From contig NZ_AXAZ01000030.1 in assembly GCF_000473065.1 (NCBI RefSeq), forward strand, positions 1-64,000: a stretch of DNA of 64,000 nucleotides, in the 5' to 3' direction. Made by a program: the position numbers and the translations under genes. The stretch comes from Bradyrhizobium sp. WSM1743. Lineage in GTDB: Bacteria > Pseudomonadota > Alphaproteobacteria > Rhizobiales > Xanthobacteraceae. Shown here one piece after another: positions 1 to 64,000 of the stretch (position 1 is the first letter of the stretch; the number at the start of each line of letters is the position of its first letter). Under the pieces are notes generated by a model, which had not been told where the DNA came from, searched no databases, and saw only the letters and a program-made list of their open reading frames with translations.

Positions 1-260
1 CATTCCCGCTCCAGCCGCCGGCTCGACGGCACCCGATTGAGATAGCCGTAGATGTACAGCTTGAGCATAGTGCTGGGATGGTAACTCGGTCGGCCAGTGT
101 CGAGTGGCTGGACACCGACGAACCCCAGCTTGCCGAGATCGAGACCGTCGACGAACACGTCGACCGCGCGGACCGGATTGTCCTCGCTCACATAGTCATC
201 GAGCGACGACGGAAACAGCGTGCTCTGCCCCCGATCCACCCCTTCAACAAAGCGCTTCAT
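1..260 (-). CDS. IS1182-family transposase, N-terminal part (cut by window start)
   Basis: The reverse strand from an ATG at 260 encodes about 86 residues beginning MKRFVEGVDRGQSTLFP and continuing with SLDDYVSEDNPVRAVDVFVD, GRPSYHPSTMLKLYIYGYLN and SSRRLERE. This is the conserved N-terminal DUF772 region of IS1182-type DDE transposases; the catalytic domain lies beyond the window edge. The reading frame is open to base 1, so nothing seen here shows whether the element is intact. The element end should lie between 260 and about 345, just after the stop codon of the hydrolase that follows, but I could not fix its terminal repeat. Not in the listed complete ORFs because it lacks its stop in this window. 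Confidence 0.85.
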   Translation of the reverse strand, partial: MKRFVEGVDRGQSTLFPSSLDDYVSEDNPVRAVDVFVDGLDLGKLGFVGVQPLDTGRPSYHPSTMLKLYIYGYLNRVPSSRRLERE

Positions 261-353
261 CAGATGCCCCGCAAAATCGCAGGAAATCTTATCGCCCGAA
301 TCACAGCAAACAGAGCCTTTTCACACGGCCTGGGCCAAACCCGGAAGTACGCG

Positions 354-1559
354 TCACTTATTCGATCGGCACGCCGCGACAATCGCGTACAGCAGTTTCG
401 CGACGCTGTACCCAATATCTTCCCGCGTTAAACCCATGCGCAGGATCACCAGCTTACGCGAGGGGATGATCGCGATCACCTGGCGGAGGTGTCCTTGCAA
501 CATGAAGCTGTCGTCCGGGAGGTTGAATCCTTGGCCCCGCGCCAACCAAACCCCTCCACGACCGTAGACCGGGCCATGCCCCTGGTCGGACGCTGGCACG
601 GGTGAACGCATGTAGTCGACGAATCGCAGCGGCAAAAGCTGTTGGTCGTTCCATTCTCCACCCAAGCGTAAGAATTCGCCGAAACGCACCCAATCATGCG
701 CATTGGCGTAGAGAAAGCCTTCGCCGAGGAATGTGCCTGACGGGTCAGATTCGAGAACGGCGCTGGTCATGCCCAAAGGCTTGAACAATCGCTCCCGCGG
801 ATAAGCGCGCGCGTCCGCGCCAATCGCGTTCTGCCAGAGCCGCGCCAATAGGACGGATGAACCGCCGGAATAATTGAACTTCGTTCCGGGTGCGGCAACG
901 AGCGGGCGGTCCCTCGCGAAAGCGGCCGCGTCCCGCGCAAGACTCTCCAATCGTCCAGGGTCGGGAGAATCACCCTGATCTTCATTCCATTCCAATCCGC
1001 TTGTCATGGCCATCAGATCAGCCACCGAGATTTCCGCGCGCGCGTCGCCGGCCCATTGCGGAAACAGATTCTTCTTATCCAGCGAAAGTTTTCCGTCCTT
1101 GACCGCCACGGCCAAGGCGGCGTTCACGGTCTTCGTCATCGACCAGCCGAGTAAGGGGGTCGAAGCGTTGAAGCCTTCACCATAGGTCTCGCCAACAATG
1201 CGTCCGTCATGGACCACGACGATTGCGCGCATGCCAGGTCCCTGGAGCGCTGGATCGTTCAGCGCCGCCAGCAAACGCTTGTCATTGGACAATTCTACCC
1301 TCTCGCCGGCCGGCCAGAGCGCAGCGGACGTTGCTGGGGCCAAAGGCGGCGCGGTGCGGTCGGGGAGCTCGTCCTTTGAGACCAATGTGCAACCACGTCC
1401 CTCCTCATATTGGGCGTAGCGTTTGGCAAACAGGCCTCGATATGCCACCTCCACGCGCTGTTTGGCCGTGTCCACTCTGATTTTCATACTTTTGACGACA
1501 CGAGGAAGCGCAAACTCCACGTCGGTTCCGATGACCGCAGCCGCGTCGCGTTTGCCCAT
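354..1559 (-). CDS. Serine hydrolase of the class C beta-lactamase / esterase fold, leader out of frame
   Basis: A 401-residue protein with the SxxK nucleophile motif SMTK (about residue 140) inside GWSMTKTVNAALAVAV and a downstream YSG that fits the YxN position, as in beta-lactamase-like serine hydrolases such as 6-aminohexanoate-dimer hydrolase relatives. Substrate cannot be told. The in-frame ATG gives a start, MGKRDAAAVIGTDVEF, with no export signal. A typical signal anchor (MRLALKKLKVLVAIVLLGVL and on to FIPP) is encoded immediately upstream from 1653 but in a frame shifted by one. The family usually has such a leader joined to the hydrolase, so either a frameshift has separated them or the sequence carries an indel near 1560. 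It ends about 100 bp from the IS1182 transposase start. Confidence 0.75.
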   Translation of the reverse strand: MGKRDAAAVIGTDVEFALPRVVKSMKIRVDTAKQRVEVAYRGLFAKRYAQYEEGRGCTLVSKDELPDRTAPPLAPATSAALWPAGERVELSNDKRLLAALNDPALQGPGMRAIVVVHDGRIVGETYGEGFNASTPLLGWSMTKTVNAALAVAVKDGKLSLDKKNLFPQWAGDARAEISVADLMAMTSGLEWNEDQGDSPDPGRLESLARDAAAFARDRPLVAAPGTKFNYSGGSSVLLARLWQNAIGADARAYPRERLFKPLGMTSAVLESDPSGTFLGEGFLYANAHDWVRFGEFLRLGGEWNDQQLLPLRFVDYMRSPVPASDQGHGPVYGRGGVWLARGQGFNLPDDSFMLQGHLRQVIAIIPSRKLVILRMGLTREDIGYSVAKLLYAIVAACRSNK

Positions 1560-1653
1560 CGGGCGGGATGAAGGTTAGCCAGACGCTGAATGCCAAAACG
1601 CCGAGAAGCACAATCGCGACAAGAACTTTTAGTTTTTTCAGAGCAAGACGCAT
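1560..1653 (-). pseudogene. Out-of-frame signal-anchor segment of the serine hydrolase
   Basis: Reading from an ATG at 1653 on the minus strand gives a basic N terminus followed by a hydrophobic stretch (KVLVAIVLLGVLAFSVWLTF), a good signal anchor. After about residue 31 this frame turns into Arg/Gly-rich sequence that looks non-coding, while the hydrolase frame opens at 1559, one base out of register. I read this as the displaced 5' end of the hydrolase gene. Confidence 0.5.
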
Positions 1654-1659
1654 GCTTCC

Positions 1660-2227
1660 CCGACTAGTCTCAAGCGGACGTTGACCACACGCATCATGGA
1701 CGCCTTCTAAAAAACCTCAACTCAAAGTAGGACGGCTTCCAGTCGACCTTTCGCGGTGTCGAAGTTGGGTCAATTGCGTCGGTTCGGCCTGGGCCAAAGT
1801 GGCGTCCCGTTTACCACCCACGGCCGACATCAAAGCGTTGGCGGTAGTTGTCGCGATGGGCCTGAAACTGTTGCCTAATGGAAATCGGCCGGGGCAATCC
1901 GGACGAACGAAATCAAATCCTTGCCGGACACCCCGACTGACGAAGCAAAGCTCCGGCAAAACATGGCGCGGCAATGCAAGGCCATGGCCGCTGTCGGCCA
2001 GCCGATTGGCGCCGCGGGATGGGAACTCTAATGCGCAAGACGAGGTCCGATGGCGCCGGCCTTCGCTGTTGCGGAACCTCGATCTCGACAGAACATCGGA
2101 TGAGCGAAACGTGGGGCCGCCATGGAACGAACGCGCCGCAGGCCCGATTCAAGCCACATCCTCTCCGGATTTGCGGCTCATTGCCACCCAAGTCTTTGAT
2201 GACAAAGGGCTGGTTGAGAGTTGCGTC
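1660..2227. other. Gene-poor stretch with decayed repeat sequence
   Basis: No convincing gene. Around 1770-1850 the minus strand reads ALMSAVGGKRDATLAQ, which resembles the recurrent MSAxGGKADI-type spurious peptides produced by a dispersed repeat common in Bradyrhizobium genomes. The 14-mer CGGCCTGGGCCAAA at 1785-1798 is also present in the same orientation at 326-339, next to the transposase. The upstream extension of the gene that follows runs through this region but has no gene-like composition before about 2228. Confidence 0.4.
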
Positions 2228-3463
2228 ATGCGTAACCGGGAGACCAGGATGGGCAACCGCGCCGCAAAGTTCATTTCGACCCTCGTCGCCAGCATCATTG
2301 CCGGCGCGCCCTTGGCCGCGGTGTCGCAGAACGCGCCCACCGCATCGAGCACGGCCAATGCGGCTGCCGACTGCCTGGCAGCGCCGAAGGACGCCGCGCC
2401 GCAGGGGCAGCACTGGTACTATCGCCTCGATCGCACGACCAAGCGGAAATGCTGGTATCTGCGCGCCGCCGGCGACAAGGACAGCGCGAGGACCGCGCAG
2501 ACCACACAGGCCACGAGCGATACACCGGCGGCAGATGCGCCGGCCCCGCAGCAGCAGCATGCGGTGCAGGACGCGCGCGCCGAATATCTGACGCCGCGGA
2601 GCGGCGTCGCCCCCAATACGCCGAACGCTCCTGCGCAAGCCGCCGCCGCGACACCGGTACAACAATCCGGGGACCAGGTCGCCGACGGCAACGCGCAGCA
2701 ACCCGCGGGCGCCGCGCCCTGGCCCGATGTCTCCACAGCGTCCGCTCCACCCGCGCCGCCGCCGGCACCGACCGTTGTCGCGGCAGCCGCTCAGCCGAGC
2801 GCAAAGCCGTCAAAATCCCCGTCGCCCGTGGCGCTCGCTACGGCAGACAGCGCGACCGACAAGCCGACCGGTTCGGTCCAGATGCTGATGCTCGTGATCG
2901 GCGGCGCGCTGGCGCTCGCCGGGATCCTCGCCAGCCTCATCTACCGCTTCGCCGGCGCGCGCGTCCGCCTCCAGTCCGCCGACCGTCACGCACATTGGGG
3001 CGATTGGGAGGCGCAGAACCAGGACGGAAGCCGTGCGCCCTGGCTCGCTTCACAGCCGGCCGACGTCCGGCCGCCGCGCCCCGTCGACTTCGATGCGGCA
3101 CGTCCGCAACCGACAAGACAGGTGACGAAACTTGCCGCGATCGGCCGCGAGATCGATCTGATCGAAGCACGCAAGCGGCGCGCTGCAGTCCCTGCCGCAG
3201 AACCTGTCGAGATCAAGCCGGCCGAGGTCGAGATCAAGTTGTTCGATCGGGCTGCTGCACCCAAGCTAGCCGCCGACGAAATTGGTGCGGATCGCGATGA
3301 GGCGCCGGCAGGCCGCGATCAGGATGCCGTCGACGTCGACCTCATCACGACGATGCTGGAGCAGCTGGCGAAGGAAGGGCCGCGCCTCTCGCGGCCTAAC
3401 CTTGAAGCTGACCTTGCAAACTTCGCACGAAGCCTACGAGGCCAATCCGCCGCTCGCGCTTGA
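2228..3463 (+). CDS. Membrane-anchored Ala/Pro-rich protein of unknown function
   Basis: About 411 residues. The frame opens earlier, but the first credible start is ATG 2228 (MRNRETRMGNRAAKF) or ATG 2249, which has GGGAG upstream; either leads into a signal-type hydrophobic segment FISTLVASIIAGAPLAAV. The exported part has HWYYRLDRTTKRKCWYLR, an aromatic/cysteine motif seen in many rhizobial proteins of unknown role. A long Ala/Pro/Gln linker follows, then one membrane helix (about residues 216-240, MLMLVIGGALALAGILASL) and a charged C-terminal part of some 150 residues with RPNLEADLANFARSLRG at its end. The last 68 bases overlap the 3' end of gmk on the other strand. Function unknown. Confidence 0.7.
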   Translation: MRNRETRMGNRAAKFISTLVASIIAGAPLAAVSQNAPTASSTANAAADCLAAPKDAAPQGQHWYYRLDRTTKRKCWYLRAAGDKDSARTAQTTQATSDTPAADAPAPQQQHAVQDARAEYLTPRSGVAPNTPNAPAQAAAATPVQQSGDQVADGNAQQPAGAAPWPDVSTASAPPAPPPAPTVVAAAAQPSAKPSKSPSPVALATADSATDKPTGSVQMLMLVIGGALALAGILASLIYRFAGARVRLQSADRHAHWGDWEAQNQDGSRAPWLASQPADVRPPRPVDFDAARPQPTRQVTKLAAIGREIDLIEARKRRAAVPAAEPVEIKPAEVEIKLFDRAAAPKLAADEIGADRDEAPAGRDQDAVDVDLITTMLEQLAKEGPRLSRPNLEADLANFARSLRGQSAARA

Positions 3464-4055
3464 GGCGTTCGGCCTTCAGGATCGACTGCACCTCGGCGAA
3501 AGCCTCGTCGACGTCGCGGTTGATGACGATGTAGTCGTACTCGGCCCAGTGGCTCATCTCGTGGCTGGCGCGGCTCATGCGCTTGCGGATCACCTCGTCG
3601 GAATCCTGCGCGCGCGAGTGCAGGCGCTTCTCGAGATCGGCCGCCGAGGGCGGCAGGATGAAGACGCGAACCACGTCGACGCTCGCTTTCTGGTGCAGTT
3701 GCTGTGTACCCTGCCAGTCGATGTCGAACAGCACGTCCTGCCCGGCCGACAGTGCCGCCTCCACCGGAGCACGCGGCGTCCCGTAGAGATTGTCAAACAC
3801 GGTGGCCCATTCGAGCAGTTCGCCCTGCTCCACCATCGTCTCGAATCTGGGCTTGCTGACGAAGAAATAGTCGCGCCCCTCGACCTCTCCCGGCCGCATC
3901 GCACGCGTGGTCGCCGATACTGACATCTTCAGGCCAGGCTCCCGCTCGAGCAACATCCGCGACAGCGTCGTCTTGCCCGCGCCCGAGGGCGAGGACAGCA
4001 CGAACATCAATCCGCGCCGCTCGACACCGTCAGTTCCGTGACCGCCCGTCGTCAT
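3396..4055 (-). CDS. gmk: Guanylate kinase
   Basis: Phosphorylates GMP to GDP with ATP in the cytoplasm. The 219 residues carry the P-loop SSPSGAGKTTL near the start, the GMP-binding stretch around SVSATTRAMRPGEVEGRDYFF, and VLFDIDWQGTQQL, all typical of the family and of normal length. The start at 4055 adds 16 residues before MFVLSSPSG; the shorter start at the second Met is possible. It lies 3 bases after yicC, so the two are cotranscribed, as in many alphaproteobacteria. The 3' end overlaps the convergent gene by 68 bases. Confidence 0.97.
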   Translation of the reverse strand: MTTGGHGTDGVERRGLMFVLSSPSGAGKTTLSRMLLEREPGLKMSVSATTRAMRPGEVEGRDYFFVSKPRFETMVEQGELLEWATVFDNLYGTPRAPVEAALSAGQDVLFDIDWQGTQQLHQKASVDVVRVFILPPSAADLEKRLHSRAQDSDEVIRKRMSRASHEMSHWAEYDYIVINRDVDEAFAEVQSILKAERLKRERRIGLVGFVRSLQGQLQG

Positions 4056-4058
4056 CGA

Positions 4059-4946
4059 TCACTCCAGATTCTGGACCTGCTCGCGGAATTGCTCGACCAC
4101 GTTCTTCATGGCCAGCCCCGTGTTGGTCAGCTCGATGTCGTTCGACTTCGAGCAGCAGGTGTTGACCTCGCGGTGAAACTCCTGCGCCAGGAAGTCGAGC
4201 TTGCGCCCGATCGGGCCGCCCTTGCCCATCAGCTCGCGCGCCTGCGCGATATGCGAGGCGATGCGGTCGAGCTCCTCGCGGATGTCGGCTTTAGTCGCGA
4301 TCAGGATCGCCTCCTGCATCAGGCGATCGGCATCGAAACGATCAGAGGTGTCGAGCAGGGTTGCGATCTGCTCGGTGAGCCTGGCCTTGATCGCCTCCGG
4401 CTTGCGGCCGGGTGCGGCCTCGGCTTTCTTCGCCAGCTGCTCGATCTCGTCGACGCGCTGGGTCAGGATCTGCCCGAGCGACGTGCCCTCGCGCTTGCGC
4501 ATCTCGACGAGATCGGCGAGCGCCTTGTCGAAGGCGTCGGCCGCAGCGGCCCGCGCGGCCTTGTCCTCCTCCTCGTCGCCGTCGGGCTCGGCGATCTCGA
4601 CGACGCCCTTGATGGCGAGCAGGCCGTCGATGCTCGGTGCCACCGCGTCGACCCTGCCGGAGATCAGCGCAGCGGCCTTCAGGACCGCGTTGAGCACGTC
4701 CTCGTTGACGCGCACCGTGGCGGCGGCATTGGTGCGCTTGACGTTGAGATTGGCGTAGACGGTGCCGCGCGAGAGCAGCTCGCCGGCACGCTTCTTGGCA
4801 TGGGCCTCGAGCTCGTCAAACCCCTGCGGCAGCCGCACCCTGAGGTCAAAGCCCTTGGCGTTGACCGACTTCAATTCCCATTCGAACGTGTACGGCCCGC
4901 TCGCGCCGTGGCTTCGGGCAAAGCCGGTCATGGACGACAGCGCCAT
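4059..4946 (-). CDS. yicC: YicC/YloC-family endoribonuclease
   Basis: 295 residues beginning MALSSMTGFARS, the invariant opening of YicC proteins, with the N-terminal YicC-like domain, and the C-terminal DUF1732 with QEFHREVNTCCSKSND and the end NVVEQFREQVQNLE. Family members are endoribonucleases that act on small RNA and mRNA turnover in E. coli. It sits between mltG and gmk on the same strand with only 3 bases to gmk. Length is normal. Confidence 0.96.
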   Translation of the reverse strand: MALSSMTGFARSHGASGPYTFEWELKSVNAKGFDLRVRLPQGFDELEAHAKKRAGELLSRGTVYANLNVKRTNAAATVRVNEDVLNAVLKAAALISGRVDAVAPSIDGLLAIKGVVEIAEPDGDEEEDKAARAAAADAFDKALADLVEMRKREGTSLGQILTQRVDEIEQLAKKAEAAPGRKPEAIKARLTEQIATLLDTSDRFDADRLMQEAILIATKADIREELDRIASHIAQARELMGKGGPIGRKLDFLAQEFHREVNTCCSKSNDIELTNTGLAMKNVVEQFREQVQNLE

Positions 4947-5060
4947 CAGTTCAGATTCTCCAGGAACACGGGATTCGCGAGGCTATCAAGCCACGCGAAT
5001 CTTAAGACTATTTTGCCGGAAAGTGGAATCCGCAATGTCCGCAGGCATGGTCTGCGAGAC

Positions 5061-6335
5061 CTAGCGCTGGACCACCGGCGGCGAGGACTGCACCGCGCCC
5101 TGCCGGGCCGGCGCGGGATTGGCCGGGCGCGCCGCCGGCGGCTTCTTCTGCTGATTGGGCCGTGCCGGCGTGGTCGCAGTCGGCGTGTCGGCAGGTCCGG
5201 GCGCGGCGGCGGCCGGGGGCTGCGCGTCCTCGGCCGGCTCGACCGTGTCGTTCTGGATCTGCTTTTCCATCGCGCGCAGCTTCGCGACGTTCTTCTGGTG
5301 CGCGTCGTAGGTCTCGGTGAAGGCGTGCCCGCCGGTGCCGTCCGCGACGAAATAGAGGTCGCGGGTGCGGGCCGGGTTGGCGGCGGCCTCGAGCGAGGCG
5401 CGGCCCGGATTGGAGATTGGGCCCGGCGGCAGGCCCTCGATCACATAGGTGTTGTACGGCGAGGGCTGCGTGATCTCGCTGCGCTTGATTGGCCGGCCCA
5501 ACGTGCCCTTGCCGCCGACGAGCCCGTAGATGATCGTGGGATCGGACTGCAGCTTGATCCGCTGCTTCAGGCGGTTGACAAACACCGCGGCGACGCGGCT
5601 GCGCTCGTCGGGCTTGCCGGTTTCCTTCTCGATGATGGACGCCAGCGTGACCAGCTGCTCCGGCGTCTTCACCGGAATGTCCTGATTGCGGCGCTCCCAG
5701 ATCTCGGCCAGCACGCGCTTGTGCGCCTGCTGCATGCGCTGGATCACCTGCTCGCGCGTGGTGCCGCGTGGGAATTTGTAAGTCTCCGGCAACAGCGTGC
5801 CTTCGCGCGGCAGCTCGCGCACGCTGCCGGTGAAGATGTCGTTGTCGGACAGCCGCGCCACGATCTGCTCGGACGTCAGGCCCTCCGGAATCGTGACAGC
5901 ATGCTGCACCACCTTGCCCTCGACGATGGTGGCGATGACGTCGCGCAGCGACGCGTTCTTCTGGAAGGAATACTCGCCGGGCTTGAGGTCCGAGCTCGCC
6001 TTCAACGCGGCGACGCTGGCGATGAACACCCAGGGATTGACGTCGGTCACGCCTTCCCGGTTCAGCGTCTCGGCGATGTCGCGCTTGCCCGCACGCTGCG
6101 GGATGTTGACGATCTTGTCTTCCCTTAGCGGCCCGGGTGCTTCCAACACCTGCCGGCCGTAATAATACACGCCGCCGGCGCCGAGCATGGCGATCAGCAG
6201 AAGCGTGATGATGGCGTTGCCGACGATCACGATCGGATTGCGCGCGCGGTCCGATCGCTTGGGCGGCGGCGGGAGCTGCTCGGGCTCGAGCGCGGCCCGC
6301 GGACTCCGGGGTGAAATGGGCGGCCTTTCACTCAT
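5061..6335 (-). CDS. mltG: Endolytic murein transglycosylase MltG
   Basis: 424 residues: a cytoplasmic Pro-rich N terminus, one membrane helix (about residues 35-55, IVIVGNAIITLLLIAMLGA), and the YceG/MltG catalytic domain. The catalytic glutamate lies in LASIIEKETGKPDERS; the domain closes with SPYNTYVIEGLPPGPISNPG and YFVADGTGGHAFTETY. The enzyme cleaves nascent glycan strands in the periplasm. A low-complexity Pro/Ala tail of about 70 residues follows the domain. It is downstream of fabF on the same strand with a 126-base gap, the conserved order in this group. Confidence 0.96.
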   Translation of the reverse strand: MSERPPISPRSPRAALEPEQLPPPPKRSDRARNPIVIVGNAIITLLLIAMLGAGGVYYYGRQVLEAPGPLREDKIVNIPQRAGKRDIAETLNREGVTDVNPWVFIASVAALKASSDLKPGEYSFQKNASLRDVIATIVEGKVVQHAVTIPEGLTSEQIVARLSDNDIFTGSVRELPREGTLLPETYKFPRGTTREQVIQRMQQAHKRVLAEIWERRNQDIPVKTPEQLVTLASIIEKETGKPDERSRVAAVFVNRLKQRIKLQSDPTIIYGLVGGKGTLGRPIKRSEITQPSPYNTYVIEGLPPGPISNPGRASLEAAANPARTRDLYFVADGTGGHAFTETYDAHQKNVAKLRAMEKQIQNDTVEPAEDAQPPAAAAPGPADTPTATTPARPNQQKKPPAARPANPAPARQGAVQSSPPVVQR

Positions 6336-6461
6336 CGAAACAACCTGAATCCTGCCGGTTCAATCGCGGCCCGACAATCGCTTGCCCTGCCAAAATGCAC
6401 GCGCCCACGTCCATGACTATCGCCGAATACGGCAAAACGGTGGATTCGTCTCAAACGCAAA

Positions 6462-7727
6462 CTAACTGGCCAAACGCCGGACGATTACCGACGCATTGGT
6501 ACCGCCAAAACCAAAAGAGTTCGACAATGCGACGTTGACCTCACGCTGCTTCGCCTTGTGCGGCACGAGATCGATCGCAGTCTCGACCGACGGATTGTCG
6601 AGATTGATCGTCGGCGGCACGACATTATCGCGAATCGCCAGAATGGCGAAGATCGCTTCGATCGCACCGGCCGCGCCGAGCAGATGGCCGGTCGACGACT
6701 TGGTCGAGGACATCGCAACCTTGGAGGCGGCATTGCCAAGCAGACGCTCGACCGCGCCGAGCTCGATCTCGTCGCCGAGCGGCGTCGAGGTGCCGTGCGC
6801 GTTGATGTAGTCGAGATCGGACGGCGTCAGGCCGGCGCGCTTCAGCGCCGCTGACATGCTGCGGAAACCGCCATCGCCATCGGGCGACGGCGAGGTGATG
6901 TGGTAGGCGTCGCCGGAGAGGCCATAGCCGATCACCTCGGCGTAGATCCTGGCGCCGCGGCGCCTCGCGTGCTCGAGCTCTTCCAGCACGAGGACGCCGG
7001 CGCCCTCGCCCATCACGAAGCCATCGCGGTCCTTGTCATAGGGACGCGAGGCCTTCTCGGGCGTCTCGTTGAAACCGGTCGAGAGCGCACGCGCGGCGTT
7101 GAAGCCGGCAATACCGATGCGGCTGATCGGCGACTCGGCGCCGCCTGCGACCATCACGTCGGCATCGCCGAGCGCGATCAGGCGGGCGGCATCGCCGACC
7201 GCATGCGCGCCGGTCGAGCAGGCCGTGACCACCGAATGGTTCGGCCCCTTCAACCCGTGCGCGATCGAGACGTAGCCGGAGGCGAGATTGATCAGGCGGC
7301 CCGGAATGAAGAACGGCGACACCCGGCGCGGTCCGCGCTCCTTCAACAGGATCGCGGTATCGGCGATGCCGTTGAGGCCACCGATACCGGACCCGATCAT
7401 GGTGCCGGTCGCGCACTTGTCCTCTTCGGTCTCGGGATGCCAGTTGGCATCGTCGAGCGCCTGGCCGGCCGCGGCCATGCCGAAGATGATGAAGTCGTCG
7501 ACCTTGCGCTGGTCCTTCGGCTCCATCCACTTGTCGGGATTGAAGCTGTCGTTCGACCCGTCGCCGCGCACAACCGTGCAGGCGATCTTGGTCTGCAGAT
7601 CGGAGACATCGAAGCTCTCGATCCTGCGCGCACCGCTTTCGCCGTTGAGGATGCGTTTCCAGGTCGGCTCGACGCCACAGCCGAGTGGCGAGACCATGCC
7701 GAGACCCGTGACGACGACCCGCCTCAT
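6462..7727 (-). CDS. fabF: Beta-ketoacyl-ACP synthase II
   Basis: 421 residues with the Cys-His-His triad: Cys in VVTACSTGAHAVGDA, His in INAHGTSTPLGDEIE, and His in SSTKSSTGHLLGAAGA, plus the C-terminal SNSFGFGGTNASV. It condenses malonyl-ACP with acyl-ACP in fatty acid elongation. The gene lies 108 bases downstream of acpP with a hairpin in the gap. Full length for FabF. Confidence 0.98.
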   Translation of the reverse strand: MRRVVVTGLGMVSPLGCGVEPTWKRILNGESGARRIESFDVSDLQTKIACTVVRGDGSNDSFNPDKWMEPKDQRKVDDFIIFGMAAAGQALDDANWHPETEEDKCATGTMIGSGIGGLNGIADTAILLKERGPRRVSPFFIPGRLINLASGYVSIAHGLKGPNHSVVTACSTGAHAVGDAARLIALGDADVMVAGGAESPISRIGIAGFNAARALSTGFNETPEKASRPYDKDRDGFVMGEGAGVLVLEELEHARRRGARIYAEVIGYGLSGDAYHITSPSPDGDGGFRSMSAALKRAGLTPSDLDYINAHGTSTPLGDEIELGAVERLLGNAASKVAMSSTKSSTGHLLGAAGAIEAIFAILAIRDNVVPPTINLDNPSVETAIDLVPHKAKQREVNVALSNSFGFGGTNASVIVRRLAS

Positions 7728-7768
7728 ATCCGAAAACTCCGCATCGAAAGATTCACGGCCAATAACAA

Positions 7769-7807
7769 GAAACCGGCTGACCGCTGCGAAGCGGCCCGTC
7801 CGGTTTC
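7769..7807. terminator. Hairpin between acpP and fabF
   Basis: GAAACCGG (7769-7776) pairs with CCGGTTTC (7800-7807), with an inner CCGC/GCGG pair. There is no strong T-run on the minus strand, so it is more likely a partial terminator or mRNA-stabilising hairpin that lets acpP outweigh fabF. Confidence 0.45.
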
Positions 7808-7835
7808 AATGTTGTCCCCGCGAAAATGAAGAGCC

Positions 7836-8075
7836 TTAGCTCTTCGCGTTCTTCTCGAGAAACTTCGTGGCGTCGCCGACGGTGAGAATCGTTTCCGCAG
7901 CGTCGTCCGGAATCTCGCAACCGAATTCCTCTTCGAACGCCATCACCAGCTCGACGGTGTCCAGACTGTCGGCGCCGAGGTCGTCGATGAAGCTCGCGTT
8001 GTCGACAACCTTCTCGGGTTCAACACCAAGGTGTTCGACCACGATCTTCTTAACCCGCTCGCCAATGTCACTCAT
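7836..8075 (-). CDS. acpP: Acyl carrier protein
   Basis: 79 acidic residues with the phosphopantetheine attachment motif [18 protein letters not shown]. Carries the growing acyl chain for all Fab enzymes encoded around it. Normal length. It lies between fabG (312 bases upstream) and fabF; the long gap upstream suggests its own promoter, in keeping with the high level of ACP that cells need. Confidence 0.99.
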
Positions 8076-8387
8076 TGCTTAACCTCGTGTTGTTCCCTGT
8101 AGACCCGACCCCCCGGGACGATACGAGCCGTCGTGGTCGTTTGACTGCCTTCGCTTACGAACTTTGAATTGGCCCATCCTAACCGATAAAGGCCCCGGCG
8201 AACGACGGCCAAAGGCTCCGCATCGCCAATATACAGGGTTTCAAAAACCTGCAATGGCGTTCTTTGCCCATCCGTTGAAGGTCCGGTTATCATACTTCAA
8301 TTGCCTTGACTACAAGCCTCATTTCGCTCCGGAAACGGCCGTTTGCCGCATGCGGCACCGCCGTGACGGGCGGCGCGGCACGAGGCG
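8076..8387. other. Intergenic region between fabG and acpP
   Basis: 312 bases with no gene. It must hold the acpP leader; a purine-rich GAGGTTAAGCA precedes the acpP ATG on the minus strand. I do not see a clear -35/-10 pair or terminator. Confidence 0.5.
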
Positions 8388-9125
8388 TCAGATCATGGCC
8401 ATGCCGCCGTTGACGTGGATGGTCTGCCCGGTGACATAGGATGCTTCGTTCGAGCTTAGGTAGACAGCGGCCGCAGCGATGTCCTCGGGTGTCCCCAGGC
8501 GGGCGGCCGGAACCTTGGTCAGAATCGTTTCGCGCTGCTTGTCGTTGAGCGCGTCCGTCATCGGCGTCTTGATGAAGCCGGGCGCGATGCAGTTCGCGGT
8601 GACGCCACGCTTGGCGTATTCGGCCCCTAACGTCTTGATCATGCCGATCAGGCCTGCCTTCGACGCAGTATAATTGCCCTGGCCGGGATTGCCGGTGACG
8701 CCGACCACCGAGGTGATGGCGATGATGCGGCCGAAGCGCTTGCGCATCATCAGCTTGGTCGCGGCGCGCGCCAGGCGGAAGGTCGCGGTCAGATTGACGT
8801 TGATGACCTCGTCCCAGTCCTCGTCACGGAGTTGCACGAAGAGATTGTCGCGCGTGATGCCGGCATTGGCGACGAGGATGTCGACCTGGCCCATCGCCGC
8901 TTCCGCAGCCGGCACCAGCGCCTCGACCTCGTCGGCCTTGGAAAGATTGCATGGCAGCACATGGGCGCGCTCGCCGAGCTTGCCGGCAAGCTCGTCCAGC
9001 ACCTCTTTCCGCGTCCCCGATATCGCGACGGTGGCGCCCTGCGCGTGCAGCGCCTGCGCGATCGCGCCGCCGATGCCGCCGGTCGCGCCGGTGACGAGCG
9101 CCTTTCGGCCAGTCAGATCGAACAT
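8388..9125 (-). CDS. fabG: 3-oxoacyl-ACP reductase
   Basis: 245 residues from MFDLTGRKALVTGATGGIG. The ATG at 9125 is chosen because TTGGAGGAG sits 7 bases before it; a longer frame to 9191 has no such site. It has the NAD(P)H-binding GATGGIG, NAG at VANAGITRDNL, Ser in ITSVVGVTG and YTASKAG with the catalytic Tyr and Lys, and the end GQTIHVNGGMAMI. Reduces 3-ketoacyl-ACP in elongation. Lies after fabD with a palindromic repeat in the gap. Confidence 0.97.
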   Translation of the reverse strand: MFDLTGRKALVTGATGGIGGAIAQALHAQGATVAISGTRKEVLDELAGKLGERAHVLPCNLSKADEVEALVPAAEAAMGQVDILVANAGITRDNLFVQLRDEDWDEVINVNLTATFRLARAATKLMMRKRFGRIIAITSVVGVTGNPGQGNYTASKAGLIGMIKTLGAEYAKRGVTANCIAPGFIKTPMTDALNDKQRETILTKVPAARLGTPEDIAAAAVYLSSNEASYVTGQTIHVNGGMAMI

Positions 9126-9141
9126 TGATGACTCCTCCAAA

Positions 9142-9186
9142 GCACGATCCGGAAAAGTGCGCAGCGGTTTTCCGGAAAGATCGTGC
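9142..9186. repeat. Short palindromic intergenic repeat (RIME-like) between fabD and fabG
   Basis: 45 bases with outer arms GCACGATC / GATCGTGC and inner arms CGGAAAA / TTTTCCG. This pattern (a GCATGATCCGGAAAA-type palindrome) is a widely dispersed mobile repeat in rhizobia. It lies inside the fab transcription unit and would fold in the mRNA. Confidence 0.65.
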
Positions 9187-9227
9187 GTCAACTCAAGAAC
9201 TCAAGCGCGATGACCATTCATCGCGCT

Positions 9228-10187
9228 TCAAGCCTGCTTCGCAGCGGCCAATGCATCCTTGGCGGCGGCAATATCGTTCGGACCGCCGACCGCAATGCCG
9301 ACGGCACCGTCCGCAATGCGCTTGACGAGACCCGTCAGCACCTTGCCGGCGCCGATCTCGAAGAAGCGGGTGACGCCCTGCCCGGCCATATAGGCGACCG
9401 ACTCGCGCCAGCGCACCGTGCCGGTGACCTGCTCGACCAGGCGGCGGCGGATCTCGTCGGGATCGCTGATGGCGCTCGCCAGAACGTTCGACACCAGCGG
9501 CGCCGCCGGCGCCTTGATCGTGACCTTCGCCAGCGCCTCCGCCATGGCGTCCGCAGCCGGCTGCATCAGCTTGCAATGGAACGGCGCGGACACCGGCAGC
9601 AGCATCGCGCGCTTGGCGCCCTTCGCCTTGGCAATCTCGACGGCGCGATCGACCGCGGCCTTGTCGCCTGAAACCACCACCTGCCCGCCGCCATTGTCGT
9701 TGGCGGCCTGGCAGACCTGCCCCTGTGCCGCCTCGCCCGCGACCTCCATGGCGGCCTCATAGTCGAGACCGAGCAGCGCAGCCATCGCGCCGGCGCCGAC
9801 CGGGACGGCCTTTTGCATTGCGAGACCGCGCGTGCGAAGCAAGCGGGCGGTATCCGAAATCGTCAGGCTGCCGGCCGCGGCCAACGCCGAATATTCACCA
9901 AGCGAGTGGCCGGCAACGAAGGCCGCGTCTCGTCCCACGGAAAAACCAGCCTCAGCCTCTAGCACGCGCAGGGTGGCGATAGACACCGCCATCAGCGCCG
10001 GCTGGGCGTTCTCGGTGAGCTGGAGGGTTTCGGCCGGACCTTCCCAGATGATCGCCGTCAGCTTCTCCCCAAGCGCGGCATCGACCTCGTCGAACACGGC
10101 GCGTGCCACCGGAAAGGCGTCGGCCAGGGCCTTGCCCATGCCGACCGCCTGGGAACCCTGCCCAGGAAATGTGAATGCTGCCGTCAT
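9228..10187 (-). CDS. fabD: Malonyl-CoA:ACP transacylase
   Basis: 319 residues from MTAAFTFPGQGSQAVGMGKAL. The start at 10187 has AGGGAG upstream; an ATG 21 bases earlier (MPDKQGAP) with GAGAGGGATC is also possible. The catalytic Ser is in VAGHSLGEYSALAAAG, and the oxyanion Gln in FPGQGSQ. Loads malonyl units onto ACP. First gene of the fabD-fabG-acpP-fabF run. Confidence 0.97.
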   Translation of the reverse strand: MTAAFTFPGQGSQAVGMGKALADAFPVARAVFDEVDAALGEKLTAIIWEGPAETLQLTENAQPALMAVSIATLRVLEAEAGFSVGRDAAFVAGHSLGEYSALAAAGSLTISDTARLLRTRGLAMQKAVPVGAGAMAALLGLDYEAAMEVAGEAAQGQVCQAANDNGGGQVVVSGDKAAVDRAVEIAKAKGAKRAMLLPVSAPFHCKLMQPAADAMAEALAKVTIKAPAAPLVSNVLASAISDPDEIRRRLVEQVTGTVRWRESVAYMAGQGVTRFFEIGAGKVLTGLVKRIADGAVGIAVGGPNDIAAAKDALAAAKQA

Positions 10188-10360
10188 CGGCGCTCCCTGC
10201 TTGTCAGGCATGATCCCTCTCGAGAACCGGCAGCCGATTACGCACGGCCTTGGGCCATGGTTCCGGATCATGCTCCAAAGGGGGCCGTAGACACCGTCCG
10301 GGGCCGCACTGTCAAGCCGAGACGGGAACCTGAACCAGCATTCAACGGGGAATGCGCCCC

Positions 10361-11386
10361 TTAGAACCCGCCGGCAGTCTGGTTGGCATCGACCTCCGCC
10401 CCGGCCCGGGCGCGGCGCGCACTGTTGACCAGTTGCCCCGGCCGATCCTCGCGGTTCGGCTTTGCCGTCGCCAGCCGCAGCACCGCTGCGTAATTCGGCT
10501 GCACTTCCGTGCGGCCGGCGTACCGGCTCGCGCTCAGCAGGCGATGCACCTTCGGCAGATTGTAGCAAGGCACGTAAAACAACAGATGATGCTCGAGGTG
10601 ATAGTTCACGTAGTACGGCGCGATGAACAGGCGCTCGAGAAAATTGGCATGCGTGGTGCGGGTGTTGCGCAAGGGGTCGTTGCTATCGGGGACGACAGCG
10701 TGCTCGGCGATGTTGCGGATGCGGGTGATGACCATCATCCAGGTCAGCAGCGGCACCAGCCAGAGCAGCGGATAGGCCCACCACACGCCAGCCGCAGCGA
10801 GCGCCGCAAACATGATCGCATTGACCACACATTGCGGGCCAAGCATCTCCCAGAAATGCGCCGCACGCTGCCGCCATGACCAGTCCTTTGGCCCGAGCGC
10901 GTTGAGCAGCTGTGCCTTGCGCTGCTGGTAGCCGGTCTGCCCGGTGATGTCGCGAATGAACTTGCGGCGATAGCTCAGCCTGGTGATCGGAAACGGCGCC
11001 GACAGCACGAGATCGGGATCGTCCTCCTGCTGGGTGCGCGCATGATGCTGAAGGTGGTAGCGCCGGTAGCTGCGCGTCTCCGCAAACAGCGGATAGGCGC
11101 AGAACCACTGGCTCAGCGCCAGATTGGTTTTCTCGTCGGCGGACAGGCAGCCATGTGCACCGTCGTGCATCAGGATCGCTAGCCCAAGCTGGCGCGAGCC
11201 GATGATGGCGACGGCAAGAATATAGGTCACCGGATTGGGCCACCAGGCGACCAGAGCGATGGCTCCAATGATCAACGCCCAGGCGTGCGCGATCAGTGCA
11301 GCGCCTTTCCAGGTCAGGCGCTGGCGCACCTCGGCCAATTGATCATCGGTCAGGAAATCGCGGGCACGAATGCGAAGCGCGGTCAT
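10361..11386 (-). CDS. Fatty acid desaturase
   Basis: 341-residue membrane protein with the three histidine clusters of membrane di-iron desaturases: HDGAHG (about 95), YHLQHHAR (about 130) and YHLEHHLLFYVP (about 270), between hydrophobic segments. It introduces a double bond into an acyl chain in the membrane; substrate and position cannot be told. It starts 3 bases after the stop codon of a TetR gene that has its own operator, so the pair behaves as an autoregulated unit, as known for desaturases controlled by TetR-type repressors. Confidence 0.9.
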   Translation of the reverse strand: MTALRIRARDFLTDDQLAEVRQRLTWKGAALIAHAWALIIGAIALVAWWPNPVTYILAVAIIGSRQLGLAILMHDGAHGCLSADEKTNLALSQWFCAYPLFAETRSYRRYHLQHHARTQQEDDPDLVLSAPFPITRLSYRRKFIRDITGQTGYQQRKAQLLNALGPKDWSWRQRAAHFWEMLGPQCVVNAIMFAALAAAGVWWAYPLLWLVPLLTWMMVITRIRNIAEHAVVPDSNDPLRNTRTTHANFLERLFIAPYYVNYHLEHHLLFYVPCYNLPKVHRLLSASRYAGRTEVQPNYAAVLRLATAKPNREDRPGQLVNSARRARAGAEVDANQTAGGF

Positions 11387-11389
11387 GGC

Positions 11390-12094
11390 CTAATCCTCTC
11401 CATTCGAATTACTGGATGCGTCGCGCTCCTCGACGAGACGCAGGCGCCCGGTGTCTTCAGTGGATTTCGCCTGCTCGCCCAGCACGCGCAGCATCTCGGC
11501 GCAGAGCTCCTCGGGCGAACGGCCCATCGCATAGCCTTCGAGGATGACGCCGATGGCGACGGCCCAGAAGCGCCGCGAGCTTTCGTCGGGCGCGCGCAGG
11601 GAACGCCAGCCGTGCCGCTCGACCTGGCCCGCATAGGCGCGTGCGCCCTCGCTGTGCAGGCGCTCGATGGTCCGCTCGACCAGCGGTGCGAGATCCTGGC
11701 GACGACGCGTCAATGCCAGCGCTTCGGCGAAGAAAGCGACCGAATCGCTCGCCGTCACGGTCTCGGCCAGTGCGTGGGTGTAATCCCGGGGCGTGCGCGC
11801 CTTCAGCGCCGCCTGCTCGGTGGCGCGCGCCAGGTACAAGAGATCGCGGCAGGCGCATTCGACGAACAGCGCCTCCTTGGTGCGGAAGTAATAGGTGATC
11901 TGGCTCGGGAACGCGTCCGCGGCGGCCGCAATGTCGGTGATCGCCGTGCCAGATAGCCCCCGCTCCCGAAACAGCGGGCTCGCAGCATCCAAGAGCAGCG
12001 ACCGCATCTTGCGGCCGGCCGAGCGCGTCGCGCGCACAGCGTGCTTGGGGTCGCCTGCTGCCTCTAGCGGCGCATCAGCCGACGTTTTCGCCAT
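11390..12094 (-). CDS. TetR-family regulator of the desaturase
   Basis: 234 residues. The N-terminal helix-turn-helix spans about residues 28-75 (LFRERGLSGTAITDIAAAADAFPSQITYYFRTKEALF), the usual TetR signature. The rest would be the ligand and dimer domain; its end is polar. A perfect 8-bp inverted repeat with 1-bp centre lies 22 bases upstream of the ATG and is the likely operator. The desaturase follows after 3 bases, so an acyl-CoA or fatty acid ligand is a reasonable guess, not shown. Confidence 0.9.
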   Translation of the reverse strand: MAKTSADAPLEAAGDPKHAVRATRSAGRKMRSLLLDAASPLFRERGLSGTAITDIAAAADAFPSQITYYFRTKEALFVECACRDLLYLARATEQAALKARTPRDYTHALAETVTASDSVAFFAEALALTRRRQDLAPLVERTIERLHSEGARAYAGQVERHGWRSLRAPDESSRRFWAVAIGVILEGYAMGRSPEELCAEMLRVLGEQAKSTEDTGRLRLVEERDASSNSNGED

Positions 12095-12115
12095 GGAGGT
12101 CCTCTTTGCTACTTA

Positions 12116-12132
12116 TTTGTATGACATACAAA
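12116..12132. promoter_or_regulatory. Likely TetR operator of the tetR-desaturase operon
   Basis: TTTGTATG-A-CATACAAA, a perfect palindrome of 8-bp arms, 22 bases upstream of the tetR start codon in an AT-rich island. Size and symmetry fit a TetR dimer site that overlaps the promoter. Confidence 0.75.
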
Positions 12133-12219
12133 CAAATAGATCAAGCCGGATGTGGTATGGGAGGATGAGTCTGACCTCGTCGCGCCGAGAGGATCTGGGT
12201 CGAAAATGCCCCCTCCACC

Positions 12220-12247
12220 TTGCAAAGCCGGCCAAAATCCGTATAAG
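12220..12247 (+). promoter_or_regulatory. Sigma-70 type promoter of the rpsF operon
   Basis: TTGCAA (12220-12225), 16 bases, TATAAG (12242-12247). Transcription would start near 12255 and give a leader of about 185 bases before rpsF. The leader could hold the S6:S18 autoregulatory element known from other bacteria, but I could not identify its hairpin with certainty. Confidence 0.6.
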
Positions 12248-12438
12248 GCGCGCATCCGCAGACCCCGGCCGGGAGCTGAACGGACGGTCTCAGCAAATCA
12301 TTCGTGATTTTGGTGTGGCAGGGCCAGTCGGCCCGTCGTCCCGTGTTTCCGCCTTCTGAGCTTGATCCCAGAGTCCTTTCCGAAGGTCTCTTAAGGGTTT
12401 GACGCCGGGCGATGCGCCAACATGAGGAAAGGACGTCC

Positions 12439-12906
12439 ATGCCTCTTTACGAGCATGTTTTTCTCGCGCGTCAGGACGCGAGCCCGCAGCAGGTCGAAGA
12501 GCTGACTGCGCAGATGACCGGTATCGTCGAAGGTCTCGGCGGCAAGATCACCAAGACCGAGAATTGGGGCGTGCGCTCCCTCACCTACCGCATGAACAAG
12601 AACCGCAAGGCGCACTTCGTGCTGCTCAACATCGACGCGCCGTCCGCGGCGATCGCCGAGATCGAGCGCCAGGAGCGCATCAGCGAGGACGTGATCCGCT
12701 ATCTCAGCGTCCGCGTCGAGGAGCTCGAGGAAGGCCCGTCCGCGATGATGCGCAAGGCCGACCGTGATCGCGAGCGTGACGACCGCGGCGGTGGCTTCCG
12801 CGGCGAGCGTGAAGGCGGCTTCCGTGGCGACCGCGAGGGCGGTTTCCGCGGTGATCGCGGTCCGCGCCGTCCGCGCGATGAAGCTGAAACCACGGATGGG
12901 GAGTAA
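12439..12906 (+). CDS. rpsF: Ribosomal protein bS6
   Basis: 155 residues from [20 protein letters not shown]; the ATG at 12439 follows GAGGAAAGGA at good spacing. The S6 domain ends near residue 100 ([17 protein letters not shown]). A charged tail follows with repeats of GGFRGxREG (about residues 115-140), the Arg/Gly-rich extension common in alphaproteobacterial S6. Binds S18 in the 30S platform. rpsR follows after 5 bases. Confidence 0.98.
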
Positions 12907-12911
12907 GACCA

Positions 12912-13151
12912 ATGGCTGAAGCTGGTGCACGTCGCCCGTTTTTCCGTCGTCGCAAGAGCTGCCCGTTCACGGGCGCCAATGCTCCGAAGATCGACTACAA
13001 GGACTCCAAGCTCCTGATGCGTTACGTCTCCGAGCGCGGCAAGATCGTGCCGAGCCGCATCACCGCGGTGTCCGCGAAGAAGCAGCGTGAGCTCGCCCGC
13101 GCCATCAAGCGCGCGCGCTTCCTGGGTCTCTTGCCCTACGTCATTCGCTAA
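12912..13151 (+). CDS. rpsR: Ribosomal protein bS18
   Basis: 79 residues with [10 protein letters not shown] near the start and [39 protein letters not shown], unmistakable S18. Translated right after rpsF, with which it forms a dimer in the small subunit. Confidence 0.98.
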
Positions 13152-13239
13152 CACGACCAATTCGATCGGCGGCCGCTGCGCCGCCGGTCGCTACGTTCTG
13201 ATTCTGAACTCATAAGGCTTCCGGGCCGTCCGGTCGCCG

Positions 13240-14271
13240 ATGGTTGGGGCAAACGACGCCTCTAACCGCTCGAAGGGAGCGGGACAGCTGATGATGGCCT
13301 TTGGACTGATAGCCCTGATCGCCGGCGCCGCGTCGGCCCTGATGTTCGCCTCGATCATCTCGGGCGCGCTGATCTCGCTCGTCCTGTTCTATCTCGCACC
13401 GCTGCCGCTGATGGTCGCCGCAATCGGCTGGGGACCGCTTTGCGCGAGCCTCGGCGGCATTGCCGCCGCGATCGGCCTCGGCGCTCTGTTCGGCCTGCCC
13501 TACTGCATCGCCTTCGCCGTCACGGTCGCATTGCCGGCCTGGTGGCTCGGCCATCTCGTCCTGCTCGGCCGGCAGGTCGGAAGTGTCGCGCCGGACGCCA
13601 CCGCCACCGAACCACCGGCCGCGCCCGAGATCGAGTGGTACCCGGTCGGCCGCGTCCTGCTCTGGATCGCGGGCTTCGCCATGCTGACCACGATCGCCGC
13701 TCTGCTCACGCTCGGCACCGACGCCGAAACCATCACCGGCACGCTGCGGCGCGGCCTGATGCGCCTCCTCCGCGCCACCGACCCGCAGACCTCGGGCGAA
13801 GCCAGTCAGTTCGTCGACGCGCTGGTGCGCATCGCGCCAGCCGCCGCCACCATCATCGCGATGATGACGCTGACTCTCAACCTCTGGCTCAGCGCCAAGG
13901 TGACCGCGACGTCAGGCCGGCTTCGCCGTCCCTGGCCGGATCTGATGACGGCCGAGCTGCCGCCGATGACGCTGGTGGCGCTCTGCATCGCCCTCGCCCT
14001 CTGCTTCACTGGCGGGCTGCTCGCCATCGTCGCGCAGATCGCCACGGCCGCGCTGATGATGGGCTATGCGCTGACCGGTTTTGCCGTGCTGCATACGCTC
14101 ACGCTCGCGCTGAAGAGCCGCACGTTCTGGCTCGGCTCGACCTACGCCATCGTCGTCGTGTTCGGATGGCCGGTGATCGCGATGGTGATCCTCGGCCTTG
14201 CGGATGCCGTGTTCGGCTTCCGCGAGCGCTTCCTGCGCAGCCGGCAGCCGCCACCACTGCCAACCCCCTAA
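13240..14271 (+). CDS. DUF2232 multi-pass membrane protein
   Basis: 343 residues, about eight hydrophobic segments, with the opening [40 protein letters not shown] typical of DUF2232 (YybS-like) proteins that stand between rpsR and rplI in many bacteria. Role unknown; neighbours suggest only conserved synteny. Start is uncertain: ATG 13291 (MMAFGL) has AAGGGAG upstream and would put the first helix at the N terminus; ATG 13240 has no visible ribosome site. Confidence 0.88.
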
Positions 14272-14318
14272 GTCACCCGAAACTGAAACCTACAGAGCAC
14301 TTCAAGAGGAGAACGAAT

Positions 14319-14918
14319 ATGGAAGTCATTTTGCTGGAACGCGTCAACAAGCTCGGCCAGATGGGCGAAGTCGTGAAGGTTCGCGACGGCTACGCCCGCA
14401 ATTTCCTGCTCAAGCGCGGCAAGGCGCTGCGCGCCACCGCCGACAACCGGGCCAAGTATGACGGCATGAAGGCCGAGCTCGAAGCCCGCAATCTCAAGGC
14501 CAAGGGCGAAGCGTCCAAGGTCGCCGAGAAGATCGAGGGCAAGAACATCATCGTGATCCGCCAGGCCTCCGAGGCCGGCCAGCTGTTCGGCTCGGTCACG
14601 GTGCGCGACATCGTCATCGCCTTCGAGACCGACGGCGTCCATCTCGACCGCCCGCAGGTGCAGCTCGACGCACCGATCAAGACCATCGGCAAGCACACGG
14701 TCACCGTTGCCGTTCATCCCGAGGTCGAGGTCGAGATCACCGTCACGGTTGCCCGCAGCCAGGACGAGGCCGAGCGCATCAACCGCGGCGAGGACATCTC
14801 GACCCGCAACGAGGATCGCGATGCGGCCGCCGAGGCGATCGCCGCCGCCGGCGAGTTCTTCGATCCGGAAGCCCAGCACGAGGAGGTCGCACCGGCCCCG
14901 GCTGCGGAAGAGAAGTAA
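14319..14918 (+). CDS. rplI: Ribosomal protein bL9
   Basis: 199 residues from [21 protein letters not shown]; the ATG follows AAGAGGAGAAC. N-terminal L9 domain with [17 protein letters not shown], connecting helix, C-terminal domain ([29 protein letters not shown]), then an acidic Ala/Glu tail of about 50 residues common in this order. Last gene of the rpsF operon; a palindromic repeat and a strong terminator follow. Confidence 0.98.
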
Positions 14919-14927
14919 GCGAGGCAT

Positions 14928-15026
14928 GTCGTTCCGGGGCGGTCCGCAGGACCGAACCCGGAACCTCGAGATTCTCAGGTGCGCAATTGCGCACCGGAGT
15001 TCTCGCTTCGCGAGCCCCGGAATGAC
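14928..15026. repeat. Palindromic intergenic repeat, family A (copy 1)
   Basis: About 99 bases with ends GTCGTTCCGGGGC and GCCCCGGAATGAC in inverted orientation and internal hairpins (GGTGCGCAATTGCGCACC). A second copy of the same family lies at 38422-38517. Such GTC(G/A)TTCCGGGG elements are scattered between genes in Bradyrhizobium. Confidence 0.75.
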
Positions 15027-15036
15027 GAAGATGATC

Positions 15037-15068
15037 AAAAGCCCGGCCGATTACGCGGCCGGGCTTTT
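15037..15068. terminator. Bidirectional intrinsic terminator
   Basis: AAAAGCCCGGCCG (15037-15049), 6-base loop, CGGCCGGGCTTTT (15056-15068): 13 perfect pairs with A and T tails on both sides, so it ends both the rpsF operon and the convergent thioesterase transcript. The thioesterase stop codon (15051-15053) is in the loop, so its last residues are encoded by one arm of the stem. Confidence 0.9.
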
Positions 15069-15518
15069 CGTTTTGGCGGCGACGTCTTCGCTCAGCATCG
15101 CGATCGAGGCGAGCGCGGTGGCCGTATGCTTCTCGACACCGTCGCTGACGCAGAACACGTCGGCCGCGACCACGGAGACCTGACGGCCCGGCTTGATCAC
15201 CCTGGCGCGGCAGATCAGCTTCTCGCCGACCGCGGGCGACAACAGATTGAGCTTGTATTCCGCCGTCAGCGCCGGCTGGCCGCGCGAGGTGGCGGCTGCG
15301 ATCGTCGTGGCGTTGTCGACCAGGAAGGCGGTCACGCCGCCATGAAAGAAGCCGTGCTGCTGCAGTAGCTCCGGCCGGCGCTCCACGGCGATGGTGCAGG
15401 TGCCGCGCGACAATTCGGACAGCTCGGCGCCGACCAGGTTCATAAAGCCCTGCCGGCCGACATTGGTGTGGATGCGCTCGGCAATTGGCGCGAATTCCGG
15501 ATCAGCGTCGGCTCGCAT
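15051..15518 (-). CDS. PaaI-type hotdog thioesterase
   Basis: 155 residues with the hotdog signature QQHGFFHGGVTAFLVDNAT, whose Gly and Asp mark the PaaI/ACOT13-like acyl-CoA thioesterases. It would hydrolyse an acyl- or aryl-CoA; substrate unknown. It lies 12 bases downstream of a TetR gene and is presumably under its control. The C-terminal KTKSPAA and the stop fall in the terminator. Confidence 0.9.
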   Translation of the reverse strand: MRADADPEFAPIAERIHTNVGRQGFMNLVGAELSELSRGTCTIAVERRPELLQQHGFFHGGVTAFLVDNATTIAAATSRGQPALTAEYKLNLLSPAVGEKLICRARVIKPGRQVSVVAADVFCVSDGVEKHTATALASIAMLSEDVAAKTKSPAA

Positions 15519-15530
15519 GCAGTCCTCTCC

Positions 15531-16127
15531 TCACTGCTTGTTGATGCGGTCGCATGGCCTTAGCGCACGATTGGCGCAGGCGATCAGCGTGTCGGCCTCA
15601 ATTCGCGGATCGGTGCGGTCGCGCCCCGACAGGAAGGCGCGGCAGAATATCTGCGCCGGACCGATCAGCTGGCTGACGAACATCACCGGCGTCATCGGCA
15701 GAAGTTCGCCGCTTGCAACCAGCGGCGCGCGCCAGCGTTCAATACCTTCCGCAAGCCGTGCATTCTGTGCGCGCTGGGCGTCGCGCACATCCTCGCCCCA
15801 TTCGCTGCGCGAGATCTCGAAGAGGTAGCGCGCCTCGCGCCGGCTGGTGACGACCCAGTCGAGATGCGCCCGGATCAGGCGATCGATGCCCTGCTCCGCG
15901 TCGGGGACGGGATCGAGCGCGGCCAGCACCGCGGCGTGATAGTGTCGCAAGACCTCCAGAAACAGCGCACCGGCGAGCTCCTTCTTCGAGCCGAAGACGT
16001 GAAAGAAGCTGCCATTGGAGGCGCGCGCCCGGGTGCGGATCGCGGCTACCGTCGCGGCTTCGAAGCCGACGCGGTCGAACACCATCAGCCCGGCTGCCAA
16101 CAGATCGTCTCGCACGCTCGTCGCCAT
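15531..16127 (-). CDS. TetR-family regulator
   Basis: 198 residues; helix-turn-helix about residues 20-55 (VGFEAATVAAIRTRARASNGSFFHVFGSKKELAG). In front of a thioesterase gene, 12 bases away, which points to an acyl- or aryl-CoA ligand by inference. An inverted repeat TAGAGT-GTT-ACTCTA upstream of the start is the likely operator. Confidence 0.88.
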   Translation of the reverse strand: MATSVRDDLLAAGLMVFDRVGFEAATVAAIRTRARASNGSFFHVFGSKKELAGALFLEVLRHYHAAVLAALDPVPDAEQGIDRLIRAHLDWVVTSRREARYLFEISRSEWGEDVRDAQRAQNARLAEGIERWRAPLVASGELLPMTPVMFVSQLIGPAQIFCRAFLSGRDRTDPRIEADTLIACANRALRPCDRINKQ

Positions 16128-16146
16128 CGACGCCTCCTAGATCGCT

Positions 16147-16165
16147 ACTCTAGAGTGTTACTCTA
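16147..16165. promoter_or_regulatory. Likely operator of the tetR-thioesterase unit
   Basis: Overlapping palindromes: ACTCTAGAGT (16147-16156) and TAGAGT-GTT-ACTCTA (16151-16165), about 20 to 38 bases upstream of the regulator start codon. Three ACTCT half-sites in alternating orientation suggest a TetR dimer, perhaps two. Confidence 0.6.
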
Positions 16166-16180
16166 ACCCTGGTCAATACG

Positions 16181-16213
16181 ATGCGGAGGCCGCGATGAAG
16201 GCGGCCTCCGCAT
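16181..16213. terminator. Strong hairpin after the cytochrome gene
   Basis: ATGCGGAGGCCGC (16181-16193), 7-base loop, GCGGCCTCCGCAT (16201-16213). Thirteen perfect pairs 25 bases past the stop of the minus-strand cytochrome gene. No T-run follows, so termination strength is uncertain. Confidence 0.55.
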
Positions 16214-16238
16214 GTCGGTCCAAAGAACGTGGCGGGCT

Positions 16239-17201
16239 TTAGCGCGAGATCGGCGGTGCCGGCGGACCGGATGACTCGGCTGGCGCAGCGGGCGTGGCTG
16301 CAGCAGCGGCCGCGGGGGGTGCCGGCTCCTGCGGCGGCTTGGCCGCCGGTTCGGAGCTGGCCGCAGACGCGGCCGGCCTGGAAGCAGCCTCTTCCGCCGG
16401 CTTGGGCGCCGCCGGCTCGGCGGGCTTCGCGGCTACAGGTGCAGGCGGCGTCACCTGCGGGACGGGGTCGGATCGCAATGCCGGGGCGTCGCCGCCGCGC
16501 TGTTCGACCTTCGCGCTATCAGGCTTGGTCTCGACGGGCTTCTCGGATGCCTTGCCGCTATCGGGCTCGGTCTTGGCGGTGTCAGGCTTGACGGTCTCAG
16601 GCTTCGGCGCGCTCTTCTTGTCTTCGGCAGCCGGGGCGGCGGCATCGACCTTCGGGGCTTCCTCAGTCCCGGGCTTAGCGCGCCGCTTGCCTTTGCGTGC
16701 CTCGGGCGCGGCCTGTCCCTCCGGCTTCGCGCCGTCCTCGCTGGGCCGCGCAGCGCGCTTCTGGCGCGCGCCCTCCGCGGCCGGAGCGGTGCCCTCGCCC
16801 TCGGGCTTGGCGGCCTCTTGCGAGCGCTGGCGGCGGCCCTGATGCTCAGGCGACTGGCCCGGAGCGGTGCTCGCTTCCTTCTCCTTGGCGCCGTCCTTCT
16901 TGCCGTCCTTGGCCTGATAGCGGGTGTCGGTGGCACCATTCGAAACCAGGTAGGAGGCGAGGACGCCCGCCATGTCCGAACTCGTGGTGTAGTGCTGGCG
17001 CAGGAATCCCGGCAGCGAGCCCGGCGCCACGGATTTCAAAAGTCCGCGCGGGCTCTTGTGGCAGGCATTGCAGGTCTGCGCGAATAGCTGGGACGGGGTC
17101 TTGCCGGCCTCGAGGTTCGTCGCCTGCGCAAGAACGGAATCGGCCGCACCGAAGCCGATCAGAAGCAATACCGTCGCGAGGCTGAGCGCTCGGCTCGACA
17201 T
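16239..17201 (-). CDS. c-type cytochrome with long Ala/Pro/Lys-rich tail
   Basis: 320 residues. Signal peptide (LSLATVLLLIGFGAADSVLAQA), then one heme c site CNACH at about residue 44 in LFAQTCNACHKSPRGLLKS. A methionine in the short stretch after it (DMAGVLASYLV) could be the distal ligand. The cytochrome-like part ends near residue 95. The remaining 220 residues are Ala, Pro, Lys and Glu-rich with no fold I recognise. The protein is periplasmic; electron partner unknown. Tail may span or bind cell wall (inference). Confidence 0.8.
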   Translation of the reverse strand: MSSRALSLATVLLLIGFGAADSVLAQATNLEAGKTPSQLFAQTCNACHKSPRGLLKSVAPGSLPGFLRQHYTTSSDMAGVLASYLVSNGATDTRYQAKDGKKDGAKEKEASTAPGQSPEHQGRRQRSQEAAKPEGEGTAPAAEGARQKRAARPSEDGAKPEGQAAPEARKGKRRAKPGTEEAPKVDAAAPAAEDKKSAPKPETVKPDTAKTEPDSGKASEKPVETKPDSAKVEQRGGDAPALRSDPVPQVTPPAPVAAKPAEPAAPKPAEEAASRPAASAASSEPAAKPPQEPAPPAAAAAATPAAPAESSGPPAPPISR

Positions 17202-17479
17202 TTCCCATCATCTCCGTTGAATTTACGCGAATGCAGCCGGCATCCGGCGCGGCGGCGGCCACCTTTTAACCGATTGGGCCGCGAATGGAAGCAGGCTCCA
17301 TGCGCAAGGATGTGGTTAAGCGGTTTTCGAATATCGGCTTTGAATACAGCGCAATACCGCAACCGGAACCGCCTCGCTAAATTTGAATGCAAACGCATAG
17401 GAACCGCTGCGGCGCCTGGGCGTCAGATATGAAGGCCGGGTTAGTCGCATCTTTCGGGTTCGCTCGAGAGGAAATGCCG

Positions 17480-18730
17480 ATGGACCGTTTGTTGCGTCGA
17501 TTCCTGTCTCAATTCATCCGCCGTGGGTCGCTGACGGTGACCAGCGCAAGCGGATCGAGGTTCACCGTCGGCGACGGCTCCGGCGAGCCGGTCGCGGTGC
17601 GCTTCATCACCACGGAGGCGGAACGGAAGATCCTCATCAATCCCGAGTTGGGGCTTGGCGAGGCCTATATGAACGGCGAGTTTGTGGTCGAGCGCGGCAC
17701 CATAGCTGATGCCCTCGCGATCCTGCTCGATCAACCCGACCTATTGCCGCAGTGGGCAAAACCGTGGTGGCACCTGCGCTACCTGACGCGGCACCTGAAG
17801 CAGTTCAATCCGCGCTCGCGAGCCCGCAGCAACGTGGCGCACCACTACGATCTCGACGGCCGGCTCTATTCGCTCTTTCTCGATGCCGACAAGCAATATA
17901 GCTGCGCCTATTTTGAGACGCCCGAGATGTCGCTGGACGACGCGCAGCTTGCCAAGAAACGGCACATTGCGGCGAAGCTTCTCGTCAAGGACGGCCAGCG
18001 GGTGCTCGACATCGGCTCCGGCTGGGGCGGCCTCGGGCTCTATCTCGCCGAGATCGCGGGCGCCGATGTCACCGGCGTCACGCTGTCGACCGAGCAGTTG
18101 CAGGTCGCCAATGCACGCTCAGCCGAAAAGGGCCTGACGGGCTCGGCCAGATTTCTGCTCCAGGATTACCGCGACATTGACGGCAAGTTCGACCGCATCG
18201 TCTCGGTCGGCATGTTCGAACATGTCGGGGCAAGGTTCTACGAGGCCTACTTCCGGCGCTGTGCCGAACTGCTGAACGAGGACGGCGTCATGCTGCTGCA
18301 CTCGATCGGCCGTTCGCAGGGCCCGGATTCGACCAATCCCTGGATTGCCAAATACATCTTCCCCGGCGGCTACATCCCCGCCCTCTCGGAGGTGCTGCCG
18401 GCGATCGAGCGCGCCGGCCTCTTGGTCTGCGACATCGAGATTCTGCGCCTGCACTACGCTGAGACGCTGAAGGCCTGGCGGGAGCGCTTCATGGCGCGGC
18501 GCGAGGAGGCCGTGCAGCTCTACGACGAGCGCTTTGCCCTGATGTGGGAATTTTATCTGGCGGCCTGCGAGATGACATTCCGCAAGCAAGCCATGATGAA
18601 CTTCCAGATCCAGCTCACCCGTCGCCAGGGCGTGGTGCCGATGATCCGCGACTACATCCCGCGGGAGGAAGCCCGGCTGCGGGCTCGCGAAGGGGCGACC
18701 AAGCCCAGGCTCAAGCTGGCTGGTGAATAG
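17480..18730 (+). CDS. cfa: Cyclopropane-fatty-acyl-phospholipid synthase
   Basis: 416 residues from MDRLLRRFLSQFIRRGSLTV; ATG 17480 follows CGAGAGGAAA. Contains the SAM-binding LDIGSGWGGLGLYLAE (about residue 175), VSVGMFEHVGARFYEAYF and FPGGYIPALSE, characteristic of Cfa enzymes that add a methylene group across a cis double bond in membrane lipids. Length is normal. The gene stands alone; its substrates would be made by the fatty acid genes earlier in the window. Confidence 0.96.
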   Translation: MDRLLRRFLSQFIRRGSLTVTSASGSRFTVGDGSGEPVAVRFITTEAERKILINPELGLGEAYMNGEFVVERGTIADALAILLDQPDLLPQWAKPWWHLRYLTRHLKQFNPRSRARSNVAHHYDLDGRLYSLFLDADKQYSCAYFETPEMSLDDAQLAKKRHIAAKLLVKDGQRVLDIGSGWGGLGLYLAEIAGADVTGVTLSTEQLQVANARSAEKGLTGSARFLLQDYRDIDGKFDRIVSVGMFEHVGARFYEAYFRRCAELLNEDGVMLLHSIGRSQGPDSTNPWIAKYIFPGGYIPALSEVLPAIERAGLLVCDIEILRLHYAETLKAWRERFMARREEAVQLYDERFALMWEFYLAACEMTFRKQAMMNFQIQLTRRQGVVPMIRDYIPREEARLRAREGATKPRLKLAGE

Positions 18731-19100
18731 GGCCGAGTCCCCCTCGTCAGAGGTCCTAGTGACGCAGGGTCGAAATCCGAAACGTCCGGAAAGAGGCCGT
18801 TAACGCCAGTTTTGCCCGCAGTTCCAGCAGGATCTCGGGTGCGACCGGCTGGCGGCGCACGTCAGGCCGTTCAGCGTGCTTCATGGCCGCGATCAACCCG
18901 GACAGCCAAAGGCGGCTGCCTGCCTCGCTTCGCCAATTCTGGTGCTGCCGTTCTGGCCGCATCGTTCGCCTCGTGTCCCTGTTGGCGGGGAATGGGACAA
19001 TCGCCCGCCTGCTTGCCTGTTCCGGCATGACCCCGAAAGAATCCGGGGAGATGTGATCTGCTTCACATAAGTCAGGTCGGGCCTGGCTTAGACCGTCGCC
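18731..19100. other. Gap after cfa
   Basis: 370 bases without a recognisable gene. Short minus-strand frames exist but have no ribosome site or family resemblance. Confidence 0.5.
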
Positions 19101-19220
19101 ATGAGCAAAGAGACCCGAACCTCATTTGACGTGCAGGACGACCTCCGCACCGATTACGCCCTGATCGCCACCGGCGTCGGGGCGGCCCTGGTTGCGCTGG
19201 TCTACCTCCTGCTGGTCTGA
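19101..19220 (+). CDS. Small single-helix membrane protein
   Basis: A 39-residue frame, too short for usual ORF lists: MSKETRTSFDVQDD, then YALIATGVGAALVALVYLLL and stop. A polar acidic head followed by one membrane helix to the very C terminus is a typical small tail-anchored protein. No strong ribosome site is visible before the ATG, so this is a prediction from amino acid pattern only. Function unknown. Confidence 0.45.
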   Translation: MSKETRTSFDVQDDLRTDYALIATGVGAALVALVYLLLV

Positions 19221-19510
19221 ACCCGAGCCGAAGCCGGCGTGCGTCAATTTCGCGCGCTCCTCGATGAGTCTGCGCGCCAGTCGACTGGGTTCATGGGTTT
19301 CCGGATTTTTCCGTGGCGCGACCGCGGCCGCTTCCAGACGCACCGATTCCGCGAAAATCCCGTCAAGCGCGGCGCGTGCCGCAGCTGCCAATCATCCACC
19401 ATTTTAACTGAGCGGTTGATAGCGGCCAGCTTTCGCTTCCGCTTTGGCTTGAGGCGGCGCTTTATCCCGGCCCCGCATCCGCCCAAGAAAATTGCTAAGC
19501 ACGTCCGACC

Positions 19511-21016
19511 ATGGCCCTGACTGATTCGAACGTTCTCAAACTCGCGCCCGATGCCGGAACTCCCGCCTACCGGAGCGCGCCGCACAATATCGAGGCGGAA
19601 CAGAGCCTTCTGGGCGCGATCCTGGTCAACAACGACGCCTTCTACCGCGTCTCCGACTTCCTGGAGGCGAAGCATTTCTTCGAGCCGCTGCACCAGACCA
19701 TCTTCGAGACCGCCGGCAGCCTGATCCGGATGGGCAAGATCGCGACGCCCGTCACGCTGAAGACGTTCCTGCCCGCCGATACCGATGTCGGCGGCATGAC
19801 CATCGGACAGTATCTGGCGCGGCTTGCGGCCGAAGCGACCACCATCATCAACGCCCAGGACTACGGGCGCACCATCTACGACCTGTCATTGCGGCGGGAC
19901 CTGATCGGCATCGGCGAGGACATGGTCAACGTCGCCTATGACGCGCCGGTCGATTTCGCGCCACGGGCGCAGATCGAGGACGCCGAGCGCCGGCTCTACG
20001 AGCTCGCCGAGTCCGGCCGCTATGACGGCGGCTTCCAGAAATTCTCGCAGGCGCTGACGGTCGCGGTCGATCTCGCTGCAAAGGCGTTTCAGCGCGACGG
20101 AAAGCTGTCGGGCATCTCGACCGGCCTGCGCGACCTCGACACCAAAATGGGCGGCCTGCAGCATTCCGACCTCATCATCGTCGCGGGACGTCCAGGCATG
20201 GGCAAAACGTCGCTGGCGACCAACATCGCCTACAACGTTGCCCAGGCCTATGTGCCGGAACTGCAGGCCGACGGCACCATGAAGGCCGCCAATGGCGGCG
20301 TCATCGGCTTCTTCTCCTGCGAAATGTCGGCCGACCAGCTCGCCACGCGTATCGTGGCCGAGCGCACCGGCATCCCCTCCTCCCACATCCGCCGCGGCGG
20401 CATCACGGAAGCCGATTTCGAGAAGATCCGGCAGGTCTCGATCGAGCTGCAGTCGCTGCCGTTCTATGTCGATGCCACCGGCGGCCTCTCGATCGCGCAG
20501 CTGATGGCGCGCGCCCGCCGGCTCAAGCGCCAGAAGGGCCTCGATCTCCTGGTGATCGACTACATCCAGCTCTTGTCCGGCTCGGGCAAGCGCGCCAGCG
20601 ACAGCCGCGTGCAGGAAATCACGGAAATCACGACCAGCCTGAAGGCACTGGCCAAGGAGCTCAACGTTCCCGTGATTGCGCTGTCGCAGCTCTCGCGTCA
20701 GGTGGAATCGCGCGACGACAAACGGCCACAGCTCTCGGACCTGCGCGAATCCGGCTCGATCGAGCAGGACGCCGACGTCGTGCTGTTCGTGTTCCGCGAG
20801 GAATATTATCTCGCCATGAAGGAGCCGCGTCCCGGCACCGAGGAGCACGCCAAATGGCAGGCCGACATGGAACGCACGGTCGGCCGCGCCGAAGTCATCA
20901 TCGGCAAACAGCGCCACGGCCCGACCGGCACCGTCGAGCTGCACTTCGATTCCTCGGTCACGCGCTTCGGCGACCTCGCGCATGACGGCCAGCTGCCGGA
21001 TCGCAGCGACTACTAG
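19511..21016 (+). CDS. dnaB: Replicative DNA helicase
   Basis: 501 residues: N-terminal DnaB domain (PHNIEAEQSLLGAILVNN), linker, and the RecA-like helicase domain with Walker A GRPGMGKTSLA (about residue 230) and Walker B LLVIDYIQLLSG, and ALSQLSRQVESRDDKRPQLSDLRESGSIEQD. Unwinds DNA at the replication fork as a hexamer. Length normal, no intein. alr follows on the same strand after 48 bases, a conserved pair. Confidence 0.98.
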   Translation: MALTDSNVLKLAPDAGTPAYRSAPHNIEAEQSLLGAILVNNDAFYRVSDFLEAKHFFEPLHQTIFETAGSLIRMGKIATPVTLKTFLPADTDVGGMTIGQYLARLAAEATTIINAQDYGRTIYDLSLRRDLIGIGEDMVNVAYDAPVDFAPRAQIEDAERRLYELAESGRYDGGFQKFSQALTVAVDLAAKAFQRDGKLSGISTGLRDLDTKMGGLQHSDLIIVAGRPGMGKTSLATNIAYNVAQAYVPELQADGTMKAANGGVIGFFSCEMSADQLATRIVAERTGIPSSHIRRGGITEADFEKIRQVSIELQSLPFYVDATGGLSIAQLMARARRLKRQKGLDLLVIDYIQLLSGSGKRASDSRVQEITEITTSLKALAKELNVPVIALSQLSRQVESRDDKRPQLSDLRESGSIEQDADVVLFVFREEYYLAMKEPRPGTEEHAKWQADMERTVGRAEVIIGKQRHGPTGTVELHFDSSVTRFGDLAHDGQLPDRSDY

Positions 21017-21064
21017 AGTGTGCCCCGGGTTGAACGGCGCGGGCCTCTTGCGTAAAACGGCGCC

Positions 21065-22336
21065 ATGACAATGGCGTCCGACCCGAAATCGATCCCGCAA
21101 TCCGGCCCTCTCTCCGCGGAGGCCAATCAGGCTGCCGTGCTCGCGGCGTATGGCGGCGTGCTCACCGTCGATCTCGACGCGATCATCGCCAACTGGCGCA
21201 AGCTCGAGAAGACGGCGGTGCCGGCCGAATGCGCGGCGGTAGTCAAGGCCGACGCCTATGGCTGCGGCGCCGAGCAGGTCGCACGCGCGCTGAGCAAGGC
21301 CGGCTGCAAGACTTTCTTCGTCGCCACAATCGAGGAAGCACGCAAGGTGCGCGCAGCCGTTCCAGAGCCCACGATCTACGTGCTCGGCGGCTATTTCCAG
21401 AACACCGGCGAGCATTACGCCAAGATCAACTGCCGGCCCGTGATCGGCGATCTCAACGAGCTCGCCGAATGGGACGTGTTCTGCCGCCGCAGCGGCTGGA
21501 CCGGGGGCGCGGCTGTTCACATCGACACCGGCATGAACCGACTCGGCCTGACGTTATCGGATGCGCAGGCCATCATCCCCCGCATCAATGCCGGCGATCA
21601 CGGCATCACGCTGGTGATGAGCCATCTGGTCTCGGCCGAGCAGCTCAACAGCCCGGTCAATGCAAGACAGCTCGCGGCCTTCCGCAGCATCGCCAGTGAG
21701 TTCTCAGGCGTCCCGGCGGCCCTCGCCAATTCCTCCGGCATCTTCCTCGGCGCGCCCTTCCAGTTCGACCTGGTGCGGCCAGGAGCTGCGCTCTACGGCG
21801 TCAACCCGACGCCGGAGGCCGACAATCCCATGCAGCAGGTGGTCGACCTCAAGGCGCGCATCGTGCAGATCCGCAATGTCGAGCGCGGCGAGACCGTCGG
21901 CTATGGCGGCACCTGGACCGCGCGGCGGCCGACCAAGCTTGCGATCATCGCGGTCGGCTATGCCGACGGCTATTTCCGTGCCGCGAGCTCCAATGACGGC
22001 ACCCGCGGCGCCGAGGTCATCGTTGCCGGCAAGCGCTGCCCTGTCGCGGGCCGCATCTCGATGGACCTGATCGCGATCGACATCACCGATCTGCCGCCGA
22101 ACGCGGCACGGCGCGGCCATATGGTGACGTTGCTCGGCGACGGCATCACCGTCGACGAGCTCGCGCACCATTTCGGCACGATCGGATATGAAGTGCTGAC
22201 CAGCCTCGGCCACCGCTATGCCCGTATCTACAAGGGCGGCAATGTGGAGGAGCCGGTGGTCAAGCCCGAACCCGTGCAAGCGGCCGCGCCCCCGCCGGTC
22301 GAGCAGCCCGCAAACCCACCACCACTGCCGAGCTAA
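21065..22336 (+). CDS. alr: Alanine racemase
   Basis: 423 residues. PLP lysine in AAVVKADAYGCGAEQV (about residue 60), substrate-side motif HIDTGMNRLGL, and catalytic Tyr in ERGETVGYGGTW. Makes D-alanine for peptidoglycan. About 30 residues of Pro/Ala-rich sequence extend beyond the usual C terminus. Lies after dnaB as in many alphaproteobacteria; the usual next partner radA is separated here by about 12 kb of other genes. Confidence 0.96.
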   Translation: MTMASDPKSIPQSGPLSAEANQAAVLAAYGGVLTVDLDAIIANWRKLEKTAVPAECAAVVKADAYGCGAEQVARALSKAGCKTFFVATIEEARKVRAAVPEPTIYVLGGYFQNTGEHYAKINCRPVIGDLNELAEWDVFCRRSGWTGGAAVHIDTGMNRLGLTLSDAQAIIPRINAGDHGITLVMSHLVSAEQLNSPVNARQLAAFRSIASEFSGVPAALANSSGIFLGAPFQFDLVRPGAALYGVNPTPEADNPMQQVVDLKARIVQIRNVERGETVGYGGTWTARRPTKLAIIAVGYADGYFRAASSNDGTRGAEVIVAGKRCPVAGRISMDLIAIDITDLPPNAARRGHMVTLLGDGITVDELAHHFGTIGYEVLTSLGHRYARIYKGGNVEEPVVKPEPVQAAAPPPVEQPANPPPLPS

Positions 22337-22341
22337 GCGGC

Positions 22342-22488
22342 TCGTGCCCCGGACGCAGCGCAGTGCGCCGCGTTTCGCGGCGTAATGCGCTGCAGAGCCA
22401 GGGCCCATTTCTCCGCATCGTGCCGTGTCGCCTGGGTCCCGGCTCGGCGCCCGCATCGCATTCGCGCCGCGGCTTGTCCGGGACACGA
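22342..22488. repeat. Palindromic intergenic repeat, family B
   Basis: Ends TCGTGCCCCGGAC and GTCCGGGACACGA are inverted copies with one mismatch; the inside has further pairs such as GCGCCGCG and AGTGCGCCGCG. Resembles the dispersed GTCCGGGACACGA repeats of Bradyrhizobium. It lies between convergent alr and the small Cys-rich gene. Confidence 0.65.
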
Positions 22489-22491
22489 GGT

Positions 22492-22713
22492 CTACTGCTT
22501 CTTCCTGCTGTCGATCGCCGTCTTGCAGGCAGCGCTGAGCTGGTCGCGCTTGCCGTTGAGGCAGGCAACGACGCGGCCGCCGCCCGGCGCGATGCCGGCG
22601 CAGAATTTGTCATAGTCCGCCTTGCACGCGCCGCGCGGATCGGACGATTGTGCCGATACGCCTCCGGAGAACGCGACGATGAGTGCGATGGCAACAAAGC
22701 TCAACTTGGACAT
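22492..22713 (-). CDS. Small secreted cysteine-rich protein
   Basis: 73 residues: signal peptide (LSFVAIALIVAFSGGVSAQ), then a mature part of about 50 residues with four cysteines in ACKADYDKFCAGI and VVACLNGKRDQLSAACKTAI, the Cys-rich GLG1-like repeat. Many proteobacteria have such periplasmic proteins of unknown role. Stop codon falls at the border of the family B repeat. Confidence 0.8.
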   Translation of the reverse strand: MSKLSFVAIALIVAFSGGVSAQSSDPRGACKADYDKFCAGIAPGGGRVVACLNGKRDQLSAACKTAIDSRKKQ

Positions 22714-22753
22714 TGTATCTCCGGTGACGGAAGGCAGGAGCCGCTAGCTCTAC

Positions 22754-23524
22754 ATGAAGATCGCGACATTCAACATCAACAACATCAACCGCCGCCTGCC
22801 CAATCTGTTGGCATGGCTGCGCGCAGCAAAGCCCGATGTCGTCGCACTTCAGGAGTTGAAGGCAAGTGATGGCGAATTTCCGGCGGGCGCCATCGAGAAG
22901 GCCGGCTACGGCGCAGTGTGGTGTGGACAAAAGACGTGGAACGGCGTCGCCATCCTCGCCCGCAACGTCGAGCCGGTGCTGACCCGCGATCGTTTGCCGG
23001 GAAAGCCTGACGATCTCGAAGCTCGCTACATCGAAGCTGCCGTGCGCGGCATCATCGTCACCAGCATCTATCTGCCGAACGGCAATCCGCAGCCGGGGCC
23101 GAAATTCGACTACAAGCTCGACTGGTTCGCGCGGCTGAGGCGCCACGCGAGAACCTTGATCAAGCAGGACCTGCCCGTGGTGCTCGCCGGCGACTACAAC
23201 GTCGCGCCGACGGAAATTGACATCTACCCGACGCGCTCGTGGGACAAGGATGCGCTGATCCAGCCGAAGAGCCGCGCCGCCTTTGCCTCGCTGGTCGAAC
23301 AAGGCTGGTGCGACGCGATCCGCGAGCTGCATCCGGGCCGGCGCATCTACACGTTCTGGGACTACAAGCGAAACCGCTGGCTGCGCGATGCGGGCCTGCG
23401 GCTCGATCATCTCCTTCTCAGTCCCGCCCTGGCCCCGCGTCTGGCGAGAGCCGGCGTCGACAAGAATATCCGCGGCGAGGACGGCGCCAGCGATCACGCG
23501 CCGGCGTGGGCGGTGCTTCGATGA
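22754..23524 (+). CDS. xth: Exodeoxyribonuclease III
   Basis: 256 residues of the exonuclease-endonuclease-phosphatase fold: MKIATFNINNINRRLPNLL, metal-binding Glu in VALQELKA, catalytic Asp and Asn in LAGDYNVAPTEIDIY, and the end motif GASDHAPAWAVL. Acts on abasic sites and 3' blocks in DNA repair. Divergent from the small Cys-rich gene with a 40-base gap. Confidence 0.96.
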   Translation: MKIATFNINNINRRLPNLLAWLRAAKPDVVALQELKASDGEFPAGAIEKAGYGAVWCGQKTWNGVAILARNVEPVLTRDRLPGKPDDLEARYIEAAVRGIIVTSIYLPNGNPQPGPKFDYKLDWFARLRRHARTLIKQDLPVVLAGDYNVAPTEIDIYPTRSWDKDALIQPKSRAAFASLVEQGWCDAIRELHPGRRIYTFWDYKRNRWLRDAGLRLDHLLLSPALAPRLARAGVDKNIRGEDGASDHAPAWAVLR

Positions 23525-23527
23525 CGC

Positions 23528-23896
23528 TCACCACAAATTCCTGCCGTCGATCACGTTCACCGGCACGGCGTCGAGATCGAAATCGTCGAACAGGCGCGCA
23601 TTGACGGCGACCTTGGGATTGTCGAAATCGGGCTTGCCGCTCGACCAGTCCGGCGACTCCGAATAGGTGCCGCAGCCGCAATTGGCGCAGAAATGATGTT
23701 TGACGGTGCGGCTGCCCCAGAGATAGGTCGCGACGTTCTCCGCCGGTGACAGCAACCGAAACTGCGCCGGTGTGTAATAGGCCCACAGTGCGCCGCGCTT
23801 CGCGCAGAGCGTGCAGGTGCAGCGCGTCACGCTCGAAGGCGCCTCCGTCACCTCGAACACCGTCTCACCGCAATGGCAGCTCGCCTCGATCGGCAT
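23528..23896 (-). CDS. GFA-family zinc protein
   Basis: 122 residues with the zinc ligand pattern of the GFA/Mss4-like fold: SCHCGETVFEV, TRCTCTLCAKRGALWAY, and HHFCANCGCGTYSE. Members were named for glutathione-dependent formaldehyde activation but most have no proven activity. Ends 3 bases from xth on the other strand. Confidence 0.88.
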   Translation of the reverse strand: MPIEASCHCGETVFEVTEAPSSVTRCTCTLCAKRGALWAYYTPAQFRLLSPAENVATYLWGSRTVKHHFCANCGCGTYSESPDWSSGKPDFDNPKVAVNARLFDDFDLDAVPVNVIDGRNLW

Positions 23897-24149
23897 GACC
23901 TACTCTCCCCGTTTTCAGGAGAGCTTCGTAGCCGGCACCTGCTGCCAACATGCTGTCAGCAGCATGGTTCGTCCCCGCACCTCGACATGGCTTCCGGGGC
24001 GGACCAACAAAAACACGAAAAACAACCCCATGCACAGTAGCCGGCCCTAGTCGATTCAATGCCTTAGCTGGCGCGTTATTGAAGCCGCCTTGCCCGCTTG
24101 CCGGCGAGGCGACCCGAACCCCTTGACCTCCGCGCCCTGGTCAGCATAC

Positions 24150-24171
24150 TGGTCTGACCAAGATCAGACCA
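24150..24171 (+). promoter_or_regulatory. FadR-type GntR operator
   Basis: TGGTCTGACCA (24150-24160) matches the FadR-subfamily consensus TNGTNNNACNA exactly, and TGGTCTGA (24150-24157) is repeated inverted as TCAGACCA (24164-24171). It lies 12 to 33 bases upstream of the GntR-gene ATG, the place expected for autoregulation and control of the operon. Confidence 0.75.
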
Positions 24172-24182
24172 AGCGAGACGGG

Positions 24183-24923
24183 ATGGAGCTCAAGCGAGGC
24201 ACCGATGGCGAGAAGGGGTTCGAGAAGGTGTTCGCCTTCTTGCGCGAACGCCTGCTTGCGGGCTCCCTCAAGCCCGGCGACCGCCTGATCTCCGAGCGCG
24301 AGCTTGCCACCCTGCTCGGTGTCAGCCGGCCGATCGTCCGCGAGGCGCTGCGCGCCCTCACCGTGCTCGGCATTGTCGAGATTCGCGACCGCATCGGCAC
24401 CGTGGTGACGCGGCCGGACGTCTCGGTGCTGAATGACTTCTTCACCTTCGCGCTGGCCCAGCAGGCCGACATGCTCGACGACGTCATGCAGGCGCGCGTC
24501 GCGATCGAATGCCAGGCGATCCGGCTCGCTTGCGAGCGTGCCAACATTGCCGATTTCGAGCGGCTCCAGCGCGCCCTCGCAAAGATCGGCGAGACGATCG
24601 ACGAGGCCGATGCCGGCGGCTTGGCCGATTTCGACTTCCATCGCGCCATCGTCGTCGCCTCCCATTCCGAGACGCTGACGGTGCTGCACTCTTCGATGGC
24701 GGGCCTGCTGACGCATTCGCATCGCAGCCGCCGCGAACTGGTGCAGGCCTTCCCGTCAATGAAGACCTATCTGATCGACGATCACCGCCGCATCTTCGAA
24801 GCTATCATCGCGCGCGATCCGGAGCGCGCGGATGCGACGCTGCGCAAGCATTTTGCCATCGGCGACGAATACCGACGGCGCGCCGTCGTCGGCGATGTCG
24901 ACAAGACCAGCGCCTCGGGCTGA
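24183..24923 (+). CDS. GntR-family regulator, FCD (FadR) subgroup
   Basis: 246 residues from MELKRGTDGEKGFEKVFAFL (ATG 24183, preceded by the operator). Winged helix about residues 10-75 with LKPGDRLISERELATLLGVSRPIVREALRALTVLG, then the FCD ligand domain with metal-binding His pattern (DFHRAIVVASHSE, DHRRIFEAIIARDPERADATLRKH). Such regulators answer organic or sugar acids. It heads a run of genes on the same strand for a reductase, an ABC transporter and two sugar-phosphate-type enzymes. Confidence 0.92.
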   Translation: MELKRGTDGEKGFEKVFAFLRERLLAGSLKPGDRLISERELATLLGVSRPIVREALRALTVLGIVEIRDRIGTVVTRPDVSVLNDFFTFALAQQADMLDDVMQARVAIECQAIRLACERANIADFERLQRALAKIGETIDEADAGGLADFDFHRAIVVASHSETLTVLHSSMAGLLTHSHRSRRELVQAFPSMKTYLIDDHRRIFEAIIARDPERADATLRKHFAIGDEYRRRAVVGDVDKTSASG

Positions 24924-24977
24924 TCGCGGACGGCCAATCGATCAAGAAGCCATTCAAATAAGAAACGGACTGACAAC

Positions 24978-25877
24978 ATGGGACGGAACGACAAGGGCAA
25001 TGTCGGCTTCATCGGCATCGGCACGATGGGACGGGAGATGGTGCGCAATCTCCTGCTGGCCGGCCACGCGGTCCGCGTCTTCGATCTGAACGACGCCGCG
25101 CTGGCCGACAGCATCAAGGAAGGCGCGACCCGCGCCAAGAGCCCTGCCGATGCCGCGCAAGGTGCCGACATCGTCATCACCGTGCTGCCCGACACGCCTC
25201 ATGTCGAGGCGACCGTTTACGACGAGCACGGACTGCTGAAGTCCCCGCCTCCTGGCAAGCTGATCGTCGACATGAGCACGATCTCGCCGGTCGCCGTTCG
25301 CCGCATCCATGCCGACCTGCAAAAGGCCGGCGTCAGCTTCATCGACGCGCCGGTTTCGGGCGGCCCGGTGGGCGCCAAGAACGCCGCGCTCTCGATCATG
25401 GCCGGCGGCGATGCCGACGCCTTTGCCAAAGCCGAGCCGTTCTTCCGTGCGATGGGCACCACCATCACCCATGTCGGCGCGTCCGGCGCCGGCCAGACCG
25501 TCAAGCTCTGCAATCAGCTGATCTGCGGCATCAACATCCAGGCGATCTGCGAGGCGCTCGCGCTCGGCCGCGCCTCGGGCGTCGATCTCAATCTGCTGCG
25601 TCGGGTGTTGCTCGGCGGCTCGGCGGCCTCGTGGATGCTGGACAAGCTCGGCCCGTCCATGATCGCGGGCGATGTCAGCGCCGGCTTCCGCATCGATCTC
25701 ATGCTGAAGGACCTCCGCCTGGTGCAGGAGCACGCGCAGGCACTGAACGTCCCCCTGCCCGGCACCGCGCTGGTGACCAGCCAATATGTCGATGCGCGCG
25801 CCCATGGCGAAGGCAGCAACGGCAACCAGGCGCTGTTCCGCGTCTATGACCGCATGACCAACCAGGTCACCGGCTGA
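24978..25877 (+). CDS. Beta-hydroxyacid dehydrogenase (tartronate semialdehyde reductase-like)
   Basis: 299 residues. Rossmann start VGFIGIGTMGREMVRNLL, substrate-binding SGGPVGAKNAALSIMAGG, catalytic Lys in GAGQTVKLCNQLICG, and cofactor region MLKDLRLVQEHA. These match 2-hydroxy-3-oxopropionate or 3-hydroxyisobutyrate dehydrogenases; which acid is used cannot be told. Second gene of the GntR-headed run, 54 bases after the regulator. Confidence 0.88.
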   Translation: MGRNDKGNVGFIGIGTMGREMVRNLLLAGHAVRVFDLNDAALADSIKEGATRAKSPADAAQGADIVITVLPDTPHVEATVYDEHGLLKSPPPGKLIVDMSTISPVAVRRIHADLQKAGVSFIDAPVSGGPVGAKNAALSIMAGGDADAFAKAEPFFRAMGTTITHVGASGAGQTVKLCNQLICGINIQAICEALALGRASGVDLNLLRRVLLGGSAASWMLDKLGPSMIAGDVSAGFRIDLMLKDLRLVQEHAQALNVPLPGTALVTSQYVDARAHGEGSNGNQALFRVYDRMTNQVTG

Positions 25878-25883
25878 ACCTGA

Positions 25884-26567
25884 ATGAGCCTCCAACTCGA
25901 CTTTCCCGCAGTGCTGGAGCGTTGGCCAAGTTTCCTGGCCGGCGCTGCGCTCACGTTGGAGTTGGCATTCTTCGCGACCGTGCTCGGCGCCCTGCTCGGC
26001 ACCGTCGCGGCAGTCGGACGCGGCACGCACAACGCGTTGATCGCGGGCGCCTGCAAGGTCTATGTCGAGACCATCCGCAACACCCCCCTCCTGGTGCAGA
26101 TCTTCCTGGTCTATTTCGGCCTCGCCAGCCTTGGCCTGAAGTACTCCGCCTTCACCGTGGCGGTGGCCGCGCTGACGATCAATGTCGGCGCCTACACCGC
26201 CGAGATCATGCGGGCCGGCTTCGAGGCAATCCCGCGCGGACAAATCGAGGCTGCCGAGGGACTGGCGCTGTCGCGGCTGCAGATCTACTGGCACATCATC
26301 CTGCTGCCGGCGATCGAGAAGGTCTATCCCGCACTCACCAGCCAGTTCGTGCTCTTGATGCTGGCCTCTTCGGTCTGCTCGCAGATCTCGGCCGAGGAGC
26401 TCACCGCGGTCGCCAACTACATCCAATCGGACACCTATCGGGCATTCGAGACCTACATCATCGTCGCCGTGCTCTACGTCATCCTGTCGCTGGTGATGCG
26501 CGCCGGCTTCTGGGGCCTCGGCCTCCTCCTGTTTCCGCGCCGGCGCCGGCTCGGCACGCCGTTGTGA
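25884..26567 (+). CDS. ABC transporter permease, polar amino acid type
   Basis: 227 residues, about five membrane helices, with the HisMQ-type sequence VYVETIRNTPLLVQIFLVYFGL and the EAA loop EAAEGLALSRLQIYWHIILLPAIEKVYPAL. One of two permeases in this unit; 1 base separates it from the next. Imports a small solute across the inner membrane. Confidence 0.93.
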   Translation: MSLQLDFPAVLERWPSFLAGAALTLELAFFATVLGALLGTVAAVGRGTHNALIAGACKVYVETIRNTPLLVQIFLVYFGLASLGLKYSAFTVAVAALTINVGAYTAEIMRAGFEAIPRGQIEAAEGLALSRLQIYWHIILLPAIEKVYPALTSQFVLLMLASSVCSQISAEELTAVANYIQSDTYRAFETYIIVAVLYVILSLVMRAGFWGLGLLLFPRRRRLGTPL

Positions 26568-26568
26568 G

Positions 26569-27243
26569 ATGAACATGGGCGGACATCTCAACATCAATCA
26601 CCTGATGTTCCTCGGCCAGGGCGCGTTGTGGACCATTGGTCTGTCGCTGATCGCGCTGATCGGCGGCGGCATCGTTGGCTTCGCGATCGCGCTGGCACGG
26701 ATCTCGCCGCTCAAAACTGTGCGGATTGCCAGCGGCGTCTATGTCCAGCTGATCCAGGGCACGCCGCTGCTCGTCATCCTCTTCCTCGGCTATTTTGGCC
26801 TCGCCGCCATCGGCCTCAAGGTCTCGCCGCTCGTCGCAGCCGGCGCCTCGCTGACGCTCTACGTCGCCGCCTATCTCGGCGAGATCTGGCGCGGCTGCAT
26901 CCAGTCCGTGCCGAAGCCGCAATGGGAGGCCGGCGAGGGCCTGGCGCTGAGCCGGACCCAGCGCATGATGAAGGTGATCCTGCCGCAGGCGATCCGCATC
27001 GCGACGCCGCCAACCGTCGGCTTCATGGTGCAGATCATCAAGAACACCTCGCTCGCCTCCGTGGTCGGCTTCGTCGAGCTGATGCGCTCGGGCCAGATCG
27101 TCAACAACTCGCTGTTCGAGCCGTTCGCCATCTACGCCATCATCGCCGTCACCTATTTCGCCATGTGCTATCCCCTGTCGCTGTTCAGCCAGAGGCTGGA
27201 ACGGCGGATGGGGCGTGGCGGGTCCAACCTCGCGCCAGCCTGA
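26569..27243 (+). CDS. ABC transporter permease, polar amino acid type (second)
   Basis: 224 residues with [22 protein letters not shown] and [32 protein letters not shown], the partner permease of the heterodimer. Its start is 1 base after the previous stop. The ATPase gene begins 1 base after its stop. Confidence 0.93.
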
Positions 27244-27244
27244 C

Positions 27245-28003
27245 ATGCAGCAAAACGCACCCTCCTCCGAACCGATCGTGTCGCTCCGCGACGTGCAGAA
27301 GAGCTTTGGCTCGCTTCGTGTGCTCGACGGCGTCTCCTTTGCCGTCGCGCGCGGCGAGGTGCTGGCGCTGATCGGCCGCTCCGGCTCCGGCAAGAGCACG
27401 GCGCTGCGCTGCATCGACCGCTTCGAGAAGGTCGACGGCGGCGAGATCGTCGTCTGCGGGCATCGCGTCGACCGTCCCGACGTGAACTTGCGCGCGCTGC
27501 GCCAGGACGTCGGCATCGTGTTCCAGAGCTACAATCTGTTTCCGCACCTCACGATCGAGCAGAACATCACGCTTGCGCCCTGCGCGGTGAAGGGCATGGC
27601 AAGCTCGCACGCCAAAGACCTCGCGCGAAAAGTGCTGGCGCAGGTCGGGCTCGAGGAGAAGCTGCACGCGTATCCCGAGCAGCTCTCGGGCGGACAGCAG
27701 CAGCGCGCCGCGATCGCCCGCTCGCTCGCGATGCAGCCCAAGGTCATGCTGTTCGACGAGGTCACCTCCGCACTCGATCCCGAGCTCACCGGCGAAGTGC
27801 TGAAGGTGATCGAGCAGCTGGCGGCCGACGGCATGACCATGGTGATGGTCACCCACGAGATGGGTTTCGCCAAGGGTATCGCCGACCGGATCGTGTTCAT
27901 GCATCGCGGCAAGGTCCATGAGACTGGACCCGCCTCGATCCTGACGTCGCCGACCACGCCCGAACTCACGCAATTCGTGGGGACGGGAAACCTAAAATCA
28001 TAA
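27245..28003 (+). CDS. ABC transporter ATPase, polar amino acid type
   Basis: 252 residues from [20 protein letters not shown]; a start at 27215 overlapping the permease is possible. Walker [14 protein letters not shown], signature [15 protein letters not shown], Walker [15 protein letters not shown], switch His in [11 protein letters not shown]. Powers the permease pair encoded just before. Confidence 0.96.
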
Positions 28004-28022
28004 CAGGGAGAGGAGAACCAAG

Positions 28023-28817
28023 ATGACCAACAAGAAACTGCTGGGCACCGCCGCCGCGTTGTGCGGCCTCATCATGATGGCGGCAACGCCCGCGTCGGCC
28101 GATCTGCTGGACGACATCATGAAGGCGAAGAAGATCCGCATCTCGACGGACCTCGCCATCCCGCCCTCGGGCATGATGGACAGCAGCATGAAGCCGACCG
28201 GCTCGGACGTCGAAGTCGCGCAGCTGCTCGCCAAGGATTGGGGGCTCGAGCTCGAATTCATCCAGACCACCGGCGCGACCCGCATCCCTAACGTTCTGAC
28301 CGGCAAGGCCGACATCATCATCTCGACCCTGTCGGTGACGCCGGACCGCGCCAAGGTGATCGACTTCACCAAGCGCTATGCAACGCTGCAATCCGATGTC
28401 GGCTGCCTGAAGTCGTCGCGGGTCAAGGACTGGCCGGACCTGAAGGACAAGTCAATCGGCGTCTCGCGCGGCACCACCCAGGACACCACCCTGTCCAACA
28501 TGAAGGACAAGGATCTCAAGATCGCCCGCTACGACGACGACGCCACCATGGTGACGGCGGCGGTCTCGGGCCAGGTCGACTGCGTCGGCTCGTCCGCAAC
28601 CATCATCAACCAGATCGGGGTGAAGAATCCCTCGCGTGTGTTCGAATCCAGGATTCCGCTGGCGACCTTCGACCTCGCCATCGGCCTTAAGAAGGGCGAG
28701 CAGCCTTTGATGGACAAGCTCAACGCCTGGATCACCGAGAACGTCAAGAACGGGAAGCTCAACGCGATCTACAAGAAATTCCACGGCGTCGATCTGCCGG
28801 CGGACATGCGCAGCTGA
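28023..28817 (+). CDS. Periplasmic solute-binding protein of the ABC transporter
   Basis: 264 residues with a signal peptide (KKLLGTAAALCGLIMMAATPASA) and the family 3 binding fold: KKIRISTDLAIPPSGMMDS, GKADIIISTLSVTPDRAKVIDF, SIGVSRGTTQD. GAGAGGAGAACCAAG precedes the ATG. Captures the transported solute. It has the SVTPDR sequence typical of amino acid binders, but neighbouring enzymes suggest a polyhydroxy acid or sugar. Confidence 0.94.
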   Translation: MTNKKLLGTAAALCGLIMMAATPASADLLDDIMKAKKIRISTDLAIPPSGMMDSSMKPTGSDVEVAQLLAKDWGLELEFIQTTGATRIPNVLTGKADIIISTLSVTPDRAKVIDFTKRYATLQSDVGCLKSSRVKDWPDLKDKSIGVSRGTTQDTTLSNMKDKDLKIARYDDDATMVTAAVSGQVDCVGSSATIINQIGVKNPSRVFESRIPLATFDLAIGLKKGEQPLMDKLNAWITENVKNGKLNAIYKKFHGVDLPADMRS

Positions 28818-28829
28818 AACCAGAGAGAC

Positions 28830-28857
28830 CCGTGACAGCCGCGTGCGGCTGTCACGG
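28830..28857 (+). terminator. Stable hairpin after the binding-protein gene
   Basis: CCGTGACAGCC (28830-28840), loop, GGCTGTCACGG (28847-28857), 11 perfect pairs, 13 bases after the stop codon. No T-run. Such hairpins often protect the binding-protein mRNA from decay and set its excess over downstream genes. Confidence 0.6.
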
Positions 28858-28884
28858 TCAATGCGAAATCAAGAAGGACATTAC

Positions 28885-29331
28885 ATGCGTCTCGTCATCG
28901 GATCCGACCACGCCGGCTGGCCGCTCAAGCAAACCGTCATCGATCACATCCGCAAGCTCGGCCACGACATCATCGACGTCGGCTCCTATGACGACAAGCC
29001 GGTGGATTTCCCCGACATCGCGCGCGCCGTGGCGCAGAAGGTGACGTCGGGCGAAGCGACACGCGGCATCATGGTGTGCGGCACCGGCGTCGGCGCTTCC
29101 ATCGCCGCCAACAAGATGAAGGGCATCCGCGCCGCGGTCTGCCACGACGTCCATTCCGCGCATCAGAGCGTCGAGCATGATGATGTGAATGTCATGTGCA
29201 TCGGCGCGCAGATCGTCGGCGCCTGGCTCGCCGTGGACCTGGTCTCGTCCTACCTCTCCGCCGAATTCTCCACCGACGAGGATTTCCGCCGCCGCGTCGA
29301 GAAGCTGCGCGTCATGGACGAGCAAGGCTGA
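28885..29331 (+). CDS. rpiB: RpiB/LacAB-family sugar-phosphate isomerase
   Basis: 148 residues from MRLVIGSDHAGWPLKQTVID (ATG 28885 after AAGAAGGA). SDHAG, the active-site Cys in GIMVCGTGVGASIAANK, and CHDVHSAHQSVEHDD follow the RpiB pattern. RpiB relatives interconvert ribose-5-P/ribulose-5-P and also tetrose phosphates in erythritol-type pathways. Its place beside a transporter and a PfkB kinase favours a catabolic isomerase over the housekeeping enzyme (inference). Confidence 0.9.
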   Translation: MRLVIGSDHAGWPLKQTVIDHIRKLGHDIIDVGSYDDKPVDFPDIARAVAQKVTSGEATRGIMVCGTGVGASIAANKMKGIRAAVCHDVHSAHQSVEHDDVNVMCIGAQIVGAWLAVDLVSSYLSAEFSTDEDFRRRVEKLRVMDEQG

Positions 29332-29341
29332 CGGCCTCTCC

Positions 29342-30259
29342 ATGATCCTGGTGTTCGGATCGCTCAACATCGATCTGGTCGCGCAGGTCCCGGTCATTCC
29401 CGGTCCCGGCCGGACCGTGCTCGCCCCGTCCTACCAGACGCATTTCGGCGGCAAGGGCGCCAACCAAGCTGTCGCCGCCGCACGGATCGCAGGCCCAGGA
29501 CACGTGCGCATGGCGGGCCGCGTCGGCCGGGACGGATTTGGCGATAGCGCGATCGAGAACCTTCGGGAAAATGGCATCGATACGGCTCTCGTCATCAGAG
29601 CCGACGAGCCGACCGGCTGTGCCTTCATCACGGTCGATCAGGCCGGCGAGAACGCGATCACGGTGGCAAGCGGCGCCAACTTGGCTGCGAGCGCCGGCGA
29701 CCTGCCAGCCGAGCTCTTCAGGTCCGACACGGTGCTCATGCTCCAAATGGAGGTGCCGTTCGCACAGGCGCTGGAAGTGGCGCGCCGGACGAATTCGGCC
29801 TCCGGAACCGTCATCTGGAATCTCGCGCCGGTCCCGGAGAAGATGACGCGTGAGACGGTGACGGAGCTTCTCGCCGAGACCGACTATCTCCTCGTCAACG
29901 AGCACGAGGCGATCGACGCCGCGGCCGCTATCGGTCTCGCTCTATCCGATTTTGAAAGCGCCGCTGCGGACCTCGCCAAGGCTGGCGACCTCACCTGCAT
30001 CGTGACCGCCGGTGCGCAAGGCGCCCTGGCGGTCGCAGCGGATGGATCCCGTTTGCGCGCGCCCGCCCCGCGTATCACGCCGATGGATACGACCGGGGCC
30101 GGCGACTCCTTCGCCGGCGCGTTTGCGACGGTGATCCACGAGAAAGTTCCGCTGCAAATCGCCCTCCAGGTCGGATGCGACGCGGCGGCCCAAAAGTGCC
30201 TCAAGCCCGGTGCGCAGGCCGGCATGCCGCTGCGGGCGGCGATCTCATCCCTCGCCTGA
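29342..30259 (+). CDS. PfkB-family carbohydrate kinase, ribokinase-like
   Basis: 305 residues from MILVFGSLNIDLVAQVPVIP, with the substrate motif FGGKGANQAVAAARI, LLVNEHEA, and the C-terminal PfkB signature DTTGAGDSFAGAF holding the catalytic Asp. It phosphorylates a sugar or polyol; closest in pattern to ribokinases. Begins 10 bases after the isomerase gene and ends the run. Kinase plus isomerase plus reductase beside one transporter suggests a single pathway. Confidence 0.9.
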   Translation: MILVFGSLNIDLVAQVPVIPGPGRTVLAPSYQTHFGGKGANQAVAAARIAGPGHVRMAGRVGRDGFGDSAIENLRENGIDTALVIRADEPTGCAFITVDQAGENAITVASGANLAASAGDLPAELFRSDTVLMLQMEVPFAQALEVARRTNSASGTVIWNLAPVPEKMTRETVTELLAETDYLLVNEHEAIDAAAAIGLALSDFESAAADLAKAGDLTCIVTAGAQGALAVAADGSRLRAPAPRITPMDTTGAGDSFAGAFATVIHEKVPLQIALQVGCDAAAQKCLKPGAQAGMPLRAAISSLA

Positions 30260-30282
30260 GGGCTGCGCTGCTGCCCACGCTC

Positions 30283-30339
30283 CGTCATTGCGAGCCACCG
30301 GGTCCGCGCGAAGCGCGGCCCCGGTGGCTCGCAATGACG
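30283..30339. repeat. Palindromic intergenic repeat, family C
   Basis: Two perfect 20-base arms, CGTCATTGCGAGCCACCGGG (30283-30302) and its inverse (30320-30339), around a loop that itself pairs (CCGCGC-GAA-GCGCGG). Common Bradyrhizobium/Rhodopseudomonas CGTCATTGCGAG element; here it could also end the kinase transcript. Confidence 0.8.
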
Positions 30340-30473
30340 AGTTGAAGCAGCTTTGCACGAAATCTGCGCAATGCCGTCTCGGCACAGCCCGGGACGATAT
30401 CAACCATGCGGCAGTTGCATCCACCTCCAACACCGCTCCGGAATATACTCCTCTGATTCCGGGAGCCCTGCCC

Positions 30474-31199
30474 TTGGCCTTTCTCTTCGTCCTCAGCGTC
30501 GGCCTCATCGCCGGCACCATCTCCGGCATCGTCGGCACCGGCTCGTCGATCATGCTGATGCCGGTGCTGGTCTATGCCTATGGGCCGAAGGAGGCCGTGC
30601 CGATCATGGCAGTGGCGTCCGTGATGGCGAACTTTTCGCGGATTTTGGCGTGGTGGCGCGAGGTCGATTGGCGGGCCTGTGCGGCCTATTCGGTGACGGG
30701 CATTCCGGCGGCTGCGCTCGGCGCGCGGACGTTGCTGGCACTGCCCGCGCGCGCCGTCGATCTCACCATCGGCATCTTCCTGATCGCGATGGTGCCGGTG
30801 CGGCACTGGCTGGCGCGGCATGACCTCAAGGCCAATCTCTGGCATCTCGCGATCGGCGGCGCGGTGATCGGCTATCTCACCGGCATCGTGGTCTCGACCG
30901 GACCGCTCAGCGTGCCGCTGTTCCTATTCTACGGGCTGTCTAAGGGCGCCTTCATCGCCACCGAGGCGGCCTCCTCGCTCGGCCTCTACTTCGCGAAATC
31001 AGTGACCTTCGAGCGCTTCGGGGCGCTGACGGGCGACGTCTTCATCAAGGGCCTGATCGCTGGCTCCTCGCTGATGTCAGGCGCCTTCATCGCAAAGCGC
31101 TTTGTGCTGCATCTGAAACCGGACGTGTTCCGCCTGGTGATGGACGCGATCATGATCGCGGCCGGGCTCTCGATGCTGTGGAACGCGGCTCAGCTGTGA
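30474..31199 (+). CDS. TauE/SafE-family membrane exporter
   Basis: About 242 residues, seven to eight hydrophobic segments, with GTISGIVGTGSSIMLMPVLVYAYGPKEAVPIMAVASVMANFSR typical of TauE/SafE (DUF81) proteins that move sulfite, sulfonates or other organic anions. No ATG is available: the frame extends back to a GTG at 30210 inside the kinase gene and through the palindromic repeat, which cannot be right. TTG 30474, after GGGAG, puts the first helix at the N terminus. Start is therefore a guess. Confidence 0.82.
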   Translation: MAFLFVLSVGLIAGTISGIVGTGSSIMLMPVLVYAYGPKEAVPIMAVASVMANFSRILAWWREVDWRACAAYSVTGIPAAALGARTLLALPARAVDLTIGIFLIAMVPVRHWLARHDLKANLWHLAIGGAVIGYLTGIVVSTGPLSVPLFLFYGLSKGAFIATEAASSLGLYFAKSVTFERFGALTGDVFIKGLIAGSSLMSGAFIAKRFVLHLKPDVFRLVMDAIMIAAGLSMLWNAAQL

Positions 31200-31211
31200 G
31201 ACGGCCGCGGC

Positions 31212-33254
31212 TCAGGCGGCGAATTCCGGAGTGATCGATGGGCTGTCGGCGATGACGCGGCTCGCCGCCGCCGGCTGCCCGTCGAGCCATTGCAGCACGG
31301 CCTCGAGCGGCTGCGGCCGCTGATAGAGGAACCCCTGCCCGAGCCTCACGCCCATCTCACGCATGGCCTCGGCCTGCTCGGCGCGCTCGATGCCTTCGGC
31401 AATCAGGGTCAGTCCCAGCGTGCCGGCGAGCGATGCAATGACGCCGACGATCGCCTTGTCTTCCGCGCTGTCGGGAATCTCGCTGATGAAGGCTTTGTCG
31501 ATCTTGACCTTGTCCAGCGGGAAGCGCCTGAGATGAGCGAGCGAAGAGTAGCCCGTGCCGAAATCGTCGAGCGCGATCGTAGCACCCAAGCGCCGCAGGC
31601 GATGCAGCGTTTCTGAGGCACTGGCGATGTTGTTGATCAGCGATCCCTCGGTGATCTCGAGCTCGAGCATCGATGCCGCGACACCGAAGCGCGCGCAGGT
31701 CGCGCGCAGCTCGGCTGCGAGCGAATGGTCGGCGAGCTCGGATGGCGGCAGATTGATCGCGATCCTGATATCCGACCTCCCGGCGGCGGCCAGACGTTGC
31801 AGCGCGCGGCATGCATCGGTCAGCACGTAGCGGGTGAGCCGCGCATTGTTGCCGCTGCGCTCGATCAGCGGCAGGAATTCGGCCGGGCCGATCAAGCCAT
31901 GATCGGGATGGCGCCAGCGGATCAGCGCTTCCAGGCCGACGACCTCGTGGCTTTCGAGATCGACCTGGCTCTGGTACCAGACTTCGAACTGCCCTTCGGC
32001 GAAGCCGGTGGGAATGGCGAGCTCGAGATCCCTGCGGCGGCGATAGTCGCGCTGCAGCGCTTCGTCCAGCACGGCGACCGTGCCGGGCGCCTTGCTCTTG
32101 GCATGATAGAGCGCGATGTCGGCGAGCGTCGGCAGATGCGACAGCTCCGGATCGTCGGCACGGCGCACGGCAAGACCGATGCTGGCGCGCGGCACCACCT
32201 GCTTGTCGTGAAGCCGGATCGGTTCGGAAATGACGTCGAGCACCTGCTGTGCGAATGCCTGCGCCGCCTGTTCGTGGCTCACCTCGGGACGAATGACGAC
32301 GAACTCGTCGCCGCCGAGCCGGGCAACCCAGTCCTCGGCTTCGACCGCGCGACGAAGACGTTGCGAAATCTGAACCAGGAACTCGTCGCCGGCCTCATGA
32401 CCGAAGGTGTCATTGATGCCCTTGAAGTCGTCGAGATCGATGAAGCAGAACGCGACCAGCGTATCCGGCGAGCCCCCGTCCCGGCTTGCCACGACGAGCC
32501 GCTCGGTCAGGGAGCGGCGGTTCGGCAGCCCGGTGAGCGGATCGTGCGTCGCCATGTGCCCGAGCCGGTCCAGCGCCCTTGACGTCGTGTGCTGCATGGC
32601 GTTGAAGGCGCGCGCGAGCTGACCGAATTCGTTCGAGGACGTGACGTCCGCCGGATAGGCGCGGCCGTCCTGCTTGCTGCGCTGGATCGCCGACATCATG
32701 GCCGCCAGCGGCCTGCCGATGAAGATGTTGGCGGAGATCCGCATGGCGATCAGGGTCGCAAACGTCGCGAGCAAACCGACGACCAGCAGCAGCACCAGGC
32801 GGCTGCCTGCATCCGCGTACAGCGTCGTACGGGAATAGGCGATGGCGATGCGGCCGGCCTGAACGGCCATGTTGCCGTTGCTGTAGTGGATCGGCCGCGA
32901 GACCTCCGCCACCGACTGGCCTTCGGACCGCGCGACCACGCGGGCAATGGCGGCACCGGTATCGTCATAGACGGCCGCCGCCGCGATGGTCTCGTCGTGC
33001 ATGATCTCGTTGAGCACGCCCGTGACCTGGTCGTAGCGCATCTTCCAGAGCGGCTCGGCGATCAGCTCGGCCCGGCTCTCGGCGACGCGGGCCATGCGGG
33101 CGTCGAGCTGCCTGACCTGCGACCAAAAGCTCGATGCCTCGACGCCGGCGGAGGCGAGCAGTTGCACCAAGAGCAGAACGGGCACGGTGGCCCAGATCAT
33201 CGCGTGGACGACCGAGCGCAAGCGCGATGGCTGGTTGCAGTCCGGATCGGTCAT
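31212..33254 (-). CDS. Membrane GGDEF-EAL protein (c-di-GMP turnover)
   Basis: 680 residues. Helix about 13-35, periplasmic sensor of about 120 residues, second helix about 155-180, HAMP-like linker, GGDEF domain with an intact GGDEF at about 316, and EAL domain from about 443 (GLEALIRWRHP). EAL catalytic residues are present: Asn in INLPPSEL, Glu in LELEITEG, DDFGTGYSS, KIDKAFI and AEGIE. The inhibitory I-site is EAED instead of RxxD, so product feedback is probably lost. It can in principle make and break c-di-GMP. 18 bases follow a periplasmic binding protein gene on the same strand. Confidence 0.93.
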   Translation of the reverse strand: MTDPDCNQPSRLRSVVHAMIWATVPVLLLVQLLASAGVEASSFWSQVRQLDARMARVAESRAELIAEPLWKMRYDQVTGVLNEIMHDETIAAAAVYDDTGAAIARVVARSEGQSVAEVSRPIHYSNGNMAVQAGRIAIAYSRTTLYADAGSRLVLLLVVGLLATFATLIAMRISANIFIGRPLAAMMSAIQRSKQDGRAYPADVTSSNEFGQLARAFNAMQHTTSRALDRLGHMATHDPLTGLPNRRSLTERLVVASRDGGSPDTLVAFCFIDLDDFKGINDTFGHEAGDEFLVQISQRLRRAVEAEDWVARLGGDEFVVIRPEVSHEQAAQAFAQQVLDVISEPIRLHDKQVVPRASIGLAVRRADDPELSHLPTLADIALYHAKSKAPGTVAVLDEALQRDYRRRRDLELAIPTGFAEGQFEVWYQSQVDLESHEVVGLEALIRWRHPDHGLIGPAEFLPLIERSGNNARLTRYVLTDACRALQRLAAAGRSDIRIAINLPPSELADHSLAAELRATCARFGVAASMLELEITEGSLINNIASASETLHRLRRLGATIALDDFGTGYSSLAHLRRFPLDKVKIDKAFISEIPDSAEDKAIVGVIASLAGTLGLTLIAEGIERAEQAEAMREMGVRLGQGFLYQRPQPLEAVLQWLDGQPAAASRVIADSPSITPEFAA

Positions 33255-33272
33255 CGCCTCATCCTTTGCGCA

Positions 33273-34421
33273 TCAGTCCGCGACGCCTTCGGGAAGCGGC
33301 AGCGACGAGATGAGCGCATCGAGGGAGAAGTCATAGTGGCCGCAGCGCCCGGCCTTTGCCCGGAACCGCGTGAAGTCGATCCGGTCGAACGCCCGCGTCC
33401 TGATGAGGTCGCCGACCGAAGCGAGATTGTCGCGCGTGATCGCCGACGTCTTGACCTCGACGCGGGGCGAAACGGCTGCGAAATCGCAGCCATCGGCATA
33501 ATCGCGCAGGAGCACAATCGACCAGCCGCCGAGCAGGAAATGCCCGCCGTCGGTCAGGAGCAGACGCCCCGTCCTGATCTCGCGCAGCGCGTCCTCTGAC
33601 CAGTTGAGACCCACCACCTGGATGTTCCGACCGGGCACAAGGCCGGCAGCGATCACCGCGCGCAGCGCGCCGAGCGCCATAGGATCGTTTCCGGCCCAGA
33701 TGCCGGCAGGCCGGATCTCCTTGCGAGCAGCCCAGCCCAGGTAGTTCGCCGTGACCCGCTCGGCCTCCGACTGCGTCCAGTTGGCGAACAGCAGCCGGTC
33801 CACCACGACATCAGGCGCGGCATCCACGGCGAGCTTGAGACCGGCGTTACGGGCGATCGAGGCGGGCGTGATCTCGTCGCCGCCGATGCCGAGAATGTGG
33901 ATCTTGCCGTCGGGGCTCTGCCATTTCTCGGCACGCGCCGCCGCGATCAGCGCATTGGCCATCCGCGCGCCTGCGGTCTGAAGATCGGTCGTGATGTCGC
34001 CAAGCCAGCTCGTGAGCTTCTGACGCGGCGGTCCAAGACGCGCCACATCCTGGCCGATCAGCGTGTTCGAGAGCAGCAGCGTCTTGACGCCCGCAGCCTC
34101 GGCCGCCTCCAGGATCGGGACGGCGGCGGACTCCTCGTTCGACAGGATGAGGAAATCGGGCTTTTCGGGACGTGCCACCACGCCGAAGCCGAGCTCCTGC
34201 ATGGTGCGGTAATTCCGCTCGCTGGTCAGCACCTCGACGCGCGCGTCGAGCTTGCGGCCGGCGGCCTGCATGGTCTGCGCGACCATGTCCCAATAGACCT
34301 CGCCGGTCTTGCCGGGATTGACGAAGACGATGTCGAGGGGCTTGGCAAGACTACGGCCGGCGGACGCGAAAACGCCGCAGGCCATGCCCGCAGCGAGCAG
34401 TACTCGCAGGAATCTCGTCAT
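33273..34421 (-). CDS. Periplasmic sugar-type binding protein linked to the GGDEF-EAL gene
   Basis: 382 residues from MTRFLRVLLAAGMACGVFAS (ATG 34421 after GAAGAG), with a signal peptide ending SLA. The mature part has the type 1 periplasmic fold of LacI/ribose binders: IVFVNPGKTGEVYWDMVAQTM, ILSNEESAAVPILEAAEAAG, AGIWAGNDPMALGALRAVIAAG, IQVVGLNWSEDALREI. There are no transport genes next to it. Instead it is upstream of the GGDEF-EAL protein, so it probably serves as that protein's ligand sensor (inference). Confidence 0.88.
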   Translation of the reverse strand: MTRFLRVLLAAGMACGVFASAGRSLAKPLDIVFVNPGKTGEVYWDMVAQTMQAAGRKLDARVEVLTSERNYRTMQELGFGVVARPEKPDFLILSNEESAAVPILEAAEAAGVKTLLLSNTLIGQDVARLGPPRQKLTSWLGDITTDLQTAGARMANALIAAARAEKWQSPDGKIHILGIGGDEITPASIARNAGLKLAVDAAPDVVVDRLLFANWTQSEAERVTANYLGWAARKEIRPAGIWAGNDPMALGALRAVIAAGLVPGRNIQVVGLNWSEDALREIRTGRLLLTDGGHFLLGGWSIVLLRDYADGCDFAAVSPRVEVKTSAITRDNLASVGDLIRTRAFDRIDFTRFRAKAGRCGHYDFSLDALISSLPLPEGVAD

Positions 34422-34616
34422 TTCTCTTCGCCGCCCCCCAATTGGTTCCGAGGTTGGACCCGCGTCCGCTAACATTTGGCAAAATCCAAGCGGGCACCGC
34501 AGCGCAGAGCTAATGAAAGGTATATCTACCGTTCCGAATTGAGATCATTGAAGCACGGCGATCGACCCGCCATTCCGTGCTATCAGCAAATCTGAAACTC
34601 CCGACTCGCTGTCCCC

Positions 34617-36062
34617 ATGGCCAAATCCACCCTCTCCTTCGTCTGCCAGAACTGCGGCGCGGCCTATAACCGCTGGCAGGGCAAATGCGAGTCCTGCGGC
34701 GAGTGGAATACGCTCGCGGAAGAAGACACCAGCGGCAGCGTGCCGGTCTCGATCCGCTCCAAGCGCAAGGGGCGGACGTTCGCGCTGGAGAGCCTCGCCG
34801 GCAAGAGCCCGGATGCGCCGCGCCTGTCCTCGGGGATGACCGAGCTTGACCGCGTCACCGGTGGCGGCTTCGTTCGCGGCTCGGTGCTGCTGGTCGGCGG
34901 CGATCCCGGCATCGGCAAGTCGACGCTGCTGACGCAGGCGACCAGCCTGCTGGCGCGCACCGGCCACCGCGTCGTCTACATCTCCGGAGAAGAGGCGGTC
35001 GCCCAGGTGCGGCTGCGCGCCGAGCGGCTCGGCCTGTCGGACGCGCCGGTGCAGCTCGCCGCCGAGACCTCGGTCGAGGACATCGTCTCGACGCTGTCGG
35101 AGGGCGCGGTGCCCCGCCTGATCGTGATCGACTCGATCCAGACCATGTGGACCGACACGGTGGAATCCGCGCCCGGCACGGTGACCCAGGTGCGCGCTTC
35201 GGCGCAGGCGCTGATCCGCTTCGCCAAGAAGACGGGAGCGGCCATCATCCTGGTCGGCCACGTCACCAAGGACGGCCAGATCGCCGGTCCCCGCGTGGTC
35301 GAGCACATGGTCGACGCCGTGATGTCATTCGAAGGCGAAGGCTCACAACAATTCCGCATCCTGCGCGCCGTGAAGAACCGTTTCGGCCCGACCGACGAGA
35401 TCGGCGTATTCGAGATGACGGGCCTGGGCCTGCGCGAGGTCACCAACCCCTCCGAATTGTTCCTGTCCGAGCGCGATCTCGGCACGCCCGGCACCGCAGT
35501 CTTTGCGGGCATCGAGGGCACGAGGCCCGTTCTGGTCGAATTGCAAGCGCTGGTGGCCCCGACCTCGCTCGGCACCCCGCGCCGGGCCGTGGTCGGCTGG
35601 GATCCGAGCCGGCTCTCGATGGTGCTGGCGGTGCTGGAGGCCCATTGCGGGGTCAAGCTGTCCGGCCATGACGTCTATCTGAACGTTGCGGGCGGCCTGC
35701 GCATCAACGAGCCGGCGGCGGATCTCGCCGCTGCCGCGGCGCTGGTGTCATCCCTGGTTAATGCGCAGTTACCGACCGATGCCGTCTATTTCGGCGAGAT
35801 CTCGCTCTCCGGCGTGGTGCGCCCGGTGGCGCAGACCCCGGCCCGGCTGAAGGAAGCGGCAAAACTGGGCTTTCAGCGCGCCGTGCTGCCCGAATCGGCA
35901 CGGGGCGAGACCGGCGGCGATGCCGGATTGTCGCTGAATGCGGTCAACAGCCTGACGACCTTGGTGGCCGAGATCGCCGCCCGCGGCTCCCGCCGGGGCG
36001 AATCGAACCCACCGGCAGAGAAAAATGCCACACCGGCAAGATTCCGCCGTGGAGAGGGCTAG
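34617..36062 (+). CDS. radA: DNA repair protein RadA
   Basis: 481 residues: C4 zinc finger CQNCGAAYNRWQGKCESCGEW, RecA-like core with Walker A GGDPGIGKSTLLTQA, the RadA-specific KNRFGPTDE, and the Lon-like C-terminal domain (GLRINEPAADLAAAAAL). Helps branch migration in recombination. ATG at 34617. Upstream of cvpA and purF, a conserved alphaproteobacterial order. Confidence 0.98.
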   Translation: MAKSTLSFVCQNCGAAYNRWQGKCESCGEWNTLAEEDTSGSVPVSIRSKRKGRTFALESLAGKSPDAPRLSSGMTELDRVTGGGFVRGSVLLVGGDPGIGKSTLLTQATSLLARTGHRVVYISGEEAVAQVRLRAERLGLSDAPVQLAAETSVEDIVSTLSEGAVPRLIVIDSIQTMWTDTVESAPGTVTQVRASAQALIRFAKKTGAAIILVGHVTKDGQIAGPRVVEHMVDAVMSFEGEGSQQFRILRAVKNRFGPTDEIGVFEMTGLGLREVTNPSELFLSERDLGTPGTAVFAGIEGTRPVLVELQALVAPTSLGTPRRAVVGWDPSRLSMVLAVLEAHCGVKLSGHDVYLNVAGGLRINEPAADLAAAAALVSSLVNAQLPTDAVYFGEISLSGVVRPVAQTPARLKEAAKLGFQRAVLPESARGETGGDAGLSLNAVNSLTTLVAEIAARGSRRGESNPPAEKNATPARFRRGEG

Positions 36063-36229
36063 GCGGAGGTGACGCCGGAGGCCCTCGCCGCTATACAGCC
36101 GTCACAAAAGCAGCATGGGATTGCGTGGTTGCGGCCTTGCCGGGAACGCCGTCTGCCCTTCTTTTAGGGCAGCGGCCAAACACCGATTCGCTGAGCGCCT
36201 TTGAGAGTACGAGCGGACCAGACCAGCCG

Positions 36230-36859
36230 ATGCCAGTAACCATCCTCGACCTGATCCTGCTCGGTGTGATGCTGATCTCGGGCCTGCTCGCCATGGTCCG
36301 CGGCTTCATGCGGGAAATCCTGTCGATTGCGGCCTGGGGCGCGGCGGCAATCGTGACGCTGTACTCGTTCTCGAAGCTGCTGCCGACCGCAAAGACCTAT
36401 TTCAACAACGACACGGTGGCGAGCGTGGTCGTGGTCGCCGGCGTGTTCGTGGGCACGCTGATCGTGGTCTCCGTGATCACGGTCCGGATCTCCGACATGA
36501 TCCTGGATTCGCGCATCGGCGCGCTGGACCGCACCCTCGGCTTCCTGTTTGGCCTCGCTCGCGGGCTTTTGATCGTCGTGGTCGCCTTCCTGTTCTTCAC
36601 CTGGCTGGTGCCGGACAAGCAGCGCCCGGACTGGGTCACGGGGGCGAAATCCCGTGTCGTGCTCCAGGGAACCGGGGATTGGCTGATGGCCCTCTTGCCC
36701 GACGACCCCGAGAACACCATCTTGAAGAGATTCAAGAAAAACAAACCAGATGATGATCAAGCTGAATCCGAGCAGCAGCCTTCGGGCAGTGGCGACGGAT
36801 ACAGCAAATCTGCTCGTGACGGCATGAAAAAGCTGATCGAGAAACCTGCGGCGCGTTGA
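36230..36859 (+). CDS. cvpA: CvpA-family membrane protein
   Basis: 209 residues from MPVTILDLILLGVMLISGLL, with four membrane helices in the first 130 residues (GLLAMVRGFMREILSIAAWGAA, VVVVAGVFVGTLIVVSVITV, LGFLFGLARGLLIVVVAFLFF) and a polar C-terminal tail. CvpA proteins affect envelope function and colicin V production. 28 bases upstream of purF, as in E. coli, so cotranscription is expected. Confidence 0.94.
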   Translation: MPVTILDLILLGVMLISGLLAMVRGFMREILSIAAWGAAAIVTLYSFSKLLPTAKTYFNNDTVASVVVVAGVFVGTLIVVSVITVRISDMILDSRIGALDRTLGFLFGLARGLLIVVVAFLFFTWLVPDKQRPDWVTGAKSRVVLQGTGDWLMALLPDDPENTILKRFKKNKPDDDQAESEQQPSGSGDGYSKSARDGMKKLIEKPAAR

Positions 36860-36887
36860 TAGAGCCCTAAAGAGAGGCGCGGACGAG

Positions 36888-38411
36888 ATGCGACACCCTG
36901 ACCAGGACGCCCAACTTGATCTCGATCCAAATGCCGGCAAGGGGCCGGCCGCGCTGGAGCTTCAGGACGATCTGGAAGGCGATACGCTGCGCGAGGAATG
37001 CGGCGTCTTCGGCATCTACGGTCACCCTGATGCGGCCGCCATCACCGCGCTCGGCCTTCACGCCCTCCAGCACCGCGGCCAGGAGGCCGCCGGCATCGTC
37101 TCCTACGACGGCAGCCGCTTCCACTCGGAACGCCGCCTCGGCCTCGTCGGCGACACCTTCTCCCGCCGCGAGGTGATCGACCGCCTGCCCGGCAATATGG
37201 CCGTCGGCCATGTCCGCTATTCCACCACCGGCGCCACCATCCTGCGCAACGTGCAGCCGCTGTTCGCCGAGCTCAATGCCGGCGGTCTTGCGGTCGCCCA
37301 TAACGGCAACCTCACCAACGGCCTGACGCTGCGCCGCGAGCTGGTGCGCCACGGCGCCATGATGCAGTCGACCACCGACACCGAGGTGATCCTGCATCTC
37401 GTCGCGCGCTCCAAGCGTGCCCGCTTCATCGAGCGCTATATCGACGCGCTGCGCGAGATCGAGGGCGCCTATGCGCTGGTCTCGCTGACCAACAAGAAGC
37501 TGGTCGGCGCGCGCGATCCACGCGGCATCCGCCCCCTGGTTCTCGGCGAGCTCGACGGCTGCCCGATCCTGACCTCGGAGACCTGCGCACTCGACATCAT
37601 CGGCGCGCGCTTCATCCGCGACATCGAGCCGGGTGAAGTCATCGTGTTCGACGAGAACGGCCAGGACATCCACAAGCCGTTCCCGCCGATGGCGCCGCGT
37701 CCCTGCATCTTCGAATATATCTATTTCGCCCGTCCGGATTCCATCGTGCACGGCCGCTCGGTCTACGAGGTCCGCAAGGCATTCGGCGCGCAGCTCGCCC
37801 GCGAGAGCCACGTGCCGATCGATGTCGTCGTGCCGGTGCCGGATTCCGGCGTGCCCGCCGCGGTCGGCTACAGCCAGTATTCCGGCGTGCCGTTCGAGCT
37901 CGGCATCATCCGCAACCATTATGTCGGCCGCACCTTCATCCAGCCGACGCAGGCGATCCGCGAATCCGGCGTGCGCATGAAGCACTCGGCCAACCGCGCC
38001 GCGATCGAGGGCAAGCGCATCATCCTGATCGACGACTCCTTGGTGCGCGGCACCACCTCGAAGAAGATCGTGCGCATGATGCGCGATGCGGGCGCCAAGG
38101 AAGTGCACTTCCGCCTCGCCTCGCCCCCCATCCTCTATCCCGATTATTACGGCATCGACCTGCCCGATCGCGGCGGCCTCCTGGCGGCGACGCATTCGCT
38201 GGAGGAGATGCGCGAGATCATCGGCGCCGACTCGCTCGCCTTCCTGTCGATCGACGGCATGTACCGCGCCATGGGCGAGCCCGGCCGCGACCCCGCCAAT
38301 CCGAAGTTCTCGGATCATTGTTTTACCGGCGCCTACCCGACCCACCTCACCGACCAGACTCAGACCGAGCCGCAGCCGCGGCAGCTGTCACTGCTGGCGG
38401 AGGCGAGCTGA
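36888..38411 (+). CDS. purF: Amidophosphoribosyltransferase
   Basis: 507 residues. Cys38 in REECGVFGIYGH becomes the N-terminal nucleophile after removal of the propeptide, so the glutaminase is of the processed type. Glutaminase motifs HRGQEAAGI and AHNGNLTN, then the PRPP-binding RIILIDDSLVRGTTSKK (about residue 375). First step of purine synthesis. Follows cvpA. Confidence 0.98.
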   Translation: MRHPDQDAQLDLDPNAGKGPAALELQDDLEGDTLREECGVFGIYGHPDAAAITALGLHALQHRGQEAAGIVSYDGSRFHSERRLGLVGDTFSRREVIDRLPGNMAVGHVRYSTTGATILRNVQPLFAELNAGGLAVAHNGNLTNGLTLRRELVRHGAMMQSTTDTEVILHLVARSKRARFIERYIDALREIEGAYALVSLTNKKLVGARDPRGIRPLVLGELDGCPILTSETCALDIIGARFIRDIEPGEVIVFDENGQDIHKPFPPMAPRPCIFEYIYFARPDSIVHGRSVYEVRKAFGAQLARESHVPIDVVVPVPDSGVPAAVGYSQYSGVPFELGIIRNHYVGRTFIQPTQAIRESGVRMKHSANRAAIEGKRIILIDDSLVRGTTSKKIVRMMRDAGAKEVHFRLASPPILYPDYYGIDLPDRGGLLAATHSLEEMREIIGADSLAFLSIDGMYRAMGEPGRDPANPKFSDHCFTGAYPTHLTDQTQTEPQPRQLSLLAEAS

Positions 38412-38421
38412 CGGCTCGGCT

Positions 38422-38517
38422 GTCGTTCCGGGGCGCGCAAAGCGCGAACCCGGAATCTCGACGTCGTCTTGTAAGCTCTGGATTCCGGGTTCGATGCTTC
38501 GCATCGCCCCGGAATGA
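38422..38517. repeat. Palindromic intergenic repeat, family A (copy 2)
   Basis: Ends GTCGTTCCGGGGC and GCCCCGGAATGAC as in copy 1 at 14928-15026; the inside pairs through ACCCGGAATC / GATTCCGGGT. Lies between purF and the SDR gene. Confidence 0.75.
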
Positions 38518-38565
38518 CGCTGTGTGGGGGCTTGTCCCGGCCGTCCACGGCTGTAAAACCCCGCC

Positions 38566-39306
38566 ATGACAAAGCCTCTCGCCAATCGCATCGCTCTCGT
38601 CACCGGCGCCTCGCGCGGCATCGGCTATGCCACCGCCATCGCGCTTGCCAAGGCGGGCGCGCATATCGTTGCGGTGGCGCGGACGCAGGGCGGGCTGGAA
38701 GAGCTCGACGACGAGATCCGCAAAGATGGCGGCAGCGCCACCCTGGTGCCGCTCAACCTCACCGATTCCGACGGCATCGCGCGGCTCGGCGCCGGCCTGC
38801 ACGGGCGCTATGGCAAGCTCGACATCCTCGTCGGCAATGCCGGCGTGCTCGGCCCCTCCTCGCCGATCGGCCATATCGAGCTGAAGACCTTCAACGACGT
38901 GATGGCGGTGAACGTCTCCGCGAACTTCCAGCTGATCCGCTGCATGGAGCCGCTGCTCAAGCAGTCCGATGCCGGACGCGCCGTGTTCATCACCTCGGGC
39001 GCCGCCAACAAGGCCACAGCTTACGTCAGCCCTTATGCCGCCTCCAAAGCTGCGCTGGAAACATTGGCTCGCGCCTGGGCGCAGGAGACTGCAAACACGA
39101 ACCTACGCGTCAATCTGTTCAACCCCGGCCCGGTCCGCACCCGCATGCGCGCGACTCTCATGCCCGGCGAGGATCCGGAAACGCTCGACACGCCCGAGCA
39201 GGTCGCCGAATTCATCGTGCCGATGTGCGCGCCCGACTGGAGCGAGACCGGCAAGTTCTACGACTACAAGACCCGCACCTTGATGAGCTTTCGCGCGCCG
39301 GCCTGA
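38566..39306 (+). CDS. Short-chain dehydrogenase/reductase
   Basis: 246 residues with TGASRGIGYATAIAL (cofactor), VGNAGVLGPSSPIGH, ITSGAANKA and the catalytic YAASKAALE. Substrate unknown. The cofactor site has Arg after GAS, which favours NADP(H). It is a single gene behind purF with a repeat between. Normal length. Confidence 0.93.
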   Translation: MTKPLANRIALVTGASRGIGYATAIALAKAGAHIVAVARTQGGLEELDDEIRKDGGSATLVPLNLTDSDGIARLGAGLHGRYGKLDILVGNAGVLGPSSPIGHIELKTFNDVMAVNVSANFQLIRCMEPLLKQSDAGRAVFITSGAANKATAYVSPYAASKAALETLARAWAQETANTNLRVNLFNPGPVRTRMRATLMPGEDPETLDTPEQVAEFIVPMCAPDWSETGKFYDYKTRTLMSFRAPA

Positions 39307-39540
39307 TGCCTTCCCGATTGACTGCCTGCGCAATTGGTACCAAGCCGTCGGTAGCATTCGACGCGCTGAAATAGCGTCTCAACGCATTTTTCTCAAAAGT
39401 TAACCGGCGGATGACGCCAAGACGCAGTCTCATCCGGCTTTAGGCGCATTGCCGCAAACCGCGGGACACGGTAGAGCCATCGACAGGAACAAGGCTCCGC
39501 AAGAGAGCTGTCCGCATATTTGACAATGGAGGAAACTTTC

Positions 39541-40767
39541 ATGACGACAACGTTCGCACGCCGCTCCGCGGCCCTTCTGGCCTGCGCCGCCTTCGGTATT
39601 GCAACATCTGCCTACGCGCAGGACAAGACCGTCAAGATCGGCGTGCTCAACGACATGTCGAGTCTCTATGCCGACATCGGCGGTCCGAACTCGGTCGCGG
39701 CGGTGAAGATGGCGGTCGAGGATTCCGGCCTGAAGGCCAAGGGCTGGACCATTGAGGTCCTCTCCGGCGATCACCAGAACAAGCCCGATATCGGCGTCAA
39801 CATCGCCCGGCAATGGATCGATGCCGACAAGGTCGACGCCATCGCCGACACGCCAAGCTCCGGCGTTGCGCTCGCGGTGAGCAACCTCGTCAAGGAAAAG
39901 AACTCGGTGCTGCTCAATTCGGGTGCGGCCACCGCCGACCTCACCGGCAAGGCCTGCACGCCCAACACCGTCTCCTTCACCTACGACACCTACATGCTCG
40001 CCAACGGCACCGGCAAGGCGCTGACCAAGGCGGGCGGCGATAGCTGGTTCTTCCTCACCGCGGATTACGCGTTCGGCCATGCGCTGGAGCGTGACACCAG
40101 CGCCGTCGTCACGGCCACCGGCGGCAAGGTGCTCGGCGGCGTCAAGCACCCGCTGAACACGGCGGACTTCTCCTCCTTCCTGCTCCAGGCGCAGTCCTCC
40201 AAGGCCAAGATCATCGGCCTTGCCAATGCGGGCGGCGACACCACTAACGCGATCAAGCAGGCCGCCGAGTTCGGCATCGTCTCTGGCGGTCAGAAGCTCG
40301 CCGCGCTGCTGCTGTTCATCAACGACGTGCATTCGCTCGGCCTGAAGACCGCGCAGGGCCTGACCTTCACCGAATCCTTCTATTGGGATCTCAACGACCA
40401 GACCCGCGAATGGTCGAAGCGCTTCCAGAAAGTCTCGCCCAAGGGCTCGATGCCCTCGATGACGGTCGCGGGCCTCTATGCCGAGATCCTGCATTACCTG
40501 AAGGCGATGGAGGCGCTCGGCGGCAATCCGCATGACGGCGCCAAGGTCGTCGCCAAGATGAAGGAGCTGCCGACGGACGATCCGCTGTTCGGCAAAGGCC
40601 CGCTGCGCGAGGACGGACGCCGCCTGATTCCGGCCTATCTGTTCGAGGTGAAGAAGCCCGAAGAGTCGAAGGGACCGTGGGACTATTATAAGCTGGTCGC
40701 CACCATTGCGCCGGAAGATGCGGCCAAGCCGCTCAAGGACAGCGACTGCCCGCTGGTGAAGAAGTGA
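39541..40767 (+). CDS. Orphan branched-chain-type ABC binding protein
   Basis: 408 residues from MTTTFARRSAALLACAAFGI with a signal peptide (AYAQDK cut) and GGAGGAAAC before the ATG. KIGVLNDMSSLYADIGGPNS, the ADTPSSGVALAVSNLVKEKN region and the end EVKKPEESKGPWDYYKL mark a Leu/Ile/Val-type or HAAT-family binder. It is closely similar along its length to the liv binding protein at 54046-55266. No permease or ATPase lies beside it; it could use the liv system later in the window (inference). Confidence 0.92.
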   Translation: MTTTFARRSAALLACAAFGIATSAYAQDKTVKIGVLNDMSSLYADIGGPNSVAAVKMAVEDSGLKAKGWTIEVLSGDHQNKPDIGVNIARQWIDADKVDAIADTPSSGVALAVSNLVKEKNSVLLNSGAATADLTGKACTPNTVSFTYDTYMLANGTGKALTKAGGDSWFFLTADYAFGHALERDTSAVVTATGGKVLGGVKHPLNTADFSSFLLQAQSSKAKIIGLANAGGDTTNAIKQAAEFGIVSGGQKLAALLLFINDVHSLGLKTAQGLTFTESFYWDLNDQTREWSKRFQKVSPKGSMPSMTVAGLYAEILHYLKAMEALGGNPHDGAKVVAKMKELPTDDPLFGKGPLREDGRRLIPAYLFEVKKPEESKGPWDYYKLVATIAPEDAAKPLKDSDCPLVKK

Positions 40768-40794
40768 CCGCGTAGCGGGCATCACGGGATGGTG

Positions 40795-40884
40795 CGCTCG
40801 GGACCGCGAAGCGCGGCCCGGAGCACCAGACCCGGGACCTCGAGATTCCGGGTCTGGTGCTAGCGCACCAGCCCGGAACGACGG
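40795..40884. repeat. Palindromic repeat with strong hairpin between convergent genes
   Basis: AGCACCAGACCCGG (40822-40835) pairs perfectly with CCGGGTCTGGTGCT (40848-40861), flanked by GGTGCGCTCGGG / CTAGCGCACCAGCCCGG. Resembles the CCGGGAACGACG-type repeats. The right end runs into the last codons of the MFS gene, which therefore takes part of its C terminus from the repeat. Likely also ends both transcripts. Confidence 0.65.
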
Positions 40885-42125
40885 TGACCACCCAGCGTCC
40901 GCACCGCGATCGCCACGCACACCACCATCAGCACCGCTGCGAGCAGGAACGGCGCGCCGGGCAGATGCAGCGGCGCGCTGGCGCCGATGAAATAGGAAAA
41001 TGTCAGCGTGAACAGGAACGGGCCGACGAGCTGCGACACGCTCTGCACGCTCGCAGTCGCGCCCTGCAACTGGCCCTGCTGATCGGGCGCGACCAGCCGC
41101 GTCATCAGCGATTGCGAGGCGGCCCCCGAGATGCCCCACAGCGCCAAAATGGGAATGCCGAGCCAGGACAGTGGTCCGGTCGGCGCAGCGCCCAAGACCA
41201 CGAAGCCGAGCGCGCCACAGCACAGGCCCAGCAGCAGTGCGTTTCGTTCGCCGAGCGCGCGCACGATCGGGCCGATCGCAAGTCCCTGCACGACCATGGC
41301 ACAGATGCCGACCATGGCGAGGGTCAGGCCTACCGTCTTGGAATCCCAGCCATAGCGATAGGTCGCATAGAGCACGAAGGTCGAGGGCAGCACGACATGC
41401 GCGACCTGCGCGATGAAGTTGACGACCGACAACGCGGCGAGCACCGCGTTGGATCGCAACAGGTGCAGCGCCCCGATCGGATTGGCACTTCGCCAGCGGA
41501 ACGGCGCGCGCTTGTCGGGCGCGAGCGATTCCGGCAGGACGAAGAGCCCATAGAGCGCATTGGCCAAGCTCAGGGCCGCCGAGGCCCAGAACGGCAGGCG
41601 CGGATCGATATCGCCGAGCAAGCCGCCGAGCGCTGGGCCTAAGATGAAGCCGGCGCCGAAGGCCGCGCCAATCCTGCCGAAGACCGCCGCGCGCCGTTCC
41701 GGCGGCGTGATATCCGAAATGTAGGCGAACGCCGTCGAGATGCTGGCCGAGGTGATGCCTGATATCACGCGGCCAATGAACAGCCACACAAGAGACGGCG
41801 CCAGTGCCATCAGCACGTAGTCGGCCGCGAGCCCAAAATTCGACAGCAGCACCACGGGCCGGCGCCCGAAGCGATCCGACAGCGCGCCGAGCAGGGGCGA
41901 GAACACGAACTGCATCAAGGCCCAGGCGGTGCCGAACAGGCCGAAGATGCGGGCCGCGTGCGCGGTGTCGTTGTCGACGAAGCTCTCGATCAGCTTCGGC
42001 AGGATCGGCATGATCACGCCGAGCGCGAGCATGTCGAGCAGGATGGTGACGAAGATGAAGGCGACCGCGCCGCGCCGGGCCGGCGCAGCACTTGCCGCTA
42101 CCGTCTCGCAGGCACCGTCACTCAC
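40860..42125 (-). CDS. MFS drug exporter, TetA (TCR/Tet) type
   Basis: 421 residues, twelve predicted helices. Opens with [23 protein letters not shown] and has the loop 2-3 motif [15 protein letters not shown] of DHA1 proton-linked exporters; [21 protein letters not shown] is motif C-like. Substrate unknown. Its ATG overlaps the TGA of der by 4 bases, so translation is coupled. The last residues (HRRSGLVR) come from a palindromic repeat. Confidence 0.9.
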
Positions 42126-43504
42126 GACGGCCGCTTGCGCTTGTGCGCGAAGGGATTGGCCTTCTCGCGCAAGGTGATGCGCACCGGCGTACCCGGCAGA
42201 TCGAAGGTCTCGCGCATGGAATTGGTGAGGTAGCGCAGATAGGATTGCGGCACCGCGTCCGCGCGCGAGCAGAACAGCACGAAGCTCGGCGGGCGCGCCT
42301 TGTTCTGCGTGATATAGTTCAGCTTCAGCCTGCGACCGGACACCGCCGGGGGCGGGTTGGCCTGGATCGCCTGCTCGAACCAGCGATTGAGCGCGGCCGT
42401 GGGCACGCGCCTGTTCCAGACCGCATAAGCGTCTTGGATCGCCTGCATCAGGCGGTCGATGCCCTCACCCATCAGGCCTGAGACGGCGACGATCGGCACG
42501 CCCTTGACCTGCGGCAGCCAATGGTCGGCATCCCGGCGCAGGCCCGAGATCGCGCCGCCGCCCTTGGTCTCCATCAGATCCCATTTGTTGACGGCGAGGA
42601 CGACCGCCCTTCCCTCGCGCTCGATCAGATCGGCGATGCGCAGATCCTGCTCCTCGAAGCGATTCTGCGTGTCCATCATCAGCACGACGACTTCGGCAAA
42701 GCGCACCGCGCGCAGCGCGTCCGCAACCGAGAGCTTCTCCAGCTTTTCCTCGATGCGCGAACGCCGGCGCAGGCCGGCGGTATCGAACACGCGGAAATCG
42801 CGGCCCTTCCAGTTGATCTCGACCGCAATGGAATCGCGCGTGGTGCCGGCCTCCGGGCTGGTCAGCAGGCGCTCCTCGCCGAGCAGGTGGTTGATCAGCG
42901 TCGACTTGCCGGCATTGGGCCGGCCGACGATCGCGACCCGGATCGGACGCGTCGCGGCCTCCTCCTCGGAGAGCGGTTCGTCGTCCTCGGCCTCGTCTTC
43001 GTCGATGGGCTCCGGCATCAGCTTGGCCAGCGCATCGTAGAGCTCGCCCATACCTTCGCCATGCTCGGCCGAGATCTGGATGGGATCGCCGAGGCCGAGC
43101 GCGAAGGCTTCCATCGCACCGGCATCGCCATGCTTGCCCTCGCTCTTGTTGGCGATGAGCAGCACCGGCTTGTTGGCCTTGCGGGCGAAATCGGCGAAGG
43201 CGCGATCGGTGGGCGTGAGGCCGATGCGGGCATCGATGACGAAGAACAGCGCGTCGGCCTGCGCGATCGCGGTCTCGGTCTGCTCCTGCATGCGCGCGGT
43301 CAGCGAACCCTTGGCGCCCTCGTCGAGGCCGGCGGTATCGATGATGGTGAACTGGAGGTCGCCGAGCGTGGCCTCGCCTTCGCGGCGGTCGCGGGTGACA
43401 CCCGGCAGGTCATCGACGAGCGCGAGCTTCTGCCCAACCAGGCGGTTGAACAGCGTCGATTTGCCGACATTGGGCCGGCCGATGATGGCGATCGTGAAGG
43501 ACAT
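42122..43504 (-). CDS. der: Ribosome assembly GTPase Der (EngA)
   Basis: 460 residues with two G domains in tandem: [16 protein letters not shown] (about residue 8) and [16 protein letters not shown] (about residue 195), each with DTAG and NKxE or NKWD, and the KH-like C-terminal domain ([37 protein letters not shown]). Needed for 50S maturation. Third gene of a TPR protein-lipoprotein-der run, with the MFS gene coupled behind. Confidence 0.98.
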
Positions 43505-43553
43505 CGGTCATTCGTGCGCTGCGAAAGCCGCGCCTGTCAATGCAACGGAAAAA

Positions 43554-44105
43554 TTAGCGCGAGAAGCTGCCGCTCGGCAGCGGCGCCGGGAAAGCGCTCT
43601 GCGATTGCTGCTGGGTGGTCTGGGCCGGTTGCGCCTGCTGGACCGGCTGATCCGGCGGCGGTGCGGTGGTGCGCTTACGGACGATCTTGTGCTTGGGCGG
43701 CGGCGCGGCCGTGGCTGGTGCGGCGTCCGGCTGGACCTCGCCATCGACCTCGCCCGCGGGCGCTTCAGCCGGCGCGGCTGCTGCTGCGGCGGGCTGCTTG
43801 GTGTGCTTCGCCTTGGCCCCCTTCGCCGGCTTGGCCGGTTCCGGCGCAGGCTCCGCGGGCAGGGCCGCGACGGCAGGCGCGCTCGGATCGGGCTGCTGCT
43901 GCGCGCCCCTGTACATTTCTTTCGGGACGCCCTGCTCGAGGCCGGGCACGCCCTCCGGGAACACCGGCTTGCGGTCGCCCGGCAGCTTCTTCTTGGTGTC
44001 GAGGAAGTCGAGCATGTCGCTTGGATCGAAGCTGGAGCAGCCGCCCAGGACGCCCATGAAGGCGATCAGGACGGCGGCTGCGATCAAGCGTGGCGTGCGG
44101 CGCAT
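43554..44105 (-). CDS. Low-complexity lipoprotein at the bamB position
   Basis: 183 residues. Lipobox LGGCSS after a 22-residue signal (LIAAAVLIAFMGVLGG); Ser and Ser after the Cys favour the outer membrane. Then DPSDMLDFLDTKKKLPGDRKPVFPEGVPGLEQGVPKEMY, followed by Pro/Ala/Lys/Gln-rich sequence to the end. No beta-propeller. In E. coli the yfgM-bamB-der order places BamB here; this protein is far too short and has no PQQ repeats, so it is unlikely to be BamB. Function unknown. Confidence 0.82.
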   Translation of the reverse strand: MRRTPRLIAAAVLIAFMGVLGGCSSFDPSDMLDFLDTKKKLPGDRKPVFPEGVPGLEQGVPKEMYRGAQQQPDPSAPAVAALPAEPAPEPAKPAKGAKAKHTKQPAAAAAAPAEAPAGEVDGEVQPDAAPATAAPPPKHKIVRKRTTAPPPDQPVQQAQPAQTTQQQSQSAFPAPLPSGSFSR

Positions 44106-44137
44106 CTTGTGTCTCGTCTCAAGTCAGAGGGCCGTCG

Positions 44138-44797
44138 TCAGCTCTTGGCAACGGGCGGCAGCAGGGCCTGGAGCGCCTCGGCGCGCGAGCGCAGGCCGGG
44201 CGGCGTTTCGCCGTCCCCGTCAATCGCCGCGAGCCATTTGCGGGCTGCGGTCATGTCGTTGTTGCGCCAGGCCGACAGCGCCAGCATCTCGCGGGCGCTG
44301 TGGCGGAAAGTCGATTTCGATTTCGGCGCCGCGGAAGCTTCCAGCCGCTGCTGTATGTCGGCGTAGCTGGCGCTGTCGAGCAACAAGCCGGCGGCACGGA
44401 TCTTCGCGAGATCCTGCCACTCGCCGCCAACGCCGCGATCGGCGGCAATGTCGTCATACATCTTCGCGGCGGCCTTGGGATCGCGGCTCGCGGCCTCGGC
44501 TGCAGCACGCAGCCGCGCCAGGGTGCGATAGCCGGACGGAGCCTTGGCGGCGAGCTCGCTGAAGGCCTTCTCGGCGTCCTCGTGCTTGGCCTGCTCGGAC
44601 AGCTCGACCGCCTTCTCGAAGGCGGCGCCGGCCTCGGCGGCCTTCTTCGCCTCCAGATATTGGTAGCCGCGCCAGCCACCGACAGCGGCCACGACCAGCA
44701 CCATCAGGGCGATGAAGTAGATCGAATACTTGTCCCACAGCTTCTTGAGCTGTTCGCGACGTACTTCCTCGTCGACTTCGTCAAATAATTCAGACAC
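44138..44797 (-). CDS. YfgM-like membrane-anchored TPR protein
   Basis: 219 residues: cytoplasmic head MSELFDEVDEEVRREQLKKLWDKY, one membrane helix (about 26-45, YFIALMVLVVAAVGGWRGYQYL) and a periplasmic TPR-type helical domain. Matches the YfgM (DUF2133/TPR_21) family that works with SecYEG and PpiD in periplasmic chaperoning. Followed after 32 bases by the lipoprotein, then der. Confidence 0.9.
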   Translation of the reverse strand: MSELFDEVDEEVRREQLKKLWDKYSIYFIALMVLVVAAVGGWRGYQYLEAKKAAEAGAAFEKAVELSEQAKHEDAEKAFSELAAKAPSGYRTLARLRAAAEAASRDPKAAAKMYDDIAADRGVGGEWQDLAKIRAAGLLLDSASYADIQQRLEASAAPKSKSTFRHSAREMLALSAWRNNDMTAARKWLAAIDGDGETPPGLRSRAEALQALLPPVAKS

Positions 44798-44962
44798 TTA
44801 TGCTAATCCCATGCCCGTCCGGGTGCGCGCGCCAAAGCGTTCGCGTCAGGAATCCCGTCCCCGTGTGGCGGCGAGGTACCCTAACGATATGGCGGTGGCA
44901 AGGCAAAGCGAGCCCGATCAAGGCGTTAACCGCCCGGGAGACCCCGGTGGCCGCCTGCCCGC

Positions 44963-46555
44963 TCAGGTTCCGAGGCGCTCCCGCAGCTGCCGCTTCAGCA
45001 CCTTGCCATTGGCGTTGCGCGGCAGCGGCTCCGATGTGATCGCCATGGTCTCGGGGACCTTGTAGTCGGACAGCCGCTCGGCGCACCAGGCGCGCAAGTC
45101 GGCGTCGGTCACGGATGCGCGCGTCACGACGACCGCGTGGACGCGCTCGCCCAGCACCGGGCAGGCCCTGGCGATGATCGCGCTTTCGATCACCGCGGGA
45201 TGGCCAGCCAGCACGGATTCGACCTCGGCCGAATAGATCTTCAGGCCGCCGCGATTGATCATGTCCTTCTGCCGATCGAACACGCGGACAAACCCCTCCG
45301 CGTCGACCGAGCCGAGATCGCCGGAGTGCCAGAACCCACCGGTGAAGCTTTCGGCCGTGGCCTTCGGGTTGTTCCAGTAGCCGTTGATGACCGAGGCACT
45401 CTGGATCCAGAGCTCGCCGATCTCGCCGCGCGGCAGCTCGCGCCCGTCCGTCCCCACCGCAATGATGCGCGCGCCGGGACACGGCAGGCCGACGCTGTCG
45501 ATATGGCTCTCCGTCAGCTCGCCCGGCATGATGGTCGAGGGCGACGTCGTCTCGGTCGCGCCGTAGCAGTTCATCAGCGTCAGGCCAGGAATCTTCGCCT
45601 TGAGCTTCTCGATGGTCGCGACCGGCATCGGCGCGCCGCCAAAGCCGCCGATGCGCCAGCTCGACAGATCGTAGCTGTCGAAATCCGGCTGCAGCAGGCA
45701 GAGATTGTACATCGCCGGCACCATCACGGTGTAGGTGACGCGCTCGCGCGCAGCGAGCTTGAGATAATCGGCCGCCCTGAACTCCGGCATGATGATCAGC
45801 GCGCCGCCGCAGCGGATCATCGTCGTGATGTTGGCGACGACGCCGGTGACATGGCCGAGCGGCACCGCCGCGATCGAGCGGTCGGCTTCCGTCAATTGCA
45901 GGCAGGACACGAACACCATCGAGGAATGAACGATGTTGCAATGGGCCAGCATCGCGCCCTTCGGCTTGCCCGTCGTGCCCGAGGTGTAGAGGATCATCGC
46001 GGTGTCCTCCTCGCCCGTCTCGACCGGCGCCGGAGCCGGAGGATTGTCGGCGAGCACTCCGAAACGCGACAGAGCCGGATCATCGTCGATGGCAATACGG
46101 TGGATTACATCGGGCACATCCTGCGCATCGGGCAGCCGCTCGGCGAGCGCGGCTTCGTGGATCAGGATCTTTGCGCCGCAATCGGTCAGTACATAAGCGA
46201 TTTCCGGCTTCTGCTGGCGCGTGCTGAGCAGCACCGTCACCAAGCCCTCATGCGCGGCGGCGAACAGCAGCAGCGGAAATTCGATGCGGTTGCCGAGCAG
46301 GATCGCGACGCGGTCGCCGCGCTGCAATCCGAGCTTGCGAAATCCCGCGGCGATCCGACTGGCGCGCTCCACCGCCTGTTGCCAGCTCAGGCGGATGCTG
46401 CCTGCGATCAGCGCTTCACCTTGGGGATTACGGGCGCAGGCATTGGCGATCATCGACCAGAGGCTCAATGGCCGGTCGCAGAACGCCGGCACCACCCGAT
46501 CGGCAAAGCGGGCCTCGAGCCGCATCGGCGGGATCTGAGATTGCGACCAGTCCAT
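44963..46555 (-). CDS. Acyl-CoA synthetase (AMP-forming)
   Basis: 530 residues. The P-loop-like AMP-binding motif ILYTSGTTGKPKGAML (about residue 190), NCYGATETTSPSTIM, hinge region FDRQKDMINRGGLKIYSAEVE and C-terminal Lys in LPRNANGKVLKRQLRE, the lysine that joins adenylation. Activates a carboxylic acid to its CoA ester; substrate unknown. Stands alone on the minus strand. Confidence 0.94.
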   Translation of the reverse strand: MDWSQSQIPPMRLEARFADRVVPAFCDRPLSLWSMIANACARNPQGEALIAGSIRLSWQQAVERASRIAAGFRKLGLQRGDRVAILLGNRIEFPLLLFAAAHEGLVTVLLSTRQQKPEIAYVLTDCGAKILIHEAALAERLPDAQDVPDVIHRIAIDDDPALSRFGVLADNPPAPAPVETGEEDTAMILYTSGTTGKPKGAMLAHCNIVHSSMVFVSCLQLTEADRSIAAVPLGHVTGVVANITTMIRCGGALIIMPEFRAADYLKLAARERVTYTVMVPAMYNLCLLQPDFDSYDLSSWRIGGFGGAPMPVATIEKLKAKIPGLTLMNCYGATETTSPSTIMPGELTESHIDSVGLPCPGARIIAVGTDGRELPRGEIGELWIQSASVINGYWNNPKATAESFTGGFWHSGDLGSVDAEGFVRVFDRQKDMINRGGLKIYSAEVESVLAGHPAVIESAIIARACPVLGERVHAVVVTRASVTDADLRAWCAERLSDYKVPETMAITSEPLPRNANGKVLKRQLRERLGT

Positions 46556-46623
46556 CGGAATGCCCTCGGCTTGTTGCTCTTATTAGCTTCCGCGCATGGA
46601 CATCCGGGTCTTGTGCCGACCGG

Positions 46624-47208
46624 CTAGACCCCGATCACGGGAACGCCGATCACGACGGGATGGAACGCGAAGGCCAGTGCCAGGTAGGCAACGACGCCAA
46701 CCGCGACCGCGATCAGATCGTTGGTGACGCCGCCGACCGGGATGGGCGGGCCGCCGCCGTCGGTGCGATGCTTGAGCGTAACGCGGTCATACACCGCCCA
46801 GGCGAGGAACGAGCCGAACAGGATGATGGAGCCGAGATCGCCATTGGCCAGGAGATGCGCGGCCGCCCACAGCTTGATACCGGCCAGCATCGGATGCTTC
46901 AGCGTCGCATAGATCCGGCCGCGCAGATATGACGCCACGACCAGGATGACCGCGGGCAGCATCAGCGCGAGCGTGATGTGCTTCATCGCCTTCGGTGGAT
47001 ACCAGACGTCGATCCAGCCGGAGCTGCGATAGTGGGCAAAGCCCCAGATGATCAGCGCCAGCCCCGCCAGCGAGACCAGCGAATAGAGGATCTTGTAGGT
47101 CCCCTCGCCCAGCCTCGCGATCGCCTCTGCCCGCGCCTTTCGTTTCGTCGTGAAAATATGGGCCGCGAAGAACAGCACCAGCCCCAGGATCATGACCAGC
47201 AGACCCAC
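46624..47208 (-). CDS. NnrU-family membrane protein
   Basis: 194 residues, about five helices: LLVMILGLVLFFAAHIFTT, ILYSLVSLAGLALIIWGFAHY, LALMLPAVILVVASYL, KHPMLAGIKLWAAAHLLANGDLGSIILFGSFLAWAVYDR. The KHPML and HLLANGD segments are characteristic of NnrU. The family is linked to nitric oxide or nitrite reduction and is also seen near heme b methyl-type membrane proteins (isoprenylcysteine methyltransferase-like fold); the role here is not shown by neighbours. Confidence 0.92.
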   Translation of the reverse strand: MGLLVMILGLVLFFAAHIFTTKRKARAEAIARLGEGTYKILYSLVSLAGLALIIWGFAHYRSSGWIDVWYPPKAMKHITLALMLPAVILVVASYLRGRIYATLKHPMLAGIKLWAAAHLLANGDLGSIILFGSFLAWAVYDRVTLKHRTDGGGPPIPVGGVTNDLIAVAVGVVAYLALAFAFHPVVIGVPVIGV

Positions 47209-47276
47209 GACATCCTCCCCTCAAGCAGCCCCCGCCTGAGGTAGCATCGATTGGCCGATGGTCGCAACTCTCACAC

Positions 47277-47381
47277 CTCATGGTGAGGAGCGCGCCCTTG
47301 CGCGCGTCTCGAACCATGCAGGCCCGGCTGCCACTCATCCTTCGAGACGCGCGTGAAGAACGCGCTCCTCAGGATGAGGAG
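47277..47381. repeat. Palindromic intergenic repeat, family D
   Basis: Ends CTCATGGTGAGGAGCGCG and CGCGCTCCTCAGGATGAG are imperfect inverted copies; inner CGCGCGTCTCGAA / TTCGAGACGCGCG pairs perfectly. This CTCATCCTGAGGAGC-type repeat is frequent in Bradyrhizobium. Confidence 0.8.
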
Positions 47382-47392
47382 ACAGAGCTGTG

Positions 47393-47965
47393 CTACCTCG
47401 CAAGCTCGCGATTGTCGACATAGCGGATCGCGATCGGTCTCCCGGCCAGCGCGCCGCCGAGTCCGCCCGTGAATTTCAGCGGCAGGCAGGCCTTCAGCGA
47501 TGAATTGATCGCGTTGAGGTAAGTGATTCGGGTCTCCGAGGGGACGCCCGCCGTCGCGAAGGTCAGGCGCGGTGGACCGATCAGGCCGCCGGCCTTGTTG
47601 AAGCTGAAGCGCACCGACATCTGCATGCCCTCACGCGCATTGTTCGATGGCGGCGACCAGCAGCTGCGCAGCTCGGCAAAGAGATCGCCGATCGTGTCGA
47701 GATCGTGATCTGGCTTGCGGTATTTGGCGCGGTCGGCGTCGGACGGCACGCTTTCGATCGTGAGCTGGAGGTTCTGGCCGTAAGGGTAGTCGATCTCGGG
47801 AATACAGGGACCGGGCTCGAGCGGGCTGCAATAAGACGGCGTGCAGGGCCGGCCGTCGAGCACGCTGCACGGCTCGTGCGAGAACGGGATCGAATTGATC
47901 TGCCGGGGCCGCGCGTCGGCGGCCGATACCGCTAGCAGGAGAAAGATGAGGATGCCGCGCCACAT
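47393..47965 (-). CDS. Secreted protein of unknown function
   Basis: 190 residues from MWRGILIFLLLAVSAADA, a clean signal peptide; a longer frame from ATG 48004 (MPPSARV, GGAGG only 2 bases before) is possible. Mature protein has four Cys in CSVLDGRPCTPSYCSPLEPGPCIPEID, then MQMSVRFSFNKAGGLIGPPRLTF and LNAINSSLKACLPLKFTGGLGGALAGRPIAIRY, which resembles the C-terminal domain of TonB-like proteins. I do not recognise a named family. Common in Bradyrhizobium-type genomes by pattern; role unknown. Confidence 0.75.
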   Translation of the reverse strand: MWRGILIFLLLAVSAADARPRQINSIPFSHEPCSVLDGRPCTPSYCSPLEPGPCIPEIDYPYGQNLQLTIESVPSDADRAKYRKPDHDLDTIGDLFAELRSCWSPPSNNAREGMQMSVRFSFNKAGGLIGPPRLTFATAGVPSETRITYLNAINSSLKACLPLKFTGGLGGALAGRPIAIRYVDNRELAR

Positions 47966-48058
47966 GATGCGAGCTCGTAGGGTCACACGAGCTGAAGGTG
48001 GCATTGCCTCCAACAACGTCAAGCCTGCGGCCGTTCACGTGGTCGCGTTCAGGCATAC

Positions 48059-48163
48059 TGTCGTCGCCCGGCTTGACCGGGCGACCCAGTACTCCGAGAC
48101 GTCTGTGATTGAGCCGAGGGGCCGCGGCGTACTGGATGCCCCGGTCAAGCCGGGGCATGACAG
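48059..48163. repeat. Palindromic intergenic repeat, family E
   Basis: Ends TGTCGTCGCCCGGCTTGACC and GGTCAAGCCGGGGCATGACA are near-inverse arms; between them CCAGTACTCCGAGACG and a GCGGCGTACTGG stretch also pair. This GTCATGCCCCGGCTTGACC-type element is dispersed in many Bradyrhizobium and Methylobacterium genomes. Confidence 0.8.
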
Positions 48164-48210
48164 AGAGTGGGTGGCTGCAGAGCCGAGGACGTGGCTATCA
48201 GCGAGGCTCT

Positions 48211-49833
48211 CTACCCTTTCTTCTTGACGTCCTTGACGTTGGTGAACTCGATGCCCTCGGCGCGCTCCCTGGTGTAGCCGAGGTAGAACTCGTTCCGGGC
48301 GAGATACACGGGATCGCCGTCCACGTCGTCCGCGATGCTGGAGGTGTTGGCGGCGATGAAGGTGTCGAGCTTCTTGCGGTCCTCGGAGGAGACCCAGCGC
48401 GCCAGCTGGAATTCGCTGACCTCGAACTCGACCGGGAGCGAATATTCCGCCTCCAGCCGCGCCTTGAGCACGTCGAGCTGGAGCGCGCCGACCACACCGA
48501 CCAGCGCCGGCGCACCGTCGCGCGGACGAAACACCTGCACCACGCCCTCTTCCGACATCTGCTGAAGCGCTTCCTTCAGCTTCTTCGCCTTCATCGCGTC
48601 GGTCAGTCGGACGCGGCGGACGATCTCCGGCGCAAAGCTCGGCACGCCGACGAAATTGAAATCCTCGCCATCGGTCAGCGTGTCGCCGATGCGCAGCGTG
48701 CCGTGATTGGGAATGCCGACGACGTCGCCGGCAAAGGCTTCGTCCGCGACCGATCGATCCTGCGCGAAGAAGAATTGCGGGCTCGACAGCGGCATGCTCT
48801 TGCCGGTGCGTACCAGCTTGGCCTTCATGCCGCGGCTGAGCTTGCCCGAGCACAGGCGCGCGAAGGCGATGCGGTCGCGGTGGTTTGGATCCATGTTGGC
48901 CTGGATCTTGAACACGAAGGCGCTCATGCGGGGATCGGTTGCCTCGACCTTGCGCTGGTCGCTGTCCTGCGCGCGCGGCTCAGGCGCGAACTTGCCGAGG
49001 CCTTCCAGCAGGTCGCCGACGCCGAAATTGCGCAGCGCGCTGCCGAAATAAACCGGCGTCAGATGGCCTTCGCGGAAGGCCTCGAGGTCGAACGGCTTTG
49101 ACGCCTCGGTGACGAGCTCGAGTTCGTCCTTCACGGCAGAAACGTCGAGATCGGCGTTGAGCTTGGCGAGCTCTTCGATCTCGATCTCAAGCGCCGCGCC
49201 GGTCTTGGCGCCGCCGCCTTCGAGCAGGCGCACGCCGCCATTGACGACGTCGTAGGTGCCAAGGAAGTCGCGGCCGCGGCCGACCGGCCAGGTCATCGGC
49301 GTGGTGTCGAGCGCCAGCGTCTTCTCGATCTCGTCGAGCAGCTCGAACACGTCGCGGCTCTCGCGGTCCATCTTGTTGATGAAGGTGATGATCGGAATGT
49401 CGCGCAGGCGGCACACCTCGAACAGTTTTCGGGTGCGCGCCTCGATGCCTTTGGCGGCGTCGATCACCATCACGGCGGAATCGACCGCCGTCAGCGTGCG
49501 ATAGGTGTCTTCCGAAAAGTCCTCGTGGCCCGGCGTGTCCAGCAGGTTGAACACGAGGCCTTCGAACTCGAAGGTCATCACCGAGGTCACGACCGAAATG
49601 CCGCGCTCGCGCTCGATCTTCATCCAGTCCGAGCGGGTGTTGCGCCGCTCGCCCTTGGCCTTGACCTGGCCGGCCAGATTGATGGCGCCGCCGAACAGCA
49701 GCAGCTTCTCGGTCAGCGTGGTCTTGCCGGCGTCGGGGTGGGAGATGATCGCAAAGGTCCGCCGCCGCGCCACTTCAGCGGCAAGCGGGGAACGGGCCGG
49801 CGATTCGGCTGTGGTGGTGGCGATGTCGGACAT
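48211..49833 (-). CDS. prfC: Peptide chain release factor 3
   Basis: 540 residues. GTPase motifs HPDAGKTTLTEKLL, DTPGHEDFSEDTYR and NKMDRESRD, RF3-specific SDWMKIERERGISVVTSVM, C-terminal domain with ADDVDGDPVYLARNEFYLGYTRERA. Removes RF1/RF2 after termination. Divergent from sugE with its riboswitch; 174 bases between starts. Confidence 0.97.
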   Translation of the reverse strand: MSDIATTTAESPARSPLAAEVARRRTFAIISHPDAGKTTLTEKLLLFGGAINLAGQVKAKGERRNTRSDWMKIERERGISVVTSVMTFEFEGLVFNLLDTPGHEDFSEDTYRTLTAVDSAVMVIDAAKGIEARTRKLFEVCRLRDIPIITFINKMDRESRDVFELLDEIEKTLALDTTPMTWPVGRGRDFLGTYDVVNGGVRLLEGGGAKTGAALEIEIEELAKLNADLDVSAVKDELELVTEASKPFDLEAFREGHLTPVYFGSALRNFGVGDLLEGLGKFAPEPRAQDSDQRKVEATDPRMSAFVFKIQANMDPNHRDRIAFARLCSGKLSRGMKAKLVRTGKSMPLSSPQFFFAQDRSVADEAFAGDVVGIPNHGTLRIGDTLTDGEDFNFVGVPSFAPEIVRRVRLTDAMKAKKLKEALQQMSEEGVVQVFRPRDGAPALVGVVGALQLDVLKARLEAEYSLPVEFEVSEFQLARWVSSEDRKKLDTFIAANTSSIADDVDGDPVYLARNEFYLGYTRERAEGIEFTNVKDVKKKG

Positions 49834-49935
49834 GGCGGGAGCGTGTGGCAGGGAAAGCGGGCCTTATCAAGCCTCATTTGGTGATTGCGGAGCCCTTCGG
49901 CCAGCCCCATATCGGCGCTTGGATATATCAGCCCT

Positions 49936-49989
49936 GGGGAGGACGGCCTCCCCCGTCCATCAGTACATCAGCCGCGGGGACGACCCTGC
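49936..49989 (+). ncRNA. Guanidine-II (mini-ykkC) riboswitch
   Basis: Two hairpins with ACGR loops: GGGGAGG-ACGG-CCTCCCC (49936-49953, 7 perfect pairs) and GCGGGG-ACGA-CCCTGC (49974-49989, 6 pairs with one G-U), 20 bases apart. This is the defining pattern of the guanidine-II class. The ribosome site GGAG (49997-50000) of a SugE/Gdx guanidinium exporter follows 7 bases later. Guanidine binding pairs the two loops and frees translation. Found by eye; a covariance search would settle it. Confidence 0.88.
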
Positions 49990-50007
49990 CTGGAATGGAG
50001 CGTCGTC

Positions 50008-50322
50008 GTGGCCTGGAGCATCCTGTTTGTCGCCGGTCTTCTCGAGATCACCTGGGCGATCGGCTTGAAATACACCGAGGGCTTCACCAAGCCTGTTCCG
50101 TCCGTGATCACGCTGGCGGCCATGGCCGGCAGCGTCATCCTGCTCGGGCTTGCGCTCAAATCACTTCCCGTCGGAACCGCCTATGCGGTCTGGACCGGCA
50201 TCGGCGCGGTCGGCACTGCGACGCTCGGCATCTTCCTGTTCGGCGAGCCGGCAACGGCCTTCCGTCTCGCCAGCATCGCCCTGATCGTCGCCGGGATTGC
50301 CGGGCTGAAGCTCGTTACCTGA
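50008..50322 (+). CDS. sugE: SMR-family guanidinium exporter SugE/Gdx
   Basis: 104 residues, four helices, from a GTG start at 50008 ([20 protein letters not shown]) with GGAG 8 bases before. The membrane glutamate of SMR transporters is in [41 protein letters not shown] is the SugE/Gdx signature. Exports guanidinium against protons. The riboswitch upstream gives independent support for the guanidinium assignment. Its stop overlaps the convergent pit gene by 8 bases. Confidence 0.93.
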
Positions 50323-51319
50323 CGATCTGGACCCCCCACCAGGTCAGCGCCGCGACGATCGCCGAGGCCGGGATCGTGATCACCCAGGCATAGACGATCG
50401 AGCTGGCGACGTTCCAGCGCACTGCCGAGACGCGGCGGGCGGCGCCGACGCCGATGATCGCACCGGTAATGGTGTGGGTGGTCGAGACGGGAACGCCGAG
50501 ATAGGTCGCCATGAACAGGGTCGCGGCGCCCCCCGTCTCGGCGCAAAAGCCCTGCATCGGCGTCAATTTCGTGATGCGCAGGCCCATGGTGCGGACGATG
50601 CGCCAGCCGCCCATCAGCGTGCCCAGCGCCATCGCCGCCTGGCAGGACAGCACCACCCAGAACGGCACCGAGAATTCGCTGCCGAGATGGCCTTGCGAAT
50701 ACAGCAGCACCGCGATGATGCCCATGGTCTTCTGCGCGTCGTTGCCGCCATGGCCGAGCGAATAGAGCGAGGCGGAGGCGAATTGCAGGATGCGGAAGGC
50801 ACGATCGACCGCGAACGGCGTCGAGCGCACCGAGGCCCAGGACACGATCGCCACCAGCATCATTGCGAGCAGGAAGCCGACCAGCGGCGACAGCACGATC
50901 GCCAGCACCGTCTTGGATAATCCGCTCCACACCGCGGCCGAAATCCCCGCCTTGGCCATGCCGCCGCCGACGAGCCCGCCGATCAGCGCGTGCGAGGACG
51001 AGGATGGGATGCCGAGCGCCCAGGTCACGAGGTTCCAGACAATGGCCCCAACCAGCGCTGCGAAGATCACCTGGGCGTCGACGACCGCGGGATCGATGAT
51101 GCCGGTCCCGATGGTCTGCGCGACATGCAGCCCGAACACCAGGAAGGCGATGAAATTGAAGAACGCGGCCCAGAATACCGCGAATTGCGGCCGCAGCACG
51201 CGGGTCGAGACGATGGTCGCGATCGAATTGGCGGCGTCGTGCAGGCCGTTCAGGAAATCGAACAGCAGCGCGACGGCGATCAAGCCGACCAGGACGGGAA
51301 GACCCAACGCGGCATCCAC
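50315..51319 (-). CDS. pit: Low-affinity inorganic phosphate transporter PiT
   Basis: 334 residues from a GTG at 51319, 14 bases after the DUF47 gene; the frame goes further up but overlaps that gene. PiT repeats: [24 protein letters not shown] near the N terminus and [20 protein letters not shown] in the middle, [18 protein letters not shown] near the end. Ten or more helices. Proton-phosphate symport. DUF47-pit pairs are known from Sinorhizobium meliloti as orfA-pit. Confidence 0.95.
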
Positions 51320-51333
51320 AGCGCAGCCCTGCC

Positions 51334-51978
51334 CTAGACTTGCTCGATGACGATGCTGTTGATCTCGTTGGCGACGTCGTCGAAGCGATCGGCCACCTTC
51401 TCCAGATGGTCGTAGATCTCGACGCCGACGATGAAGTCCATCGCATTGCCGTCGCGATGCTTGAGGAACAGCTCCTTCAGGCCGATGTCGTGGAGATCGT
51501 CGACCCGGCCCTCCAGCTTGCCGAGCTCTTCGGTGATGGCGGTCAGCATGGCGACGTTCGGGCCGATCGATTGCATCAGCGGCAGCGCACGCCCGACCAG
51601 ATTGGCGCATTCGATCAGGAGCCCACCGATCTCGCGCATCGGAGGCTCGAAGGCGCGAACCTCGAACAGCATGACCGCCTTGGCCGTCTGCTGCATCTGG
51701 TCGATGGCATCGTCCATCGAGGTGATCAGGTTCTTGATGTCGCCGCGGTCGAACGGGGTGATGAAGGTGCGGCGCACCGCCGTCAGCACCTCACGGGTGA
51801 TGTTGTCGGCGTCGTTCTCGAACTGGTTGACGCGCTGGCAATAGACCGGCGTCTCCTCGCCCCCATTGAGCATGCCCTGGAGCGCGATCGCGCCCTGGAT
51901 CACCGTCTGGGCATGCCGGTCGAACAGGTCGAAGAACCGTTCTTCCTTGGGCAGGAACGCACGAAACCATCGCATCAT
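51334..51978 (-). CDS. DUF47 (PhoU-like) partner of PiT
   Basis: 214 residues, all helical: MRWFRAFLPKEERFFDLFDRHAQTV, ENDADNITREVLTAVRRTFITPFDRGDIKNLITSMDDAIDQM and DFIVGVEIYDHLEKVADRFDDVANEI. The repeated E-(x)-xxD pattern is the metal-binding feature of PhoU-like proteins. Thought to modulate the phosphate transporter encoded next. A Pho box lies 43 bases upstream. Confidence 0.94.
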   Translation of the reverse strand: MMRWFRAFLPKEERFFDLFDRHAQTVIQGAIALQGMLNGGEETPVYCQRVNQFENDADNITREVLTAVRRTFITPFDRGDIKNLITSMDDAIDQMQQTAKAVMLFEVRAFEPPMREIGGLLIECANLVGRALPLMQSIGPNVAMLTAITEELGKLEGRVDDLHDIGLKELFLKHRDGNAMDFIVGVEIYDHLEKVADRFDDVANEINSIVIEQV

Positions 51979-52007
51979 GGAGATAGGCTACCGGTTGGAA
52001 ATGGCCA

Positions 52008-52022
52008 GGCCCCGAAGGGGCC
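52008..52022. promoter_or_regulatory. Hairpin in the DUF47-pit leader
   Basis: GGCCCC-GAA-GGGGCC, 6 perfect pairs, between the Pho box and the DUF47 start. May act in the 5' leader. Confidence 0.4.
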
Positions 52023-52038
52023 GTCATAAAACTGTCAT
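52021..52038 (+). promoter_or_regulatory. Pho box upstream of DUF47-pit
   Basis: CCGTCAT-AAAA-CTGTCAT, two direct heptamers separated by 4 bases, close to the PhoB consensus CTGTCAT-N4-CTGTCAT. It reads on the plus strand, opposite to the DUF47-pit transcript. In S. meliloti the orfA-pit operon is repressed by PhoB in low phosphate, and a reversed box near the promoter fits repression better than activation (inference). Confidence 0.75.
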
Positions 52039-52135
52039 AGACCATTTTCGATCCGCGCGCGTGTCATCTCACGGCCGCGGAGCCGGATCATCCACCGCTT
52101 TCAGTCGGTCGGTAAACCGATTTTAAATCAGCTAC

Positions 52136-53104
52136 TTAGAGCGATCGCCGCAAGTAATGCGCGATTTCGCCGATGACGCCGCGGCGGAAGGTGAGCACGC
52201 AGATCACGAAGATCGCGCCCTGGATCACCGTCACCCACTGGCCGAAGCTCGCCAGATATTGCTGCATGGCGATGATCACGAAGGCGCCGACCACGGGGCC
52301 GAAAATGGTGCCGAGACCGCCGACCAGCGTCATCAGCACGACCTCGCCCGACATCGACCAGTGCACGTCGGTGAGCGAGGCGTTCTGGGCCACGAACACC
52401 TTCAGCGCTCCGGCGAAACCGGCCAGCGTGCCGGACAGGACGAAGGCCAGGAACTTGTACTGGTCGGTGCGGTAGCCGAGCGAGATCGCGCGCGGCTCGT
52501 TTTCGCGGATCGACTTCAGAACCTCACCGAACGGCGAGTTGATGATGCGGAAGATCAAGAGGAAGCCGGCGAGGAAGCCGACCAGCACGACGTAATACAG
52601 AACCGTCGGCTTGGAGAGGTCGAGGACACCGAACATGTGTCCTTGCGGAATGCCCTGGATGCCGTCCTCACCATGGGTGAAGGGAGCCTGGAGATAGATG
52701 AAGTACAAGAGCTGCGACAGCGCCAGGGTGATCATCGAGAAATAGATGCCCTGGCGGCGGATCGAGATGTAGCCGGTCACGATCGAGAGCACGAAAGCCG
52801 CGGCGATGCCGACGAGGATGCCGAGCTCCGGCGGCAGCCCCCACACCTTCAGCGCATGCGCGCTGCAATAGCCGGCTGTCCCTAAGAACATCGCGTGGCC
52901 GAACGACAACAGGCCGCCATAGCCGATCAGAAGATTGAAGGCGCAGGCGAGCAGCGCAAAGCACAGCGCCTGCATCACGAAGAACGGATAGACTCCCGTG
53001 AAGGGCACCGCCGCCAAGAGCAGCGCCATCACCACGAACACAATCATCTCGTCGCGCATCGCACGCGGGGTTGCAGGCAGGGTATCGTCCGTCAGGGTTG
53101 TCAT
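52136..53104 (-). CDS. livM: Branched-chain amino acid ABC permease LivM
   Basis: 322 residues, about nine helices. LLSFGHAMFLGTAGYCSAHAL and SPFGEVLKSIRENEPRAISLGYRTDQYKFLAFVLSGTLAGFAGAL are characteristic of LivM. Lies 1 base after livH. Part of the livG-livF-livJ-livH-livM set, all on the minus strand. Confidence 0.95.
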   Translation of the reverse strand: MTTLTDDTLPATPRAMRDEMIVFVVMALLLAAVPFTGVYPFFVMQALCFALLACAFNLLIGYGGLLSFGHAMFLGTAGYCSAHALKVWGLPPELGILVGIAAAFVLSIVTGYISIRRQGIYFSMITLALSQLLYFIYLQAPFTHGEDGIQGIPQGHMFGVLDLSKPTVLYYVVLVGFLAGFLLIFRIINSPFGEVLKSIRENEPRAISLGYRTDQYKFLAFVLSGTLAGFAGALKVFVAQNASLTDVHWSMSGEVVLMTLVGGLGTIFGPVVGAFVIIAMQQYLASFGQWVTVIQGAIFVICVLTFRRGVIGEIAHYLRRSL

Positions 53105-53105
53105 C

Positions 53106-53969
53106 TCAGGCCGCCCTTCCCGTCAATCCCGTTGGCTTCACCAGGAGCACCAGCACCATCAGCACGAACACGACGGTGTTTGAGGCCTCGGGGTAGAAAT
53201 ACTTGGTCAGGCCCTCGATCACGCCGAGCGCAAAGCCCGTGATGATGGAGCCCATGATCGAACCCATGCCGCCGATCACCACCACCGCGAACACGACGAT
53301 GATGAGGTCGGCGCCCATCAGCGGGCGCACCTGGTTGATCGGGGCCGAGAGCACGCCGGCGAGCGCCGCAAGGCCGACGCCGAGACCGTAGGTCAGCGTG
53401 ATCATGCGCGGCACGTTGATGCCGAAGGCGCGCACCAGCGTCGGATTTTCAGTGGCGGCGCGCAGGTAAGCGCCGAGCTGCGTCTTCTCGATCAGGAACC
53501 AGGTGGCAAGGCACACCACGAGCGAGAACACGACGACCCAGCCGCGATAGACGGGTAAGAACATGAAGCCGAGATTCATGCCGCCCCTGAGCTGATCCGG
53601 AATGGCGTAAGGCAGTCCCGAGGAGCCGAAGTAGTTCTGGAATACGCCCTGCACGATCAGCGCGATTCCGAAGGTCAGCAGCAAACCATAGAGATGATCG
53701 AGCCCCGTCAGCCACTGCAGCATGGTCCGTTCCAGGATCATGCCGAAGATACCGACGATGATGGGGGCCAGCAGCAAGGCCCACCAGTAATTGATGCCGC
53801 CGAGGTTCAGCAGGAAATAGGCGACGAAGGCGCCCATCATGTAGAGCGCGCCATGGGCGAAATTGATGATGTTGAGCATGCCGAAGATCACGGCAAGCCC
53901 GAGACTGAGCAGCGCGTAGAACGAGCCGTTGATCAGTCCCACCAGTAGCTGAGCGTATAGAGCCTGCAT
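53106..53969 (-). CDS. livH: Branched-chain amino acid ABC permease LivH
   Basis: 287 residues, about eight helices. GLINGSFYALLSLGLAVIFGMLNIINFAHGALYMMGAFVAYFLL and AATENPTLVRAFGINVPRMITLTYGLGVGLAALAGVL are the usual LivH segments. Partner of LivM. 76 bases after the binding-protein gene. Confidence 0.95.
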   Translation of the reverse strand: MQALYAQLLVGLINGSFYALLSLGLAVIFGMLNIINFAHGALYMMGAFVAYFLLNLGGINYWWALLLAPIIVGIFGMILERTMLQWLTGLDHLYGLLLTFGIALIVQGVFQNYFGSSGLPYAIPDQLRGGMNLGFMFLPVYRGWVVVFSLVVCLATWFLIEKTQLGAYLRAATENPTLVRAFGINVPRMITLTYGLGVGLAALAGVLSAPINQVRPLMGADLIIVVFAVVVIGGMGSIMGSIITGFALGVIEGLTKYFYPEASNTVVFVLMVLVLLVKPTGLTGRAA

Positions 53970-54045
53970 CGATCCCGCACCCGGTCCCTTCGGCGTTCCT
54001 CAACAGCAGGCCGGCACCGTTGCGCACCGGCCCGCATCGTCACCG

Positions 54046-55266
54046 TTACTTCTTCACCAGCGGACAGGCGCTCTCCGACAGCGGCCGGAACGCTTGGTCC
54101 GCCGGGGTCGTGCCGATCAGCTTGTAATAGTCCCACGGCCCCTTGGATTCCTCGGGCTTCTTGACCTCGAAGAGATAGGCGGGATGAAGCTTGCGGCCGT
54201 CCGCGCGGATCGTGCCCTTGCCGAACAGCGCGTCGTCTGTCGGCATTTCCTTCATCTTGGCCACGACCTTGGCGCCGTCATGCGGGTTGCCGCCCATCGC
54301 CTCCAGCGCCTTGAAATAGTGGAGCAGGCCCGAATAGACGCCGGCCTGCACCATCGAAGGCATCGCCTTGTTCTTCATGCGCTCGGAAAAGCGTTTGGAG
54401 AAGGCGCGAGTGCCGTCATTCAGGTCCCAGTAGAAGGTCTCGGTGAAGTTCAGTCCCTGCGCTACCTTCAATCCGAGCGCATGGACGTCGGTTATGAACA
54501 GCAGGAGCCCCGCGAGCTTCTGGCCGCCCGATACGATGCCGAACTCCGCCGCTTGCTTGATCGTGTTGGTGGTGTCGCCGCCGGCATTCGCCATGCCCAC
54601 GATCTTGGCCTTCGACGCTTGCGCCTGGAGCAGGAAGGAGGAGAAATCCGCCGTATTGAGGGGATGCTTGACCGTGCCAATCACCTTGCCGCCTGATTTC
54701 ACGACCACGGCGGTGGTGTCACGCTCGAGCGCATGGCCAAAGGCGTAGTCTGCGGTCAGGAAGTACCAAGTGTCGCCGCCGGCCTTCACCAGCGCTTGCC
54801 CCGTGCTATTGGCCAGCATGTAGGTGTCGTAGACCCAGTGGATCGTGTTCGGCGAGCACTGGGCGTTGGTCAGGTCGGACGTCGCCGCGCCCGTATCGAT
54901 CAGAATCGAATTCTTCTCCCTGACGACATTGTTGACCGCGAGCGCCACGCCCGAGTTCAGCACGTCCATGAAAATGTCGACCTTCTCGACATCGATCCAC
55001 TGCCGCGCAATCGCAGTCCCGATGTCCGGCTTGTTCTGATGGTCGGCCGAAATCAGGTCGATCTTCCAACCCTTCGCAGTCAGGCCGGCATCCTCGATGG
55101 CCATCTGCGCCGCCAATGTCGAGCCCGGCCCGCCGAGGTCGGCATAGAGCCCGGAATTATCGGTGAGCACACCGATCTTGATGGCCTTGTCCTGCGCCAT
55201 CGCCGCGCTCGTTGCCGCGAGCGCAATGGCGGTGCCGAGCAACATTGCTGAAATGATCCGTTTCAT
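54046..55266 (-). CDS. livJ: Branched-chain-type ABC binding protein
   Basis: 406 residues from MKRIISAMLLGTAIALAATS (ATG 55266 with GGAGAG before), signal peptide ending AMAQ. KIGVLTDNSGLYADLGGPGS and LFEVKKPEESKGPWDYYKL as in the orphan binder at 39541-40767. In the middle of the liv genes, so it delivers to LivHM-LivGF. The true ligand may be another acid or amide; the family is broad. Confidence 0.93.
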   Translation of the reverse strand: MKRIISAMLLGTAIALAATSAAMAQDKAIKIGVLTDNSGLYADLGGPGSTLAAQMAIEDAGLTAKGWKIDLISADHQNKPDIGTAIARQWIDVEKVDIFMDVLNSGVALAVNNVVREKNSILIDTGAATSDLTNAQCSPNTIHWVYDTYMLANSTGQALVKAGGDTWYFLTADYAFGHALERDTTAVVVKSGGKVIGTVKHPLNTADFSSFLLQAQASKAKIVGMANAGGDTTNTIKQAAEFGIVSGGQKLAGLLLFITDVHALGLKVAQGLNFTETFYWDLNDGTRAFSKRFSERMKNKAMPSMVQAGVYSGLLHYFKALEAMGGNPHDGAKVVAKMKEMPTDDALFGKGTIRADGRKLHPAYLFEVKKPEESKGPWDYYKLIGTTPADQAFRPLSESACPLVKK

Positions 55267-55321
55267 GGTCGCTCTCCAATACCTTCTCTTTATGCTCATC
55301 AGTTAAATTCAGGCCCGGCGC

Positions 55322-56068
55322 TCAGACACCGAGGTAGGTGTGGAGCTTGTCCATGTTAGCGGCAAGCTCGGCGTTGGAAAATCCGTCAATGATCTTGCCG
55401 TGCTCGACCACATAATAGCGATCGGCGACGGTGGAGGCGAAGCGGAAGTTCTGCTCGACCAGGAGGATCGTGAAGCCCTCCTTCTTGAGCCGCGCAATGG
55501 TGTGACCGATCTGCTGGATGATCACGGGCGCAAGGCCCTCGGTCGGCTCGTCCAGCATCAGGAAGCTCGCGCCGGTGCGCAGGATGCGTGCGATCGCGAG
55601 CATCTGCTGCTCGCCGCCCGACAGCTTCGTGCCCTGGCTGTTCAGCCGCTCCTTCAGGTTCGGAAACAGGTCGAAGATCTGATCGAGCGGCAGTCCGCCC
55701 TCGCGAACGACCGGCGGCAGCATCAGATTCTCGCGGACGTCGAGGCTGGAGAATATCCCCCGCTCTTCCGGGCAGAAGGCGATGCCCATCCGCGCGATCT
55801 TGTCGGAGGTGGCGCGGATGATCTCCTGGTCGTTGAACTTCACCGAGCCGGAGCGCTTGCCGATGATGCCCATGATCGACTTCAGCGTGGTCGTCTTGCC
55901 GGCGCCGTTGCGCCCGAGCAAGGTGACGACCTCGCCCGCGTTCACGTCGAAGTTGATCCCGTGCAGGATGTGGGACTCGCCGTACCAGGCTTCGAGGTTG
56001 CGAACTTGAAGGATGTTGCCGCCGGACGCAGCCCTGGCCGGAGCCTCGGCAATCGCAGTGTCAGGCAT
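55322..56068 (-). CDS. livF: Branched-chain amino acid ABC ATPase LivF
   Basis: 248 residues. YGESHILHGINFDVNAGEVVTLLGRNGAGKTTTLKSIMG (Walker A), signature LSGGEQQMLAIARIL, Walker B FLMLDEPTEGLAPVI, and LLVEQNFRFAS. Its start overlaps the end of livG by 8 bases. Confidence 0.96.
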   Translation of the reverse strand: MPDTAIAEAPARAASGGNILQVRNLEAWYGESHILHGINFDVNAGEVVTLLGRNGAGKTTTLKSIMGIIGKRSGSVKFNDQEIIRATSDKIARMGIAFCPEERGIFSSLDVRENLMLPPVVREGGLPLDQIFDLFPNLKERLNSQGTKLSGGEQQMLAIARILRTGASFLMLDEPTEGLAPVIIQQIGHTIARLKKEGFTILLVEQNFRFASTVADRYYVVEHGKIIDGFSNAELAANMDKLHTYLGV

Positions 56069-56816
56069 GACCGGCTCCCAGATAGGCTTCCTTGACGCGT
56101 TCGTCCTTGGTGAGCTCGGAGTAATGGCCCTGCGCGAGCACCTGCCCGCGCGTCAGCACGGTGATGATGTCGGAGAGGTTAGCCACGACGCTCAAATTAT
56201 GCTCGACCATCAGGATGGTATATTTCGCGGAGATGCGCTTGATCAGCGCCGCGATCTTGTCGATGTCCTCGTGACCCATGCCGGCCATCGGCTCGTCCAG
56301 CAGCATCATCTCAGGGTCGAGCGCAAGCGTGGTTGCGATCTCGAGTGCACGCTTGCGCCCATAGGGCATCTCGACCGCAGGCGTACTGGCAAACTCGCTG
56401 AGGCCGACATCGTTGAGCAGCTCGCGCGCACGATCGTTGAAGCGGTTGAGCACGGATTTGGAGCGCCAGAAGTCGAACGAAGAGCCGTGCTGGCGCTGAA
56501 GCGCGACGCGGACGTTTTCCAGCGCGGTGAGATGCGGAAACACCGCCGAAATCTGGAACGAACGCACAAGACCCATGCGGGCCACATCCGCCGGCGCCAT
56601 CGCCGTGATGTCCTGCCCCTTGTACAGGATCTTTCCGGCAGACGGTTTGAGGAACTTGGTCAAGAGATTGAAGCAGGTCGTCTTGCCGGCCCCGTTCGGG
56701 CCGATCAACGCGTGAATGCTCCCACGGCGAACCTTGAGCGCAACGTCGCGGACGGCGAAGAAGCCCGCGAACTCCTTGGTCAAGCCTTCCGTTTCGAGAA
56801 TGAACTCATCGGCCAA
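56061..56816 (-). CDS. livG: Branched-chain amino acid ABC ATPase LivG
   Basis: 251 residues from a TTG at 56816, which has AGGGGGAAA before it and gives the normal LivG length; the frame runs on to 56945 without family resemblance. Walker A GPNGAGKTTCFNLLTKF, a degenerate signature VEMPYGRKRALEIATTL as usual for LivG, Walker B MMLLDEPMAGMG, and LMVEHNLSVV. First gene of the liv run. Confidence 0.95.
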   Translation of the reverse strand: MADEFILETEGLTKEFAGFFAVRDVALKVRRGSIHALIGPNGAGKTTCFNLLTKFLKPSAGKILYKGQDITAMAPADVARMGLVRSFQISAVFPHLTALENVRVALQRQHGSSFDFWRSKSVLNRFNDRARELLNDVGLSEFASTPAVEMPYGRKRALEIATTLALDPEMMLLDEPMAGMGHEDIDKIAALIKRISAKYTILMVEHNLSVVANLSDIITVLTRGQVLAQGHYSELTKDERVKEAYLGAGHA

Positions 56817-57126
56817 ACAGATTTCCCCCTGCCCGCGCGAGGCGCGTGGCTGTCCTTGTTGCTTCGGCTGTCCGGAGGACTTGGATCCCACCCGGAGCGC
56901 CGCCTCCGGGCGCGGAATATGCCGGAGGTGACGGGGGTTAGGCAAGGCGGAAAGCTGAGCAGATCAGGCCTCCGGCTGGGATACAAATGCTCCCTTAGTC
57001 GGAGACGTTTTGATGTCGTGCCTGCCCGGCCTCCCGGTTCGCAAAAGCACCGGCCATCAAGCCGTCGTTAACGGTCTTTCGTCCCGCGCGCCAGCCTTCA
57101 TCAATAATTTTCCCGCAAGCGGGATC
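56817..57126. other. Divergent intergenic region between livG and the PAS-like gene
   Basis: About 310 bases that must contain the liv promoter (minus strand) and that of the next gene (plus). I see no clear operator or hairpin beyond CCGCAAGCGGG at about 57113-57123. Confidence 0.4.
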
Positions 57127-57807
57127 ATGCGCGCGTCTTCACGTGCGGAGAATATTGCTTTGGATTTTGCAAGCGCCGCTCCCTCCGTCGTCAAGTCGAT
57201 CCGGCAACGCGATCTCCTGAACACGTGGCTGCGACTTTATGCGCGCCGGCAGATCGCGCCGGCGATCTGGGAGTATCAGCCTGCGCGGCTCGAGGAGGAG
57301 CTGTCGGATCTCATCTACTATACGGTGGAGTTTTCGACGCCGACGCCGCGCCTCATCATCCAGAGCGAAGGCACGCGAATCTCGCGTGCCTACGGACATA
57401 CCGGCAAGGGCGTTCCGCTCGATGACTATGTCGGACCGCGGCTCGCTCCATTCGTGATGCCGATCTATCATGAATGCGTGGCGCGCGGGCTGCCCGTCTA
57501 CAGCGTGGCCGACGTCGAGGACATCTACGGACGCATCGTCGCCTATGAACGGCTGCTGCTGCCCTTCCAGACCGACGGCAAGGTCTGTCACGTCATCGCC
57601 TCGGTCAAGACGTTCTGCGAGGACGGCGGCTTCGAGATCAAGAATCTGATGCGCGGAAATGACGCGCTGCCGCGTCCAAAGATGCATGCAGTGATCGATC
57701 GCGAGCTGTTTCATCGCGCCCCCGGCCGCATCGCGCCCGCCGAGGAGGTCGAGTTCTCCAACCAGCCGGGTCCCGGCATCACCACCGAGATCATCGAGCT
57801 GAACTAA
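57127..57807 (+). CDS. PAS-like domain protein
   Basis: 226 residues from ATG 57127 (MRASSRAENIALDFAS); a start at 57010 would add 39 residues with no family look. Central part SIRQRDLLNTWLRLYARRQIAPAIWEYQPARLEEELSDLIYYTVE and YERLLLPFQTDGKVCHVIASVKTFCEDGGFEI resemble the PAS_5 family of alphaproteobacterial single-domain sensors. No output domain, so it would act through a partner. Ligand unknown. Confidence 0.7.
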   Translation: MRASSRAENIALDFASAAPSVVKSIRQRDLLNTWLRLYARRQIAPAIWEYQPARLEEELSDLIYYTVEFSTPTPRLIIQSEGTRISRAYGHTGKGVPLDDYVGPRLAPFVMPIYHECVARGLPVYSVADVEDIYGRIVAYERLLLPFQTDGKVCHVIASVKTFCEDGGFEIKNLMRGNDALPRPKMHAVIDRELFHRAPGRIAPAEEVEFSNQPGPGITTEIIELN

Positions 57808-57852
57808 GACGGAATCGCATTAGGTTGAAGCGATTGCCGCGGGCTTGCTCAT

Positions 57853-57968
57853 CTCTCCCGCTTGCGGGAGAGGTCGGCGCGAAGCGCCGGGTGATGGCTC
57901 TCTCCACTCGGGGATTGTCCCATCGCGGAAACACCCTCTCCCCAACCCTCTCCCGCAAGCGGGAGAGG
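57853..57968. repeat. Palindromic intergenic repeat, family F
   Basis: Both ends are themselves palindromes: CTCTCCCGCTTGCGGGAGAG (57853-57872) and CTCTCCCGCAAGCGGGAGAG (57949-57968), with GGTCGGCGCGAAGCGCCGGG and CCCTCTCCCC inside. This CCCGCTTGCGGGAGAGG element is very common in Bradyrhizobium and relatives. Confidence 0.85.
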
Positions 57969-58022
57969 GAGCCCACCTTCGCCTTTGCGGCTATCGAGCC
58001 TCATCTCATCATGCTTTGGCAG

Positions 58023-58382
58023 TCAGCGCGATTTGGCGCCGACTTCCTTGGCATAGATGTCCAGCTTGAAGCCGACCAGTAGCTTGCTGCCGATTTCCAG
58101 CACCGGTCGCTTGATCATCGATGGTTGCGCTAGCATCAATGCCAACGCCTTCTTCTCGGTGAGGCCTTCCTTGTCGGAGTCGGGGAGCTTCTTGAAGGTC
58201 GTCCCGGCGCGATTGAGCAGCGTCTCCCAGCCGACCTTGTCGCTCCACTGCTTGAGCTTGTCCTTCTCGACACCTGCGGCCTTGTAGTCGTGAAACTCGT
58301 AAGCCACGCCGTGGGCATCGAGCCAGGCGCGGGCCTTCTTCATGGTGTCGCAGTTCTTGATGCCGTAGATGATGTTGGGCAA
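58023..58382 (-). CDS. ArsC/Spx-family reductase (YffB type)
   Basis: 119 residues from a TTG at 58382 (MPNIIYGIKNCDTMKKARAW) preceded by GAGGAACG. The thioredoxin-like CxxT-type motif NCDTMKKA with a single Cys, then WETLLNRAGTTFKKLPDSDKEGLTEKKALALMLAQPSMIKRPVLE, match the YffB-type ArsC relatives. These are probably glutathione-dependent thiol reductases; no ars genes lie near, so arsenate is doubtful. Confidence 0.9.
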   Translation of the reverse strand: MPNIIYGIKNCDTMKKARAWLDAHGVAYEFHDYKAAGVEKDKLKQWSDKVGWETLLNRAGTTFKKLPDSDKEGLTEKKALALMLAQPSMIKRPVLEIGSKLLVGFKLDIYAKEVGAKSR

Positions 58383-58488
58383 GACGTTCCTCGCGCATGG
58401 CCTATCGTGACGTACGTGGCGTTGTACGAAACTCCGGTTCGCGCGACAATATTGCGGACGACGCCAACTCTCTCCGAACGGACATCCC

Positions 58489-58860
58489 ATGCACGTCACC
58501 CACGATCCCGCAGCTGCCGCCTCGCCGACGATCGACTTCAACAGCTTCCTCGCGGTCGATGTCCGTGTCGGCACCATCGTCGACGCCAAACCGTTTCCGG
58601 AGGCGCGCAAGCCGGCCTGGCGGCTGTGGATCGATTTCGGTCCCGCCATTGGCGTGCGCAAGAGCTCGGCCCAGATCACTGAAAACCACCCACTCGATAC
58701 TCTCGTGGGGCAACAGGTCGCGGCCGTCGTCAATTTCCCGCCACGCCAGATCGGCCCAGTCGTCTCCGAGGTGCTGACGCTCGGCTTCCCCGATGCGAAC
58801 GGCAAGGTCGTGCTGGTGCAGCCAAGCAAGTCCGTGCCGAACGGCGGACGGCTGTTCTAG
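58489..58860 (+). CDS. csaA: CsaA-type tRNA-binding protein
   Basis: 123 residues with the OB-fold tRNA-binding domain: FNSFLAVDVRVGTIVDAKPFPEARKPAWRLWIDFG, SSAQITENH, VNFPPRQIGPVVSEVLTLGF. CsaA proteins bind tRNA and were described as chaperone-like in Bacillus. Divergent from the ArsC-type gene with a 106-base gap. Confidence 0.95.
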   Translation: MHVTHDPAAAASPTIDFNSFLAVDVRVGTIVDAKPFPEARKPAWRLWIDFGPAIGVRKSSAQITENHPLDTLVGQQVAAVVNFPPRQIGPVVSEVLTLGFPDANGKVVLVQPSKSVPNGGRLF

Positions 58861-58972
58861 CGGCACACGAGCCAAGAGCCGCCCCGCCGCGGTTGGCAGG
58901 GCGCGTCAGCCACTGCCTCCCGGTCCGGCGCCAGCAGGTCTTGACTTGGCCATCGCTCACCTGCTAAAAATG

Positions 58973-59052
58973 ACTGATCGATCGTTTTTTATTGGTTTCG
59001 CCGAAAACTGGACCTGTCTCCGACAGACCTCCAAAGCGATCGATCCGTCAGT
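58973..59052. promoter_or_regulatory. Two inverted operator-like sites upstream of a TetR gene
   Basis: ACTGATCGATCG (58973-58984) on the plus strand and, inverted, CGATCGATCCGTCAGT (59037-59052), whose reverse reads ACTGACGGATCGATCG. The second ends 18 bases before the TetR ATG. Probably two binding sites for the regulator encoded next. Confidence 0.5.
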
Positions 59053-59070
59053 TATTTATGGACCGAGCCG

Positions 59071-59703
59071 ATGCCCAAGATCAGCGACAAGAAGCGCGAG
59101 GGCCGGCGGCAGCAGATCCTCGAAGGGGCCCTCGCCTGCTTTGCCGAGAACGGTTTTCACCAGACCGGCATGGCCGATATCGTCAAGCGGTCGGGCTTAA
59201 GCCACGGCGCGGTCTATCTCTATTTCCAGAGCAAGGACGATCTGATCGAAGCGCTCGCGGACGACCGGCATCGCCGCGAAGCCGTGCTCAACTCGGTGGC
59301 GCAAGCATCGGGCGATCCGATCGAAGGTCTGCACGCGCTGGTCCGCGTTTACGCGCAATGGCTCACCGATCCCGCCGGCGAAGCCCGCCGCCGTGTCGGC
59401 ATCCACGGCTGGGCCGAAGCGCTGCGCAACCGCCGCGTCCGCAGCAGCGTCGTCGAAGGCATCGACATGCCGCGCGCGCTGATCGTGGCGCTGGTCGAGC
59501 GCGGCCAGCATGACGGGCTCATCAAGCGCGACCTCGGCGCCGAGGCGATCGCGCGTGTGCTGATCGCGATCTTTCAAGGCTTTGTGCTGCAACAATGCTG
59601 GGGCGAGGATTTTGACGTCGACGCCTGCATGGCGGCCGTCGATGCCGTGATCGACGGCCTGCGCACGACCAAGCCGGACGTCAAGCGACGGACCAGGACA
59701 TGA
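59071..59703 (+). CDS. TetR-family regulator
   Basis: 210 residues. Helix-turn-helix in KREGRRQQILEGALACFAENGFHQTGMADIVKRSGLSHGAVYLYFQSKDDLIEAL (about residues 5-60). Its C-terminal half resembles BetI/AcrR-type ligand domains. 3 bases before a TauE/SafE exporter gene, so it likely controls export of an organic or sulfur anion. Confidence 0.92.
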   Translation: MPKISDKKREGRRQQILEGALACFAENGFHQTGMADIVKRSGLSHGAVYLYFQSKDDLIEALADDRHRREAVLNSVAQASGDPIEGLHALVRVYAQWLTDPAGEARRRVGIHGWAEALRNRRVRSSVVEGIDMPRALIVALVERGQHDGLIKRDLGAEAIARVLIAIFQGFVLQQCWGEDFDVDACMAAVDAVIDGLRTTKPDVKRRTRT

Positions 59704-59706
59704 ACG

Positions 59707-60489
59707 ATGACCTGGATATATGAACTCCTCGCCGGCGCCGGCGTCGGCCTGGTCGCAGGATTGGCATCGGGCTTCTCGGGCACGAGCCCCGGCGGCGGCC
59801 TCGTCATCTTCTCCGTGCTGTTGCTCGGTGCCGAGCAGCACGTCGCCCAGGGCACGTCGCTGATCGCGCAGATCCCTCCGACCGGCCTCGCCGGCGCGCG
59901 CCGCTACTGGCAGAGCGGCAATCGTAGTCCCTTGCCGTGGATCGTCTGGATCGGCGTCGGATTTCTCATCGGTGGCGCGGGCGGTGGCTATGCCGCGGCG
60001 GCGGTCTCCGACACAGCGCTGCAATGGACCTACGTCGTCTATCTCGTCGCACTGATCGCAATGCTGGCTCTGCGCAGCGACCGCAAGGATGGCGGCAGCC
60101 AGGCAAGCGCTTCAGCTGAATTGCCCTGGCAACCCCTGCTCCTCATCGGCACGCTGGCCGGCTTCTCCTCCGGCTTCATGGGCATCGGCGGTGGCCTCGC
60201 GATCACCGTTGGCCTCGCCGCGGGCCTGCGCGTCCCGCAACATCAGGCGCAGCTGGTCGCCCTCGTCTTCTCGCTCATCCCAACCAACATTCCAGCCGCC
60301 TCGGTCTACTGGAGCAAGGGGCTCATGGTCGGCTGGCCGGCCATCATAGGCATTTTGGCCGGGCTCTGGATCGGGACCGATCTCGGCGCACGCATGGCCA
60401 ATGGCGTCAGCAAATCAGTGCTGCGCCGAGCCATGGTCGCCCTCGTCTCCCTAATGGCGCTCTACATGACCCACAAGGCGCTGAGCTGA
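59707..60489 (+). CDS. TauE/SafE-family membrane exporter
   Basis: 260 residues, about eight helices, with LVAGLASGFSGTSPGGGLVIFSVLLLGAEQHVAQGTSLIAQIPPTGLAGARRYW and, in the second half, [51 protein letters not shown]; the two GFxxGxxGxGGG segments are the family's internal repeat. Paired with the TetR gene before it. Ends 1 base from the convergent GST gene. A different subtype from the TauE protein at 30474-31199. Confidence 0.9.
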   Translation: MTWIYELLAGAGVGLVAGLASGFSGTSPGGGLVIFSVLLLGAEQHVAQGTSLIAQIPPTGLAGARRYWQSGNRSPLPWIVWIGVGFLIGGAGGGYAAAAVSDTALQWTYVVYLVALIAMLALRSDRKDGGSQASASAELPWQPLLLIGTLAGFSSGFMGIGGGLAITVGLAAGLRVPQHQAQLVALVFSLIPTNIPAASVYWSKGLMVGWPAIIGILAGLWIGTDLGARMANGVSKSVLRRAMVALVSLMALYMTHKALS

Positions 60490-60490
60490 T

Positions 60491-61195
60491 TTACGGCCGC
60501 TTCGGAATGTTCAGCCCGCGCTGGACCGCCGGACGCGCCAGCCCGCGTTCAAGCCAGCCGCCGACCGCCTTGAACTGACTGAACTCCACGAGATCGCCGG
60601 CGCCATAGAAGCCGATGAGATTGCGCACCCAGCCCAGCATCGAGATGTCGGCGATGGTGTAGTCGTCATCCATGAACCATTGCCGGCTGGCCAGATGCGT
60701 CTCCATCACGCCCAGCAATCGCCTTGACTCGTTGACGTAGCGCTCCAGCGACCGCTTGTCCTCAAAATCCTTGCCGGCGAATTTGTGGAAGAAGCCGACC
60801 TGGCCGAACATCGGCCCGATGCCGCCCATCTGGAAATGCAGCCACTGGAGTGCCTGGTAGCGGCGCGAAGCATCCCGCGGCAGCAGCTTGCCGGTCTTCT
60901 CTGCGAGATACTGCAGGATCGCTCCGGATTCGAACAGCGGCAGCGGCCTGCCGCCGGGACCGTTAGGATCGAGGATCGCCGGGATCTTGCCGTTCGGATT
61001 GAGCGAGAGAAATTCGGGTGTCGTCTGATCGTCCTTGCCGAAATCAACGAGGTGAACTTCGTAAGGAAGCCCGATCTCCTCCAGCATGATCGAAACCTTG
61101 ACGCCGTTTGGCGTCGGCAAGGAATAGAGCTGAAGCAATTCGGGATGTTTGGCTGGCCAACGCTTGGTGATGGGAAAGGCGGATAGATCGGGCAT
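60491..61195 (-). CDS. Glutathione S-transferase, Ure2p/YghU-like
   Basis: 234 residues from MPDLSAFPITKRWPAKHPEL (an ATG 6 bases further up is possible). LLQLYSLPTPNGVKVSIMLEEIGLPYEVHLVDFGKDDQTTPEFLSLNPNGKIPAILDP is the thioredoxin-fold half with the TPNG and NPNGKIPA glutathione-site pattern of YghU-like GSTs, GPMFGQVGFFHKF and DDDYTIADISMLGW the helical half. Typically disulfide-bond reductases acting on GSSG or organic hydroperoxides. Confidence 0.93.
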   Translation of the reverse strand: MPDLSAFPITKRWPAKHPELLQLYSLPTPNGVKVSIMLEEIGLPYEVHLVDFGKDDQTTPEFLSLNPNGKIPAILDPNGPGGRPLPLFESGAILQYLAEKTGKLLPRDASRRYQALQWLHFQMGGIGPMFGQVGFFHKFAGKDFEDKRSLERYVNESRRLLGVMETHLASRQWFMDDDYTIADISMLGWVRNLIGFYGAGDLVEFSQFKAVGGWLERGLARPAVQRGLNIPKRP

Positions 61196-61295
61196 CGGCA
61201 CTCCGGCTGCATTCGCGAGATGCCGCCTAATCTAGGCGAGCCGGCGAACGGCGCAAGGTCAACACTCAGCCGGGAATGTCGCGCAAGACGGCTGG

Positions 61296-61445
61296 CTACC
61301 GCGGCAACGCCGCGGCGGCGGCCGCGATCGGAGTCCTGGTTTCATGTTGCAGACGAGACTCGATGAACCAGCGACCTGTGATCAGCAGCACGGCCGTAAA
61401 GGAAATCGCAAGCATCGCAGTCGCCCATTGGCGAACATCGTACAT
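61296..61445 (-). CDS. Small membrane protein
   Basis: A 49-residue frame below the usual ORF cut-off: MYDVRQWATAMLAISFTAVL then LITGRWFIESRLQHETRTP and an Ala-rich end. One hydrophobic helix (about residues 8-22) with a basic, then polar C-terminal side. No strong ribosome site; weak GGGAC before the ATG. Predicted from amino acid pattern only. Confidence 0.4.
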   Translation of the reverse strand: MYDVRQWATAMLAISFTAVLLITGRWFIESRLQHETRTPIAAAAAALPR

Positions 61446-61596
61446 GATCTTTTGTCCCACAGCAGCCTTGGCCTAAACGTCGGCTTCCACACCATGTTCC
61501 GATTTTGCAGGAAATTATGCCGATTTTTCCCGTCGCTTCGGACAAGGCGATACGTACTTCATAGGGACCATTGGCCGTGCTGCGCGTTGTCGCTGC

Positions 61597-61809
61597 ATGA
61601 ACGTCGAGAAGCGCGCCCTGCTCGATCACGCTGAACGCTGTCGCTGCGTCGCGAACGAGCTCGATCATGGCGAAGCCGCGCAGCGGTTGCGAGCGATGGC
61701 CGACGAGTATGAAGCGAGAGCGACAAGGCTGGAAGACGAAGGCGTCTCCTCGACTCCGGGTCGCATTAGTCGCTGCCAGCTCGAAGGCACAGGCGATCGG
61801 GAGGGCTGA
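61597..61809 (+). CDS. Small conserved-looking cytoplasmic protein
   Basis: 70 residues, MNVEKRALLDHAERCRCVANELDHGEAAQRLRAMADEYEARATRLEDE. The pattern of an N-terminal helix with an ECR-like motif (AERCRCVANELDHGEAAQRLRAMADEY) is repeated in many Bradyrhizobium small proteins of 60-80 residues. All helical. Function unknown. Ends 7 bases from the convergent DUF429 gene. Confidence 0.65.
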   Translation: MNVEKRALLDHAERCRCVANELDHGEAAQRLRAMADEYEARATRLEDEGVSSTPGRISRCQLEGTGDREG

Positions 61810-61815
61810 TCGGCC

Positions 61816-62529
61816 TCAAAAATTGATCTCCATTCGCAATCCGCGCGGATCGATCTCCTCGCCGCCGACACGCTGCGTGCTGTCGCGTGCCGCAATCGCA
61901 CAGGCGCAGGCATCAATGAGATCATCGCGGCCGATGCCCGTGCCGTGACGCTGCGTCAACCATTTCGGCAGACGCGTGAAACCGCGCTGCTCCAGCAGCG
62001 CAATGCGCTGCTGGAGACCGTGCGCCGACGTCTTCCTTGCGAGACGGACCCGCCCTGCGAGATTCCAGAAGATCAACTCCGGATGCGCTTCGCCGATCAC
62101 CGCCTGCCGCATTGGCGTCATGACGTCGTCGACCTCTCTCATCTTGCCCCTGATATTCCAGAGCTGCGCCGAGACACCCCTGCCCTTGCCTTCGTGCTCC
62201 CAGTAATGGCGATTGGCCGCAGCCATGTCGGAAAACGTCCAGAGATCGCGGCGTGCACCGAGAAACACGGCGGGGCCGATCAGGTCGCGCGCACGCAGAT
62301 CGCAAGCGCGATAGCCGCTCGGATCCAGTCCGATCGGCATGTCGATCATCGCGCGTGCGTGCGGGATTGCGAGCAGGCGCATCAAGCCCGGCGAATAGTC
62401 GAAGCCGTGATCGCCGCGCTCGTCGATCCAGGCCGCGACCCAGCCGAAGCGAAATCCGTCGAGACCGAGATAGTTTGGCACGTCGTTCGTCTGTCCCTTT
62501 GCGATTTTCACACGCGCCTCGCTTGACAT
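61816..62529 (-). CDS. DUF429 protein (predicted RNase H-like nuclease)
   Basis: 237 residues from MSSEARVKIAKGQTNDVPNY (ATG 62529); the frame runs on but loses family resemblance. YLGLDGFRFGWVAAWID and MIDMPIGL are the DUF429 motifs with conserved Asp residues, VIGEAHPELIFW and HGTGIGRDDLIDACACAIAARD complete it. The fold is RNase H-like, so a nuclease is predicted; activity is untested. Its start codon overlaps a divergent promoter for a candidate small RNA. Confidence 0.9.
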   Translation of the reverse strand: MSSEARVKIAKGQTNDVPNYLGLDGFRFGWVAAWIDERGDHGFDYSPGLMRLLAIPHARAMIDMPIGLDPSGYRACDLRARDLIGPAVFLGARRDLWTFSDMAAANRHYWEHEGKGRGVSAQLWNIRGKMREVDDVMTPMRQAVIGEAHPELIFWNLAGRVRLARKTSAHGLQQRIALLEQRGFTRLPKWLTQRHGTGIGRDDLIDACACAIAARDSTQRVGGEEIDPRGLRMEINF

Positions 62530-62551
62530 CCGCAAGTTGCGGGCGTATGTC
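62523..62551 (+). promoter_or_regulatory. Sigma-70 type promoter for a candidate small RNA
   Basis: TTGACA (62523-62528), 17 bases, TATGTC (62546-62551). A consensus -35 with ideal spacing and a partial -10, reading away from DUF429 toward a terminator about 200 bases downstream with no convincing gene between. Confidence 0.5.
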
Positions 62552-62557
62552 CCGCGC

Positions 62558-62754
62558 CCTCGCGAACACGTCCGTCCGCTAAAACGATGAACCGAATGAT
62601 GAAGCACCGCTACGAAAGATTTGCGCATCTGTCGAATGGCCTTCGGCCAGTCGATGGCGCATGCCCGGCTCATGGGAGCGATCTTGCCTGACCGCAAGAT
62701 CGACAGTCCGCTTCTCACGGACCCTCCCGAGCCTGCCGCTCCGGAGGGTTTTTT
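62558..62754 (+). ncRNA. Candidate small RNA (about 197 bases)
   Basis: Between the promoter above and a strong terminator. Predicted structure: a hairpin centred on TGGCC-TTC-GGCCA within GCGC (62623-62626) and GCGC (62657-62660); CGATCTTGC (62679-62687) with GCAAGATCG (62694-62702), 9 perfect pairs; then the terminator ACCCTCC/GGAGGGT. A 34-codon frame from 62588 is present but not convincing. Identity unknown; it may be an independent regulator or belong with the Y RNA locus that follows. Confidence 0.5.
62721..62754 (+). terminator. Intrinsic terminator of the candidate small RNA
   Basis: ACCCTCC (62721-62727) pairs with GGAGGGT (62743-62749), extended inside by GAG/CTC after one C-C mismatch, followed by TTTTTT (62749-62754). 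A textbook Rho-independent terminator on the plus strand. Confidence 0.85.
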
Positions 62755-63029
62755 GTTGCCCGCCGCGCGGCCCATTCGAACATCCCGGCAATGGCCGGAA
62801 CGGGAGACCCGGATCCCGGGGCTCGCGCTGGAGAGGCGCGTGCCCAAGTGCGCGGGGCCTGCCGGAGGGAACGAGGCGATGAGCCGGACACCGATGGCAG
62901 AGCGAACCCGAATGGTTCGCAAGGTGCGGCGCGTCGACAGCGCCGCGATAGAATTTTCTTGAAGTTGATTTGCCGCGATGATCGCGGCTAACCGACGCTG
63001 GTTAGCGACCGATGCACAAACATCGGCCT
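62755..63029 (+). other. Leader region of the Y RNA array with three clustered hairpins
   Basis: No recognised gene. Just before the first RNA unit there are GCCGCGAT/ATCGCGGC (62972-62988), GCTAACC/GGTTAGC (62987-62993 with 63000-63006) and CCGATG/CATCGG (63009-63014 with 63021-63026). The first two share two bases, so they may be alternatives. I found no clear sigma-54 site, which drives the rtc-rsr locus in Salmonella, nor a clear sigma-70 site. Confidence 0.45.
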
Positions 63030-63173
63030 GGCGGTGGTGAAGATGTCTGTTACTTCGGATAGAGCGCCGTCCTGGCTTGCAGAACGGAGGTCGCGGGTTC
63101 GTCTCCCGCCGGCTGAAATGCCGTAGCTCAGTTTGCCTGACACGGGCAGCAACAGCATCGATCGTTCCCCGCC
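63030..63173 (+). ncRNA. Y RNA-like unit 1 (YrlA type, tRNA-like core opened in the D loop)
   Basis: Outer stem GGCGG (63030-63034) with CCGCC (63169-63173). Conserved outer blocks TGGTGAAGA and CTGTTACTTCG on the 5' side, ACAG..TCG and GTTCC on the 3' side, shared with units 2 and 3. The core reads as a permuted tRNA: GAGC (63062-63065), anticodon-like arm CCGT/ACGG (63067-63087), AGGTC, T arm GCGGG-TTCGTCT-CCCGC (63093-63109), acceptor CGGC/GCCG capped by TGAAAT (63110-63123), TA, GCTC (63126-63129), which would pair back with GAGC. The outer helices thus leave from the D loop. Confidence 0.8.
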
Positions 63174-63181
63174 AACCCAAT

Positions 63182-63341
63182 CACGATCCGTGGTGAAGAT
63201 ATCTGTTACTTCGCCTGCAACGCGAGAGGTCGCGGGTTCGAATCCCGCCCGGTGTACCATGCACCGGTAGCTCAGAGGATAGAGCGCTTTCCGGCAAGCT
63301 TGCGCTTGCCGGGTCACAGAATCGCCTGTTCCCGGATCGTG
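63182..63341 (+). ncRNA. Y RNA-like unit 2 (YrlA type, permuted tRNA with ACCA)
   Basis: Outer stem CACGATCCG (63182-63190) with CGGATCGTG (63333-63341), 9 perfect pairs. Same conserved blocks as unit 1. Core: GAGAG, T arm GCGGG-TTCGAAT-CCCGC (63232-63248), acceptor 3' strand CCGGTGT, then ACCA and one T, then acceptor 5' strand GCACCGG (63261-63267), TA, complete D arm GCTC-AGAGGATA-GAGC (63270-63285), CTTTC pairing with GAGAG. This is a tRNA permuted at the anticodon, with discriminator and CCA still encoded in the acceptor loop. Hairpin CCGGCAAGC/GCTTGCCGG follows. Confidence 0.85.
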
Positions 63342-63355
63342 TCCCCTTAGCCACC

Positions 63356-63489
63356 GCCGGTGGTGAAGAGCGCTGTTACTTCGGATCGCAATGTCGAAGG
63401 TTCGACTCCTTCCGGACGAAAGTCCGTAGCTCAGCGGTAGAGCATGTGACTTGCCCGCAAGGGCAGTACAGCCTCGCTTGTTCCCCGGC
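63356..63489 (+). ncRNA. Y RNA-like unit 3 (YrlA type, tetraloop-capped acceptor)
   Basis: Outer stem GCCGG (63356-63360) with CCGGC (63485-63489). Same conserved blocks. Core: TCGCA, T arm GAAGG-TTCGACT-CCTTC (63396-63412), acceptor CGGAC capped by GAAA with GTCCG (63413-63426), TA, complete D arm GCTC-AGCGGTA-GAGC (63429-63443), TGTGA pairing with TCGCA. Then hairpin TGCCC-GCAA-GGGCA. The GNRA caps and full D and T arms match the tRNA-mimicking module of bacterial Y RNAs. The rsr start codon is 40 bases past its end. Confidence 0.87.
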
Positions 63490-63528
63490 ACCCCATTCCA
63501 CTTCCCATCAAACCAAGAGGAGGCCGTC

Positions 63529-64000
63529 ATGGTCAGGCTCAACAAGATCGCTCGCGCCTTCACGCGGGAGGGCGCGCGCGCAGTCCGCTTCACGCCCGAG
63601 ACGGAGCTGAAGCGGGCGCTGATGAACTGCCTCCTGTGGGAGGACCAGTTCTACGAGGACGGCGTCTCCATCGCAGACCGCATCAAGGCGCTGGTGCCGA
63701 AGGTCACTCCCGCGCGCGTCGCGCAGCTTGCGATCGAGGCGCGCGAAGTGATGAAGCTGCGGCACGCGCCGCTGCTCGTCATCCGCGAGATGGCGCGCAA
63801 CGAGAAGCACCGCGCCCTCGTCGCCGACACGCTCGCGCAGGTGATCCAGCGTCCCGACGAGATGACGGAACTGCTCGCGATCTACTGGGCGGATGCGCTC
63901 GGGCCTCAGCAGCAGCGCAAGCGTCAGCCGGTCTCGGCGCAGGTGAAGAAGGGCCTTGCCCGCGCCCTGACCAAGTTCGACGCCTATCAGCTCGCCAAGT
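63529..64000 (+). CDS. rsr: TROVE-domain Ro60 protein, N-terminal part (runs off the window)
   Basis: ATG 63529 follows AGAGGAGG. 157 residues are visible, open to the last base: KIARAFTREGARAVRFTPETELKRALMNCLLWEDQFYEDG, RIKALVPKVTPARVAQLAIEAREVMKLRHAPLLVIREMARNEKHRALVADTLAQVIQRPDEMTELLAIYW and QPVSAQVKKGLARALTKFDAYQLAK. These are the HEAT-like repeats of the TROVE ring, as in Rsr of Deinococcus and human Ro60. The ring holds Y RNA on its outside and 3' ends of misfolded RNA inside, and partners with PNPase in bacteria. The three RNA units just upstream are its expected ligands. Confidence 0.93.
   Translation, partial: MVRLNKIARAFTREGARAVRFTPETELKRALMNCLLWEDQFYEDGVSIADRIKALVPKVTPARVAQLAIEAREVMKLRHAPLLVIREMARNEKHRALVADTLAQVIQRPDEMTELLAIYWADALGPQQQRKRQPVSAQVKKGLARALTKFDAYQLAK

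Follow-up and report, generated by a model that had tools for sequence, protein, structure and literature searches.

Probable Y RNAs with three different tRNA-like heads upstream of a Ro60-like gene in Bradyrhizobium sp. WSM1743

Results

The window, a stretch of 64,000 nucleotides at the start of contig NZ_AXAZ01000030.1 of Bradyrhizobium sp. WSM1743, ends inside a Ro60-like gene (rsr), upstream of which lie three non-identical tandem units that occupy about 460 bases, 63030–63490 (Table 1). All three share an outer stem signature, GTGGTGAAGA...GTTACTTCG on the 5′ side and ACAG..TCG..GTTCCC on the 3′ side, and a T-arm-like core. Two families of direct repeats run through the array. D1 has copies at 63032, 63188 and 63358 (29 nt), of which the second is 86% and the third 90% identical to the first; D2, which corresponds to the T arm, has copies at 63087, 63226 and 63390, with identities of 86% and 69%. 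The motifs that a preliminary description of this DNA had quoted occur in all three units, and their order is the same in each. ARAGORN found zero tRNA genes over the window, and the arm order of a tRNA gene (acceptor, D, anticodon, T) appears only when unit 2 is un-permuted by hand; ordinary tRNA genes are ruled out by the absence of calls and by the permuted arm order.

Table 1. Coordinates of the Y units, their parts and the neighbouring gene (positions in the window).
Feature	Position	Strand	Remarks
Probable scar of a fourth, 'long' Y unit	62995..63007	+	by-eye comparison with locus L037
Unit 1	63030..63173	+	Y RNA (very probable), cloverleaf seemingly opened in the D loop
Unit 1 Y stem strands	about 63031–63050 and 63152–63172	+	
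Unit 1 D-stem 3′ half, GAGC	63062–63065	+	
Unit 1 anticodon-stem-like hairpin	63067–63087	+	
Unit 1 T arm	63093–63109	+	
Unit 1 capped acceptor hairpin	63110–63123	+	4 bp
Unit 1 D-stem 5′ half, GCTC	63126–63129	+	
Unit 2	63187..63335	+	Y RNA (very probable) with predicted complete circularly permuted tRNA cloverleaf
Unit 2 Y stem	63187–63209 / 63316–63335	+	pair counts, fold
Unit 2 anticodon arm	63210–63226	+	5 bp, 7-nt loop
Unit 2 anticodon loop, CTGCAAC	63215..63221	+	C32 U33 G34 C35 A36 A37 C38
Unit 2 variable loop	63227–63231	+	5 nt
Unit 2 T arm	63232–63248	+	
Unit 2 capped acceptor (...ACCA+T+G1...)	63249–63267	+	7 bp, strands joined by a short loop
Unit 2 U8 A9	63268–63269	+	
Unit 2 D arm	63270–63285	+	
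Unit 2 position 26	63286	+	
Unit 2 extra hairpin	63291–63312	+	
Unit 3	63356..63490	+	YrlA-like Y RNA (very probable)
Unit 3 T arm	63396–63412	+	Rfam YrlA model
Unit 3 acceptor hairpin	63413–63426	+	Rfam YrlA model
Unit 3 D arm, then extra hairpin and Y stem	63429–63443 (D arm)	+	
rsr, start (TROVE + vWA, Ro60-like)	63529..64000	+	end at 64854 in contig coordinates, beyond the window

The ATG of rsr lies about 40 bases past the third unit, where the TROVE gene had been placed, and the contig past 64000 has the rest of an open reading frame of 441 aa and, some 110 nt after it and outside the window, rtcB. The Rsr product matches Pfam TROVE with 52 bits (cut-off 23) and vWA_Ro60 with 21.2 bits, under the cut-off of 27.7; its nearest solved chains are 9l5y and 9kop ('TROVE domain-containing protein', E about 4e-27). 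With the NCBIfam equivalog RNA-bind_Rsr it reaches 19.2 bits where 900 are required, and RtcB, like Rsr, stays far under its NCBIfam equivalog cut-off. Judged by these scores, Rsr here is a divergent TROVE protein outside the narrow Rsr equivalog.

YrlA (RF02553) is the best Rfam family for units 2 and 3, with 39.9 bits (E = 2.6e-7) and 37.5 bits (E = 1.2e-6), respectively, and matches part of unit 1 with 21.2 bits (E = 0.065; 611 bases searched). A covariance match to YrlA had been proposed as a check of the array; the matches exist, but all three units score under the Rfam gathering score of 69 bits, and at that threshold Rfam has no match at the array. The analysis supports the reading as a tandem set of tRNA mimics of the Y RNA kind next to a Ro60-like gene, with rtcB adjoining too, and from their sequences units 1–3 are very probably Y RNAs. 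They are not copies of one YrlA design and carry three different tRNA-like heads. The arm order once thought common to all of them (T arm, capped acceptor, D arm) is that of units 2 and 3, but not of unit 1, whose core has one half of the D arm at either end. The first reading had overlooked the three differing architectures and the anticodon arm of unit 2.

For comparison, 106 TROVE loci were found in named genomes through the rsr protein, and the best 80 were used; by rsr, the nearest relatives of the window are Bradyrhizobium strains. A rule-based scan of 1500 nt upstream (less in a few of the 80, at contig ends) gave zero to seven units at 2, 4, 2, 9, 49, 10, 2 and 2 of these best 80 loci, respectively, four being the commonest number; unit types and numbers were assigned by rule, without shuffle control or hand check, and the D-loop calls in loci L092 and L112 may be wrong. 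Three tandem copies had been thought unusual, a view that finds no support in the same scan, with at least three units at 72 of the 80 related TROVE loci; judging from these sequences, arrays of Y units are normal there. At E ≤ 0.001, 79 of 265 genomes of the genus have a match to the DNA of the array, a few over short stretches only, and the Y RNA classes also stand beside TROVE genes in other Alphaproteobacteria. Class-wide searches with two models at E ≤ 1e-5, with matches in 81 of 385 and 57 of 289 genomes, are not counted as evidence, the matches being unsorted: several come in tandem steps of about 115–128 bases and others cover long spans, a pattern to be expected of adjacent tRNA genes, and a third match of model R1 in the window's genome overlaps a tRNA-Asn gene.

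Most Bradyrhizobium loci have four units by rule, and the window is without the first, often 'long' one. The strain seems to have lost this fourth, longer unit, whose outermost bases would remain as ACGCTGG joined to TTAGCG. At several Bradyrhizobium loci unit 1 is replaced by a short unit that is nearly just a Y stem and an anticodon arm; two of the arm-only loops recur in tRNAs of this genome, CTCGAAA in tRNA-Ser(CGA) and CTTTTAA in tRNA-Lys(UUU), and the arm-only units of loci L108 and L109 have no purine at position 37.

These arrays also bear on whether the region controls rsr in cis, as a structured 5′ leader and tRNA-like riboregulator. The units lie directly upstream of rsr on the same strand, and no terminator was found between, as such a leader would have it. 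The scan in question, over 62500–63560, found no sigma-70 promoter either; both absences count against the account favoured below. Related loci, however, mostly have three to seven units, each with a closing stem of its own, as in known Y RNAs, and the number and type of units differ between loci. We regard a cis-acting leader as improbable.

In unit 2 an entire tRNA fold can be read in circular permutation; it has a canonical anticodon arm and takes in the Y stem between tRNA positions 26 and 27. Across 35 aligned sequences of the unit-2 type, 95.7% of cells are paired over 42 pairs, and 18 of the 42 pairs have changed on both sides, mostly in the acceptor, the extra hairpin and the Y stem. 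None of 500 shuffles paired as well, and slid structures reached 33–46%, a comparison in which the true structure is favoured over the slid ones by having been taken from one of the 35 sequences. The Y stem is conserved, with covariation in the two outermost of its pairs; one upper pair fails in 21 of 31 cells. Within the anticodon stem, changes on both sides occur in pair 31–39 only (A-U in 14 sequences, C-G in 12, U-A in 7, G-C in 1), while the other four pairs are nearly invariant, 27–43 being U-G or unpaired. The unconstrained minimum-energy fold of unit 2 yields the predicted helices plus one extra acceptor pair. Among the three heads, the predicted fold of unit 2 is the one most strongly supported. 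A chance repeat is ruled out by the D1 and D2 families, the pair counts and the recurrence of the array within the genus.

ARAGORN calls unit 2 a tRNA-Cys(GCA) once its parts have been rearranged by hand into the order of a tRNA. When the 35 type-2 heads are un-permuted and compared with the tRNAs of this genome, tRNA-Asn(GUU) is the closest for 21, followed by Arg-CCG for 6, Met for 3, Asp for 2, and Ala, Leu and Phe for 1 each; three ties among these 35 were settled by name. The head of unit 2 in the window comes nearest to Arg-CCG, by 34 against 33 for Asn.

The reality of the anticodon arm was examined on the motif scan's 390 units, reduced to 328 distinct ones by removing the extra copies from the window's genome, units with N and identical units; 226 of them have a T arm, 274 could be anchored, and 259 entered an ARAGORN test on rotated, doubled units. 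ARAGORN called 168 of the 259, and with the arm segment alone shuffled still 158, 153 and 155; with the whole interior shuffled the calls fell to 0, 1 and 0 of 259. Among the window's units only unit 2 was called. These calls are independent of the arm and were rejected as proof of it; since they persist when the arm segment is shuffled, direct tests of the arm were used instead. A fully paired arm of 17 nt with 5/5 bp directly before a short variable loop is present in 56 of the 226 units with a T arm, where shuffling predicts 7.7, and these 56 arms have U33 in 51, A37 in 49 and a 5-nt variable loop in 51. A further test anchored the arm at the Y motif and asked for U33, a purine at position 37 and four inner pairs; 60 of 225 units with a T arm pass (0.81 expected), as do 7 of 49 without one (0.17 expected).

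How the arm varies was followed on the rsr tree in 49 related unit-2 sequences, which are related by descent and are not independent events (3 of 52 Bradyrhizobium-clade loci gave no unit 2; loci L078 and L079 each offered two candidates, of which the first was used). U33 is kept in 49 of 49 with zero changes and A37 in 48 of 49 with one change, whereas positions 34, 35 and 36 have changed 13, 16 and 16 times and show all four bases. C or T is found at position 32 and C or A at 38, and positions 28–30 and 40–43 are unchanged. Elsewhere in the head, the tRNA pattern is kept at G15 (48/49), G18 (47/49), G19 (49/49), U8, A9, A14 and A21 and in the TTCGA T loop. Variation is seen at three positions of the D loop, in the CCA and in the acceptor loop; the acceptor stem hardly changes. 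A reduced set of 44 sequences, from which L076 and L078–L081 were dropped for their uncertain array position, gave 0 changes for U33, 1 for A37 and 11, 13 and 13 for positions 34–36. We claim from these alignments a kept frame of the anticodon loop around a triplet that would be unconstrained or diversified. Hairpin tips change 13–18 times, about as fast as positions 34–36, and for that reason positive selection on the anticodon is not claimed. The idea that the arms are copied from host tRNA genes was also dropped: only 6 of the 23 distinct loops of the unit-2 type are identical to a tRNA loop of this genome.

The same 49 sequences bear on whether the units could be permuted tRNA genes, whose RNA is cut and religated, with RtcB encoded next door, into working tRNAs. 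The ARAGORN call on un-permuted unit 2, the ACCA before G1 and the adjoining rtcB would fit. A fixed anticodon and a processable CCA end are not what the 49 related units have, however: CCA and acceptor loop vary, and the anticodon changes where the acceptor stem hardly does. A normal tRNA-Cys(GCA) is, moreover, already present in the genome. That these are tRNA genes in disguise is very improbable.

Unit 3 has no anticodon arm of the unit-2 kind, and model R1 scores it at 44.9 bits against 100.8 for unit 2. Modelled on the Rfam family it appears YrlA-like, having the known YrlA layout, though its minimum-energy fold has a shifted T-arm pairing that departs from the YrlA T arm.

Unit 1 may be, less certainly, a cloverleaf opened in the D loop in which a closed hairpin replaces the anticodon loop. 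Its order is the 3′ half of the D arm (GATAGAGC), the hairpin, the 5-nt AGGTC, the T arm, the capped acceptor and TAGCTCAG. The hairpin in the place of the anticodon arm has 9–10 bp in near relatives; in the window it has one mismatch and one base fewer than in locus L010. Sixteen distinct units of this type come from Bradyrhizobium and from metagenome-assembled genomes of Hyphomonadaceae or other Alphaproteobacteria (L085, L094, L102 and L107). The structure has 96.5% of cells paired and 10 double-changed pairs, with slid controls at 36–58%. The D stem is invariant across the aligned units, and in the minimum-energy fold of the window's unit it is absent, GAGC pairing elsewhere. What speaks for this stem is the co-occurrence of its halves, which shared descent would also favour: at 39 loci (46 minus 7 with two candidate units) both halves are present at 10, neither at 26 and a mixture at 3, two of the mixed rows (L044 and L048) resembling other units. 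The closest of the genome's own tRNAs to the 5′ part of unit 1 is tRNA-Asp(GUC) in 11 of 16.

Many unit-1 relatives are without a D arm, or without a T arm as well.

TROVE genes with 47–57% identity and a similar Y motif upstream are also carried by phages and by a Deinococcus gobiensis plasmid. Twelve phage or plasmid loci were retrieved, and upstream sequence was read in ten, all but L215 and L216. The anticodon-arm class stands beside TROVE in Caulobacter, Brevundimonas and Xanthomonas phages, where R1 scores the units at 66–74 bits; this would explain the tRNA annotations inside four phage arrays. The R1 loops are CTGCTAA in Kikimora and Gurke, CTGTTAA in Olaya and CTTGTAA in 10KY502B, the CTTGTAA unit being the last of its array, as the CTGTTAA unit is in Olaya. 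CcrPW and CcrColossus both have CTGTTAA, and in addition one has ATTAGGA and the other ATCTGGA. Between close phages the anticodon is seen swapped: the last unit reads Asn-GUU in one Xanthomonas phage array and Thr-UGU in another, and Leu-UAG stands against Gln-CUG between two Caulobacter phages. The D-loop model R2 found no convincing phage unit; its best match (47.6 bits) is on annotated tRNA genes and the rest score at most 34.6 bits. Neither the Microcystis phage nor the crAss-like phage showed the Y motif in the upstream sequence read, and the motif of the Rhizobium phage array looks different.

Functionless debris of tRNA genes would account for the tRNA-like letters and for the arms missing from many relatives of unit 1. 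Against it stand the compensatory changes, the matches across the genus and the phage units; covariation in particular disfavours debris, which we find hardly credible.

Discussion

The account we favour, and hold to be probable, is that the units are Y RNAs tethered to Rsr, with one Y-stem handle and three tRNA-like heads that recruit or occupy tRNA-handling enzymes. The units would be transcribed as Y RNAs, and their common Y stem, the presumed handle, would bind Rsr. The heads would offer different tRNA faces, that of unit 2 exposing an anticodon arm, and might recruit or occupy PNPase, RtcB, modification enzymes or anticodon nucleases, with a possible role in surveillance of tRNA damage. 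An array would thereby provide several heads for one kind of Rsr ring. The kept U33/A37 frame, together with the arm-only units, suggests at least one partner that reads the anticodon arm.

A plainer reading makes the units YrlA-type adapters of the conventional sort, which would link Rsr to PNPase; the anticodon arm would be an idle remnant of a copied tRNA. In PMC8394870, a Y RNA is described that tethers Rsr to PNPase in the RYPER complex, and YrlA is said to have tRNA modifications besides its D, T and acceptor arms; the sub-threshold YrlA matches of units 2 and 3 and the frequent closeness of un-permuted heads to tRNA-Asn agree with this. An idle remnant, however, would be expected to shed U33, A37, the 7-nt loop and the 5-nt variable loop. 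These are largely kept in the 49 sequences and in the phages, and the short units have the anticodon arm by itself. We lean against the plain adapter, while counting it among the real possibilities.

The second possibility of note is that the heads are a repertoire of decoys or sensors for anticodon nucleases of the phage-defence or colicin-like kind, in which each unit would imitate a tRNA under attack, Rsr would capture the cut RNA, RtcB would repair it or be induced, and the phage copies would serve counter-defence. It would explain an anticodon loop whose form is kept while its letters are swapped, in bacteria and between close phages, as well as the arm-only units, two of whose loops equal those of Ser-CGA and Lys-UUU, and the adjoining rtcB. 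On the other side, the identity of only 6 of 23 loops with tRNA loops of this genome does not fit well, and drift could account for the variation of the triplet. To our knowledge, the AUC and ACC found in some loops are not usual anticodons, which also counts against decoys.

PMC7790460 raises the idea of competitive inhibition of an anticodon nuclease by the tRNA-like domain of YrlA, and phage tRNAs that evade such nucleases are described in PMC11455837; in PMC7790460, though, fragments of S. Typhimurium YrlA are reported as undetected when tRNAs are cut. Overall we judge a nuclease decoy to be possible and rather unlikely. Its widest form, that Ro60-associated Y RNA arrays are ring-tethered repertoires of tRNA look-alikes, part of them with true anticodon arms and part with nothing but such an arm, which swap anticodons to follow whichever tRNA nucleases attack and which serve bacteria with RtcB to sense and repair damage and phages to counter defence, is offered as a doubtful conjecture.

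The interest of the array lies in what bacterial Y RNAs may do besides tethering Rsr to PNPase. From the D, T and acceptor arms described for YrlA (PMC8394870), its tRNA mimicry could be read as a docking shape. A Y RNA with a canonical anticodon arm, in which U33 and A37 are held and the triplet is free, would point to enzymes that read the anticodon arm, and such a role becomes testable with defined mutants of the arm, the triplet and U33. The array also supplies models for those Rsr-associated RNAs that stay under the Rfam gathering score.

Comparison with known systems

Circularly permuted tRNA genes are known from red algae and archaea; in these the tRNA halves are reversed, and some of the breaks lie in the D loop. 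The units described here likewise have reversed tRNA halves, but their break carries a Y stem, their CCA is not conserved and their anticodon is untied from the acceptor.

YrlA (RF02553), whose structure 6CU1 is a circular permutation relative to tRNA according to PMC11472068, resembles the present RNAs in adjoining rsr, in its terminal stem and, for units 2 and 3, in the permuted order of T arm, capped acceptor and D arm. The Y stem differs in sequence from the model, and unit 1 has a split D arm, being seemingly opened in the D loop. The tail stem of YrlA takes the place of the anticodon arm, which is true of unit 3 but not of unit 2, with its separate conserved arm. Strict membership in YrlA thus fails for units 1–3 by the gathering score and for unit 2 by the missing-anticodon-arm feature. 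No anticodon arm in a bacterial Y RNA is reported in the literature searched, nor did complete-cloverleaf, D-loop-opened or arm-only Y RNAs turn up there; the founding Y RNA papers fall outside this scope and may hold parts of the picture.

The Salmonella rsr-yrlBA-rtcBA RNA repair operon, which responds to damaged tRNA according to PMC7790460, brings together a TROVE gene, Y RNAs and rtcB as the Bradyrhizobium locus does, whereas here the Y RNAs lie upstream of rsr and usually number at least three. The phage TROVE loci share the permuted heads and the Y motif, which is the same in the Caulobacter and Xanthomonas phages and similar in the Brevundimonas phages. They differ in that rtcB is not annotated in their 2–3 kb flanks, and their arrays differ in having about eight units in CcrPW and D arms of the Leu, Glu and Gln type.

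Several tRNA families seem to be copied within one array, because D arms of Leu, Leu/Ser, Glu and Gln type occur among the Y RNA units. The Leu or Leu/Ser type, exemplified by TGGCGGAA..GGTAGACGC, was found at three loci (see table), and Glu-type and Gln-type D arms are present in other phage units. Four phage arrays upstream of TROVE genes contain units that their depositors annotated as tRNAs, and these look like permuted Y RNAs.

Two further unit forms were observed among related TROVE loci. Short units, seen at five loci, consist essentially of the Y stem and the anticodon arm, and their loops correspond to different anticodons. In a "long" unit of about 170–180 nt, which the window array does not have, a conserved domain comes after the T arm. 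A scan of six loci against Rfam matched this form only to a weak, sub-threshold tmRNA fragment (in L087), and a consensus fold of 20 sequences contains 29 pairs, 13 of which feature double changes. Elsewhere in the window, a Guanidine-II riboswitch (RF01068) was detected at 33.3 bits, above the gathering score of 32.

Coordinates of Y RNA units and other features
Feature	Locus and position	Remark
Leu or Leu/Ser type D arm	L209:2637-2900	
Leu or Leu/Ser type D arm	L210:2807-2897	
Leu or Leu/Ser type D arm	L090:264-414	
tRNA-Ser (depositors)	L208:2766-2840	inside phage array unit
tRNA-Ser (depositors)	L215:1766-1840	inside phage array unit
tRNA-Thr (depositors)	L217:1759-1826	inside phage array unit
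tRNA-Gln (depositors)	L214:1128-1195	inside phage array unit
Short arm-only unit	L053, L062, L108, L109	about -440 to -410 from rsr
Short arm-only unit	L059	about -515 from rsr
"Long" unit	L036, L059, L085, L087, L107 and others	first or second in array
Guanidine-II riboswitch	window 49935-49988 (+)	
Two units of like motif	L206:2750-2960	Deinococcus gobiensis plasmid, upstream of TROVE gene

The PDB chains closest to P0001, the TROVE protein of the window rsr gene, are 9l5y_A and 9kop_A, for which the sole name given is "TROVE domain-containing protein". A TROVE gene that is 57% identical is carried by the Deinococcus gobiensis plasmid; one of its two upstream units lacks the T arm and the other is YrlA-like.
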